NCBI GenBank assembly: GCA_038049695.1
Contig: CP142459.1
Coordinates: 69,432,001 to 69,496,000, forward strand
Source of the DNA: Cinnamomum chago
Lineage: Eukaryota; Streptophyta; Magnoliopsida; Laurales; Lauraceae
Direction of reading: 5' to 3'
Length of the DNA stretch: 64,000 bases
The notes beneath the pieces were generated by a model, which saw nothing but the letters and a program-made list of their open reading frames with translations, ran no database searches and was not told where the DNA came from. The translations under genes and the position numbers were made by a program. This document shows positions 1-64,000 of this stretch, piece after piece; the first letter of the stretch is position 1; every line of letters begins with the position of its first letter.

Positions 1-390
1 CGTATACAATTCTTGAATTGTCCAGTTCGGACAGTTTGAGAATGCAATTATACATCTTAATACTCAATAGCTCATGCAAGTCTGATGTTAGACAAAGTTT
101 CGGTTGATGTCCCATTGTTCTCTGTGTACATACATAGGTACGACTGATGTTGTACCTGTGTCGTGTACTTGGAGAACCACGCGGACATGCTGCCGAAGTT
201 TTGTTTGACTAGGGGACGAAGCATTCGAGTTGTTGAGTGCAAGTTGGATCGTGCATTCTCGAATGGGATAGGACCAACCACCTTGTAGTAAGGAGTTTGC
301 AGTTTATGGATAGGTGACTTTCATGATGTCTCCAAACATTGGGCTAATTGTACTTGCTCATTTTAGATTTCCACAGAAGCACTTACGGAG
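1..390 (+). other. CACTA 5' sequence upstream of the transposase
   Basis: I see no subterminal repeats, no terminal inverted repeat and no recognisable coding sequence here. It is probably 5' untranslated or promoter sequence of the transposase gene, by position only. Confidence 0.4.
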
Positions 391-3300
391 ATGGACAAGA
401 GTTGGATTGATTTACCGAATAGGATGTCTCGGGAATACATGGAGGGGATTAACCAGTTTATGGAATTTACCAATGGGTTTGACAATGAGTTCATCAGTTG
501 TCCATGTAGAAAATGTGCGAATCGATATTTTTACAGAAGAGAGATTGTTCGAGAGCATCTGATTCTGAATGGATTCTTGAAGGACTACAAGAACTGGATA
601 AAACATGGAGAAGAGTATGTTTCCTGTCGCAGAGAGGAAATAGATGAAATTGAGGTGGATGATATGTCAGAGGCTGATCCGATGAACGTGATGTTAAATG
701 ATATCGCGTGCGGGTTGGCACCCGAATACAGAAGTTGTGCGACTGAGGGGGCGGGTGGGAGTAATCCTCGCTCTGGTGCCGATGAAGAAGCCTTGAGATA
801 TTTTGAAATTCTAGACGATGCACAGACAGAATTGTATCCTGGATGCAATGACTTCAGTAAATTGTCCTTTATTGTTGAGTTGTTACATTTGAAGGCATTG
901 AACCTATGGTCTGACAAGTCTTTTGATATGCTCCTCCAGTTGTTGCATCGAGCGCTCCCATCCGGTGCAAAACTTGCTGAGTCCTACTATCAGGCTCGCA
1001 AGTTAACTGAAAATTTAGGCTTCACATATGAGACTCTGGATGCATGTCCGAACAATTGCATGTTGTTTAGGAATGAGAATGCCCATCTTGATAAGTGCAT
1101 TGTGTGTCAGACTTCGAGATGGAAGGAGGACGGGGTTGGTTACAATCGTCAGAATAGTTCTACAAGTGTTATCAACCATGTCAAACTTGTGGCAGTAAAG
1201 CAATTGAGATATTTCCCACTTAAGCCAAGGCTGAAGAGGCTTTTTATGTCATCAAATATTTCTAAACTGATGAGATGGCATGCCGAGAATAGCAGGGACG
1301 ATGGTAAGTTGACCCATCCAGCAGATTCCCCAGCATGGAAAGACTTCGATCGGAGGAATCCAGACTTTGCCTTGGATTGTCGCAATGTGCGGCTTGGTTT
1401 GGCTGCAGATGGTTTTAGTCCGTTCAGATCCATGACTGGGGCAAATCACAGTACGTGGCCAGTTGTTTTGGTACCTTATAATCTTCCACCATGGATGTGT
1501 ATGAAGCAACCTTTTCTGATCCTATCCACACTTATTGATGGACCAAGAGGACCAGGGGACAAGATTGATGTATATATGCAACCTCTGATAGATGAATTGA
1601 ATGAATTATGGGCTGATGGTCTGATGACATTTGATGCCGAAGGCAATGAAATGTTTAAACTCCGCGCCGCATTATTATGGACAATCAACGACTTCCCTGC
1701 GTACGCCAACTTGTCGGGTTGGAGCACAAAGGGAGAGTTTGCATGTCCTTGCTGCAATAAGGAGAAGAAGTCAACTTGGTTGAAGCACGGCAGAAAATGG
1801 GCATACACGGGTCATAGGCGCTTTCTACCTCCATTGCATAGGTTCAGGAGGGACAAAGTGTCATTTGATGGGAGTCGAGAATATGGTCCAGCACCTCGAA
1901 CAATGACGGGAGTTGACTTGTTGTCACAGCTCGAGCAGGAGCAAATACGTACTGTGTATGATTTTCAAGATTTACTGGCCCCGGTGCTGCCTTCTATTCC
2001 CGGTGCAAGTAGAAGGCGAGGTCATAATTGGAAGAAAAAAAGTATTTTCTACGATTTACCATACTGGAAAGATAACTTACTCAGGCATAACTTAGATGTT
2101 ATGCACATCGAGAAGAACGTTTGTGATAATATACTGTGGACCATTCTCGGTGCTCAGGGGAAGTCGAAGGATGGTGTCAATGCACGCCGTGACTTGGAAG
2201 AAATGGGCTTGAGAAAGCCGTTGCACTTGCAGTTGAGAGAGTCTAACAAGGCATACATGCCTCCTGCGCAGTACACGATGAGTAAAGATGAGAAAGATGT
2301 CTTCCTCTCAGTTCTGAAGGGTGTCAAGGTTCCTGATGGGTACTGTTCGAATATCGCAAAGCGTGTGAACATGAGAGAGAGAACATTACAGGGTTTGAAG
2401 AGTCATGACAATCATATTCTTATTCAACAATTACTGCCTATCTCCATACGGAATTGTTTGCCTAAGAATGTTGTAGCGCCGTTGATTGAAGTCAGTAACT
2501 TCTTCAGACAACTTTGTTCTAGAGTTCATCGAATTGATGAGTTGAATGGTTTGCAAGAGAGGATTGCTGTGACGTTGTGTCATTTAGAAAAAATTTTCCC
2601 ACCTGCATTTTTCGATGTCATGGTTCACTTGACCATACACTTAACCAGTGAAGCCCTGCTTGGTGGCCCTGTCCAATTCAGATGGATGTATCCGATCGAG
2701 GGGTATATGAACACATTGAAGAGATATGTTCGCAATAGAGCTCGTCCGGAGGCATCGATAGCAAAGGGGTATCTGATGGATGAGTGCACAAATTTCTGCG
2801 CAGCATATCTTAAAGAGAATATTGAAACAAGATTAACTAGGCCCTCGCGGATTAATGATGGTCCAGTTGGGGAGGGCACGCCATTTGATCTCAACAATAT
2901 TGAGTGGATTCAAGCTCACCGGTGGGTGTTGTTCAACACCCCATCTGTTGTGGCTTTCACTCAGTAAGTGATCACTCATGCTTACGTGTAACTTGTCAGT
3001 TTTTTGCCTAAAACATCACACTTGTCGTTAACACGTATTATGTATCGCAGGACACACATTGATGAGCTGAAACGGGACATGCCTCATGCTACAGAGAATG
3101 AAATTCATCAGTCTCATTACCAGTCATTTCATGAATGGTTCAAGAATCACGTATGTACTCAATCATTAGGAGTAGTTTCACTTGTTCTTGTCATATTACT
3201 TTCATGTAGTGATATTCACTGATTACATGCATTGCGTAGGTATGTAGCTTACGAAGAACCAACGATCCGTATTTGACTGATGAAATGAACCAGTTAGCTG

Positions 3301-3851
3301 ATGGCCCATTTATAACGGCCCGACGTTACACAACTTGTGATGTCAACGACTTTCGATTTCGCATCAAGGATGTAGATGAGAAACGAGCGACGCAAAATAG
3401 TGGGCTCGGTTGTCCATCCGTCGATGCTGGTTACTATTATGGCCGGTTGAAAGATATTGTTGAAGTTGTGTATAATCACGGGCTAAAGTTTCTATTGTTT
3501 AAGTGTGATTGGGTGGATCCCATCCGAGGGGTGAAAACAGATAATTACCAGTTTACATTGGTAAATTTTAACAATTTGTTACACCGTGATGATCGAATAA
3601 GTGCCGAACCGTACATACTGTCCTCAATGGCTGAGCAAGTTTACTATGTCAGAGATCCGAAAGATCCTAACTGGCAGGTTGCAGTTAAAATGTCAAGGAG
3701 GGGAGTGTATCAGATTGAATGTGATGAGCCAGATATTGATGCATTCGCCCAACAAGAACTTGACCAGAATACAGTTGTTCAACATGATGAAGATATTAAT
3801 TGGGTTCGGGAAACGATTGAAGGAGATACAGTTGACTTACATGACCAATAA
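391..3851 (+). CDS. CACTA TNP2-like transposase, three exons
   Basis: Predicted exons are 391-2963, 3051-3150 and 3240-3851, with GT/AG borders and continuous frame, giving about 1094 residues. The start MDKSWIDLPNR is the usual N terminus of the transposase-associated domain (residues about 2-78, with a CPCRKCAN cysteine motif). The Transposase_21/TNP2 core covers roughly residues 140-500 and includes NDFPAYANLSGW and a CPCC pair; MHIEKNVCDN follows near residue 571. A DUF4218 block lies at about 680-800 and DUF4216 in exon 3 at about 950-1035. In this family the protein cuts and joins the element ends in the nucleus. No stop or frameshift was found, so it may be functional. Splice sites are inferred from frame continuity and consensus, not from transcripts. 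Confidence 0.9.
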
Positions 3852-3960
3852 ATGGTTGGGAACTATTTCAGTAATGTTAAATTTTAGTGTAAATAATTTT
3901 TAAATGTTAATTTCAATTATCTTGTTTAATGAAATTTATCTTACAAACATTTGAACAGAT

Positions 3961-6900
3961 ATGGCAGGACGAAAGAGGAGAGATCGTCCGCTGACGATGG
4001 ACGAGCTGCTGCGCCAGGCCAGCGGACCGTCTGGGGAGCCTAGACCGGCACCAGATGCCGCCCAGTCTAGTTCATCCACTCCAGTGGATGCTTCAGTGGA
4101 TGCTTCGGCGTCGTCCAGTGTTGCAGCTCCACCATCTTCAGCACCACCATCAGCAGATACACTGACTGGTATAAGTTTATTTAATGAAAACATTTTAATT
4201 CTAGCAAATTATTTTATTTCAATTTAATTAGATTATCTCGAATTTAAACAGGTGCTACGAGCACGGGCCCATCTTCCAGCAGGGGGAGAGGCCCTGCTAG
4301 AGGGATCCGGACATGGAATTCCGGCCATCCCATAGATGTACAGTTCGATGAGACATATCATCCGGTGGGCCCTCATGCTCGCCAGCTCATTAGCCAGTTA
4401 GGACATATGGTCCGGGATCCATATGCATTTCCTTTGACCACACTCGATTGGGAGGCATTCCCGGTGGCGACGCTAGATCGTACATGGCAGCAGGTCAAGG
4501 TAATAATTTAACATTTCTCCTCAGGATGTGTCAATTTAAACCATAACTTAATGAAAAATAATTTGTCAATGAAAAATTATTTGTCCTTTTCAGGATAATT
4601 TGAGGGCCTGTCCCGAGCTCTTCCGGCCAGTTTGCATGTCGAAGTGCCGGAAGATGTGGACGGATCATAAAAACAAAATAAAGACGCAGCACTGGAGGCC
4701 TCATCAGGATGCGCCTGACATACTTGAGCGAGTTCCGACTGGCGTTCTTCCTGATCAGTGGGCTCAGCTCGTCGGGTACTGGACGAGCGAGGAGGCTCAG
4801 GTGAGAAACTTGTGCTTTCTTTATTTTAATTTTAACATTTTACTAATAACTAACGTAACTAACAAAAATTCCGACTGATAAATATTGAAAACAGAGAGTG
4901 TCTGCTACGAATGCGCGGAACCGCGCATTGCAGGGTCCTGCACATAGGTTGGGGACTCGACACATCACCCAGGTCCGCCACGAGGTAAAAAGTTAGATCG
5001 TACATTTAATTTATGTTTTTGTCATTCTGTATGATAGTATACTAGTAATACATTTCTCCACCAAACAGTTGCGTTCCGAGGGTGTTCCGGTGGATAGGAT
5101 GTCCATCTGGATGCGTTCTCGAGATCCTCGCCACCCAGATGTTGCAGCTATCTTCGTAAGTTTTTATATTGAACTGTTTAAATTATGTTTCTATTAGTAT
5201 GTCTTGTTATGCATGATAATATACTAAATGAATGAACTACGCAGGCCCAGTATCAGTCACGCCTCGAGGAGTTACCCGAGGAGGAGCGCGCTTTGCCATC
5301 GCGGAGGGATGAGATATTCCAGTCCGTCGTTGGCCGGGATGGGCATGGATACACGCTGACGTTTGGGACGGGCATTCCACGCTCTCACATCACGCGATCA
5401 GAGTCATCCGGTGCTAGCTCCTCCCAGGGCATACGCTTTCGTACGGATGAGGAGGTTCAGGAGTTGCTGACTTCCATGAGGGCATCGATCAGAGAGGACC
5501 TCAGGGCGGAGATGAGGGCCGAGTGGAGAGCGGAGATGGCAGAGCTTGAGAGTCGTCTATCACAGAGTCGCGCCCTGCTTGCTTCAGACACACCACCCAC
5601 TACTCAGGTTAGTAAGAAAAAAAATTTGTACGTATAAATTGTCAATTATGTCTTTGATGCATCAATACTTATGTCTTTTTTATTGTTTTTAACTGTATAA
5701 TAAATAATTTCAGGCACCTGACGCTGGCAGCGGCCACAGGGCTAGACATGACTTCGGTGGAGAGGGCAGTCATGATCCAGCAGGCTCGACTGATCCTGAC
5801 CAGGTATAATTATTTGTTTTTTAATTCAATATTTTAATTAGCCTCTGTATACAATCACCGAACAAACGGGCTCCGGTGAGTTACATTCATCCATTAATAA
5901 TATAAGAGAAGTTCCCACATTTTTTGATGAATCCAAGAACATAGTAACCAAGCAAATCTACAAGAAATATAAGCAGGTAACTAGTTTTATGAAAACTATC
6001 GGATGGAAGGTATTATAGCCATTCCTGTAAGAGTAATTTCTGTGGTGGTTAACAGTTGGAATGTATGCTTGATAAAGTCATAACTTTGACTCAACTATAT
6101 TGATTTAGTTGACAGCAGTCACTTGAGAATATATTATCTATCAAGATGATGTGTTTTTTGATGCCCTCACATTTTGATGGGTTGACACATTTCTATCCAT
6201 AACTGACCATTCTCAACTTCGCTGATGCATTTGATTCAAGACTTCCAATAATTGAATGAGGGTGGCTTGAGTTTTATTATATTTTTTATATTTGGGTTTT
6301 TCTTTGAATGATATATGGGAACTAAAGGTGCTTTGGTAATTTTAATGGTCACTCCATCTCTCATGTGATAGTCTCAGCTGTCCTCTTTTTTGTGCAAACT
6401 CTGTAATTTGAACTCCATATATATGGGATTTCTTCACCCAACTACTTACAAGGATTTTCTTTTCTGAACTATCCTTCTTGAAAAGAGATTGGTTGGGATT
6501 TCCCAATGCAACTGCTTGAGAGTTGAGACCCCAAGTTACATGTGTAAGCTGTAAACTATCCACATGCTGAACTTCATACTCTTCTTATCCCCCCCCCACC
6601 CCACCCTTCTATTAGACATTTGCATTTGACTCGCATTGTTATTAAAAACTGTGCATTTTTTCTCTGAGTTTTCTTGCAAGATCTGAGTTACCTATTCACA
6701 ATAAACATTGATCATGGTTCAGAGCTCCGACTTATGTGATAATGGCCTTGATCATTTTTTTTTCAGGGATTTATTTGAGCAGGCGGAACCAGATATGCCT
6801 CATTCCATCAATGTGACTCCGGAAGAGCAGGAGGCAATTGAAAGAGTATGCATGTCTTCCTCTCATGGAATTTTCCCCAGTTCTAGCATTTTGACATTAC

Positions 6901-9900
6901 CTAATACATTTAGTTACTGTTTATAGTTTGAAGCAATGGGGTTTGACAGAGCCCTTGTCATTGAAGCATTCTTAGCCTGTGATAGGAATGAAGAATTGGC
7001 AGTAAACTATTTACTAGAGCATGCTGGTGACTATGAAGATTGACAGGTAAATGACATTTGCAATTACCATCTCTTCATCCTATTATTTTTTTGAATATTG
7101 AAAATTTCTCATTTGGATATTTAATTTAATCATGACTTGCAGCACTCTTCATCAATTGTGGACAGGCAATTCGTATTTCCTTTTGTTTCTTGGAGTATTT
7201 AAGTTTGTTCAGACTTGTGTGTCTGAATGATTTTGTTTTCTCGGCTGAAGGTCGTTGACTGCCGTGTGTGTGGGGATCCAAACTCTGTTCTTCGTTTTGC
7301 TTTTATAGAGTTTACTGATGAAGGTAATATTTGATACTTACATGGTTGGCTGGTGTACATGTGTATGAGTATTCTATGTTATGCTTGCAGCCAATAGTCA
7401 ATAATCTAAATGGGTTTTGATACTCCAGAAGGTGCAAGGGCTGCTTTGAGCCTGGCAGAAACAATGCTAGGACACTACCCAGTAAGAGTGCTGCCTTCAA
7501 AAACTGCAATGGCAAGAGAATGGTAGGAACAGATATGAAGTCAGGTGGTAATTATTTGGACTTTGAGTTCTTCAAAATTTTGGAATTGTGGATTATTAGT
7601 TGCTGTAATAGTATATGATCAGTTACATGAGTGTGTATTGCTCAATGTTTTTAGTGCAAGCAGTGCCTGACTTATGGAAGCTAATGTCCAGTTCCTGTTT
7701 GATCAATTATTACATGTTGAGCTGGCAAATGTGTGTGTGAGGGTCTGGGAGTATGAGGAATGGTAGGACTACATGAAGGTTAAAGGTTGTCCCATCTTCC
7801 AGTTATCCAGATTGTTCATCCTGTGGAAATTAATACCATGGATATACAATGAAATCCAGAAAATTCCAAACCAAACAATTGTAGCCATCTGATAATTGGC
7901 CTCCAAATATAGTTAGAAGAAGAAAGGAGCCAAGCTCAAACTTGGCTTATTTTCACTTTTACTGAGCTCGAGCTTGGAATTGGCTTGTCTTCCTCATACA
8001 CATACATTTTATGTATAATGAGCAGAGCTTGCACTTGAACTTGGGCTGATATATAATGTTACCTTGACAGAGCTAGCTTGAGCCAAGCCTTTAATTCAGT
8101 TGATTTTGAGCCAAGTCAAGCTGAAGAGGCCCTAGCTCAAGCTCAACTTGTATAGTTCTCAAGCCAAGAGCTCAGTTTGATAAAAACAAATGGATGCTAA
8201 AACTTGCATGTTCAATTGAAGGACTTCTACAGAACTTAGATGGATGGGTGTCAATTGTTTTTTAGTGCTAATTTGCATAGGCAAGGTAATTGGGTGTGAA
8301 GGACATAGATTGATCAGGGATCCAGGTGGGTCCCACAGTCCTTTGTAAGGGGCTGGACATTACTGATAATTTGCTATATATCTTGATAGGATCATCAAAA
8401 GCTCTTTCTGATACATTCGTATATTATTCAACTGGATTTGATCTGAAGCGTGTGGTTTAAGCTAAGAATCTGTCCGTTGCAAATGTACCTTTTCCAGGGA
8501 TGGAAGGAATGGAGAAGTCCGAGACATGCAATTGGACGAGGACCACGATTTATGCTATACTTTGCTGAGAAAAGAAGACCACGATTGTATGTTTTCTTCT
8601 GTTTCTGTTTGTTTTTTTTTTCCCCTGAAATGTTTTTGTTTCTGTTCGACAATGGAAATTAACGATCTAGATTCTTTCTTTTCAATTAAGTGACAATTGC
8701 AGGTGGCAATTTTTCTGCTGGTTTGTCTTGTTCTAGCTGGAGCTTGGTTGGGTTTTTGGGGTGTTCGCAGACTTGTTCTTATAGAGGATGGATCTGTTGA
8801 CATAAGTATAGCTCAATTTGTTCAGTGGTCTATCCGGATTTTTGCCGCTGCTATGGTCCTTCAGGTACTCGCATGCTCATTCTATGTTTGGATCCTTACC
8901 GTTCTTGGAGATTAGAATCTCTCTCAATTTGTTAAGCTTCCATTATCTGCTTTATATTTACGAATAAGGTTATTGCCTAGTGGACATTACACAGAATCAC
9001 AGGTTTGTAACTGCTACAAACTTGAAAGTTCTCTTTCTTCTTTAAATGTTTGATTTGAGCAAGAATCGGTGAACTTTATTTTACATGGTGTAGGTTCAGC
9101 GCCTGAGACTTCTTGGAGGCTATCACCATTCTACTTGTATTGCTTTTGTTGAGTTTGTAATGGTCAGTATCTCTAACTCATGATGCAAACATTTTGCTAT
9201 TTACTCCTTTTTGTTTGTCTTCAAAGCTATACTTGTGTTAGATAGTGAATGTCGAAGATACTAATTGGACCTCTGTAAATGCTAACAACACAAGAAATGA
9301 CAGAAAACCCGATTCCAATAAAGGGTCAACACCCACAACCCCTATATAGAAAATCACTAGGAATAAAGCCTAACCAAAACAAAATCATATCCCAAAACTC
9401 ACTAGAATCTAATCAATGGATAAAAATCAAAATAAAAACCCTATCCCCCTAAACGATCAACACCCGCAGCGCCATATAAAAAATGAATATGAATCTCCGG
9501 GCGCCCAAAATGATTTTTGTACAGTCAGCTAAACTTAAAACTTAGAAATTGAGCCTCCGGGCGCCCAAAACGAGCAAACGGGCTCCGTTACCCGTGAAAC
9601 TTGACGGGCACGGGGCCCTTGTCATTCATGATTTGCAGGAACTGACGGAATGAGATTCTAACTTCCGAATTGCTCGTAAAGTTGAAATATAGGTTTGAGT
9701 TAGAACGTTAACTTAAAACTTAGAAAACGAGCATCCGGACGGCCAAAATGAGCAAACGGGCTCTATTGCCAGCGAAACTTGACGGACACGGGCCCCTAGT
9801 CATTCATGACTTGCAGGAACTGACGGAACGAGATTCCGACTCCCGGTTTGATCGTACAGTTGAAACGTAGGTTTGAATTAGAACGTAAACTTAAAACTTA

Positions 9901-11398
9901 GAAAACGAGCCTCCGGGCGACCAAACTGAGCAAACGGAGTCCGTTGCTCATGAAACTTGACGGGCACGGGCCTCTAGTCATTCCTGACTTGCAGGAACTG
10001 ACGGAATGAGATTCCGACTCCCGGTTTGATCGTACAGTTGAAACGTAGGTTTGAGTTAGAACGTAAACTTAAAACTTAGAAAACGAGCCTCCGGGCGACC
10101 AAACTGAGCAAACGGAGTCCGTTGCTCGTGAAACTCGACGGGCACGGGCCCCTAGTCATTCCTGACTTGCGGGAACTGACGGAACGAGATTCCGACTTCC
10201 GGTTTGATCGTACAGTTGAAAAGTAGGTTTGAGTTAGAACGTTAATTTAAAACTTAGAAAACGAGCATCCGGATGCCCAAAATGAGCAAACGGGCTCTAT
10301 TGCCAGCGAAACTTGACGGACACGGGCCCCTAGTCATTCATGACTTGCAGGAACTGACGGAACGAGATTCCGACTCCCGGTTTGATCGTACAGTTGAAAC
10401 GTAGGTTTGAGTTAGAACGTAAACTTAAAACTTAGAAAATGAGCCTCCGGGCGACCAAACTTAGCAAACGGAGTCCGTTGCTCGTGAAACTTGACGGGCA
10501 CGGGCCTCTAGTTATTCCTGACTTGCAGGAACTGACGGAATGAGATTCCGACTCCCGGTTTGATCGTACAGTTGAAATGTAGGTTTGAGTTAGAACGTAA
10601 ACTTAAAACTTAGAAAACGAGCCTCTGGGCGACCAAACTGAGCAAACGGAGTCCGTTGCTCGTGAAACTCGACGGGCACGGGCCCCTAGTCATTCCTGAC
10701 TTGCGGAAACTGACGGAACGAGATTCCGACTTCCGGTTTGATCGTACAGTTGAAAAGTAGGTTTGAGTTAGAACGTTAATTTAAAACTTAGAAAACGAGC
10801 ATCCGGACGCCCAAAATGAGCAAACGGTGTATGTTGCTCGTAAAACTTGACGGGCACGGGCCCCTAGTCATTCCTGACTTGTAGGAACTGACGGAACGAG
10901 ATTCCGACTCCCGGAATGATCGTACGGTTGAAAAGTAGGTTTGAGTTAGAACGTTAACTTAAAACTTAGAAAACGTGCATCCGGACGCCCAAAATGAGCA
11001 AACGGGGTCTGTTGGTCGTGAAACTTGAGGGGCACGGGCCCCTAGTTATTCCTGACTTGCGGGAACTGACGGAACGAGATTCCGACTCCCGGTTTGCTCG
11101 TACAGTTGAAATGTAGGTTTGAGTTAGAACGTTAACTTAAAATTTTGAAAACGAGCCTCCGGGCGACCAAAATGAGTAAACGGTGTCCGTTGCTCGTGAA
11201 ACTCGACGGGCACGGGCCCCTAGTCATTCCTGACTTACAGGAACTGACGGAACGAGATTCCGACTCCAAGATTGATGTTAATGTTGAAACATAAGTTGAA
11301 ATTTTAATTTTAATTCTTAATTTTTTATATTTAGTATAAATTGCCAATTTTTATACTAATCTTTTAATATTTATTTTTCCTTTTCTGTTCAGGTTTGA
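3961..11398 (+). CDS. second CACTA gene, Transposase_24 (Ptta/En/Spm)-like, eight exons
   Basis: Predicted exons are 3961-4168, 4252-4499, 4594-4800, 4895-4984, 5069-5155, 5245-5607, 5714-5803 and 11393-11398. All have GT/AG borders and keep frame, giving about 432 residues. The N terminus ([19 protein letters not shown]) is followed by a Ser/Pro/Ala-rich linker. A middle region (about 100-330) has Trp- and basic-rich blocks such as [11 protein letters not shown], typical of plant CACTA accessory proteins. A charged, probably coiled-coil segment lies at about 345-392 ([20 protein letters not shown]). The last exon supplies only Val and the stop, after an intron of about 5.6 kb that holds captured host exons and the 178-bp array. 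The family is thought to bind element ends; that role is inferred here. The distant last exon is the least certain part. Confidence 0.78.
5804..6766 (+). other. proximal part of the large intron, with one possible captured exon
   Basis: Most of this stretch is AT-rich and unrecognised. Bases 5885-5976 read openly ([20 protein letters not shown] within it) and end at a GTAACT donor, so they could be a captured exon of unknown origin. A short CAAACGGGCTCCG string near 5867 also occurs in the 178-bp array, suggesting the array once began near here. Confidence 0.3.
6767..7043 (+). pseudogene. RAD23: captured RAD23 3' fragment (C-terminal UBA domain)
   Basis: Two exons, 6767-6845 and 6927-7043, with consensus splice borders. 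They encode [20 protein letters not shown] and then [20 protein letters not shown], ending in HAGDYED and a stop. This is the C-terminal UBA2 region of plant RAD23, a ubiquitin receptor shuttling substrates to the proteasome and binding XPC. The upstream UBL, UBA1 and XPC-binding parts are not seen. The introns are kept, so the piece was captured as DNA, not through a processed mRNA. It lies in the sense direction within the last intron of the second CACTA gene. Any product is unlikely to be a normal RAD23. Confidence 0.88.
7251..7515 (+). pseudogene. captured fragment of a CID-type RRM protein (first RRM)
   Basis: Exon 7251-7323 encodes [20 protein letters not shown] followed by FTDE. After a GT/AG intron, 7429 onward gives [20 protein letters not shown] and LPSKTA before homology fades near 7515. 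This is the C-terminal half of the first RRM in plant CTC-interacting-domain (CID8-13-like) proteins, which bind RNA and contact poly(A)-binding protein. Phase is conserved over the intron (DE-EGARA). The left end starts exactly at an exon-like border, preceded by GAAG in place of a clean CAG acceptor. No stop lies inside the matched segments, but the gene is clearly partial. Confidence 0.85.
8498..8864 (+). pseudogene. captured exons of an unrecognised membrane protein
   Basis: Two exon-like segments, 8498-8586 (GTATGT donor) and 8703-8864 (CAG acceptor, GTACTC donor), join in frame. The first reads [17 protein letters not shown]; the second gives hydrophobic [20 protein letters not shown], a short polar stretch ([15 protein letters not shown]) and a second hydrophobic segment ([12 protein letters not shown]). 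Two membrane spans are likely. I do not recognise the gene. It lies between two pieces of the CID-type gene, in the same orientation, so it is either a separate capture or an insertion into the captured CID fragment. Confidence 0.55.
9094..9162 (+). pseudogene. captured exon of a CID-type RRM protein (second RRM)
   Basis: A single exon with TAG acceptor and GT donor encodes [20 protein letters not shown] and then FVM. This is the RNP1-side portion of the second RRM of plant CID8-13-like proteins and probably comes from the same donor gene as 7251-7515. The family usually has Arg where Cys is seen (HSTC), which points to relaxed constraint. The RRM linker and the start of RRM2 are missing. Confidence 0.8.
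9163..9489. other. unassigned intron sequence before the tandem array
   Basis: No coding similarity is visible. The string GGGTCAACACCCACA and the related GATCAACACCCGCAG occur about 120 bp apart as a weak short repeat. Confidence 0.3.
9490..11300 (+). repeat. 178-bp tandem repeat array with 534-bp higher-order period
   Basis: Anchoring on the GAGCCTCCGGGCGACC/GAGCATCCGGACG motif, units start at 9551, 9729, 9907, 10085, 10263, 10441, 10619, 10797, 10975 and 11153, each exactly 178 bp apart. A partial unit precedes and a degenerate one follows. Variants recur in threes. Units at 9729 and 10263 share GGCTCTATTGCCAGCGAAAC. Units at 9907 and 10441 share GGGCCTCTAGT. Units at 10085 and 10619 share CTCGTGAAACTCGACGGGCA. 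This gives a 534-bp higher-order repeat present about twice. The array lies in the last intron of the second CACTA gene, ending about 90 bp before its acceptor. Confidence 0.95.
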
Positions 11399-11679
11399 GA
11401 GCATCGGACATACCACGGCACCCGGCAATTTTTTTTTTCTTTTTCCTCTAAATGTAATGGATATATGTTATTGAAACTTTTGTAATTAATGTTTTGAATG
11501 AAATTAATATAAGATTTTCTTTTTTTATTTGTGATTTTAATTGATGGTAGTGGTTGTATGTTATTTGTAATTTTAATTGATGGCATGATTTGTATATACT
11601 TAGGTATAGGTACAGGTACAAATACAAGTAAATAATTTGAAAAAATAAAAAGTATTTGTTAAAAAAAAAATTGACCTTT
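11399..11679 (+). other. 3' untranslated region of the second CACTA gene (inferred)
   Basis: This AT-rich sequence follows the stop codon at 11396-11398. It contains AATGAAATTAATAT-type polyadenylation-like signals near 11500 and no coding pattern. Confidence 0.45.
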
Positions 11680-12080
11680 AGCAGCCGCCAGTGGCGGTCG
11701 CTAAAAGCGAAATTGGCGGTCGCTAATAGCATAAAAAATAAAAAAAAATAAAAAAATTCAAAATAAATACTGTATTAGCGGCCGCCAGATAGGTATTAGC
11801 GACCGCCTTGGCGGCCGCTAATACTAAAAAAATTTAAAAAAAAAATAAAAATTCGAAAAAAAAAGGGCATTAGCGACCGCTGTATAAGTATTAGCGACCG
11901 CCTTGGCGGTCGCTAAAAGTCAAAATGTTGTTTTTTTAAATTTTTTGGCGACCGTCATGTGGCGGTCGCTAATACTATTAGCGACGAGCTTTTCGCGGCC
12001 GTCGAGAGGCGGTCGCTAAAGAGTATTAGCGACCGCCAAAATACTTTTAGCGACGGCAAATGGCGGCCGCTAAAAGTCAA
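11680..12080. repeat. CACTA subterminal repeats
   Basis: About fifteen copies of a GGCGGTCGCTAA-like motif and its inverse TTAGCGACCGCC occur singly or as facing pairs separated by AT-rich spacers. In CACTA elements such subterminal repeats are binding sites for the element's DNA-binding protein. Their pairing could form hairpins. Confidence 0.9.
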
Positions 12081-12093
12081 TTTTCTAGTAGTG
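12081..12093 (-). repeat. CACTA right terminal inverted repeat
   Basis: TTTTCTAGTAGTG, whose reverse complement is CACTACTAGAAAA, is the canonical start of a plant CACTA element. Copia LTR sequence begins at the next base. Confidence 0.93.
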
Positions 12094-12541
12094 GGACCAC
12101 AAGTCCTTTCCTTTCTAGAAGTGTGGTCATTATAGGAATTCCGTTTTCATAGGATACATATGCTATAATTACTCAAAACGGTTTCCTAATGAGATAGTTT
12201 CCTTAATATTCTCTACCTTGATGGACGGTTGAGATTAAGTCTAAAGTAAACCTAATTGGGAATTCGGTCCTCTCTCCACCTATAAATATAGCCTTTGGTC
12301 CATCACAAAGGCTACACACAAAACCTCAATACATTAAGGTTTATAGGCAAGGAGAAAGAAACCGAAACCATTCACCAGCCTCTTCTTCGACGGATCTCAA
12401 CAACAGGGCCAGACAGCAGGATCAGAAAGCTCTCTGCATCAGAATGTCTGGAGGTACTCTTCAACTTATTTAAGATTGAATCCTATATGTGATTATCATG
12501 CTGTTCTCGATCTTAGGGTTCATGTTAATAATGGTATAACA
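12094..12541 (+). repeat. 5' LTR of copia 1, lacking its first 30 bp
   Basis: Matches 19642-20076 and ends in TATAACA before the primer site. It has an extra 13 bp near 12310 relative to the 3' LTR, plus scattered substitutions, so it is not a very recent insertion. Confidence 0.93.
12281..12288 (+). promoter_or_regulatory. TATA box in the LTR of copia 1
   Basis: TATAAATA lies about 160 bp upstream of the proposed gag start ATG in the same LTR. It is conserved in the 3' LTR at 19829-19836. Confidence 0.6.
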
Positions 12542-13926
12542 TGTGGTATCAGAGACAAGTTTTAGAACACATGATCATCCATTAATTAGGGTAATTTTTG
12601 CATCGCCATAATCGGCAAATATAGATTCGTTTTTTTTTTTTTTTTTTTTACACTGTTTTGCAAAATTTTACCGATCAAACTTTTATGGCCTGCATGAATG
12701 GTTTAGATTTATGTTATTCCGCAATTTCAATTTAACCACAACTGTATGATCGTGATTTATTTAAAGTTCTGTTTTTTTTTTATTATTCTGCATAAAAACC
12801 CTGCGTAAGTTCAAAAAAAAAAAAAAAAAAAAAAGAGCCGTCGGACAGCCCTCCGGGGCTCGGCCTCTTTATCAGTACTTTTTATATATGGAATGATCTA
12901 TCATGAATGCATGCAACATATAATGTTTATGTTCATATTAAGCTAATTATGATCACCAAAGTTTTATGCTTAGGGTTAGGTCTCACCACAGTGACCCTAA
13001 CAATTAAACACTGATATTTGGCCATAATAGTACCATCATAATGTTTACATTACATATTATTCAAACGCATGAAACATTCAATCACCCACAGGCGGATTAT
13101 ATTCATACGTTTGAACAATAATTAAGGAGTGTTTGTTCATAATTAAGAGTAACATCACTCATTAGCACCACCTTGAATATGACGACCTTAGATGGTATAA
13201 TGTGTAGAAATTATGGTGACTACCCACAGGAGCACCTAAATTTTATGTCGTATATATTCTTATCTTATGCATGTGTTGTCTTAATTTTAATTGGAGCCTT
13301 ATTGTTGTTTCTCTATTACAGTTATTGTACCCACTAATCTGAATTCGCATGCTACCTCTGTCACTAAGCTCAATGGAACTAACTTCTCAGAATGGAAAGA
13401 ACAAGTTGAGTTCACATTGGGGGTACTTGAACTGGATATGGCTCTTCTTAAAGATAAGCCAGCTGCACTCATTGAAACAAGTACCCCTGAGGAAAAGGCA
13501 CTCTTCAATGCTTGGGAGAGGTCTGACAGACTAAGCACTATGTTTTTGCGAATGACTATTGCCAACAACATCAAAACATCCCTTCCTAAAACTGAGAATG
13601 CTAAGGACTATATGAAGGCCATTGAAGATAGGTTTAAGACTGCAGACAAATCCCTTGCTGGGACACTAATGGCAGATCTTACAACCATGAAGTTTGATGG
13701 CACTCGCTCAATGCACGAGCATGTCATTGAGATGACCAACCTTGCTGCTAAACTTAAGAATTTGGGATTATCAGTGGATGAGGCTTTTCTCGTCCAATTT
13801 ATCCTAAATAGTTTACCTCCTCAGTACGGGCCTTTCCAAATTCACTACAACACTATTACGGACAAGTGGACAGTGAATGAATTGGCTAACAAACTGGTTC
13901 AAGAGGAGGCCAGGCTGAATCAATAA
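12444..13926 (+). pseudogene. gag: copia 1 gag, with possible spliced start inside the LTR
   Basis: The gag body starts at about 13322 and runs to a TAA at 13924. It holds a UBN2-type gag domain (LNGTNFSEWKEQVEFTLGV early on). No ATG sits at the natural N terminus. The LTR has ATGTCTGGAG at 12444-12453 followed by GT, and the gag body is preceded by CTATTACAG. Splicing 12454-13321 out would give MSGVIVPTNL in frame. The stop is followed by continuous frame into the zinc knuckle, so it is probably a nonsense mutation and not a natural gag end. The intron proposal is inference. Confidence 0.75.
12544..12557 (+). other. primer-binding site of copia 1
   Basis: TGGTATCAGAGAC, two bases after the 5' LTR, is complementary to the 3' end of initiator tRNA-Met as in most plant copia elements. 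Confidence 0.85.
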
Positions 13927-15990
13927 GGTATTAAAGTAGCTCATCTCATTCAAGGAGCTGGACATAAAGCTGGGAAAAAGAATAATTCAGGCCAGAAAAG
14001 GGCACCACCCAGACCTAATGAGGCTAGTCAGAACCCCAAGAAGAAAAAGAAGGAAGACATATGCAGATTTTGCAAGAAACCTGGACATTTTCAGGCAAAC
14101 TGCACTAAACGTAAAGAATGGTTCGAAAAGAAAGGTAACCCTATGGGTTTCGTAAGTTATTTAGAGTCAAATCTTACTTATGTTTCTTCTGATACTTGGT
14201 GGATTGACACTGGTGCTAATGTTCATGTTTCCAATTCAATGCAGGGATTCCTTACGATCCAAACCATAAACCCAAGTGAGAACTTTCTTTTTATGGGGAA
14301 CAAAGACAAAGCTCCAGTTGAAGCTATTGGCACTTTTCGTCTTGTTTTAGATAGCGGTTATCAGTTAGATTTATGTCAAACTCTTTATGTTCCGTCTATT
14401 TCTCGTAATTTGGTTTCTGTAAGTGCACTTGATAAAGTTGGTTATTCGTTTGAAGTAGGAAATGGTAATTTCAGTTTATTTAAAGATTCTAGTCGCATTG
14501 GTTCTGGAATATTGATTGACGGGCTATACAAGTTTCATCTTAATAGTCCATTTACTGAAACCCATCTTACCCTGCATTCTAAGGAAACAAAACGAAAGTC
14601 ATCTAAAAATGACTCTTATTTCTTGTGGCATAAAAGAGTGGGTCACATATCCAGTGAAAGAATCAAACGATTAGTAAAAGATGGTGTCCTTCCGGATCTA
14701 GATTTTACTAATATTACAGTATGTGTGGATTGTATTAAAGGCAAAACAACACGACACACAAAGAAAGGAGCCACAAGAAGTACTCAGCTTCTTGAAATAA
14801 TTCATACAGACATTTACGGACCTTTTGATGTTCCAACCTTTGGGGGAGAAAAGTACTTCATTACCTTTATTGATGATTACTCACGTTACTGTTACCTATA
14901 CTTGTTGCATGACAAATCTCAGTCTGTGAATGCTGTACAAGTGTTCATTACTGAAGAAGAAAGGCAACTAGATAGAAAAGTGAAAATCATAAGGTCAGAT
15001 AGAGGTGGTGAGTTTTATGGTAGGTATGATGAAACAGGACAACATCCTGGACCTTTTGCAAAACTCCTCCAAAAGCTTGGAATTGTTGCCCAATACACAA
15101 CGCCTGGTTCTCCATGGCAGAATGGTGTAGCTGAAAGGCGAAATCGTACATACATGAAAATGGTTAGATCCATGATGAGTCATGCCAACTTACCTATATC
15201 CTTTTAGAAGGATGCTCTACGCACAACTGTTTATATCTTGAATAGGGTTCCCAGTAAGGCAGTTCCAAAGACACCTTTTGAACTGTGGAAAGGGTGGAAA
15301 CCTAGTTTAAGACATCTCCAAATTTGGGGTTGCCCAGCTGAGGCTAGAATCTACAACCCACATGAAAAGAAATTGGACCTTAAAACAATCAGTGGTTACT
15401 TTATAGGTTACCCAGAAAAGTCCAAAGGATTTAGGTTTTACTGCCCTAACCATAGTACAAGAATTGTTGAAACCGGTAATGCTAGATTCTTTGAAAATGG
15501 TGAAATCAGTGGGAGTAATAAAACTAAAGATGTGATCATTCAGGAAATCAGGGTACCTATCCCTTTACCCTTCATTCCGAAAGATGTTGGAAATCCTCCC
15601 GTTGTTGAACCCTTTAACAATGAGGAAAATCCAATAAATGATCAACAACTCCATAATGAGATTGTCACCAATGAACATATGGATGAAGCACCAGAGGGGC
15701 CAGCATTAAGAAGGTCTCAAAGACAAAGGAGATCAGCTATTTCCGATGATTACATGCTTTACCAAGTAGAATCTGAAGAAGGGACAATTAAAGACCCGGT
15801 TTCTTATTCACAGGCCATTAAGGATGTTAATTCTAGTAAATGGATTGATGCCATGAAGGATGAATTGAAACCTATGGATGAAAATCAAGTATGGGAAGTT
15901 GTTCAATTGCCTCCAGGACACAAACCAGTTGGTTGTAAATGGGTCTTCAAGACCAAACGCGGCTGCAAAGGCAATATTGAACGACATAAC
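13927..15990 (+). pseudogene. pol: copia 1 zinc knuckle, protease, integrase and start of reverse transcriptase
   Basis: A CCHC knuckle (CRFCKKPGHFQANC) starts near 14062. The protease motif WWIDTGANVHVS follows near 14200. The integrase has a pre-integrase HHCC region (HKRVGHIS ... CVDC) and the DDE blocks HTDIYGPF, RSDRGGEF and NGVAERRNRT. A TAG at 15205-15207 interrupts the integrase where the family usually has Trp. The frame then continues to the reverse transcriptase start (KWVFKTK), where a single-base frameshift near 15985-15995 ends the reading. Confidence 0.9.
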
Positions 15991-16473
15991 CCAGACTTGT
16001 TGCCAAAGGTTTTAATCAGAAAGAAGGCATTGATTATACTGAGACTTTTTCTCCTGTGTCCAGGAAGGATTCTCTTAGAATTATCATGGCATTAGTAGCT
16101 CACTATGACCTCGAGTTACATCAAATGGATGTGAAAACTGCATTTCTTAATGGATACTTGGAAGAAGAAGTCTACACGCGTCAACCTGAAGGCTTCATAA
16201 TTGAAGGTCAGGAAGACATGGTCTGCAAACTTAAGAAATCAATATATGGACTGAAGCAAGCTTTGAGGCAATGGTATCTAAAGTTTCATGAAATCATTAC
16301 TGCCTTCGATTTCAAAGAAAACATAGTTGACCCTTGCATATATCTCAAGATCAGTGGGAGTAAGTTCATATTTTTGGTTCTGTATGTTGATGACATATTA
16401 TTGGCTAGCAGCGACCTTGGTCTGTTACATGAGACAAAGGATTATCTCTTTAAGAACTTTGAAATGAAAGATA
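15991..16473 (+). pseudogene. pol: copia 1 reverse transcriptase, central part
   Basis: The shifted frame encodes the catalytic palm blocks: MDVKTAFLNGYLEEEVYT, LKKSIYGLKQALRQWY and the active-site YVDDILLASSD. It ends at EMKD, where the solo LTR begins. The coding sequence resumes at 18328 with the same glycine-containing block (DMGEASYVIG). Confidence 0.9.
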
Positions 16474-18327
16474 TGTTAGGTATTTTGTAATTGCAATTTG
16501 ATGGATGCATTTGCACTTTAGCATCATTTGAATTCTCACACTTGCATTGTTTTAGAAGACCTTGAAATCTGCTATTTTACATGCATAGCTTTTAAGATTT
16601 GGAAAAGCTTTTGTTTTATGCATGTTTTGGTTTTAAACTTGGATGCATTAGTTTTGAAACTCAAACTCTTTTGAAAACCTAATTCATTGTGCATTATATT
16701 TGGAAAATCATCTTGTCTATTTAGGTTTGAACTTTGCATACATACATCCCTTCAAAATCATATTTGTATGCATTTTTTTGAAAAAGGAGTTTTTAGAAAT
16801 CAAGCTAGCCTATGGTTTAAAGTTTTGAATCATTTTAGGCTTTGTGTGTTTCATGTTTTTATACATCTTTGAATGTTTTAAAACATGTGAAAAAGCTTGA
16901 TTTTAATGGCCCAAAAGATCCCCAAAGAAAATCTTCAAAAACCCAAAAAATGGGAAATTCTGGGCAGGCCCGGTCAACCGGCCAAACTGGCGGTTAACCG
17001 GACTGCTGAGGCTTCAACGGGCATTTTTATGACCGTTGTGCTTGGCCAGTTAACCTGCCTGTCATGGCCGGTCAACCGGGGATATAGCCGTTGGGCTGTT
17101 TTGGGGATATAAATGAGTTCTTTCCTTTGTCTTTGGTTGGAGATTTTGAAACCCTCTTTGAGGAGCTTTGAGAGAAGACAAAGGGGATGATCTAAGAGAC
17201 ATCAAAGGGTCATTAAGTAAAGCTTAAGCTTGGATCAACTAAGTTAAATCTCCAAGTAAGTTTTATTTTTAATTAATCATTTGTTATGTGCTTTATTTGA
17301 AACTTTGGAAAATGATTTCAAGCATGATAACAATGATGTGTTGAATCCTTTCTTCCCTCCATCTTTGATATTCAAGATTGGATTCATCACTTTGATTTCA
17401 ACCCAAGTTTTGTTTTAAACTTTCTTAATCATGCTTAGCCATAAATCTTTGATTTCCTTTATTGCATGATTACTTCACTTGGTTGAAACTTCCCTTGTTG
17501 TTTTCATTCATTTAATCTTTAGTCAAATTAGTTTTTGAAAACAACATTGCACATGCATCACTTGATTAGGCTTAAACACTTTCATACAACTTGTGATCTT
17601 TAGATTTTCATATCATTCACAAGTGTGTAATTGTTCAAGTGATTTGCATAGAACTTCAATCATATCTTTTTGTGTCTTAAACTTTCAAATTGCATTAAGC
17701 ATAAATTGATTGAGCTTACTTTTAAACTTGATTGAAGTTTTCACACACACACTTCATAAGCATACATCTTTGCATTCATTGAGTGTTTGTGTGAGTTAGG
17801 ATTTTCATTTTCATATCCGCCTATTTAGAGGCAATTTATTTGAGCTTAAATTGTAATCTCTTAGAGTGTTGAGTAAACACTTTCTTAGAGAAATATTGAT
17901 TTGTAAGGTTATTGCTTAGCCTAAGAAAAGCATTGTGTAAGGTTATTGCTTAGCCTAAGAAAAGCATTTTGTAAAGGTTATTGCTTAGCCTCTAAAAGCA
18001 CATTGAGAGGTTGTTGTTTAGCCTTGAAAAGCAACATTGTAAGGGTTATTGCTTAGCCTAGTAAAAAGCATAAATAGTGGAAATCCGGTGGGGTGTTGGA
18101 TACACAAGCCGGTAGTGGATGTAGGCACGTTGGCCGAACCACTATAAATATTGTGTTGTGGTGATTGCAATGTGGTGTTTGTTTTTGTATTAGCTTCCGC
18201 ATATTGTATGACAATTCATCACATGTGACTAGTTTAGTTTGAGAAATTAAAATTGGTCTAAATTGGTCATAGTTGTAGCTCACCCTATTCACCCCCCCTC
18301 TAGGGTTAGGATCCTCGTGGACTTTCA
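16474..18327 (+). mobile_element. solo LTR (1854 bp) inside copia 1
   Basis: The insert begins TGTTAGGTATTTTG and ends GGACTTTCA. It is flanked on both sides by AGATA (16469-16473 and 18328-18332), a perfect 5-bp target duplication that splits a reverse-transcriptase codon. There is no internal coding region, primer site or second LTR, so it is a solo LTR formed by LTR-LTR recombination. The string ATTCACCCCCCCTCTAGG near the 3' end resembles LTRs of the SIRE/Maximus copia group, and a GATATAAATGAG TATA-like site lies near 17105. Lineage is a guess from that string. Confidence 0.92.
17905..18072 (+). repeat. minisatellite inside the solo LTR
   Basis: Five imperfect copies of a unit of about 35-40 bp centred on GGTTATTGCTTAGCCTAAGA, with GAAAAGCA tails. 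Confidence 0.85.
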
Positions 18328-19222
18328 AGATATGGGTGAGGCTTCCTATGTGATAGGAATAGAAATATTCCGTGACAGGTCACTTGGTATTTTGGGATTG
18401 TCTCAGCAAGCATATATTGACAAAGTTTTAGAGAGATTTGGCATGATGACATGTTCTTCTAGTCCTGTTCCACTGCATAAAGGAGACAAGCTTGATCTTA
18501 CGCAGTGTCCACAGAACGAATTGGAACGTAAAGAAATGGAAAAATATCCTTATGCTTCTCTTGTAGGAAGTTTGATGTATGCACAGGTCTGTACAAGACC
18601 TGACATTAGTCATGTTATTGGCATGCTAGGTAGATTTCAAAGTAACCCAGGAATCGCTCATTGGAAAGCTGCAAAGAAAGTACTGAGATACCTCAAGGGA
18701 ACAAGGAAGTATATGCTCACATACAGAAAATCAAGTCACCTACAGGTGACTGGTTATTCCGATTCAGATTTTGCTGGATGTCCTGACACCAGACTCTGCA
18801 CTCTCGGCTATGTGTATCTCTTATGTGGAGGAGCAATATCATGGAAAAGCCAGAAATCAGAGTTGCTTTACACATCCACCATGATGGTTGAATATGTGGC
18901 ATGTTATGAGGCTGCAATTCAAGGAACATGGTTGCGTAATTTTATCACTCAGTTTGGAGCCTTGAGTTTTATCTCTAAGCCATTAACTATTTACTGTGAT
19001 AATGATGCTGCAACCTTCTTCTCTAAGCATGACAGGATATCTAAGGGATCCAAACACATGGACCTTAAATATCTATCACTGAAGCAAGATGTTAGACTAC
19101 AAGAATTTGTCATTGAGTCTATACGTACAGGTTTCATGGTCGTAGACATATTCACGAAAGGACTACCTCCAAAGACCTTTCAAGGACATACTGAAAGCAT
19201 GGGTCTTCAAGATAGTTCTTAA
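18328..19222 (+). pseudogene. pol: copia 1 reverse transcriptase end and RNase H
   Basis: Continues the copia pol frame downstream of the solo LTR. It has LMYAQVCTRPDISHVIGMLG, the RNase H start YSDSDFAGCPD, a later YCDNDAA block and the usual terminal FTKGLPPKTFQGH. The stop is at 19220. The frame is open throughout this part. Confidence 0.93.
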
Positions 19223-19611
19223 TTATCATTTTCTGCCTTTTTATTTCTGTACTTGTATTTGACATTTATTGAGCTCTTAATGCAACTCTACATCTACTAT
19301 TTCTGTTTTTCCATTGTGTACATAATTATGTTTGGATAAATGATAAACAGAAACAGTCTTTAAACAAAGACATTATGGGACCATTATGTAAATCTCATCT
19401 TATGGTCTAGTTATGACGGTTGTAAATGACGTGGTACATGGAAGTAAACATGTTGCAAAATAATATGTGCACGCCATGACTCCCATTAACAACCGAATTA
19501 GCCAAGACACTTATGATAACCGACTAAAGCAGTGTTTAGCATATAATGCGCGCCTTATGATCCCTAAAAATGAAAACATTAATGGATCTTCCTATTGACC
19601 AAGTGGGAGAC

Positions 19612-20076
19612 TGTAAGGAAATTATTTTAGGCCCATTACTTGGACCACAAGTCCTTTCCTTTCTAGAAGTGTGGTCATTATAGGAATTCCGTTTTCATAG
19701 GATACATATGCTATAATTACTCAAAACGGTTTCCTAATGAGATAGTTTCCTTAATATTCTCTACCTTGATGGACGGTTGAGATTAAGTCTAAAGTAAACC
19801 TAATTGGGAATTCGGTCCTCTCTCCACCTATAAATATAGCCTTTGGTCCATCACAAAACCTCAACACATTAAGGTTTATAGGCAAGGAGAGAGAAACCGA
19901 AACCATTCACCAGCCTCTTCTTCGACGGATCTCAACAACAGGGCCAGACAGCAGGATCAGAAAGCTCTCTACATTAGAATGTCTGGAGGTACTCTTCAAC
20001 TTATTTAAGATTGAATCCTATATGTGATTATCATGCTGTTCTCGATCTTAGGGTTCATGTTAATAATGGTATAACA
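19612..20076 (+). repeat. 3' LTR of copia 1 (465 bp)
   Basis: Starts TGTAAGGAAATTA after a purine-rich tract (AAGTGGGAGAC) and ends TATAACA. It contains the same ATGTCTGGAG|GT and TATA box as the 5' LTR. Confidence 0.95.
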
Positions 20077-20289
20077 TACCTTTCTTGATTCCCTAACCAG
20101 GTATGATCAATCACTCATCTATATTTTTACAATATTCATATTACAGAGTAACTTTGAAAGAGCACAGAGAAACTGACAAACGGCGACATGCAAATTCGAA
20201 GCATGCACTAGTTGTATTACAAGAAAGGAGCAACCATACGTTGTAAAAATACAATACAATACATTAATACCATAGGAAAAAGATGGGAA

Positions 20290-22100
20290 ATCTAATTTCG
20301 TTAGGCAAATTTGGGAAATGAGGTGAAGAAAGTCTGTCACAGTAAGCAGCGGGAGGAGAAGGGCTGCAATAAATGATATGATCGTCCATGGATTTTTAAA
20401 GTAGTCATGCACCGAGGACGCTCTCAATTTCGGCCAAGTCCTCTCACTGTACTAAATGATTTTCTCACAAACGTCTGACAATATTATTTTTTATTTTATT
20501 TTATTTTATTTGTGATCGGTAACAGTAACTTATATTAAAAGAGAATATAATACAAATAAAGAATACAAAAAGAAAAAAAAGGGGGAAAAGAAACACGGAG
20601 GTACATGAGAAATGTACACCCTCACACCACAACTACATAATAAAACCCTCCCAAGGGGAAATTCTCTTAATACTTTATTTGGCTAAAGTGTCCGCCATCA
20701 TGTTTGATGACATGCTCTTATGCTGAAAGCTAACATTAATGGTGGTGGATAAAACCTGGATTTCACTGAAGAGGAATTGAAACTTACATGGATAAACTTT
20801 TCGGTTTGAAACCCAACTCACTGCATTAGAAGAATCACTCTCCACAATAAAATTGCTATGATAGCACATCGAAAAACACCGAGGAGATTCCAAATAGCTA
20901 AAACCTCAGCTTCATTAAAGTCTCAAACTCCTACATATTTGGGAACATAAATAAAACGTTTCCATTGCAATTTCGAACCACCCCTCAAATAACAGCTGGT
21001 CCAGGCTTCCTTCTTGCGGCCCCATCAACATTAAAATTAAACAAATCAATAGGAGGAGGAGATCAGAGAATATATTTTCTTACTTTGACTGGGCCACACC
21101 CTATACATGATTCCCAATTAATAAGTTTGTCATGAAGACAAAAATTAGAGAATTCCTTTCGCGATCGTTAAAGTGATCTTAAAAATCAATTCCGCAGAAG
21201 TTGAGGAGGACCCCCTAAAATTTTTATCATTTCTTTCCTTCCAAATGGACCTCAAAATAGCAAATAGGGTTATCCTCCAAAGAATACGACCGCATCCAAC
21301 AAAAACAACCTCCCAATCAAGACTTTACCCTATCAGCAATCTTTCTAGGACAGCACCAATCAACACCACACCTACCAATAAAATGGCCCCAAACACCGGA
21401 TGTATGGATGGCCTCTTTTGCCATGTTGTTGAAGTGAGCAGCTACAAGTTCCTTATTGCCTAAACCATCTTCAATAATCTCTTTCTGACGGAGAATCTCA
21501 GCATCTTTGGAGGTGTTGATGAGCCAATCCATGAAAGAGGTGTATGCTGTAATGTATTTATTGCAGCGGAGATAACATTGTGCAAATGCAATGAGGTTGA
21601 GAAATTTAATCTGTGTCCTGTCTCAAATCTCTTTACTGGGGATTTCAATCACTCCCTTCTCAAACTTTATGTCCAAAAAATAACTCTCGTCGGCATCCCT
21701 CTTTTTAAACGTAATTCCAACCTCTTCAAGTTTGGATGCACAAAGGATCCTTCTGACTTGCCTTGGATCTTTACATTCATTGGGGAAGAGAACGTAACTT
21801 GAATGTAGTAAATGAAGCAGATGGCGGATTTTGGAATCATTGATTCTAGCTATTCCCTTCAAATGCTCTAGGCCACCGAGGAAATATAGAGCACTCTCTA
21901 CCAAAGTAGGAGATGGGCTGGAAGCATCTATCAGACCGGATAAACGTTGGAGATTTTCTATCAAGATCAAGTCAAAAAGTAATGATTTTATTGGCCATAC
22001 CAATTGAATGATGGGATCGTTGTTGTGGAACCAAACCTTGCGAGCGTTGTTACATGGGGTTAGTTTGCAGTGCATTGTCAGACGCGGATACGACTTGGAC
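20290..22100 (-). pseudogene. DUF247 (UPF0481) pseudogene split by a LINE
   Basis: On the minus strand, pieces match the intact copy at 53015 in order. They include PIIQLVWPIKSLLFDLILIE, GLIDASSPSPTLVESALYFL, HLLHLLHSSYVLFPN, the KDAEIL...LGNKELVA...FNNM block, and the C-terminal membrane segment YFKNPWTIISFIAALLLPLL. An 8-residue block (QIPFFILQ in the intact copy) is deleted, several frames are needed, and a LINE (20485-21407) separates the FNNM block from the C terminus. The 3' flank (GGTATTAATGTATTGTATTG) also matches that of the intact copy, so this came from duplication of genomic DNA. N-terminal residues are not recognisable. Confidence 0.9.
20485..21407 (-). mobile_element. 5'-truncated LINE inside the DUF247 pseudogene
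   Basis: The minus strand carries a non-LTR retrotransposon tail. A WGHFIGRCGVDWCCPRKIAD segment near 21320-21400 is followed by a C-terminal RNase H-like domain (VESDSSNAVSWVSN ... FQHKSMSSNMMADTLAK) at 20675-20880. It ends in an A-rich (TAAAA)n tail, seen on the plus strand as TTTTATTTTATTTTATTT near 20490-20510. The host gene reads AKEAI before it and LSDVCEKI after it. No clean target duplication could be fixed. Confidence 0.82.
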
Positions 22101-23404
22101 TCTACAAATGTACTGTTTGTACTTTTTAAAGCTTCAGCTGGTGAAAGAGGAAGAAAGAGAGCATCGGTTTGCAGAGAAGGAGACGATGTGGTCAACACCT
22201 ACCTCCTTGTCGACCTTTCCTAGCACGAGGACCACACGGCCTTCTTTTTCAGCACAATGAGAGAGAGAGAGAGCGCGATATGCAGATACTGAGAAGGAAA
22301 TTATGAATATAGTGAGCCTGGATCCTGTAATCCTGTAAGGGTTTGACTTGGAAACTTCAATTCATGGGATGAAGGAATGGAACACCATAGTGTGCCCAAA
22401 ATTTTAAAATCCTACCCGCTCAAAAGAAAAAAACTGTCGCCTAATTGCGTCTTAATCGGAGGTAGCCACATCCCATAAGTCTGACCATTTGATTAGAAAC
22501 CTGATTAACACAACCTCAGCATATTCATTATCAAGCATTTCATCAAATAGTCAATATAAAAGTGGGACCAACTTTCATTGAGGTATGGTTTGAAGATAAC
22601 CCGTATACTTGAGGTTCTATATTTTGAACGGCTTGAATTTTTATAAGCGGTCCCACTTTAGCATTCTTACTGTTGTCAGGGTTACCCTACACTCTTTTGG
22701 AAAGTAGTGATCTTCACTGCACGTCTTTCTCATCATTTGGTGGGAATGCGTTTTTGTGAGAAAAAAAAGTTTAACGTCAATGCAATTTTCCATGCCGACA
22801 CTGACCAATTCTTTTGACGAAGGATGGAAAAAATAAATTTCCAAACATGCGCAGAAGAGGCTGAGGAGAAATTCGTGCACCATCTAAATCAGATTCCCTC
22901 GAGCGTGTACTAAAAAAAGAGGAGATTTTCGCCGTTGAATCATCGTTGCACCAAATGCAAAGAAAGAAGGCAGTTGAAAATTCCACTACACTACAAAACG
23001 CATTGTTCAAACACACCCTTAGAAATTAAAGAGGAGAATCGGTGTCATTGTTCAAACACACCCTTAGAAATTTAAAGAAAAGAGAAAGGGTATCTAGGTA
23101 GGATGAATTCTTTAGTGTAGTGATCTTATATTAAGAAACACGGGCTTGTATCTAGCCTAACCTTGACACAAGCTGTGTCCCGCCATGAGTCCGACCTGCC
23201 TAAAACATGGCAGGCTCGAGCCTACTTATTTGGACAAATATCCATGCCTGCGGGACGGGCTTTTTATCATATGTTTGGACACAACCATAGTTTATTTTAA
23301 AATAAATTAGAAAATACAACTCAATGGATCCAAAGTTTTGTCAAGCCCATAAATTAGCAAATAAAAATACTACCAGTTAACTTACAGAGTGGAGGTGGCT
23401 GGAA
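22101..23404. other. intergenic, no gene recognised
   Basis: Contains a short GAGAGAGAGAG tract near 22260 and a 29-bp direct repeat (CATTGTTCAAACACACCCTT-type) at about 23001 and 23046. Short open frames show no family motifs. Confidence 0.4.
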
Positions 23405-23880
23405 TTAGTACGTCTCCTTATCTGAAAAACCAATGCTTTCGTTCTTCCTCTTTGACCAAGTGGAAGGAAAAAGAGTCGATAGCAGCTACAGAAACTTGAT
23501 GGGACTGGGACGCCAATGAACTCCATCTAAGTTCTGAAAGAAGATGAAAGACAGAAATTGATGAAAACCTTCTTGTCAATGTGACAAAAGACTCTTGGAA
23601 AGTAAACTTCATTACAGGTGAACCCAGTTTACACAATTTGGAATCTTGAAAAAATTCCTTCTCTGTTTTTTCTTTCTTTTTTTTAATCTAATCTAAAGTG
23701 AGGATACAAGAACTAAAACCCATCCCATGTCTTCTCAATGCTCTTGTCAAGGTAAGAGTTGGAAGGGAGAAACAAGAGGAAGAATCATATGGCAGAGGTC
23801 ACTTGTGTAGCAGATGCGGTGGCCCTGGAATTGGGAGCTTCCGAGGGCTGTGTTTGCTAGCATAGCCCAATTCCATCGTT
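23405..23880 (+). pseudogene. 5' remnant of another DUF247 copy
   Basis: The stretch aligns by eye with the sequence upstream of DUF247 copy A at about 26010-26330. Shared strings are TTCTTCCTCTTT-ACCAAGTG, AAGATGAAAGACAGAAA and CAATGTGACAAAAGAC. It continues into a start-like region ATGGCAGAGGTCACTTGTGT, which matches ATGGCAGCAGAGGTACTCAC of the intact gene. Similarity stops shortly afterwards. It is the relic of a third plus-strand copy. Confidence 0.7.
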
Positions 23881-26117
23881 CCATAGAAGCAGGTCTCACC
23901 ATTCGATTGAGTACATCATAAAGGTTATTAAAGCCACATTAGCAGTGATGCCACATCAGTGCCCTATGACTTTTTCAATCATGTGTTTAATTTTACATCC
24001 TTAATTTTCATTGTACTGCTCCTTGTTTTTCTTCTAATTTCTACAGATCCAAGTTTGTCCAAATTCTCAAGTATTGATGATCAAATGATAATGACAGATA
24101 CCTAATATGTGACCAATCTAAATGATGAATGAAAGCAGAAAATTGGTTAGATTTCAGATCTATTTAGATTATGTTCAGTCTGGCATTGTACCAGTTCTTT
24201 ATAAATCTAGATCTGGTCGATTTTACTACTTGATAGATGGGATGAATGAGAGATGATGAGGGTAATGCAAACTAAATGATCATAATAACACTAATATATG
24301 ATGCAGCTAATGCGACGATTGGCATTCTGTTTAGATCCAGTGCATTTGTGAGTGGGAGAAATATGCAAAGAGAGGAAAAGTCTTCTCATTTTCTGTATAA
24401 CCCCTTTCAGTTGTTTGGTGACATAAAAAATGAAGAAATGGAACTCATTCAGGGTTATGAGAATTTTTCCTCCGGCCTTGCACTAGGGGTTTCTTGCATA
24501 TTCAGGCCTGCTAGATTTTATCCTTTTATGGGCTTTGAAGTTTTTCCATCTTTTTTCTCATTTGAGTGAAAGAAAGAGTAGAAAGAATAGGAAAAAAACA
24601 ACATGAGCAATGATATCATTGCTCATTATAACAGGAACAAGCACTGATGACGTTGCTAAGTCTAAAAGCAGAAACAAAAGAGATTAAAGTTAGCGGGAGA
24701 ACTTTTTTGTTCAATCGAAATTATGAGGTTTTCTCTTGTGCACCTGCCATCAACGAATTTTTCCGATAAAATCCTCTATCTTTCATTAAACGACACCCAA
24801 AAGCCTTTCCATCAAAAGTCCATTCGGCCTTGAGATTTGTTAGTACCACCTAGGAAGAGAATTGGGTGATACTCTACCATCAGCCTCGGTTGGTGCAATA
24901 AAGGATTTGGCTCCTGAATCGGGATCATTCATCTGAGTGGATTTATGCACGATGAAAGTCTGTGTGGGCATCCCCTAGATAAGGCAAGGCTGGCTGCCTG
25001 CGGTTATGCTGTGGGCCGTAAATGGTTTACTCACGGGGTTTTATCTCACAACATCCGGTCTGCTCCTCCCCAGGGTCGAAACTCGAAATCCGCCTGATTG
25101 GACCAATCACCATGTACCACGTGGGTGCAAATCAGGCTACCCCTGACGAACAGAGTATCCGGATTCTCCTCCTCATCTATTTTGTGCTGAACACATGGAA
25201 GTGTGTTTCATCCACTGCAAGAAGCCAAAAAGAAGTAATTGTTGAGCTGACAGGACCTGTCCAGAAAATATATGACATTTTCCAAAAGCCGTCCCCACAT
25301 AAATTCAATTCAATGCCCTCATGCGGTCATGCCCCTACAGCATTTTTAAATCAACGCTGAAACTAAAGAGGGGACCACACACCATTTTTAAATCTATGCG
25401 AAGTCAATTTCATGATTTCACATCATACTAGTGAATATGGGTGATCTTCAGAGGTGGACCACACACACGTTTACCAAAAATAGTGTTCGGAACCACACGT
25501 GGTCGGTGGGCCCCACAAAGATGCCACCTAGTCTTGATAGGTGGGGCTGGAAGTCTATGCCTTTCCTTTTGGACCTTTCTGCTGAATAGGAGTGCCGGTA
25601 AAGTTAAGGTGTGAGGGGTTCAAAGTTTTTTTTTTTTAGAAAATTCTATATGCACCTCTTATATATGCTGAACACACCCATATTCATTGTGAACAGTATC
25701 GCATAAGGGGAGGGTGCATATAGAATTTTCCTTTTTTTTTCCTTCTTCCTTCCTCTCGAGTGGTGTCATTTTTAAAACTGTTAAAAGAGTATCATCTATT
25801 TTTTAAATAAAAGGGGACCTAGGGATTCACTTCAGCATTTTTAATGGGCTTTGCCTCGCACCCAACAGCCTGATGGAAGGTGTGACTGGTGGAGGGTTTA
25901 GCAAGTAGAGCCGATTCTTTGTGATTCCAGATGAGCAATGGCCTAAAATTCAATAGGTGAGGCCAGTTGAAAACAAGGAAGTGCTACTTTTAGTACGTAC
26001 TCTTTTGCAAACCCATGCCTTCTTTCTTCCTCTTTAACCAAGTGAAAGAGTAGTATCAGCAACAGAATCATGATCGGCCGGACGAGATCGAAGCTTCAAA
26101 AGAAGATGAAAGACAGA
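23881..26117. other. intergenic, no gene recognised apart from a small hairpin
   Basis: I find no protein motif on either strand. A 92-bp hairpin element (25639-25730) is listed separately. The right end (from about 26010) is upstream DUF247 sequence shared with the remnant at 23405. Confidence 0.4.
25639..25730. mobile_element. 92-bp MITE-like hairpin
   Basis: A perfect 18-bp terminal inverted repeat, GAAAATTCTATATGCACC and GGTGCATATAGAATTTTC, encloses 56 bp and lies between poly-T tracts. Size and structure suggest a miniature inverted-repeat element. The family is not known to me. Confidence 0.65.
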
Positions 26118-26324
26118 AAAATTATGAAGCGTCCTTCTCTCAATGTGACAAAAGACGACTCCTAAGGTATTTCAAATTTAACTTTATATATTTTGCAGCT
26201 GCACCCAATATACACAATTTTGACTTTGAAAAAATTCCTTTCCTTTCGAACTTTTTTTTTTTTTTTTTTCAATCAGATATCACAGATAAACTAACAAATA
26301 CTCACTCAAGGAATGAATTAGAAG

Positions 26325-27618
26325 CATAGTTGTTAAGTTCGGTTCGGTTCGGACGAATTGTCCGAGTTATATCGTTTCGCACCAAAAAACGAACTGAACT
26401 ACTCGTTTGAAAATATTCGGTTCAAGATTCGGTTAGATTCGCCCAAATATTAGGGTTTCGTTTAGAAACCCCCAATTTCGGGCGAACATTGTCTGAAACC
26501 CTTGATTCGGACGAAACAAAAGTGAGTGTTGAAGTTCCATCACAACAATTTGGGAATCGGACAGATCTATAGAGAAATAAATGAAACTATTCAACATACC
26601 TCTCTTCTAATCTATCATCAAAGAGTGAGCTTTACAGAACTAAGATTGCGGGTGACGCTTCTGGATACTGTTGGATGCTTTCTCCCTTGCCGTTGCTATA
26701 GAGGGTTTTCGCCGTTGCCATCGTCAAACTTCTTTGCTTCACCGAAGAACCAGGTATGTCCAATCGCTCCCTCTCTTTCCATTTCTTCTTCGTGTTTTTT
26801 TTTTTTAATTGTTGTCGTCTAGGTTTTGCCCAAATGGTTTCGAGAGGAGGGTTTTATAAAGGCACTGATAGCCTGATATGCTGCCTAGTGCCTACGGTTG
26901 TGATGGTGCCAAAACATGAGGCCCACTGTATTCTTCTTTCTTTTCTTTTATGAGGATAAAACGTGAGGCCCACTGTATACTTCTTTCTTTTCTTTTATGA
27001 GGATAGATTAAGTGAGGCCTCATTAGAGAACGGACGGGGTGTTCTAATGTGCCACTATCCAACCCTTGGCCCACTTTTTTTGCAATTTCCATTTAGTCTC
27101 AATTGACTGATGCAATCGAATCTGATTTTTTTTTACAATAAACATTGAGTCTCAATGGATTATTTATTTGTGAAATACTTGGTGGCTGGTGCATCTTTTC
27201 TCTCTGAATATTTTTTTGATGTTATTAAATATTCCATTAAACAATATTTTTTGATGAGTTACAGAACGTGAGGCCCACTTATATGTCATTGTACAAATGT
27301 CTTCATTTCTTCAACCTGATGATGTGGCCCAATTTATTTCAATAGTCATTGAAATGTCTCTCAATTGACTATTACTATTGCACCAGAGGTCTACTTGTGA
27401 GTTGTGATTCTCCATCCATGTATTGACAAACATGGAACGGAAACAAATTTCCATATACTGAAATTTTCTATATATATTTTTAATATATATATATATGTAA
27501 TTTTCTTATATTTTCGGAAAAAAATTTCCGAATTGGAAAGCGAAATGTCCGAATAACCCGAGATATTTCATTTTAGAACCAAACCGAAATAGTGTCCGAA
27601 ACGAACTTGACAACTATG
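26325..27618. mobile_element. non-autonomous hAT-like element (1294 bp)
   Basis: The ends CATAGTTGTTAAGTTCG and CGAACTTGACAACTATG form a 17-bp terminal inverted repeat with one mismatch. The insert is flanked by a perfect 8-bp duplication, ATTAGAAG (26317-26324 and 27619-27626). Copy B has a single ATTAGAAG at the corresponding empty site. An 8-bp target duplication indicates the hAT superfamily. There is no transposase frame. A roughly 50-bp direct repeat (CTTCTTTCTTTTCTTTTATG) occurs at about 26931 and 26980. Confidence 0.92.
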
Positions 27619-27850
27619 ATTAGAAGGGAGAAAAGAAGAAGAAGAATGGCAGCAGAGGTACTCACTAGTGTAGAAGACACCGTAGCAGTGGATATGGAAG
27701 CTGACAGTGTGAGTAGCAGCTCTTCCGCCATTTCTGATGATGATGGAGAGAAAGCCCATAACTCTTTCAAGAGGAAGGATCTGAATCCAAACTGGGTATC
27801 TTCAATCAAAGGAAGGAGTCTTGTTGAGCCAAGAAGATTAAAAGCATCAT

Positions 27851-28787
27851 CTGCTAGCAAATCATGCTCAATCCACCGAGTCCCTTCCTGGCTTAGTGGC
27901 TGTGCTGTCGCCGGTACCTAAATATAATAAAATCTTTACTCCAAAAATAATAAATGTAGTAGTGCGAGTAAGGATCGTTCCCTCGAAGAGTGTCTAACCA
28001 AATTTTATGCTATGTGATCAAAGATGGGGGTTTTGATTATACTGGAAGCAAAAACAAATAAAGAGCAATAAAGTAACGAATTCAATCAAATGGGTAAGCA
28101 TTGGTCAAAGTTAACATCCACCATCGGAAATTCAGAACTGATCATTGATGCAAAAATAAATCAATTAACACTTTGAATATTCATCGTTAGAATTAAATTC
28201 CTACCTCCCTAATTAATTAATTAGAAAACACGCGTTCTAATTAACCCTAATTACTAAACAACGTAAGACAAGCGCTATAGATTTAATTTAGTAAAAGCAT
28301 TAAAATCAAAGAGATCGATCTGCTAGCAAATCATGCTCAATCCACCGAGTCCCTTCCTGGCTTAGTGGCTGTGCTGTCGCCGGTACCTAAATATAATAAA
28401 ATCTTTACTCCAAAAATAATAAATGTATAGTGCGAGTAAGGATCGTTCCCTCGGAGAGTGTCTAACCAAGTTTTATGCTATGTGATCAAAGATGAGGGTT
28501 TTGATTATACTGGAAGCAAAAACAAATAAAGAGCAATAAAGTAACGAATTCAATCAAATGGGTAAGCATTGGTCAAAGTTAACATCCACCATCGGAAATT
28601 CAGAACTGATCATTGATGCAAAAATAAATCAATTAACACTTTGAATATTCATCGTTAGAATTAAATTCCTACCTCCCTAATTAATTAATTAGAAAACACG
28701 CGTTCTAATTAACCGTAATTACTAAACAACGTAAGACAAGCGTTATAGATTTAATTTAGTAAAAGCATTAAAATCAGAGAGATCGAT
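27851..28787 (+). repeat. 469-bp tandem duplication across a gene/solo-LTR junction
   Basis: 27851-28319 is repeated at 28320-28787 with only a few changes. Each copy contains 46 bp of the DUF247 coding sequence, the CTTAG target site and the first part of the LTR. The duplication must therefore postdate the insertion. Confidence 0.95.
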
Positions 28788-29892
28788 GAACCCAAATAAC
28801 ACAAGCACATGCGGTTGCATTTAATTTAGCCAAGTGTTCTTCCTAATATCTAACAATTACTAACGCAGTAAATTATCAAATATCAATTGCTTCGCAAATT
28901 TGAGGGATCAAACAATTACGGATTTGATTTCTAATTTAGTTGTAGATTGCAGTGAAAAATATACTAGTATGCATCCTAACAATTAAACGAAACAATCATG
29001 ATAACAAATTAAGCATAGAAGAACAACCCATATTCAAAGCATAAATTGAACAATCAAAATAAATTAGATCTCACAGTATTTATTCCGAAGCTTCGGTCTC
29101 CTTTAACCAATTACAGAAAATTAGCCACGCAGGGCCATGCTAACTTGCAAAATAAATTAAATGGAAAAAGAAGGAAGAAAGAAGAGAGAAAAAGAGAGAG
29201 AGGGAGAGAATTCGTCTATGCAGAGACTGTGGGGATCGTTTTATATAGAGTGGAGAGGTAGGGCTGGAATAAGGCACGTGGATGAGAGAATGAGAAAGAA
29301 AATTGCTTGTGAGTTATGGTGCGATTGAGAGGGATGTAGGGATGTTCTGATGGATAACATTGCAGCCGTGAGATGGGAGAGTTTTAATGAGAAAGGGTGA
29401 GGTGGAGAGAAAAGAGTGGCTGGAAGAAGAGATAGGTATGCGCTGTTGGTGTTGGATGAGGATTAGAAAGTGAAAAAAAAAAATTAGAAAGACTGAATCA
29501 GAGAAGGAGACTGACATGAGGGATAATTGTTGCTAAAGAAATGCATGGTAGAATTGGTTAATGTGGAAACAGGAGAGAGAAAAATTAAATAAAATATTAG
29601 AACTTATTACAATCTTCTCTTTGATGATATCTTCCTATTCGGGTTTCTGTTGGACTCGACCCAAGAATTAAAATTGAATCATCTCAATTGGAGCTTGGAT
29701 GGAAGAGTTATGCCCAACTTGCGAATCGATGCGAAAATTGTCTAAAATCGTCCCATTAGCTTCGTTTAGCAATTAACACCTCCATTTGCATCCTAAATCA
29801 AAATATAAGAATAATGAGTACATTTAGACATCAAATGAGTATAAAAGACTAAATATTAAGGGAGAAAAATATAACTTTTTACATTCTCTTCA
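27897..29892. mobile_element. solo LTR-like insertion in DUF247 copy A
   Basis: Starts TGGCTGTGCTGTCGCC and ends TTACATTCTCTTCA (TG...CA). It is flanked by CTTAG (27892-27896 and 29893-29897), a 5-bp target duplication that is single in copy B. There is no gag-pol sequence. Length includes a secondary 469-bp tandem duplication, so the original insertion was about 1.5 kb. The family is not recognised. A solo LTR is the best fit. Confidence 0.82.
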
Positions 29893-30710
29893 CTTAGTAA
29901 ACAGAACAGAACAGGCATGCATATGATCCTCAATTAATCTCTATCGGCCCATTTCACTACAAAAAGAGAAAACGCCAGCTACGAACAATGGAAGAGCACA
30001 AATGGAGATTTCTGCGTGACATCATCTCTCGGAAGCCTGAAGGTTGGTTGGAGGATTGTTTGGCCACGGTTAAGGGGTCGGAGGAAAGAGCCCGGAATTA
30101 CTACTCAGAGGTAATAACACTCGACAACGATTCTTTTGCGGAAATGATGGTACTGGATGGTGGCTTTATGATTGAACTGTTTCGCAAGTTCTGGTTGTAT
30201 GATGACGATGTCATCATTCGATTGGAATGGCCAAGAAAAGCAATGTTTTTTGACTTGCTCTTGATGGAAAATCAGATTCCATTTTTCATTCTCCAACGTT
30301 TATCTGGTCTGATAGATGCTTCCAGCCCATCTCCTACTTTGGTAGAGAGTGCTGTATATTTCCTCTTTCAAGATCCTTCGACTGTAATAGATAGAATCAA
30401 TGATTCCAATATCCGCATCCGCCATCTACTTCATTTACTACATTCAGGTTATGTTCTCTTCCCCAATGATGAGTTTACAAAGCCAAGTGATATCCCAAGG
30501 ATACCTGCTGCAACCAGACTCGAAGAGGTAGGAATTAGATTTGCAAAGAGGGATGTCGGTGTGAACGATTTTTTGGACATAAAGTTTCACAAGGGAGTTA
30601 TTGAAATACCCAATATAGAGATTTGTGACAAGAAAAAGATAGAATTTCTCAAACTCATTGCCTTGAGCAATGTTATCCCCACTGCAAGCGATACATCATC
30701 GCATACACCT

Positions 30711-31146
30711 TGTTGAATTATGCCTCAGCAGCTGCAAGAGCAACTTCAGGAAGCTGCAGTGTTACTGAAGGATGTTGATCTGGCATTACCAAGTGGCTGC
30801 ACATGTGGAATTGAGGCTGCAGTGAGGAGAACGTGTGTAAGAAGTGGTGCTGAACATGTTTGAGGGCTACAAGATAGTTTAAGCAGCACGTATTTGTTTT
30901 TACCAAGTCTTTAGGAGTTAGTTTCTCATTTTCAGTTAGTAAATGCATGTAGCTGTTAAAGGCAGCAAATTAGGAGTTTGTTAGTCATGGAAACAAACGT
31001 GTCTTGCTACATCTCTGAAATTCTGTTATTTAAGCATCTGATTATTCAATGAAATGTAGACAATTTCAGCAACATTTGCTACTGTTCTTGTTTTTTCTCC
31101 TTTGTTGTTTGCTTATTCATTGCAAGCAAAACTAACTATTCCAACA
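30711..31146 (+). repeat. 5' LTR of copia 2
   Basis: 436 bp, TG...CA, six substitutions from the 3' LTR and no length change. Confidence 0.97.
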
Positions 31147-31149
31147 AAT

Positions 31150-31163
31150 TGGTATCAGAGCCC
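31150..31163 (+). other. primer-binding site of copia 2
   Basis: TGGTATCAGAGCCC, three bases after the LTR, fits initiator tRNA-Met. Confidence 0.88.
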
Positions 31164-31180
31164 TCCTCTTAAAGGGACTT

Positions 31181-34100
31181 GTGAAGAGAACTAAGCGAAC
31201 CCCACCAAAAAGACTATACATCATGCTCCAATCCATTAAACAAATGGATTCTGAAACACCATTCACAGCACTAGCGCCACCTGTGTTCAATGGTGACAAT
31301 TATCATGTCTGGGCAGTCAGAATGGAGGCACACCTAGAGGCAAATGATCTCTGGGAAGCTGTTGAGGAAGACTACGAAGTTCTTCCATTAACAGACAATC
31401 CAACCATGGCTCAGATCAGAAATCACAAGGAAAGGAAAGGAAGAAAGTCAAAGGCAAGAGCTTCTTTGTTTGCTGCTGTCTCACCAGAAATTTTCACCAG
31501 AATTATGACCATGAAATCAGCATTTGAAATCTGGAATTTTCTCAAGAATGAATATGAAGGAGATGAGAGGATCAAGAGAATGCAAGTGCTGAACTTAGTC
31601 AGAGAATTTGAGATGCAAAAAATGAAGGAGTCAGAAACAATCAAAGAGTATGCTGATAAACTTCTAAGCATTGTCAACAAGGTAAGATTGCTTGGTTCCG
31701 AGTTTTCTGATTCAAGAATAGTTCAGAAAATACTAGTTACAATCCCTGAAAGATTTGAGGCCACTATTACTTCCTTGGAAAATGCTAAAGATCTGTCAAA
31801 AATTAGCTTGGCAGAACTTCTAAATGCTTTGCAGGCCCAGGAACAAAGAAGATTAATGAGGAGTGAAGGTTCTGTGGAGGGAGCATTGCAAGCTAAATTG
31901 CAGATCAACCAAGGAGAGAAAAACATTGGCACACCAGAAGCAGCTGCTAACACCAGTAATAATGGAGGACACAACAAAAATTTCCCCCCCTGCAAACATT
32001 GCGGCAAAAAAGGTCATCCTCCTTCCAAGTGCTGGAGAAGACCTGATGTCCAGTGTGCCAAATGCAATAAGTTGGGGCATCATGAGAGAATCTGCAAAAG
32101 CAATTTTCAGCAAAGGAATGATGCTCAAGTTGCAGACCAGCAGGAGGAGGAAGAGCAGCTGTTTGTAGCAACCTGTTTTGCCAGCAGCAGCTCAAGTGAA
32201 TGCTGGCTTGTTGATAGTGGCTGTACAAATCACATGACCTATGATCAGGAGATTTTCAGGGAGCTGGATACATCAGAGGTATCAAAAGTCAAAATTGGAA
32301 ATGGTGAGCTCATTACTATCAAAGGAAAAGGAACTGTCGCTATTGAAAGTTGCACAGGTACAAAACTAATTACTGATGTTTTGTTTGTACCTGACATTGA
32401 CCAAAACTTGCTGAGTGTGGGACAGTTACTTGAGAAGGGATTTAAAGTCATCTTTGAAAACAAGCAATGTCTGATAAAGGATGCCAACAATAAAGAAGTT
32501 TTCAGAATCAAAATGAAAGGCAAAAGCTTCTCACTAGATCCAATGAAGGAGGAGAAATCAGCTTATCCTATCACTTTAAGTAACACAGAGACTTGGCACA
32601 AAAGACTAGGTCATTTTCATCATGCAGCAGTATTGTCCATGCAAAGAAAGCAGCTGGTTCAGGGATTACCACATTTGGATGCTAATGTGTCAAATTACAG
32701 GGCTTGTCAATTTGGCAAACAAGCAAGATTACCCTTCTCACAGTCAACTTGGAGAGCAAATGAGAAATTGCAACTCATCCACACTGATTTGGGTGGTCCT
32801 CAAAGAACTCCTTCACTTAAAGGGAGTAAGTATTACATAGCTTTCATTGATGATTTCACCAGAATGTGTTGGATTTATTTTCTCAGGTTTAAGTCAGAAG
32901 TTGCAGGAGTTTTTTGGAAATTCAAGCAGTGGATTGAAAACCAAAGTGGCTGCAAGATCCAAGTTCTGAGGTCTGACAATGGGACAGAGTATACTTCAGA
33001 AAAATTTAACTTGTTCTGTGAAGAAGCAGGCATTGAGCATCAACTCACCGCTCCATACACTCCACAACAGAATGGAGTGAGTGAAAGAAAAAATAGAACA
33101 ATCATGGAAATGGCCAGATGCATGCTCTATGAAAAAGGATTGCCTAAGGAGTATTGGGCAGAGGCTGCAAATACTGCAGTATTTTTGCTAAACCGACTTC
33201 CCACCAAAGCAGTGCATGGGAAGACTCCTTTTGAGGCCTGGTATAGTTACAAGCCCTCTTTGAAAAATCTCAAAGTATTTGGTTGTTTGTGTTTTACTTA
33301 TGTGCCACAGGTTAAAAGAGACAAGCTAGACAAGAAGGCTAATCCTGGCATCTTTGTTGGATATAGCACAATCTCTAAGGCTTACAGAGTTTTCCAACCA
33401 CACACAAAGAAATTTTTGATAAGTAGAGATGTGCATTTCATGGAAAATGAAAAATGGAGCTGGGACAATGCTGAAAAGAAGCAAAGTGCTGATCCTGTAC
33501 CATGTCAAGTTCAGTTAATTGATGATTCTCCAATGCAAAGTGCCGATCTTCTACCCCGTCAAGATGAGTTAGTTGATGATTTCCCTGTAAGAGGCACTAG
33601 ATTACTCTCTGATATTTATCAAAGGTGCAATGTTGCAGTCTTTGAACCTGCAGGATATTGGGAAGCAAAAGAATATCCTAAGTGGAGGGCTGCAATGCAG
33701 GAGGAGCTCACCATGATTGAAAAAAATCAGACTTGGGAACTTGTAAAAAGGCCTGAAAACAGAAAAGTGATTGGTGTCAAATGGGTCTACAGTACAAAGC
33801 TCAATGTTGATGGCTCAATCAACAAGCATAAAGCAAGGCTTGTGGTAAAAGGGTATGCTCAAATTTCTGGTATAGATTTTTCTGACACGTTTGCTCCTGT
33901 TGCAAGGCTAGACACAATAAGGATGCTGCTGGCCATTGCTGCACAGAAGGGGTGGAAAATCTATCAGCTTGATGTAAAATCAGCATTTCTGAATGGATTC
34001 CTTGAGGAGGAGATCTATGTAGAGCAACCTGAAGGCTTTGCAGTGAAAGGGCAAGAGGACAAGGTTTGCTTGCTCAAGAAAGCCTTGTATGGACTGAAGC

Positions 34101-35170
34101 AGGCACCAAGAGCCTGGTACAGCAGAATTGATGATCATTTGCTGAACTTAGGCTTTGTTAAAAGCCTTAGTGAAGCAACCTTGTATATCAAAGGTGATCA
34201 AATCAATCTTATTGTGGTTTCCTTATATGTTGATGATCTCCTAGTTACAGGCAGCAATGTTGAACTTATTCAGCAGTTTAAGGAAGATATGATGCATAGT
34301 TTTGAGATGACTGATCTAGGAGAGATGGCTTACTTCCTTGGAATGGAGATCAAACAAAAAAAGGATGAGGTTTTTGTCTGTCAGAGAAAGTATGCTAAGG
34401 AGATCATGGAAAAATTCTGCATGGAGGAATGCAAGAGCATGAGCACTCCAATGTGCCAAAAGGAAAAGCTATGCAAGGATGATGGAGCTGAAAGAGTGGA
34501 CGAAACACTCTATAGAAATCTGATTGGTTGTCTAATGTACCTCACAGCAACAAGGCCAGATATCTTGCATGCTGTGAGTGTGCTATCAAGGTTTATGAAT
34601 TGTGCAACAGAAGTTCACCTTACGGCAGCAAAAAGAGTGGTGAGGTATGTCAAGGGGACTTTGAATTTTGGAATCAAGTTCAGTACAAGTCAGAGTTGCA
34701 AGCTGCAGGGTTACTCTGATAGTGATTGGGCAGGGTCTCCAGATGATATGAAAAGCACCTCAGGCTACTATTTTAGTTTTGGATCAAGCATATTTTCATG
34801 GTGTTCTAAGATACAAGAAATTGTGGCACAATCAACAGCTGAAGCAGAATTTATTGCAGCTACAGCAGCAGTAAATCAAGCCTTATGGCTAAGGAAAATA
34901 TTGTTTGATTTGCATTTGGAGCAAGCATCAAGCACTGCGGTGATGGTGGACAATCAAGCTGCAATAGCTATCTCTAACAATCCTGTCTTCCATGGAAAAA
35001 CAAAACATTTCAACATTAAATTGTTTTTCCTTAGAGAAGTGAAGAAGGATGGTGTGATAGAATTGAAACACCGCAAGACTGATGATCAGCTTACTGACAT
35101 CTTTACAAAGGCTCTTCCAAGAAGCAGATTTGAGTTTCTAAGAGAGAAGCTCGGAATCTGCAGCTACTGA
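31181..35170 (+). CDS. gag-pol: copia gag-pol polyprotein, 1329 residues
   Basis: One uninterrupted frame. A UBN2-type gag domain covers about 20-220. Two CCHC knuckles lie near 271-305 ([28 protein letters not shown]). The aspartic protease has [11 protein letters not shown] near 343. The pre-integrase HHCC region is near 472-512, and the integrase DDE blocks are [16 protein letters not shown] and [10 protein letters not shown]. The reverse transcriptase starts near 849 with YVDDLLV near 1016. RNase H starts near 1177 (YSDSDWAG) and the frame ends ...LGICSY. The frame is open 11 codons upstream of [14 protein letters not shown], so that second Met is a possible start. Residue 506 is Tyr in [11 protein letters not shown], where the zinc-binding motif normally has Cys, so integrase may be impaired. 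Confidence 0.96.
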
Positions 35171-35182
35171 AGCAAGGAGGAG

Positions 35183-35618
35183 TGTTGAATTATGCCTCAG
35201 CAGCTGCAAGAGCAACTTCAGGAAGCTGCAGTGTTACTGAAGGATGCTGATCTGGCATTACCAAGTGGCTGCACATGTGGAATTGAGGCTGCAGTGAGGA
35301 GAACGTGTGTAAGAAGTGGTGCTGAACATGTTTGAGGGCTGCAAGATAGTTTAAGCATCACGTATTTGTTTTTCCCAAGTCTTTAGGAGTTAGTTTCTCA
35401 TTTTCAGTTAGTAAATGCATGTAGCTGTTAAAGGCAACAAATTAGGAGTTTGTTAGTCATGGAAACAAACGTGTCTTGCTACATCTCTGAAATTCTGTTA
35501 TTTAAGCATCTGATTATTCAATGAAATGTAGACAATTTTAGCAACATTTGCTACTGTTCTTGTTTTTTCTCCTTTGTTGTTTGCTTATTCATTGCAAGCA
35601 AAACTAACTATTCCAACA
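35183..35618 (+). repeat. 3' LTR of copia 2
   Basis: 436 bp, directly after the purine tract. It matches the 5' LTR apart from six substitutions. Confidence 0.97.
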
Positions 35619-35960
35619 ATCATGGATTGCCTCAACAACACCGCCAAGGATGTTTAAATTCTGTGTCAGAAAGGAATCATCAATAACGATTTAGGCAACA
35701 AGAAACTAGTGGCTTCGCTCTTCAACAACATGACAAGAGAGGCCATCATATATTATCCAGAATTCAATTTGTCTGATGTTTGTGGGAAAATCAATCAATA
35801 TAGTGAGAGAACTTTGCCCAAGCTGAGAGCGTCCTTGGTGCATGATTACTTCAATACTCCGTGGGCAATCGTATCTTTCCTTGCGGCTCTTCTCCTCCTG
35901 CTGCTTACTGCGACCCAAACCTTCTTCTCCTCCTTTCCCAAGTTTGCAGATGGACATTAG

Positions 35961-37930
35961 ATTTCCATACCTTTTATATGGTATTGTATTGTATTGTATT
36001 GTTCAACATATGGTTGATCCTTCTCTAGTTTGGTAATCCAGCCATGCTTGCATTGAATATGTATGTCTTGTTAGCTTTTGTACAAATAAGGTTCATGGTT
36101 TGAGAACCTAAGAATGAAACTTTCTGTGTGTCTATATTAAGTTTATTGTTAAAAATATAGGTGAATGATTGATTATAAAAGGTTAAGTATTCAAAGAAGC
36201 TCAAACCAAATCCTTAGATGCTCTCTGGGAGCCCATGTTTAGAAAAGTATTCAAAGGGTTCCAAACCTAATTGGGTCTAGCCCGAATTTGGCCTACTTAG
36301 GTAGAACCCAGACATCATTTGGGTCAGACAACCGAACCCAGATCCATGTTTAGGGACCAAAATCCTTGATGGACTAGTTCCAAGCATCGGGCTGTAAGTT
36401 CAGTGGAGTCTTACTATGCCTGTTTTGTATTTTATGTCTAGGGATTTGATCAAGTGCAATGAACCAATTGTTGCATGGGTGCAAACGAACCCTATGCCCA
36501 CCTGGGCCATGACAGTCACTGGGGAGGTGGGGGATGGAAAGAGCAATATTAAGATTTATCAGTGTGCAAACTATCAAAGCCATTTGATCATCCTAACCCC
36601 TCAATTAGTTTTAGGAGGTATCACTTTTTTCTTTTTTTATTTTTCAATCCGATGGTGAATAACAGATAGATGTATGTCAAATATGGATAAGTACTAATTC
36701 ATGAAGATGGTGAGGGTGGATCACAAGTGGGTCAGCTCACAACTTCATTGCTCCCATCCCACCGCACCAGAGCATTTACATATACACAGATATAAATAGA
36801 TATTATATGGTCTAGTATGTGAGAAAATTTATAGGGCCCCACCTCAATGTGTGCCAACCATGAAAGGAATGGGGGCAGGGGCGAAACCATGAATTTTATT
36901 TAGGGGGGGCCAAAGAAAAAAAAGACTTTAAACAAAATAACTTTTTTTTTTAATCTACATAGAAGAATTTGCTTCAATAAAACTTGTTCTCACATGATTA
37001 ATCACAAGAAAAATACCTTTTTTTTATATTTATCCATGGTAGATAAATTCTGATTGGATTAAAAATTTATGTAATAAGGGAAAAGTTTAAGGCATCTCAA
37101 AATAGGCCAAATCCTCGAGGATTTTGGCCCACTTTCATATTGATCACTTGCAAACAATTGTGAACAATACATCATGACAAATTCGTTTATTTTATTTATC
37201 AATTTGATGGCAGGCCATCTTTTATTAGAATGAATTCTTGCAAGGCTAAGAGGTGGGCCACTTACTTCAAACATTTTATCTTCATAAATATAACCCGATA
37301 AGGAACCTCACAAAATCTTCCTGAGTCAACTTTATAAATTTTTCATACTAATAATTTATATTTAGACAAAACATATTGTAATAAATTAAATAATATCCCT
37401 TAGCCCTTTTTTAAAAGACCCCGTTTGCTTCAAGATAGGATAGCTGAGAAGTGAGACAAAAGTCACTCCCTATCCATGCAAAATCTCAAAAGTGATATTG
37501 AGGTTTTTTTGGTACAACTAACTTGGTATGGTCATCATATATAAATTTGTGATTGAGAACCATATTTGAAATCTAAACCATTCAAAAACACCTTCCCACC
37601 AATTTTTATCAATTTAAAAGATTTTCCTCCACTTGGATTTATTATGAAAAAAAATCATAATAAAATGGGACATGAAACTAATTATTTTTTAATCTGCAGT
37701 GTATACAACTACGATTGGATTAGAAATTTATTTGATAAAAGAATACAGAGGCCGAGTAATTTTGAGTCGTTTGGATTTCATGTATGAACATAAGTGAGTG
37801 AGATTCACAATGATGCATCGTTCTCTACTATATGCACCAATTGTAAACTACTAAAGCAAATAAATTCCAGAGACGGGTTCTGTTCTTCTCAAACATACCT
37901 GCAACTTTTAGCAAAACCTCAAAAAAAAAA

Positions 37931-37962
<32 letters not shown>
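35961..37962. other. DUF247 3' flank, no gene recognised (copy A)
   Basis: The first part holds the likely 3' untranslated region (GTATTGTATTGTATTGTATT). The rest is AT-rich sequence shared with 54419-57419. The site AAGGAACCTCACAAA near 37301 is the empty site for the LINE present in copy B. Confidence 0.5.
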
Positions 37963-39421
37963 GAGGATTTTAGCGAAAAAATCCCCTTAGACTCATTGAA
38001 GATCAAAAGGGGCTTAGAAAGTCTCCATGCACTGCAGTGGTCCTAAATGCATGATTTGGTTTAGTTTTTTTTCAATTTTTCTGAGAGGGGATATCGTCTC
38101 TCATCTTGCCCTTTTAGAATTGATCAAAACCCAATTTCCCCATTTTTCATCTTCGTCATTTCCTTCACCTCTTCCATCGATCTCAACCCAACTGGTCTTA
38201 GGCGCTCCCGTCAATTGCAATTCTTCCTCTTCAAGCTCTTTTCACCTTCTAACAAGCACGTGAAGATCCTAGTTGTATTTTTCTTCTTCGTGACTCACAA
38301 CTTGTCGGATCTCAAGGAGTGTAAAACATGAAACCCTACCATATTCCACTATTGTGAAGTTTAATATGTGAGGTTTGGGTTTGAGATTGAGTTGGAGTTG
38401 GAGGAAGGAGAAGGAAGATGAAAAATGAGAGGACGAGGAAGGAAGAGGAGGAGGAAAAAGATGAAAAATGAGTGGAGGAGGAACGAAGAGGAGGAGGAGG
38501 AAGAAGAAAAATGAGCGGGGACAATTGCAGGTGAGCAGCGATATCCCCGCTCATGACAGATTTTTTTCCCAAGGATGAATACACTTATATGAGAGCTTAA
38601 CCTTTTATGTGAGGGGATATCCCCGCTCAATATATGAAATTTATATGTTATAAGCGGCTATATCCCTTCTCATGACAGATCTTCCCAAGGAATAAACTGG
38701 GAACTTAATCTTTTACGTGAGGGGATGTCTCCACTCAATATATGAAGCTTATATGCGATGAGCGGCGATATCTCCACCAATGACGGAGTTTTTCTAAAGG
38801 ATGAACACACTCATCTGAGAGCTGCACCTGTCATGAACGGGGATATCCCCACTCACCCGCAGTTATCCCTACTCTTATTTCTTCTTCTTCCTCCGCCACT
38901 CAATTTTCATCTTCTTCCTCCTCCTCTTCCTTCCTCATCCTCTCGTTTTTCATCTTCCTCCTGCTTCCTTCTTCCTCCAAGTCCAACTCAATCTCAAACC
39001 CAAATCCAAACCTCACATATTAAACATCACAATAGTGGAATAGGGTAGTGTTTCGTGTTCTACACTCCTTGATCTCCGAAGAGTTGTAGGTCACGAAGAG
39101 GAAAAATACAACTAGGATCTCCGTATGCTTGCTAGAAGGTGAAAAGAGGTGGAAGAGGAAGCATTGCAATCGACGGGGAGCGCCTACGACCAATTGGGTT
39201 GAGATCGATGGAGGAGGTGAGGGAAAGGAGGAAGATGAAAAATTGGGAAAATGGGTTTTGATCGATTGTAAAAGGGCAAGATGAGCGGCGATATCCCCTC
39301 TCAGGAAAACTGAAAAAACCCTAAACCAAATCAGGCCTGTAGGACCATTGCAGTGCATGGACACTTTCTAAGTCCCTTATGATCTTCAATGAGTTGAAGG
39401 GATTTTTTCGGTAAAATCCTC
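37963..39421. mobile_element. foldback element, copy A (1459 bp)
   Basis: The ends GAGGATTTTAGCGAAAAAAT and TTTTTTCGGTAAAATCCTC are inverted. Arms of about 400 bp are complementary, shown by the same peptide-like reading (MHC-GP ... FLRGDI) on the plus strand at 38027 and the minus strand at 39364. A further inner arm pair (about 38330-38560 and 38860-39040) continues the inversion. The centre has short palindromes of GAGCGGGGATATCCCCGCTC type. It sits in (TA)n. No transposase is seen. Long arms suggest a Mutator-like or foldback element. Confidence 0.85.
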
Positions 39422-40404
39422 ATATATATATATATTATTCGAAGACAGAGCTAGGTCAATATAATATAGGTATTTGTTCCAAGCCAATGATTTTAAAACA
39501 TTTACTTCCCATTGACATCTTCTTGTTTTTTTTTCCTTTTCCTTTATCACATGACCTAAATAATCCAGTAAACCTTTTAATATTTTATTAACAATGGGAC
39601 AGTGTGGTCTCATACTGATATCATGTGCCCTATTTAAACTTGGTGTCACAGTAACGTTTTTAAAGCCCAACAACTAATTATGTAGCTACCATTTTTAAGG
39701 ACTTAAGAGTCTTGTTTTTAATTTTTCACAATGTCACATTTGCAATAGAATAGTGGAAGACAAACGATAAAAAAAGAAGAAAATAGAAAGACCCAGGAAA
39801 TCTGGATCCATCAATAAATAGTGGAAAATTAAAAAAAGGCCGAAAGACCCATGCAATCCTGATCCATATGAGAATCACTTGAGGGTAGCCATGTAAGACC
39901 ATCAGTTGAGCCTACCTTTGAACCCCAAATCACTCAAAATCATAACCCTTTCATGTGTTTCCACCCATAGGAAGTTGGTCCACCATCCCACTTCTAAAAC
40001 ACACATTCTTACTCCCTTTGCAATTTAAATTTTAAGCATATGCATTACACATCACCAATGGAAGAGGTGCCTTGGATGAGACCATATATCAAATTTGGGG
40101 TCAATCAGATGCATCTAACCCCTTCATTCGTGGCCCACAAATTTAATGTATTTATATTGAAGGAGAAAACTTGACCATTGATCCAACGGTCCAATCCATT
40201 TGGATAAGGTAAAATTCAATGGGTCTAGTGTATTGAAGGGGGTTCCATGTGTGTGGATAGTTTGGATGTGTTATAAAGTCAACCCTATTATGCTATGGTG
40301 AGGGATGGATGCACATGCATATTTCTATATATATATATATTTATCTCTCATATAAGGTGAGAGATATCTTTCATAGGAGCATTGCCATATATATATATAT
40401 ATAT
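39422..40404. other. unassigned AT-rich sequence (copy A)
   Basis: Shared with 58856-59853. No protein motif. The last 80 bp contain short (TA)n tracts and a partial hairpin (TATCTCTCATATAAGGTGAG). Confidence 0.4.
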
Positions 40405-40577
40405 GGGAGGTGCTCTTATGAGAGACACTCTCACCAAGTTGGTGAGAGATGGGTGGGGGTCCTCATATTTATGTTGGGGGTCTTTGCATTTAAGTTTATG
40501 AGAGTGGATATGGAAGTGAGGGCCTCCACCCATCTCTCACCAACTTGGTGAGAGCGTCTCTCAGAGGAGCATCTCCC
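40405..40577. mobile_element. MITE-like hairpin 1 in (TA)n, copy A (173 bp)
   Basis: GGGAGGTGCTCTTATGAGAG and its imperfect inverse CTCTCAGAGGAGCATCTCCC bound the unit. The inner arms CACCAAGTTGGTGAGAGATG pair with CATCTCTCACCAACTTGGTG. Both sides are (TA)n, as in Micron-type MITEs that target TA microsatellites. Confidence 0.75.
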
Positions 40578-40589
40578 ATATATATATAT

Positions 40590-40747
40590 GGGAGATGCTC
40601 CTCTGAGAGACGCTCTCACCTTACTATGAGAGATAGGGGTGCGGGCCCTCACTACCATATCCAATGCCAACAACTTAAATGTAAGGGCCACTACCCCTAG
40701 CCCTATCTCTCATAATAAGGTGAGGGATCCTCTCACAGGAGCACCTC
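40590..40747. mobile_element. MITE-like hairpin 2 in (TA)n, copy A (158 bp)
   Basis: GGGAGATGCTCCTCTGAGAG pairs with CTCTCACAGGAGCACCTC. The inner arms are CACCTTACTATGAGAGATAG and CTATCTCTCATAATAAGGTG. It is separated from hairpin 1 by 12 bp of TA repeat and flanked by (TA)n on the right. Confidence 0.75.
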
Positions 40748-40794
40748 AAATATATATATATATAAAGAAATGTTCAAGTGCATCTATCCCTCAC

Positions 40795-41299
40795 TGTGAC
40801 GCCCCGGAGTCCCACATTGACTATAGAGAGGAAAGTGAATGGGGTTATATATAAGAGCTTACACCCTTGCCTTGCATGAGGCATTTTCATGGGTTGAGGC
40901 CCATCAGAAGCAAAACCGTGAGGCCCGTGGGCCAAGGCGGACAATAATATGCATGCGCGAAGGGTGGGGCGTTATAAATGGTATCAGAGCCAACTCTCGA
41001 CTAGTTCGAGTGTATGTCCCCTACCGTGGTCTGGTGCAAGTGGGCGGGTCTCCATGTGGGCGGGCCAAGAGGGCTGGCAAGCTATAGAGACTGGCAGGCT
41101 ACTGCACAGGGACGTGCAGCCTTAAGGGGGGTGGATTGTGATGCCCCGGAGTCTACATTGACTATAGAGAGGAAACTGAATGGGGTTATATATAAGAGCT
41201 TAGACCCTTACCTTGCATGAGGCCCATCAGAAGCAAAACCGTGAGGCCCGTGGGCCAAAGCGGACAATATCATGCATGTGTGAAGGGTGGGGCATTACA
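40795..41299 (+). mobile_element. TRIM (miniature LTR retrotransposon), 505 bp
   Basis: The 5' LTR (40795-40976) starts TGTGACGCCCCGGAG. The primer site TGGTATCAGAGCCA is at 40979. A 145-bp non-coding centre ends in the purine tract AAGGGGGGTGGAT. The 3' LTR (41137-41299) ends GGGGCATTACA. The flanks are CTCAC on both sides (40790-40794 and 41300-41304), and copy B has a single CTCAC at 60246-60250. The 3' LTR lacks about 18 bp present in the 5' LTR. There is no coding capacity, as expected for a TRIM. Confidence 0.95.
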
Positions 41300-41304
41300 C
41301 TCAC

Positions 41305-42880
41305 CATAGGGTGAGGGATGCTTCCATAAATGAAAATTTTCAAGTACAAAAGGAGGATTTCAAGTACATAGAGTGAAGTACAAAAGGGGGATTCATGTGC
41401 AAAAAAAGGAAAGTGCCCTCACCCTATGGTGAGGGATGGATGCAGTTGAAACTTTTCCATATGGGCACCCTATGGTGAGGGATGGATGCACTTGAAACTT
41501 TCCCATATACATATACATATATAGGTCTGGCTCATAGGTTTACTAATTTTGAATAGTTAGGATTTCAGTGTTGGGTCTTCCTGATGGATTCACAAATTTC
41601 AATGTTGGGTCTGCCTAATGGATCCATAAGTTTGGCCTTATAGGATCCAGATTCAGCCATCCAGCTTATCTAATAATCAAGTGTTTTAGAGATGATCAAT
41701 TTGAAGTCTTAGATGGTTAACATGTAAATTGGAGTATTATTGTTAATGGTTTGGATTTAAGAAGGTGGGCATGAGATTCGATTAAATGGAGAAAGAGAGA
41801 GAAAGGAGATCACTGATTCTGGTCACAGCTTAACTAGATAGAGACACGATAATGTGTGCATAAGAATGTGAGTCCTAGATTCAAAATAGAGGTCATCTTT
41901 GTTATATCTATTTGAATATAATTAGAATGTTGGATAAATTTGAACGGTAGAATATAAAATACGTTTTAATTAAATTTGAATAAGAGTTATGGCTACACTA
42001 GATTTCTGGTTGTATGGGAAGTGAACATAGTTGAAGTTATATAAAAAGGAAGAGTTTAGAATTTTTATGTGGATAGTGATCTATGATGGGCTGGGCATGG
42101 TTCTTCCCTATTCGCTTCTTTAGTAATTTTGTTTAGTTTTGTTTAATTCAAACATCCTCACTAGGCCACACTTCCAAGCTTGATCTCTTTATTTTTTTTT
42201 TCAATTTAAATGATTGTATTTTTCATGCTTCAATATTAATTAGAACGATCTTATCTATTAATATTCCACCTATTTTAATAGACTTCAAAAGAGCAAGAGG
42301 TGATGGTGATGGTTTCTAAAAGTGATAACTAGTGCTATGGTCGTTTTCGCAAGATATCAAATATTTATTTTAGAATTAAAGCCTTGCATTTTTATTGTAT
42401 GCCTAGAACATACTATCAGGAGAAAGTGTTAAATATGCTTCATCTATAGCTGAGTAAATTTTACTTATAATATAAAAACAGATTTGAATTAGATTTTAAA
42501 TGTTTTAATTAGAGCTATGTGTAAATTATATTTGTACTTTATCTCATTCTCTTTTGTATGATTAGGGATATTTAGTTGCGAAATGAACATGATCAAATTT
42601 TGTTAAAAATTAGCATTAAGATTTCTGAACCATTCTCTCTTTTATTAGCCAATCCACCAGTAGATATGTTAGTAAGGCACCATCCTTCTACATAAACAAC
42701 CAAACATTAATCCATGTAGCACACATTGATCATGGTGAGGGACTAAAGTGTATAGAACACATGGCGTAAGGTGGACACATGATTTTCAATGGCGGAAGGC
42801 GGGGCGGGGCGGGGCGGATGAGGACCGTGATGCTTTTTTTTCCTTTTGTTTTGGTAGACCAACAAAGAGGCTGGGACCCA
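41305..42880. other. unassigned sequence (copy A)
   Basis: Contains repeated TGGTGAGGGATGGATGCA-type strings near 41430-41500, with the inverse CCCTCACCATAGGGTGAGGG at the TRIM site. Otherwise AT-rich without protein motifs. Shared with 60251-61815. Confidence 0.4.
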
Positions 42881-42886
42881 TGACAC

Positions 42887-43031
42887 AACTCACACATGTG
42901 AGGTTATGGGAACTCACATATGACTCACACATGTGAGGTGATGGAAACTCACACATTCGAGGAGACATAGATACTACTCACATATGTGAGAAGAATAACC
43001 ACAACTCACATGTGTGAGGTAATAAAACTCA
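42887..43031. repeat. cluster of CTCACATGTGAG-type palindromes (copy A)
   Basis: Four palindromes or near-palindromes of form CTCACAYRTGTGAG and several half sites occur in about 145 bp, each with a CACATGTG or CACATATG core. They are spaced by about 25-40 bp. A second copy is at 61820-61931. Confidence 0.8.
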
Positions 43032-43131
43032 CATATGCAAAGAAGGAGGAGGCAGTGTATGAACCTAAGACCTCCCAATGAGAACTAGGACTCCTTACTC
43101 TTAGGTAAGGAGCCATTCTCGATGGCCATGA

Positions 43132-43337
43132 TGTTATTGTCTAATATAGAAAGGAGAGATTAAGAGAAAGAAGATTAGGGAGAGAAGAGAGAGCCTTTTT
43201 GTTTATCTCATTAACTAAGTACACATACAATAGGGATATGCCTATTTATAGGCAAAGTAACTTCATAAGAGAGGAATCCTAATCTAACCCTAACTCATCT
43301 TAAGTGGGCATCCACTCAAGATCTATATCTTATAACA
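43132..43337 (-). repeat. 3' LTR of minus-strand copia 3 (copy A)
   Basis: Starts TGTTATTGTC and ends TCTTATAACA on the plus strand. It contains a TATTTATAGGC string and matches 62042-62247 at the same length. Confidence 0.85.
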
Positions 43338-43339
43338 CT

Positions 43340-45351
43340 CCCCCTTGAATGACCACCATTCAAAGACAGTTATCTCATAAAAAAACCTTACTAAGGAAAA
43401 CCCAGTCGAAAAAAACGAAAGCGATTGGAAAAAGAGTATAACATTCTTCAAGATCATTGAATTGCTGTTGGACGTGCATAATGCGGCATCATTACCTTAA
43501 CTAGGAAAATCCAGTGGGATAAAACCTAGAGAAGGAAAAAGAGTACAACGCATAAATGTCCATGGGTAGTATACTGCAGGATGCTCCCTGATAAACCACT
43601 CCCCTTGATGATAACAACCATTTACATAGTTTGATTATGAACTCTATGCATGCAAATCTCATATGCAAACTTTTGGAATACTGATTTTGACAAAGAGTTG
43701 GTAAACAGGTCAGCTAGATTAGTACTCGAACGAACTTGCTTGACTTCAATTTCATTGTTCTTCTAAAGTTTATGAGTGAAGAAGAACTTCGGCGCTATAT
43801 GCTTAGTCTTGTCTCCTTTAGTGAACCCTTATCGAATTTGTCTTATGCATGCTTCATTATCTTCATAGATAATATTTGGGATACCTGCAATAGAAGGTAA
43901 TTGACAAGAACTACGAACATGCTGAATCAAAGATTTTAGTCATACACATTCCCTACTGTCTTCATAAAGAACCAAAACCTCAGCATGGTTGGAGGAAGTA
44001 GCTACCAAAGTCTGTTTAGTAGAATGCCAAGAAATGACGGCATTACAATTTAGAAACAGATAACCTGTCTGTGATCGACCCTTATCAGGATCAGAGAGAT
44101 AACTTAAATTTGCATATCCTACAAAACTAGAATCTTTATGATCATAAGAATAAAATATTCCTAAATCAGTTGTTCCACGCAGATATCGTATGATGTGTTT
44201 AATACCAATCTATTGCCTTTGAGTTTGTGCGGAGCTATACCTGGCAAGTAGATTCAGAGAAAATGCAATATCTGGTATAGTGCATTGTGCCAAGTACATC
44301 AAGGCTCCAATAACACTTAAGTATGGTACTTCGGGGTCCAATACCTTTTCATTTTCCTCGATGGGACGGTATGGATCTTTCTTTATATCAAGAGACCAGA
44401 CAACCTTGTGGGTACTTAATGGGTGTGCCTTGTCCATACCAAATCGTTTTAAAACCTTCTCGGTATAATTAGATTGATGGACCAAAATCCCATTATGCAA
44501 TCCGAGACAGAATCTCATTTTTCCAAGGTCTTTCATTTCAAATTCTTTGTTTAAATAATCAGCAGGTTCTTTGAGCTATTCTGGAGTCCCTATCAAATTT
44601 ATATCATCCAAATAAACTGGTCATATTGCAAATCTCTTCAAGAACTTCTTTATAAATAGACACTGGCAAATGAGATCTTTTTCATATCCCCTATTAGACA
44701 AGTATTCACTAAGACGATTGTACCACATTCTTCCGGATTGCTTCGGGCCGTACAATGATCGCCTTAATTGGATTGAGTACGTACTCCTTAGCTTTGCTTC
44801 AGGCAAAGGAAATCCTTCCGAGATTTTCATGTGAATTTCTATGTCTAAGTCCCCATATAAGTAAGCAGTTACAACATCCATGAGTCTCATTTCTAGATTT
44901 TGAGAAACTGCTAAACTTATCAAATATCTAAATGTCGTTATATGCATACAGGGGAGTATGTTTCCTCATAATCAATCACATGTTTCTGCAGGAAACCTTG
45001 TGCCACTAATCGCGCCTTATATCTGGTAATTTTATTTAGCTCATTCATTTTTCTTACAAACACCCACTTGTAACCTATAGGGTTGGGTTTGTACTATAGG
45101 TCCGAACACACTACGTTTGTTGAGAGACTCTAACTCTGTCTTGATAGCACTTTCCGTTGTGGACAATCATTTCTTTGTCGACATTCATTTATAGAATGTG
45201 GTTTTGTGTCCCAATCATCATCATCATTTTCCATGTCTTCATTATTTTGTCCTTGAGGGGGCAAGGGCTTATTTCTAACTCGACATGGGCTGCCTGGGAC
45301 CCAATTATTAATTGAATTTAAGAGGTTGCTTGGCAAGTTTTCGCATTCCAA
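43340..45351 (-). pseudogene. pol: copia 3 pol remnant (copy A)
   Basis: Minus-strand fragments: 45130-45351 (pre-RT linker); 44621-44947 with MRLMDVVTAYLYGDLDIEIH, the RT block that binds next to the active site, and SLYGPKQSGRMWYNRLSEYL; and 44210-44536 with MKDLGKMRFCLGL and YLSVIGALMYLAQCTIPDIA. Stops and gaps separate them and the YVDD region is damaged. RNase H (44210 down to 43340) is only traceable in pieces. Confidence 0.88.
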
Positions 45352-46859
45352 TTAAGGGGGTGACTCCCCCAAAAGCTAGTATGTAGGTCCACCCTTGCAA
45401 GGGCGGACCAGGATATCTAGCCGGGTGGCCAATGTAAAAGAAATATTGAGAAAGGGGCAAATGTAAGAAGCACATATTAATTATAAACATCTACAAGGGT
45501 TCTATGAAAATGTTAACTTTTTTCCGCGTAAAGTAGAGCTTCAGCCTAGACACTTGTACCTGGGTCCACCCCTGACCCTTGTGTGGCATGAGGAGGAGCT
45601 CACTAGTCTAAACCTACATAAGAAGGTTATGCAGGTGAATTAGATTAGATATGTTCTAAGATGTCGGTCGATTTCGGAAATTTTGGTGGATTCCGGCCGA
45701 TTTCGGTGGATTTGGGAAATTTTTCCCAAAATGATTTCTAAAAAAGGACTTGTTGCAAAAAAAAAAAAAAAAAAAAAATTCTTGAACACCCCAACCCATA
45801 CCCTAAGCCCTCTTTCAAGCATAAATAATGGAATAAATAAGAAGAAGAAGAATGATTTAGCTTAAAATAAATCCCTTAATCAAATTCCACTTAAAATAAG
45901 TCCCTCATCAAATTTCTTCATGTGTGTGTCTATATATATATATATATTTATATTTATATTTTTTCCAAAACATAAGTCCGAAAAGTTTCACTAAGATTTC
46001 CAAATTGGACGAGATTATTCATTTGGGAGGGCAAACCGAAACGGCGTCCGAAACGAAATTCACAACTATGGTCTGTCATATTTAATAATCGACTATTCCT
46101 CCTAGTATGTGAAGTCCTTGCCTCCCCCATAAATCAAGCTTTTACGTGTGCAAGTGACCTCAAGAAGAGAGTGCGAATTCGAAACTGCAACCTCTGGTTG
46201 CTGAGCACTTGTCCTAGCCAATTGCGTTGCCCCTTTAAAAAGTCCCCTTTTTTTTTTTTTGTTAAATCTTCAAAGAGACAAACATTTGTTAATATAAAAA
46301 AGTAGGTATTAAGTTGTAACTACTTAAATGGTTATTATGAAGGTTAAAATGCTAGCCCAGTTTTCACCTTCAGGATTCCCACATGTTAGAAGTAGAAACC
46401 CCAAATTAAAGATGGGTCGGTTTTCCCTGTATCCGGATTCCCTCAAGGTTTAAAAAAACCCAGAAGGCTATATACCACCAGATGCAGTCCGCTGTGTTGG
46501 CACTTGGCCCATTGTAAATATGTTGTACATGCAGTAAAAAGTTTTGAAAACTGTCTTCCTAGAAAATATGGTTTCAACGATAACCATCCAATTTGATTGT
46601 CAACCCAAGATATGTTCTAGCTTAGATCACATGTTAATTTTTGGGGGATTCGGCGAGAGGTCCCTCAACATTTCACTTTATTGCCTTAAGTCCACAATCC
46701 TTTTTTATAGTGTGAAAGGTCATTTTTCCAAATTTGAAAGCCTAAAGTGTCTAATTTACCATTTCTTCAAATCATATCCCATGATTAGTGGGATAAGCCA
46801 TTAATAATGGTCAACTACCATTAAATTAGTCATGATTAATAAATTTCCACTAATGAGAT
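45352..46859. other. unassigned sequence with a hAT-like terminus
   Basis: No gene recognised. Bases about 45950-46073 end CGTCCGAAACGAAATTCACAACTATG. They resemble the right end of the hAT-like element at 26325-27618 (GTGTCCGAAACGAACTTGACAACTATG), so a truncated relative ends here. A matching left end was not found. A poly-A tract lies at 45757-45778. Confidence 0.5.
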
Positions 46860-47720
46860 TTTCAAATAAAGTTCAAAAAACAAGAAACAAATTTCAAATA
46901 AATTTCTAAAAATGAAATAAATTTCAAAAACGCAAATAAATTTCAAAAGATCCAAATAAATTTCAAAAGATGTAAATAAAATTAAAAAAACAAAATTAAA
47001 CTCTAAAAAAATAAAAACTAATTTCAAAAAATACAAATAAATTTCAAAAACATAAATAAAATTCAAAAGATCCAAATAAATTTCAAAAGATGTAAATAAA
47101 ATTAAAAAAACAAAATTAAACTCTAAAAAAATAGAAACTAATTTCAAAAAATACAAATAAATTTGAAATAACGCAAATAAATTTCAAAAAATGCTATAAT
47201 ATCAAAAGAACATAGAGAAATTTAAAAAGATGCAAATAAATTTCAAAAAATCTAAAAATTTTCAAAAGATGAAAATCAATTTAAAAAGACGCAAATAATT
47301 TTCAAAAGATGAAAATCAATTTTAAAAGATCCAAATAAATTTCAAGAAAGTGTAAATAAATTTAGAAAAAGGCCAATACATTTGCCACAAACTCGGATAA
47401 ATTTGTCCAAACTCAGATAAATTTGTCCCATATCTCAGATAAATTAGCCAAAACTCAAATAGATTTGTCCATAACGTAAAGAAATTTATTTTAGAACTCA
47501 GATAAATTTGCAAAAAACTCAGATAAATTTGTTTAGATTTCAGCTAAATTTGTCCAGAACTCAGATAAATTTGTTCCAGAACTCAGATAAATTTCCAAAA
47601 TGAAAATAAATTTGTTAGAAACTCATATAAAATTTCCAAAAACTCAGTTAAATTTGTCGGGAACTTATATATATTTGCCAAAAACACAGATAAATTTCTA
47701 AAAAACTCAGATAAATTTGC
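46860..47720. repeat. AT-rich degenerate short-repeat field
   Basis: Dozens of degenerate units built on AAATAAATTTCAAAA occur at 46860-47350. They grade into AACTCAGATAAATTTGTCC-type units at about 47390-47720. Within it, 46920-47040 and 47040-47160 are near-identical 120-bp direct copies. Confidence 0.88.
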
Positions 47721-48099
47721 TTTTGGGCTTTGAAACCAGGTCAAACTTGACCCGACCTCACCCGGACTGAAACCGACCCTCTGGGTCATCTTCTTCCTCC
47801 TCTGCAAGATCCAGACTCTACGAGATCTGCAAGCTCCGGACTCTGTGAGATCTGGACTCTGAGAGATCCCGATTTAATCTCTGCGATCGGCAAAAACAAA
47901 AGAAGAAATTGGGAGTGCTTTGATCTGCTACAACTGGGAACATGATGTGTGCACCACCAGGAAATCAACAACTGATCTCCCTATTCTCGTTCTGGTTCTG
48001 AGAACCCAGAACCTAGGCGGTCTTCTTCCTTACTTTGACATACAAGCATCGCGTTTTTTCTTACATGTCCGTCCATCTTCTCCGTCGCTGAGGGGAAAG

Positions 48100-48543
48100 A
48101 TGTCTTACGAGGCTGTTCTTTCCTCTTTTGCAGAAAGGCTGGGAGATCTTCTCACTGAAGAAGCACCGCTCCTCTATGGAGTCCATGACTCTCTCGAATG
48201 GATTCGGAAAGAATTGAAATCGATGCAATCCTTTCTGAAAGACGCCGAATCCAAACAGAAGGAAGATGCGTGAGTGCAAAGCAGGGCCCATTGTTTTAGT
48301 TGGCCTGTCATCCTGTGATTATATGAGTACAACTGTACACTATACATTTGGGTGACAAATATCAGAGAGGTTTGTTCTGATGCCGAATATGTTATTGACC
48401 CCTTCATCGTCAGTCAAAGGGAAAAAAAGAGGGATGGATTTGCAGGCCGTGCCTTCGATTGCTGCAACAACCGAAACTCAACAAAGCCCCAATACTCGGA
48501 TCAGTTGAAGAAGAAGAGGGATAATACAAAATTTGAAAATTGA
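48100..48543 (+). pseudogene. NLR coiled-coil (Rx N-terminal) relic
   Basis: 48100-48271 encodes MSYEAVLSSFAERLGDLLTE ... SLEWIRKELKSMQSFLKDAE. This is the Rx_N coiled coil of CNL-type plant immune receptors. The homologous reading resumes at about 48346 with TNIREVCSDAEYVIDPFIVS, the usual next helix (REVAYDAEDVID in the family). Between them about 75 bp, starting GTGAGT, is either an intron or an insertion. Nothing of the NB-ARC or LRR domains follows. A truncated relic is most likely. The start codon and first 57 residues are clean. Confidence 0.82.
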
Positions 48544-50035
48544 AATTTCAAAATTTTATGCCTAAAACAGATGAAAGGGTAAATTAGTCATGAGAATTAT
48601 ATTCAGGGACTTCTCGCCAAAATATGTCTAGTTGCATGGACTACATGCCTTAAAAGAAAAGTTGGTGGACTGGAGGCCTTACAAGTCCTATATGAGGGAC
48701 CTTTCGCTAATTATCCCTTAATTTTTCAGTGAATTAATTCAACCCTTCACATAGCCAAAAACTCTTGATAACTTTATTTTTTTTCTGATTCTAATTTGCT
48801 GCTTGTAGTAGCTAAAAAAAGGTGATTTGCCTGAGACTGTTGTGCCAATTGGAAACGACATGCCTAGTATTCAGCTGTAGGTGCCTCCTCAATACATCTC
48901 CATGCAGCTACTGAAGTCTTCAAATATTCCACTACGAGTATGACTTCTTTAAATAAACAATTAGTGATCCATGCTTTAATTTTCTGCTCTGACTTTCTCC
49001 ATGTGAGACGTACGTACCCTTCTTTTCATTTTTACGAGCCCGTGTGGCCAGACATATGATATTGGGGGTTTTGACATATTAGTCCTCCTTAAATTTAGTT
49101 TTTTTTATTTCATTACTGAAATTCAAATAATGTCACCAAAGTCGCTTGGTTTTGGTTAAATTTTCTTTTTAACTATTTTGCCCTAAATCCCATGATATTA
49201 TAGGAACGGTGTATATTATAGAAACTGATAAGTCCAATGATGTCATGGTTTTTAGCATCTTAGGAAATATATTTTCCGAATGATAAAACCTGAGAAATGG
49301 TGGTAAGATGTGTATTTAATTTTCAGAAAATTTCATTCTTTGTATTATGTTAAAAACAAATTCGCTTGCTAGTTCCAATAAGTATATGATACATATATAA
49401 TGAGATTATCCCATAATATCATGGGATATGATATAAAAAACTTAAAAAAAATGTCGATAAGAGTCAAACAACTTAGGTGACATTATCTAGACCTTTTCTA
49501 TCAATAACGAAGATATCAACCAACCGACCGCTTGAAGGAAGGATTGCTTGCCTGTCTTTGCTTTAGTCAAACCTATTCTTGTTCCTGTCTGTAGCTAAAG
49601 TTCCATTATACCATAGCCGTTGCGAGCTAAGGGATCTAGGCCACTTTCAAGCAACTTGATAAGCTCTACTTGACTTTATATCTAAGTATAAGCTACTTAG
49701 CCACTGGCAAAGCTATTTGATAAGCTTCCTTAGCCACTTGACTTGATAAGCTCCTTCTCCTTAGCTACTTGCTTGATAAGCCATTTGCCTAAGTCACTTT
49801 ATAAGCGACTTTTCCTTTTCCACTTGATAAGCTCTTTAGCCACTGGATAAGCTACTTGAAAAAGGAGCTTCCCGATTTCGGTTATGAAATTTGAAAAGTG
49901 GGATTTAAGGAGGACAAATTTGTCAAAACTCTTGTGATATTTACTAATCCACCATAGTAAAGACTATCATCATATCTTCACTTTTTACTTCATGTTCCTT
50001 AAAAAATTATATAAAAATGAGAGATAACAGTTTAA
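48544..50035. other. intergenic after the NLR relic
   Basis: No NB-ARC or other domain is found on either strand. A degenerate minisatellite lies at 49650-49870. Confidence 0.4.
49650..49870. repeat. degenerate minisatellite
   Basis: Repeated CTTGATAAGCT(ACTT/CCTT)AGCCACT-like strings of about 20-30 bp, roughly eight copies. Confidence 0.65.
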
Positions 50036-50040
50036 GATAC

Positions 50041-52552
50041 TGACACGACCCGAGCCCGAGATTAGAACTAATCCGAGTTAATCCTGAATCGCATCGCATA
50101 CTTACTCCTGTGAATCTCAACACATTAAAATTCACAAGGGATAACAATATACATTATGCGGAATTATTCACAAATATACATTGCTGGTATCCAACCAAAA
50201 GTTCTTTACACTATATACAAACTCCATCACTTGCATATTTAAATACAATGCAAGGATCCAAAATTGTGAAACGTTTTCAACACATCACAACTCAAAGTTC
50301 ATTTCCATATCCTCAACTAATCTTGCTTTATTTCCATTCTACTAGTCCTCCTGGAGGAACCGTGCCGGACGTTTCCGGTGGCGCTGTGGTCTCAGAAGGA
50401 CCGGCAAGGGCAGCTGTGCCTGTAATGCCATCAATAACACTATGAATTTCACAATTCAGCAATGTATAAACAATTACATGATTCACATGCTAATGATACA
50501 TTTAATTCATTTCATTTCGGGTTCGATTGGTTCAATTCCAATTCCAACTCATAATCAATAAGAGTCTTTTTATTTAGCAAACTATAATAGCATTTCAATT
50601 TTTATTCAAATTCCATTTCCCTCAAAGGAAAGGAATCTCTCTCCCTCAAAGGAAAGAATTCTCTCTTCCATACGGAAGGTTTCATTTATTGTGGGACTTA
50701 TCAGAGTCCGGGCCAGGGACAACTGATATCACCACGGAGCTCCGGAATACTCCCAAATAATCTGCTGCAGCAGAATCAGATCACTGAGCTTATAGAAATC
50801 ACTATGTAGTGCCAGACTCACTAATCAATTCAATTAGCATTTCATTTTCATTCAATATCATTATCCTCTTTGGTATAGGGCGGAAGGACGCACTATTCAT
50901 GACCCAAGCCTAAAGAAAGAGTCATTTCAGTTCATGTAATGGAGATAAGTCCATAAACAATTAAATAAACGACTATTCCCATCCATTCAAGTGTAATCCC
51001 AGTTGGTCAAGGTACATGTTATTCTCGATGAACATTACAGATAGATGGATATTGTACCTTGAAAGTCCCTGAATCCACACTCATGGAGGTATACAGGACA
51101 TATCAGCCTTGAGATATTCAATAGGCTTTATCTGTTTCAAATACAAACTTAATTGCTGAACTCCTATTAAGTTCGTACACTCTTAATGCATTATGAATTA
51201 GTGTTGGAAGTTAACAATGACGGACGATTAACGTTCGTTAACCTTTGATTCACATATAGCTCACTTTGGATTCATATCCAAAGGTAACATTTTATGGAAA
51301 TAAGAACACCATGATCCAGTGATTGTAGTAAACATTAGTCTGCGAACGATATTCGATAAAACTATTCAGAAGATTTAAAACTTCAGGAAAATTTTAGAAG
51401 GCTCGGTCGATCGAGACTAGGGTCGGTCGACCCCTTGAACTAGGATCTAGGTCGACCTGCGAAGGCCCGGTCGACCTTCTCCATGTGTGCCCAGTCGACC
51501 GAGACATCAGTCGATCGACCGGTAGTTGTAAGTAAAATGCAGGAACAATGTTTTTATCAGGTTTCCAGAGAGTAAATATCCTGTTTGACCGGTCGACCGA
51601 GCTGCTAGCCGTTCGACCGAGCTACACTCTGCAGATTTCAGAATTCTGATCCAGAATTCTGTTTTCAAGTCTATGACCTGCAATACCTACTTGGAACCTC
51701 CTGTTCCCTTCTTCAACACTATATAACATCAAATAGCACTTCTATTACCACATGCAACCATTAGAACATCATTCAACTAAGTCCATTAATGATTCCATCT
51801 ACACAACTCAACCAACATCTCTTCTTATAATCCATCAAATTGATATGAACTCTCAAATAACTAACATATAATCATAAACACGAGTTTATACTTGCCTTAT
51901 TTGCTGTGATTCAACACAAAAATCACTTGTTCAAACACACCAACTTCTAAGAACAACCCACTTGAAGAATGATGAAGAAGATGATGAAAACTCTTGAAAA
52001 CCACTTGAAACCCTCAAAGTTAATCACACAAGAAGAAGAAGGAAGAAGAGCAGCTCTCCATCTCTCTCTTTCTCTCTTGCTGTAAGTGTTGGAATGAGTC
52101 ACCATTGAGGTGAATCACCTACTAACATGCAACTTGGGTTCTTGACACATAACCCATGTAATTTGCATATGAACCCTAAGTCTTATGCATATTTCCAAGT
52201 TGAGTCAATTCATGATTCAGTTGACCCATATTAAGGCAAATGAAAATGTGTGTACTATGAAAGTTGTTGTACTAATCGAGATACACACGATAGTATCAAA
52301 TTTCACCTCATTTGACGAAATACGTACAAATTCCTATTTACGAAAAACTCCTTCCTATCCTCACTTTGAGTGTAATTTTAACTCAATTAAACCAATCTTC
52401 TAATTTCATTCATTATGCTTAATTCCTTTAGTCAAGACTAATTTGACCCATTTTACTCCTTAATCACTCTTAACGTGATTAATTACATTTAAACCATGTT
52501 AAATCTCGATTAATTAAAGTTAATCTTGATTAGCTCGGGATGTAAGGTAACA
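50041..52552 (-). mobile_element. solo LTR (2512 bp)
   Basis: Begins TGACACGACCCGAGCC and ends GGATGTAAGGTAACA. It is flanked by GATAC on both sides (50036-50040 and 52553-52557), a perfect 5-bp duplication. There is no gag-pol. Orientation is probably minus, because the minus strand carries leader-like sequence (pyrimidine-rich tracts and GTGGTTTTCAAGAG) at about 51900-52100. A cluster of GGTCGACC/TCGGTCGA motifs lies at 51400-51620. Family not assigned; length suggests Ty3-type. Confidence 0.85.
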
Positions 52553-52557
52553 GATAC

Positions 52558-52789
52558 GTTGACGGAGATAAAGGGTATGAATAATACTTGTCATCAGCCA
52601 TTGAAAAAGGTGGTGGACGGAAGGGAAAAGGAAGGGCATGGATACTTTGCTTGGGCCATTGAAAAAGGAGCGAGTGGGTGTTACTGATCTGATCTCTTTT
52701 TATATATTATTCTTTGGTAAAGAGGCGAGAGATAGAACAACAAACACTCACCATCTTTTGGGCATGCAGGATTGTACACATAAACCAAA
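52558..52789 (+). other. upstream sequence specific to DUF247 copy B
   Basis: Lies between the solo LTR and the left border of the duplication. It has no match upstream of copy A and contains the putative TATA box of the intact gene. Confidence 0.5.
52701..52709 (+). promoter_or_regulatory. possible TATA box of the intact DUF247 gene
   Basis: TATATATTA, about 310 bp upstream of the start codon, in sequence unique to copy B. Position is plausible only with a long leader. Not otherwise supported. Confidence 0.3.
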
Positions 52790-53014
52790 CAATTATGAAG
52801 CGTCCTTCTCTCAATGTGACAAAAGACGACTCCTAAGGTATTTCAAATTTAACTTTATATATTTTGCAGCTGCACCCACTATACACAATTTTGACTTCGA
52901 AAAAATTCCTTTCCTTTCGAACTTTTTTTTTTTTCAATCAGATGTCACAGAAAAACTAACAAACACTCATCCCAACTCAAGGAATGAATTAGAAGGGAGA
53001 AAAGAAGAAGAAGA

Positions 53015-54418
53015 ATGGCAGCAGAGGTACTCACTAGTGTAGAAGACACCGTAGCAGTGGACATGGAAGCTGACAGTGTGAGTAGCAGCTCTTCCGCCAT
53101 TTCTGATGATGATGGAGAGAAAGCCCATAACTCTTTCAAGAGGAAGGATCTGAATCCAAACTGGGTATCTTCAATCAAAGGAAGGAGTCTTGTTGAGCCA
53201 AGAAGATTAAAGGCATCATCTGCTAGCAAATCATGCTCAATCCACCGAGTCCCTTCCTGGCTTAGTAAACAGAACAGGCATGCATATGATCCTCAATTAA
53301 TCTCTATCGGCCCATTTCACTACAAAAAGAGAAAACGCCAGCTACGAACAATGGAAGAGCACAAATGGAGATTTCTGCGTGACATCATCTCTCGGAAGCC
53401 GGAAGGTTGGTTGGAGGATTGTTTGGCCACTGTTAAAGGGTTGGAGGAAAGAGCCCGGAATTACTACTCAGAGGTAATAACACTCGACAGCGATTCTTTT
53501 GCAGAAATGATGGTACTGGATGGTTGCTTTATGATTGAACTGTTTCGCAAGTTCTGGTTGGATGATGACGATGTCATCATTCGATTGGAATGGCCAAGAA
53601 AAGCAATGTTTTTTGACTTGCTCTTGATGGAAAATCAGATACCATTTTTCATTCTCCAACATTTATCCGGTCTGATAGATGCTTCCAGCCCATCTCCTAC
53701 TTTGGTAGAGAGTGCTGTATATTTCCTCTTTCAAGATCCTTCGACTGTAATAGATAGAATCAATGATTCCAATATCCGCATCCGCCATCTACTTCATTTA
53801 CTACATTCAGGTTATGTTCTCTTCCCCAATGATGAGTTTACAAAGCCAAGTGATATCCCAAGGATACCTGCTGCAACCAGACTTGAAGAGGTAGGAATTA
53901 GATTTACAAAGAGGGATGTCGGTGTGAACGATTTTTTGGACATAAAGTTTCACAAGGGAGTTATTGAAATACCCAATATAGAGATTTGGGACAAGAAAAA
54001 GATAGAATTTCTTAACCTCATTGCCTTTGAGCAATGTTATCCCCACTGCAAGCGATACATCATCGCATACACCTTTTTCATGGATTGCCTCAACAACACC
54101 GCCAAGGATGTTGAAATTCTGTGTCAGAATGGAATCATCAATAACGATTTAGGCAACAAGAAACTAGTGGCTTCGCTCTTCAACAACATGACAAGAGAGG
54201 TCATCATATATTATCCAGAATTCTATTTGTCTGATGTTTGTGGGAAAATCAATCAATATAGTGAGAGAACTTTGCCCAAGCTGAGAGCGTCCTTGGTGCA
54301 TGATTACTTCAATACTCCGTGGGCAATCGTATCTTTCCTTGCTGCTCTTCTCCTCCTGCTGCTTACTGCGACACAAACCTTCTTCTCCTCCTTTCCCAAG
54401 TTTGCAGATGGACATTAG
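53015..54418 (+). CDS. DUF247 (UPF0481) protein, intact, 467 residues
   Basis: A single-exon gene. The N terminus (MAAEVLTSVEDTVAVDMEAD) is acidic and serine-rich. The DUF247 domain starts near residue 75 (SIHRVPSWL, YDPQLISIGPFHY) with the family blocks MVLDGCFMIELFRKF, MENQIPFFILQHLSGL and LPKLRASLVHDYF. A C-terminal membrane segment (TPWAIVSFLAALLLLLLTAT, about 437-456) precedes FADGH. Length and single exon are typical. DUF247 proteins are mostly uncharacterised membrane-anchored plant proteins; two act as grass self-incompatibility (S locus) factors, but nothing here ties this gene to that. Start chosen by match to copy A and the 23405 remnant. It is the only copy of four that is open. 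Confidence 0.96.
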   Translation: MAAEVLTSVEDTVAVDMEADSVSSSSSAISDDDGEKAHNSFKRKDLNPNWVSSIKGRSLVEPRRLKASSASKSCSIHRVPSWLSKQNRHAYDPQLISIGPFHYKKRKRQLRTMEEHKWRFLRDIISRKPEGWLEDCLATVKGLEERARNYYSEVITLDSDSFAEMMVLDGCFMIELFRKFWLDDDDVIIRLEWPRKAMFFDLLLMENQIPFFILQHLSGLIDASSPSPTLVESAVYFLFQDPSTVIDRINDSNIRIRHLLHLLHSGYVLFPNDEFTKPSDIPRIPAATRLEEVGIRFTKRDVGVNDFLDIKFHKGVIEIPNIEIWDKKKIEFLNLIAFEQCYPHCKRYIIAYTFFMDCLNNTAKDVEILCQNGIINNDLGNKKLVASLFNNMTREVIIYYPEFYLSDVCGKINQYSERTLPKLRASLVHDYFNTPWAIVSFLAALLLLLLTATQTFFSSFPKFADGH

Positions 54419-55769
54419 ATTTCCATACCTTTTATATAGTATTGTATTGTATTGTATTGTTCAACATATGGTTGGTCCTTCTCTAGTTTGGTAATCCAGC
54501 CATGCTTGCATTGAATATGTATGTCTTGTTAGCTTTTGTACAAATAAGGTTCATGGTTTGAGAACCTAAGAATGAAACTTTCTGTGTGTCTATATTAAGT
54601 TTATTGTTAAAAATATAGGTGAATGATTGATTATAAAAGGTTAAGTATTCAAAGAAGCTCAAACCAAATCCTTAGATGCTCTCTGGGAGCCCATGTTTAG
54701 AAAAGTATTCAAAGGGTTCCAAACCTAATTGGGTCTAGCCCGAATTTGGGCCTACTTAGGTAGAACCCAGACATCATTTGGGTCAGACAACCGAACCCAG
54801 ATCCATGTTTAGGGACCAAAACCCTTGATGGACTAGTTCCAAGCATCGGGCTGTAAGTTCAGTGGAGTCTTACTATGCCTGTTTTGTATGTTATGTCTAG
54901 GGATTTGATCAAGTGCAATGAACCAATTGTTGCATGGGTGCAAACGAACCCTATGCCCACCTGGGCCATGACAGTCACTGGGGAGGTGGGGGATGGAAAG
55001 AGCAATATTAAGATTTATCAGTGTGCAAACTATCAAAGCCATTTGATCATCCTAACCCCTCAATTAGTATTTGGAGGTATCACTTTTTTCTTTTTTTATT
55101 TTTCAATCCGATGGTGAATAACAGATAGATGTATGTCAAATATGGATAAGTACTAATTCATTGAAGATGGTGAGGGTGGATCACAAGTGGGTCAGCTCAC
55201 AACTTCATTGCTCCCATCCCACCACACCAGAGCATTTACATATACACAGATATAAATATATATTGTATGGTCTAGTATGTGAGAAAATTTATAGGGCCCC
55301 ACCTCAATGTGTGCCAACCATGAAAGGAATGGGGGCAGGGGCGAAACCATGAATTTTATTTAGGGGGGGCCAAAGAAAAAAAAGACTTTAAAAAAAATAA
55401 CTTTTTTTTTTTTTATCTACATAGAAGAATTTGCTTCAATCAAACTTGTTCTCACATGATTAATCACAAGAAAAATACCTCTTTTATATTTATCCATGGT
55501 AGATAAATTCTGATTCGATTAAAAATTTATGTAATAAGGGAAAAGTTTAAGACATCTCAAAATAGGCCAAATCCTCGAGGATTTTGGCCCACTTTCATAT
55601 TGATCACTTGCAAACAATTGTGAACAATATATCATGACAAATTCGTTTATTTTATTGATCAATTTGATGGTAGGCCATCTTTTATTAGAATGAATTCTTG
55701 CGAGGCTGAAGAGGTGGGCCACTTACTTCAAACATTTTATCTTCATAAATATAACCCGATAAGGAACCT
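54419..55769. other. DUF247 3' flank (copy B)
   Basis: Counterpart of 35961-37309. Contains the likely 3' untranslated region and otherwise no protein motif. Confidence 0.5.
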
Positions 55770-56769
55770 TTTTTTTTTTTTTGCTAAGATGCAAATTGAA
55801 TTATGAAAAGAAGAAGAAGAAACAACAACAGCCAAGAAAGACAGCAGGAGAGAACCAGCAGAAAACCAAAGAAACAGAGCTCTATCTCATAGAAGGATAG
55901 AACTGATTACACAGAGAATCTAAAATGACACTAGAGAAAGGAGAAGACAACTTGCTTAGGGCAATGGATGCATCCTCCAAAAAGAATTTAATAGCTAAGT
56001 CCAAAGAAGGCACCTTATTGTTGAAAATTGATAAGTTTCTAACCTTCCAAATGCTGAAAATGGCTATGATGAAGAGAGCTCCCAGCCCCTTCTTGGTTCT
56101 GCTGCAAGAGTTTAGGGAGAAGGCATTCCACTTAGCTGAGACTGAGCTGTTAGGGGGAGACCTGATGTTCCCATTAACCTCTAACCAAGACCAGAAGGCT
56201 GAAGCAAAAGGGCAGTGGAAGAACAACTGAAATGCAGACTCCTGGTGAGTGCCACATAAACTGCAGGAAGAAGCCAGATGCACACCAATCGTCTGGGCCC
56301 AGGCATTGGTGGGGAGCTTATTATGGAACAATTTCCAAGCAAAACACGCTGTGGAAGGCTTGAGGAGATTGTTCCATGCGAACTTGGACCAAACAGAAGG
56401 AGTGATTCTAGATCGAGTGGATTCCCAGGCTGCTGCAAAGGAGAGGGAGCTGGAATTTGAGCTTGTCGGGTTCTTCAACCAGGGAGAGGGAGGCTAAGAT
56501 GGGAGAGGAGAAAGATATCACCTGCTGGGGGATGGAGATACTAGAGAGCCTCTGATGATTGAGATAGACAGCATTAACAGAATCGGACCAAGGAAAAGAA
56601 ACCTCAGGGAAGATCTGCGCCAAAGATAGAGGACCATGCCATTTGTCATGCCAGAAATCCAATCTTTTCCCATCACCAACGAGCCAATGACTGTTTTGAA
56701 ACAGAAAAGGAGAGATTCTCTTGATAGGCCTCCATATACAAGAACCAGAGGATAGGGAACTAGGATGCC
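55770..56769 (-). mobile_element. 5'-truncated LINE in copy B (1000 bp)
   Basis: On the minus strand the reading GKDWISGMTNGM/FWHDKWHGPLSLAQIFPEVS is followed by a zf-RVT-like domain (VWSKFAWNNLLKPSTACFAW ... SSCSLCGTHQESAFQLFFHC) and the 3' end, terminating in a poly-A tail (poly-T at 55770-55782 on the plus strand). The flanks are AAGGAACCT on both sides (55761-55769 and 56770-56778), where copy A has one. The ORF needs two frames, so it is both truncated and damaged. Confidence 0.94.
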
Positions 56770-56778
56770 AAGGAACCT

Positions 56779-57419
56779 CACAAAGTCTTCCTGAGTCAAC
56801 TTTATAAATTTTTCATACTTATAATTTATATTTAGACAAAACATAATGTAATAAATTAAATAATATCCCTTAGCCTTTTTTTAAAAGACCCCGTTTGCTT
56901 CAAGATAGGATAGCTGAGAAGTGAGACAAAAGTCACTCCCTGTCCATGCAAAATCTCAAAAGTGATATTGGGGTTTTTTTTGGTACAACTAACTTAGTAT
57001 GGTCATCATATATAAATTTGTGATTGAGAACCATATTTGAAATCTAAACCATTCAAAAACACCTTCCCACCAATTTTTATCAATTTAAAAGATTTTCCTC
57101 CATTTGGATTTATTATGAAAAAAAATCATAATAAAATGGGACATGAAACTAATTATTTTTTAATCTGCAGTGTATACAACTACGATTGGATTAGAAATTC
57201 ATTTGATAAAAGAATACAGAGGCCGAGTAATTTTGAGTCGTTTGGGTTTCATGTATGAACATAAGTGAGTGAGATTCACATTAATGATGCATCGTTCTCT
57301 ACTATATGTACCAATTGTAAACTACTAAAGCAAATAAATTCCAGAGACGGGTTCTGTACTTCTCATACATACCTGCAACTTTCAGCAAAACCTCAAAAAT
57401 ATATATATACATATATATA
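56779..57419. other. unassigned sequence (copy B)
   Basis: Counterpart of about 37310-37962. No motif seen. Ends in a (TA)n tract before the foldback element. Confidence 0.4.
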
Positions 57420-58855
57420 GAGGATTTTTCCGAAAAAAATCTCCTTAGACTCATTGAAGATCAAAAGAGGCTTAGAAAGTCTCCATGCACTGCAGTGGTC
57501 CTAAATGCATGATTTGGTTTAGTTTTTTTTCAATTTTTCTGAGAGGGGATATCGTCTCTCATCTTGCCCTTTTACAATCGATCAAAACCCATTTTCCCCA
57601 TTTTTCATCTTCCTCCTTTCCTTCACCTCTTCCATCGATCTCAACCCAACTGGTCTCAGGCGCTCCCGTCAATTGCAATTCTTCCTCTTCAAGCTCTTTT
57701 CACCTTCTAACAAGCACGTGAAGATCCTAGTTGTATTTTTCCTCTTTGTGACCCACAACTTGTTGGATCTCAAGGAGTGTAGAACACGAAACCCTATCAT
57801 ATTCCACTATTGTGAAGTTTAATATGTGAGGTTTGGGTTTGAGATTGAGTTGGAGGAAGGAGGAAGGAGAAGGAAGATGAAAAACGAGCGGACGAGGAAG
57901 GAAGAGGAGGAAAAAGATGAAAAATGAGTGGAGAAGGAAGGAAGATGAGGAGGAAGAAGAAGAAAAATGAGCGGGGACAATTGCAGGTGAGCGGCGATAT
58001 CCCCGCTCATGACAGATTTTTTTTCCCAAGGATGAACACATTTATATGCGAGCTTATAAACCTTTTATGTGAGGGGACATCCCCGCTCAATATATGAAGT
58101 TTATATGTTATAGGCGGCGATATCCTTTCTCATGACAGATTTTCCTAAGGAATGAACTAGGAGTTTAATCTTTTACACGAGGGGATGTCTCCACTCAATA
58201 TATGAAGCTTATATGCGATGAGCGGCAATATCTCCACCCATGACAGAGTTTTTCTAAAGGATGAACACACTCACCTAAGAGTTGCACCTGTCATGAACGG
58301 GGATATCCCCACTCACCCGCAGTTATCCCTACTCTTATTTCTTCTTCTTCCTCCTCCTCTTCCTTCCTCATCCTCTCGTTTTTCATCTTCCTCCTGTTTC
58401 CTTCTTCCTCCAAGTCCAACTCAATCTCAATCCCAAATCCAAACCTCACATATTAAACATCACAATAGTGGAATAGGGTAGCGTTTCGTGTTCTACACTC
58501 CTTGATCTCCGACGATTTGTAGGTCACGAAGAGGAAAAATACAACTAGGATCTCCGCATGCTTGCTAGAAGGTGAAAAGAGGTGGAAGAGGAAGCATTGC
58601 AATCGACGGGGAGCACCTACGACCAATTGGGTTGAGATCGATGGAGGAGGTGAGGGAAAGGAAGAAGATGAAAAATGGGGAAAATGTGTTTTGATCGATT
58701 GTAAAAGGGCAAGATGAGCGGCGATATCCCCTCTCAGGAAAACTGAAAAAACCCTAAACCAAATCAGGCCTGTAGGACCATTGCAGTGCATGGACACTTT
58801 CTAAGTCCCTTTTGATCTTCAATGAGTCTAAGGGGATATTTTCGGTAAAATCCTC
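57420..58855. mobile_element. foldback element, copy B (1436 bp)
   Basis: Same structure and flanks as 37963-39421. It is present in both copies, so it predates the duplication. Small length differences lie in the GA/CT-rich inner arms. Confidence 0.85.
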
Positions 58856-59853
58856 ATACATATATATTATTCGAAGCCAGAGCTAGGTCAATATAATATA
58901 GGTATTTGTTCCAAGCCAATGATTTTAAAACATTTACTTCCCATTGACATCTTCTTGTTTTTTTTTTTCTTTTCCTTTATCACATGGCCTAAATAATCCA
59001 GTAAACCTTTTAATATTTTATTAACAATGGGACAGTGTGGTCTCATATTGATATCATGTGCCCTATTTTAAACTTGGTGTCACAGTAACGTTTTTAAAGC
59101 TCAGCAGCTAATTATGTAGCTACCATTTTTAAGGACTTAAAGAGTCTTGTTTTTAATTTTTCACAATGTCACATTTGCAATAGAATAGTGGAAGACAAAC
59201 AATAAAAAAAGAAGAAAATAGAAAGACCCAGGAAATCTGGATCCATCAATAAATAATGAAAAAAAAAAAAGGCCGAAAGACCCATGCAATCCTAATCCAT
59301 ATGAGAATTACTTGAGGGTAGCCATGTAAGACCATCAGTTGAGCCTACCTTTGAACCCCAAATCACTCAAAATCATATCCCTTTCATGTGTGTCCACCCC
59401 ATAGGAAGTTGGTCCACCATCCCACTTCTAAAACACACATTCTTACTCCCTTTGCAATTTAAATTTTAAGCATATGCATTACACATCACCAATGGAAGAG
59501 GTGCCTTGGATGAGACTATATATCAAATTTGGGGTTAATCCGATGCCCCTAACCCCTTCATCCGTGGCCCACAAATTTAATGTATTTATATTGAAGGAGA
59601 AAACTTGACCCTTGATCCAACGGTCCAATCCATTTAGATAAGTAAAAATTCAAGGGGTCTAGTGTATTGAAGGAGGTTCCATGTGTGTGGATGGTTCGGA
59701 TGTGTTATAAAGTCAACCCTACTATGTTGTCCCTCACCATGTTATGGTGAGGGATGGATGCACATGAATATTTCTATATATATATATATATTTATCTCTC
59801 ATATAAGGTGAGAGATATCTCTCATAGGAGCATCGCCATATATATATATATAT
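58856..59853. other. unassigned AT-rich sequence (copy B)
   Basis: Counterpart of 39422-40404. No gene recognised. Confidence 0.4.
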
Positions 59854-60026
59854 GGGAGGTGCTCCTATGAGAGACACTCTCACCAAGTTGGTGAGAGATG
59901 GGTGGGGGCCCTCATATTTAAGTTGGGGGTCCTTGCATTTAAGTTGGTGAGAGTGGATATGAAAGTGAGGGCCTCCACCCATCTCTCACCAACTTGGTGA
60001 GAGTGTCTCTCACATGAGCACCTCCC
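59854..60026. mobile_element. MITE-like hairpin 1 in (TA)n, copy B
   Basis: Counterpart of 40405-40577, with the same inverted arms, but a much longer (TA)n tract follows. Confidence 0.75.
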
Positions 60027-60058
<32 letters not shown>

Positions 60059-60059
<1 letters not shown>

Positions 60060-60211
60060 GGGAGCTGCTCTTATGAGAGATGCTCTCACCTTACTATGAG
60101 AGATAGGGGTGAGGGCCCTCACATCCATATCCAATGCCATCAACTTAAATGTAAGGGCCCCCACCCCTATCTCTCATAATAAGGTGAGAGATCCTCTCAC
60201 AGGAGCACCTC
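60059..60211. mobile_element. MITE-like hairpin 2 in (TA)n, copy B
   Basis: Counterpart of 40590-40747. The right (TA)n tract is shorter than in copy A. Confidence 0.72.
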
Positions 60212-61815
60212 ATATATATAAAGAAATGTTCAAGTGCATCTATCCCTCACCATAGGGTGAGGGATGCTTCCATAAATGAAAATTTTCAAGTACAAAAGGG
60301 GGATTTCAAGTACATAGGGTGAAGTACAAAAAGGGGATTCATGTGCAAAAAATGGAAAGTGCCCTCACCATAGGGTGAGGGATGGATGCACTTGAAACTT
60401 TCCCATATATGTATATGTATATGTACGTACATGTACATATACATATACATATATAGGTCTGGCTCATAGGTTTACTGATTTTGAATAGTTAGGATTTCAG
60501 TGTTGGGTCTTCCTGATGGATTCACAGATTTCAATGTTGGGTCTCCCTAATGGATTCATAAGTTTGGCCTTATAGGATCCAGATTCAGCCATCCAGCTTA
60601 TCTAATAATCAAGTGTTTTGGAGATGATCAATTTGAAGTCTTAGATGGTTAACATGTAAATTGGAGTATTATTGTTAATGGTTTGGATTTAAGAAGGTGG
60701 GCATGAGATTCGATTAAATGGAGAAAGAGAGAGAAAGGAGATCACTGATTCTGGTCACAACTTAACTAGTTAGAGACACGATAATGTGTGCATGAGAATG
60801 TGAGTCCTAGATTCAAAATAGAAGTCATCTTTGTTATATCTATTTGAATATAATTAAATTGTTGGATAAATTTGAACGGTAGAATATAAAATACGTTTTA
60901 ATTAAATTTGAATTAGAGTTATGGCTACACTAGATTTCTGGTTGTATGGGAAGTGAACATAGTTGAAGTTATATAAAAAGGAAGAGTTTAGAATTTTTAT
61001 GTGGATAGTGATCTATGATGGGCTGGGCATGGTTCTTCCCTATTCGCTTCTTTAGTAATTTTGTTTAGTTTTGTTTAAATCAAATATCCTCACTAGGCCA
61101 CACTTCCAAGCTTGATCTCTTTTTTTTTTTTCAATTTAAATGATTGTTTTTTGCATGCTTCAATATTAATTAGAACGCTCTTATCTATTAATCCACCTAT
61201 TTTAATAGACTTCAAAAGAGCAAGAGGGTGATGGTGATGGTCTCTAAAAGTGATAACTAATGCGATGGTCGTTTTCGCAAGATATCAAATATTTACTTTA
61301 GAATTAAAGCCTTGCATTTTTATTGTATGCCTAGAACATACTATAAGGAGAAAGTGTTAAATATGCTTGATCTACAGCTGAGTATATTTGACTTAGAATA
61401 TAAAAACAGATTTGAATTAGATTTTAAATGTTTTAATTAGAGTTATGGGTAAATTATATTTGTACTTTATCTCATTCTCTTTTGTATGATTAGGGATATT
61501 TAGTTGTGAAATGAACATGATCAAATTTTGTTAAAAACTAGCATTAAGATTTATGAACCATTCTCTCTTTTATTAGCCAATCCACCAGTAGATAAGTTAG
61601 TAAGGCACCATCCTTCTACATAAACAACCAAACATTAATCCATGTAGCACACATTGATCATGGTGAGGGACTAAAGTGTATAGAACACATGGTGTAAGGT
61701 GGACACATGATTTTCAATGGCGGAAGGCGGGGCGGGGCTGGGCGGATGAGGACCGTGATGCTTTTTTTTTTCTTTTCTTTTCTTTTGGTAGACCAACAAA
61801 TAGGCTGGGACCCAT
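60212..61815. other. unassigned sequence with TRIM empty site (copy B)
   Basis: CTCAC at 60246-60250 is the unoccupied target of the TRIM found in copy A. The (TATG/TACG)n-like stretch at 60405-60452 is expanded relative to copy A. Confidence 0.5.
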
Positions 61816-61819
61816 GACA

Positions 61820-61931
61820 CAACTCACACATGTGAGGTTATGGGAACTCACATATGACTCACACATTCGAGGAGACATAGATACTATTCACACATGTGAG
61901 AAGAATAACCACAACTCACATGTGTGAGGTA
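61820..61931. repeat. cluster of CTCACATGTGAG-type palindromes (copy B)
   Basis: Counterpart of 42887-43031, about 30 bp shorter, having lost one palindrome unit. Confidence 0.78.
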
Positions 61932-62041
61932 ATAAAAATCACATATGCAAAGAAGGAGGAGGCTGTGTATGAACGCAAGACCTCCCAATGAGAACTTGGA
62001 CTCCTTACTCTTAGGTAAGGAGCCATTCTCGATGGCCATGA

Positions 62042-64000
62042 TGTTATTGTCTAATATAGAAAGGAGAGATTAAGAGAAAGAAGATTAGGGAGAGAAGAGA
62101 GAGCCTTTTTGTTTATCTCATTAACTATGTACACATACAATAGGGATATGCCTATTTATAGGCAAAGTAACTTCATAAGAGAGAAATCCTAATCTAACCC
62201 TAACTCATCTTAAGTGGGCATCCACTCAAGATCTATATCTTATAACACTCCCCCTTGAATGACCACCATTCAAAGACAGTTGTCTCATAAAAAAAACCTT
62301 ACTAAGGAAAACCCAGTCGAAAAAAACCAAAGCGAAGGGAAAAAAAGTATAACATTCTTCAAGATCATTGAATTGCTGTTGGACGTGCATAATGCGGCAT
62401 CATTACCTTAACTAGGAAAATCCAGTGGGATAAAACCTAGAGAAGGAAAAAGAGTACAACGCATAAATGTCCATGGGTAGTATACTGCAGGATGCTCCCT
62501 GATAAACCACTCCCCTTGATGATAACAACCATTTACATAGTTTGATTATGAACTCTATGCATGCAAATCTCATATGCAAACTTTTGGAATACTGATTTTG
62601 ACAAAGAGTTGGTAAACAGGTCAGCTAGATTAGTACTCGAACGAACTTGCTTGACTTCAATTTCATTGTTCTTCTAAAGTTTATGCGTGAAGAAGAACTT
62701 CGGTGCTATATGCTTAGTCTTGTCTCCTTTAGTGAACCCTTATCGAATTTGTCTTATGCATGCTTCATTATCTTCATAGATAATATTTGGGATACCTGCA
62801 ATAGAAGGTAATTGACAAGAACTACGAACATGCTGAATCAAAGATTTTAGTCATACACATTCCCTACTGTCTTCATAAAGAACCAAAATCTCAGCATAGT
62901 TGGAGGAAGTAGCTACCAAAGTCTGTTTAGTAGAATGTCAAGAAATGACGGCATTACAATTTAGAAACAGATAACCTTTTTGTGATCGACCCTTATGAGG
63001 ATCAAAGAGATAGCATGAATCTGCATATCCTACAAAACTAGAATCTTTATGATCGTAAGAATAAAATATTCCTAAATCAGTTGTTCCACACAAATATCGT
63101 ATAATGTGTTTAATACCAATCTAGTGCCTTTGAGTTGGTGCGGAGCTATACTTGGCAAGTAGATTCACAGAAAATGCAATATTTGGTCTAGTGCATTGTG
63201 CCAAGTACATCAAGGCTCCAATAGCACTTAAGTATGGTACTTCGGGGTCCAATACCTTTTCATTTTTCTCAATGGGACGGTATAGATCTTTCTCAAGAGA
63301 CCAGACAACCTTGGGGGTACTTAATGGGTGTGCCTTGTCCATACCAAATCGTTTTAAAACCTTCTCGGCATAATTAGATTGATGGACCAAAATCCCATTA
63401 TGCAATCCAAGACAGAATCTCGTTTTTCCAAGGTCTTTCATTTCAAATTCTTTGTTTAAATAATCAGTAGTTTCTTCGAGCTATTCTGGAGTCCCTATTA
63501 AGTTTATGTCATCCACATAAACTGGTCATAGTACAAATCCCTTCAAGAATTTCTTTATAAATAGACACGGGCAAATGAAATCTTTTTCATACCCCCTTTT
63601 AGACAAGTATTCACTAAGACGATTGTACCACATTCTTCCGGATTGCTTCAGGCCGTATAATGATCGCCTTAATTGGATTGAGTACGTACTCTTTGGCTTT
63701 GCTTCAGGCAAAGGAAATACTTCCGAGATTTTGTTGTGAATTTCTATGTCTAAGTCCCCATACAAGTAAGCAGTTACAACATCCATGAGTCTCATTTCTA
63801 GATTTTGAGAAACTGCTAAACTTATCAAATATCTAAATGTCGTTATATCCATAACATGGGAGTATATTTCCTCATAATCAATCACATTTTTCTGCAGGAA
63901 ACCTTGTGCCACTAATCGTGCCTTATATCTGGTAATTTTATTCAGCTCATTCATTTTTCTTACAAACACCCACTTGTAACCTATAGGGTTGGGTTTGTAC
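62042..64000 (-). mobile_element. degraded Ty1-copia element, 3' part (copy B, runs off the window)
   Basis: LTR at 62042-62247 (206 bp, TGTTAT...ATAACA) plus minus-strand pol fragments, collinear with 43132-45095. Confidence 0.88.
63121..63969 (-). pseudogene. pol: copia 3 pol remnant (copy B)
   Basis: 63526-63969 encodes a longer RT segment than in copy [40 protein letters not shown] and SLYGLKQSGRMWYNRLSEYL. 63121-63441 carries MKDLGKTRFCLGL and ALMYLAQCTRPNIAFSVNLL. The active-site YVDD stretch between them is broken by stops. Confidence 0.9.

Follow-up and report, generated by a model that had tools for sequence, protein, structure and literature searches.

Capture of host DNA by CACTA transposons and stepwise capture by Helitrons are already known. 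How plant terminal inverted repeat (TIR) transposons acquire host genes is unsettled. The soybean CACTA element Tgm-Express1, from the wp allele, is described as holding fragments of five unrelated host genes with exons and introns kept, and the same 2007 paper states that little was known of the capture mechanism (PMC1947982). The En/Spm-type Tpn1 family of Ipomoea nil is reported to have hundreds of copies and captured host genic regions (PMC5105172). CACTA-like elements of Chenopodium, as presented in the cited text, combine transposase-associated domains with captured pieces of genes and have satellite arrays in their 3' part (PMC8978399). The account of CACTA-captured genes on wheat 3B gives 140 capture events and exon shuffling (PMC4290129). 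Pack-CACTA and other Pack-TYPE elements are described as having host coding DNA between CACTA ends (PMC8903248, PMC13317346), and a 2026 review sets out a hybrid-element model for Pack-CACTAs (PMC13317346). Stepwise gain of several fragments from different chromosomes has been inferred from related copies of maize Helitrons (PMC3288121). For animal Pack-TIRs, gap filling and FoSTeST were proposed, with template switching and a median of 2 bp of microhomology at breakpoints; the authors call it worth exploring whether either also makes plant Pack-MULEs (PMC8277862).

We analyzed a CACTA family of Cinnamomum chago in which junctions whose two parents are both known, fillers with a visible source, possible intermediates and nested copies occur in one assembly, which permits a base-level comparison of rival capture models. 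The family suggests how an element may carry host DNA while keeping its transposase.

A CACTA element with two open genes

The window, the whole stretch of DNA that we analyzed, comprises 64,000 nt (GCA_038049695.1, contig CP142459.1:69,432,001-69,496,000, forward strand). The element runs from window position -3918 to 12093, about 16 kb. Its 5' terminus is CACTACAAGAG at -3918, with a CACTA-type TIR. CACTA elements typically make a 3-bp target site duplication; the flanks here, CTTGGATC on the left and GGACC on the right within a copia LTR, can be read as GGA plus two extra bases or as 5 bp with one change. The element belongs to the CACTA (En/Spm) superfamily: it has TIRs that start with CACTA, a Transposase_21 gene and a second gene at the TnpA position.

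The transposase gene matches Transposase_21 (TnpD; E 6.7e-94), DUF4218 and Transpos_assoc in Pfam. The window copy and L062, the sole further copy that could be tested (one of two fetched regions), both keep its frame open; the other region, L063, from the C7 copy, covers window positions -3369 to 171 and is thus uninformative for this frame. The second gene, ORF2, which we take to be the counterpart of TnpA, has a predicted protein of 432 aa and a final exon (V-stop) at 11393-11398. Its exons 3-7 lacked stops in all 12 loci checked, the window copy among them. Host gene fragments lie between the ends of the element, as in Pack-CACTA and Pack-TYPE elements, but those are non-autonomous and lack a functional transposase gene. 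Because the window copy has uninterrupted predicted frames for both the transposase and ORF2, we do not class the element as Pack-TYPE.

Table 1. Features of the CACTA element in window coordinates
Feature	Position	Strand	Remarks
TnpD-type transposase gene	391-3851	+	three assumed exons 391-2963, 3051-3150, 3240-3851; 1094 codons open
ORF2 (TnpA-position gene), exons 1-7	3961-5803	+	Pfam Transposase_24, E 3.3e-18
Last ORF2 intron (cargo site)	5804-11392	+	GT...AG ends, phase 0
RDR-like scrap	5905-5983	+	two joined pieces (22 bp, 59 bp), 100% and 98.3% to L061
RAD23 fragment	6105-7140	+	intron, last two exons (6768-6845, 6927-7043; UBA), start of 3' end
CID-type RRM1 fragment	7136-7514	+	introns included; 98.9% to CID gene L059
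Protein-kinase gene C-terminus and 3' end, part 1	7506-7732	+	98.2% to L058
Stretch between the kinase parts	7733-8174	.	matches family copies
Kinase locus 3' flank, part 2	8175-8578	+	98.3% to L058
Filler GACCACGATT	8577-8586	+	repeat of 8541-8550
NEMP fragment	8583-9003	+	exon 8703-8864, phase 0-0
CID RRM2 fragment	9001-9308	+	exon 9094-9162, phase 0-0; 98.7% to L059
178-bp tandem array	9532-11289	+	within last ORF2 intron
Subterminal inverted repeats and 3' TIR	11667-12093	.	
3' TIR	12079-12093		CACTACTAGAAAATT on minus strand

Host fragments and their donors

The last ORF2 intron contains pieces of unrelated host genes, captured at the DNA level (Table 1). This cargo is far beyond chance, since the whole stretch recurs, 99-100% alike, at six or more places in the genome including the window (a lower bound, as 40 of 133 DNA candidates were scored), and since its pieces match separate loci. 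Identity to these loci is 95.9-98.9% over 227-1043 aligned bases for RAD23, CID, kinase and NEMP, whose donors each occupy a contig of their own and are surrounded by further sequence of the same gene. The RAD23 donor on C4 (L029) encodes XPC-binding and UBA domains and shows 24 differences in 1035 aligned bases (97.7% of aligned bases identical). The CID-type RRM gene on C3 (L059) matches both CID fragments at ~98.8%, and the kinase locus on C6 (L058), which has a Pkinase domain, matches both kinase parts at ~98.3%. NEMP cargo matches L045-L057; its donor is a gene near C2:101.12 Mb (L045) with a second NEMP exon 4.4 kb upstream. The cargo also contains RAD23, CID and NEMP sequence from outside the exons, which agrees with the donors at 95-100%.

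A preliminary description had placed RAD23 UBA, CID RRM1, membrane-protein and CID RRM2 pieces in this order and one orientation, with introns preserved and donor introns expected to match. Pfam matches bear out the identities: UBA (PF00627, E 3e-11), RRM (PF00076, E 2.1e-19, scored on the uninterrupted CID fragment of copy L030) and NEMP (PF10225, E 8.3e-6), the last at 26.1 bits, slightly below the family's curated cut-off of 28.7. The parent genes were found and their introns agree as predicted. Its "unknown membrane protein" is indeed a membrane protein and can now be named NEMP, but the exon it had put at 8498-8587 must be discarded; that region is kinase-locus 3' flank from C6 up to 8578, followed by short filler. 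The kinase, lying between CID RRM1 and NEMP, had been missed, which brings the main donors to four.

The RDR-like scrap matches C1:89826300-89827800 (L061), with about 300 bp of the donor skipped. This locus is a tentative donor, called RDR-like after a weak PDB match to RDR2 (E 0.21); Pfam gave no match in two pieces. Searching the genome with the RDR-like exon returned 82 matches: 78 at 94% identity or more, part of which were checked for membership of the CACTA family, and four weak ones that include the putative donor. For 7733-8174, the genome DNA search returned only family copies and weak, diverged matches with 69-87% identity to parts. Seven ORFs from both strands of three unassigned segments had no Pfam match (0/7). 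All eight identified fragments (RDR-like, RAD23, CID, kinase, NEMP, receptor kinase, GH31 and AAA) are in sense orientation (two-sided P 0.008), a count confined to these eight and favoured by inspection of mostly the sense strand.

Junctions, related copies and capture order

The seven junctions with both sides known have overlaps of 2, 5, 3, 5, 3, 3 and 2 bp, which sum to 23 against 5.1 expected (P 3.6e-6, assuming independent sites). Adding the RAD23/array junction of copy L022 gives 24 over 8 junctions (P 5.7e-6); the script, anchoring in a different array unit, scored its overlap as 1 bp, and inspection by eye against the 9982 unit gives 5 bp. Also outside the seven-junction sum are the kinase/NEMP junction, which is an insert (-4) with no overlap, and the two filler edges, whose anchors failed and which the script left without a score. 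We read 8577-8586 as a putative templated filler, copied from 8541-8550 within the element; positions 8579-8582 agree with neither parent at that place. A second such filler, 15 bp long in L015, duplicates RAD23 intron sequence located at 6386. The RAD23/CID junction sequence CATGACTTGCAG (7131-7142) was absent from both strands of both parent loci and recurs twice within the array (9805 and 10339).

Besides the near-identical full copies there are many partial ones. Related elements hold other subsets or orders of fragments, and a number of them include exons of GH31, AAA-ATPase or receptor-kinase type. In L030, CID is a single uninterrupted 1.6-kb piece, whereas it is split in the window. 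In L033, a piece bearing a receptor-kinase exon sits within the 7733-8174 stretch, at 7785-7787; we claim no donor for this exon because the best match outside the family reached only 69% protein identity (150 of 1388 candidates scored). In L022, RAD23 is joined directly to the 178-bp array. Related copies thus display possible intermediate steps, although the L022 join could instead be a later deletion through the 12-bp repeat CATGACTTGCAG. The cassette is a mosaic that related elements share in rearranged forms; it did not arise solely through captures within the window copy.

Differences from the donors number 14/343 for NEMP, 24/1035 for RAD23, 11/631 for the kinase and 8/687 for CID. NEMP and CID differ in divergence (P 0.005); RAD23 and CID do not differ significantly (P 0.10), so capture order is only partly resolved. 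Eight NEMP sites set all 13 compared transposon copies apart from the gene, and three further sites are common to just the window copy and L056, a nested pattern of substitution among the copies.

Models of capture and comparison with known systems

We think it likely that this coding-capable ~16-kb CACTA gathered host DNA in its last ORF2 intron by repeated microhomology-guided template switching during repair of breaks or excision gaps. A break or gap would arise in the intron and host templates would be copied during repair, with repair synthesis the probable agent, whether through gap repair, polymerase-theta-type joining or fork switching. Captures would have come singly and in series. 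Fragments may also have passed between elements, spreading and being reshuffled among copies after capture. Intron position and sense orientation would let the cargo be spliced out, and the element's genes would thus be kept. More tentatively, this intron might serve an autonomous CACTA lineage as a lasting cargo bay, filled by host-templated break repair. It would tolerate only sense cargo, for splicing out, and phase-matched exons (here NEMP and CID RRM2) might sometimes be spliced into ORF2. A working transposon could then keep making and spreading new exon combinations with its own genes kept. This is a possibility that we hold to be somewhat doubtful.

Alternatively, fragments that adjoin in one orientation could have been joined already in a single host locus and swallowed whole, and contiguity in one host region was the finding that the preliminary description had set against its proposal of several captures. 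The proposal stands: the four donors on four contigs, each surrounded by its own gene sequence, contradict single-locus capture unless a locus missing from the assembly holds the joined set, relatives have other fragment orders, and we give this explanation a very slight chance. Slighter still is the chance that retrocopied spliced transcripts entered the element. The RDR-like scrap does skip donor sequence, but what reads as coding sequence flanks the skip on both sides, and the matching introns and other non-exon sequence of RAD23, CID and NEMP contradict RNA-level capture for the main fragments. The hybrid model, put forward for Arabidopsis Pack-CACTAs (summarised in PMC13317346), has neighbouring elements trap intervening DNA through aberrant excision and complementary end deletions. 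It is improbable here: the cargo sits inside an intron and derives from several contigs, both ends and both genes are retained, and the fillers repeat sequence inside the element.

Selection could also have kept the exons as a useful fusion spliced into ORF2 (ORF2, NEMP exon, CID RRM2 exon, V-stop). The predicted path 5803 to 8703-8864 to 9094-9162 to 11393 stays in frame, and the shared sense orientation fits. However, conservation in CID exons is no higher than in the remainder (4/187 against 0/192; 2/69 against 2/239), that in RAD23 exons is slightly higher (1/195 against 23/840, P 0.066), and RAD23 spliced after 5803 meets a stop after three codons. We consider such retention unlikely. Template switching during repair remains our preferred reading.

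The described systems differ from the 16-kb element in several respects. The cited account of maize Helitrons concerns elements that are not TIR transposons and describes no filler-level trace (PMC3288121), and the template-switching work on Pack-TIRs concerns animals, with plant Pack-MULEs left open by its authors (PMC8277862). Pack-TYPE elements are non-autonomous by definition, and those with a transposase match are put in a separate class (PMC8903248, PMC13317346). The cited passages on wheat 3B report captured DNA recently exchanged between two CACTA families and describe no junction-level history or intron site (PMC4290129). In Chenopodium the captured pieces occupy the 5' region, beyond the coding sequence, and the cited text describes no multi-donor mosaic or junction history (PMC8978399). 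Chimeric transcripts are described for Tpn1, but host DNA there resides in non-autonomous copies with a replaced interior, separate from copies coding for TnpA and TnpD (PMC5105172). Tgm-Express1, at 5.7 kb, has host fragments between Tgm ends and captured exons that are spliced into chimeric transcripts (PMC1947982). Compared with Tgm-Express1 as described there, the 16-kb element has an open transposase gene and ORF2, cargo restricted to a single intron of ORF2, and a large number of related copies.

The host element and the contents of its ORF2 intron

We examined the cargo of a CACTA element in a 1.06-Gb genome assembled into 14 contigs, which its gene content marks as that of a plant. The window corresponds to C9:69432001-69496000. 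The element is 16.0 kb long and extends from window position -3918 (C9:69428082) to 12093. It is nested in a copia element, inside the left LTR; the right LTR begins at 19612. The copia element occupies 12094-20077 together with sequence upstream of -3918, and the CACTA insertion lies about 35 bp from the start of its left LTR. Elsewhere in the window, at 27849-28727, a sequence of about 468 bp is duplicated in tandem with 99-100% identity. The transposase gene, which contains Transposase_21, DUF4218 and Transpos_assoc domains, has an open frame of 1094 codons in the window copy. In another copy, L062, which differs at 11 of 3461 bases, the transposase frame is likewise open. ORF2 (Transposase_24) has 432 open codons, with V-stop after the last intron, and its exons 3-7 are free of stops in all 12 loci examined, the window copy included. 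Exon limits of both genes were assigned in the present analysis.

Contents of the last ORF2 intron of the window element
Feature	Position	Orientation	Donor or location
Last ORF2 intron (cargo site)	5804-11392	identified fragments all in sense	
RDR-like scrap	5905-5983	sense	C1
RAD23 fragment	6105-7140	sense	C4
CID RRM1 fragment	7136-7514	sense	C3
Protein-kinase C-terminus and 3' end	7506-7732 and 8175-8578	sense	C6
NEMP fragment	8583-9003	sense	C2
CID RRM2 fragment	9001-9308	sense	CID gene on C3
178-bp array	9532-11289		further along the same intron

The RAD23 donor gene has XPC-binding and UBA exons, the CID donor gene contains a PAM2 motif, and the kinase donor is presumably of the AGC type. 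The preliminary description had overlooked the kinase fragment; the exon it assigned to a membrane protein is actually the flank of the kinase locus. A DNA search of the genome yielded no donor for 7733-8174. The RDR-like scrap is common to the widest set of copies and resembles RNA-dependent RNA polymerases, an identification that is weak. These polymerases are an enzyme class in transposon silencing.

Copies and relatives of the cassette

With 5804-9540 as a DNA query, scoring 40 of the 133 candidates gave at least 103 matches. The whole stretch is found at six or more places in the genome, window included, with 6-16 pairwise differences over about 3,737 bases. Close to the intron start lies a short exon for which 78 close and 4 weak matches were obtained. 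In at least six loci (L015-L019 and the split copy L025), NEMP is shortened and accompanied by 309 bp from a receptor-kinase piece. A shortened RAD23 occurs in at least 12 loci; in the three compared, L026 (= L031, C11:8.75 Mb), L027 and L028, the RAD23, CID and kinase pieces are followed by the same stretch with GH31 glycosidase exons. A longer NEMP stretch is found in 11 loci, and the one read further (L047, C1:117.50 Mb) reaches an AAA-ATPase exon, which we take to be of the 26S proteasome subunit type. At least 10 loci share matches with L030, in which NEMP precedes a CID piece that is itself unbroken. L056 has NEMP and lacks CID, and L022 has RAD23 joined straight onto the 178-bp array.

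A receptor-kinase exon is present in two relatives (C5:13.56 Mb and C4:5.04 Mb). At the former, L033, it lies within the cargo at L033 positions 5657-6286, and its nearest match outside the family among 150 of 1388 candidates scored was only 69% alike. The donor gene may have been lost, may be missing from the assembly, or may lie among the candidates left unscored.

Capture history and junctions

Eight NEMP sites separate all 13 transposon copies compared from the gene, three more are common to the window and L056 only, and three are unique to the window. These nested substitutions fit a single capture of NEMP followed by inheritance. The CID 3' breakpoint is identical in the window and L030, and the NEMP 3' breakpoint recurs next to different neighbours. 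These common breakpoints point to a rebuilding of the window cassette from cargo that the family already carried. Divergence from the donor is highest for NEMP (14/343), intermediate for RAD23 (24/1035) and kinase (11/631), and lowest for CID (8/687); NEMP differs from CID (P 0.005), and the difference between RAD23 and CID is not significant (P 0.10).

Parental sequences overlap at the RAD23/CID (CT), CID/kinase (GCAAT), NEMP/CID (AGG) and CID/element (AAAAC) junctions, the last with copy L056 as second parent, and at junctions in relatives (AGA, CTT and CT). Over these seven junctions the overlap totals 23 against 5.1 expected (P 3.6e-6); adding the 1-bp RAD23/array junction of L022 gives 24 over eight (P 5.7e-6), both under a simple independent-site null. 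The kinase/NEMP junction has no overlap and carries the insert GACCACGATT (8577-8586), which repeats 8541-8550. In L015, TTTTTTGTGCAAACT follows the receptor-kinase piece; the same bases occur at 6386, within the RAD23 intron, and are absent from all four loci checked (L058, L059, L045 and L047). L060 (C3:112.268 Mb, 590-1110) has two occurrences of the ORF2 exon 7 end, with about 270 bp between them that is mostly array (about 230 bp), perhaps through backward template switching inside the element.

The 12-mer CATGACTTGCAG at the RAD23/CID junction is found in neither strand of either parent locus. It occurs in the 178-bp array at 9805 and 10339, with a chance probability of about 5e-4 by a crude estimate. 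The simplest account of this junction is that RAD23 would have been joined to the array first, giving an L022-like state, and that synthesis would then have switched from the array to CID. The L022 join may instead be the product of a later deletion, and not an intermediate.

Coding potential and known capture systems

CID exons are not better conserved than other CID sequence (differences 4/187 versus 0/192, and 2/69 versus 2/239). RAD23 has 1/195 differences in exon and 23/840 elsewhere (P 0.066), which is only suggestive of coding conservation. A predicted splice from 5803 through 8703/8864 and 9094/9162 to 11393 keeps the frame. Predicted splicing from 5803 to 6767 meets a stop after three codons, and from 5803 to 7251 it continues through 7323/7429 to a stop just beyond the kinase join.

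In a limited literature search, no report came up in which a coding CACTA had taken host DNA serially into an ORF2 intron and its junction-level history was traced. Related systems have been described. Tgm-Express1, a CACTA with several captured genes, retained introns and chimeric splicing, shows that multi-gene capture with introns was already known (PMC1947982). Host-gene capture by Tpn1 elements is reported for non-autonomous copies (PMC5105172), Pack-TYPEs are non-autonomous by definition (PMC8903248), and in wheat, CACTAs not only capture genes but also exchange them (PMC4290129). That a coding CACTA can carry cargo is therefore not new in itself, since Chenopodium CACTA elements combine transposase-associated domains with satellite arrays and captured fragments (PMC8978399). 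Stepwise capture is described for Helitrons (PMC3288121), and template switching has been proposed for animal Pack-TIRs (PMC8277862).
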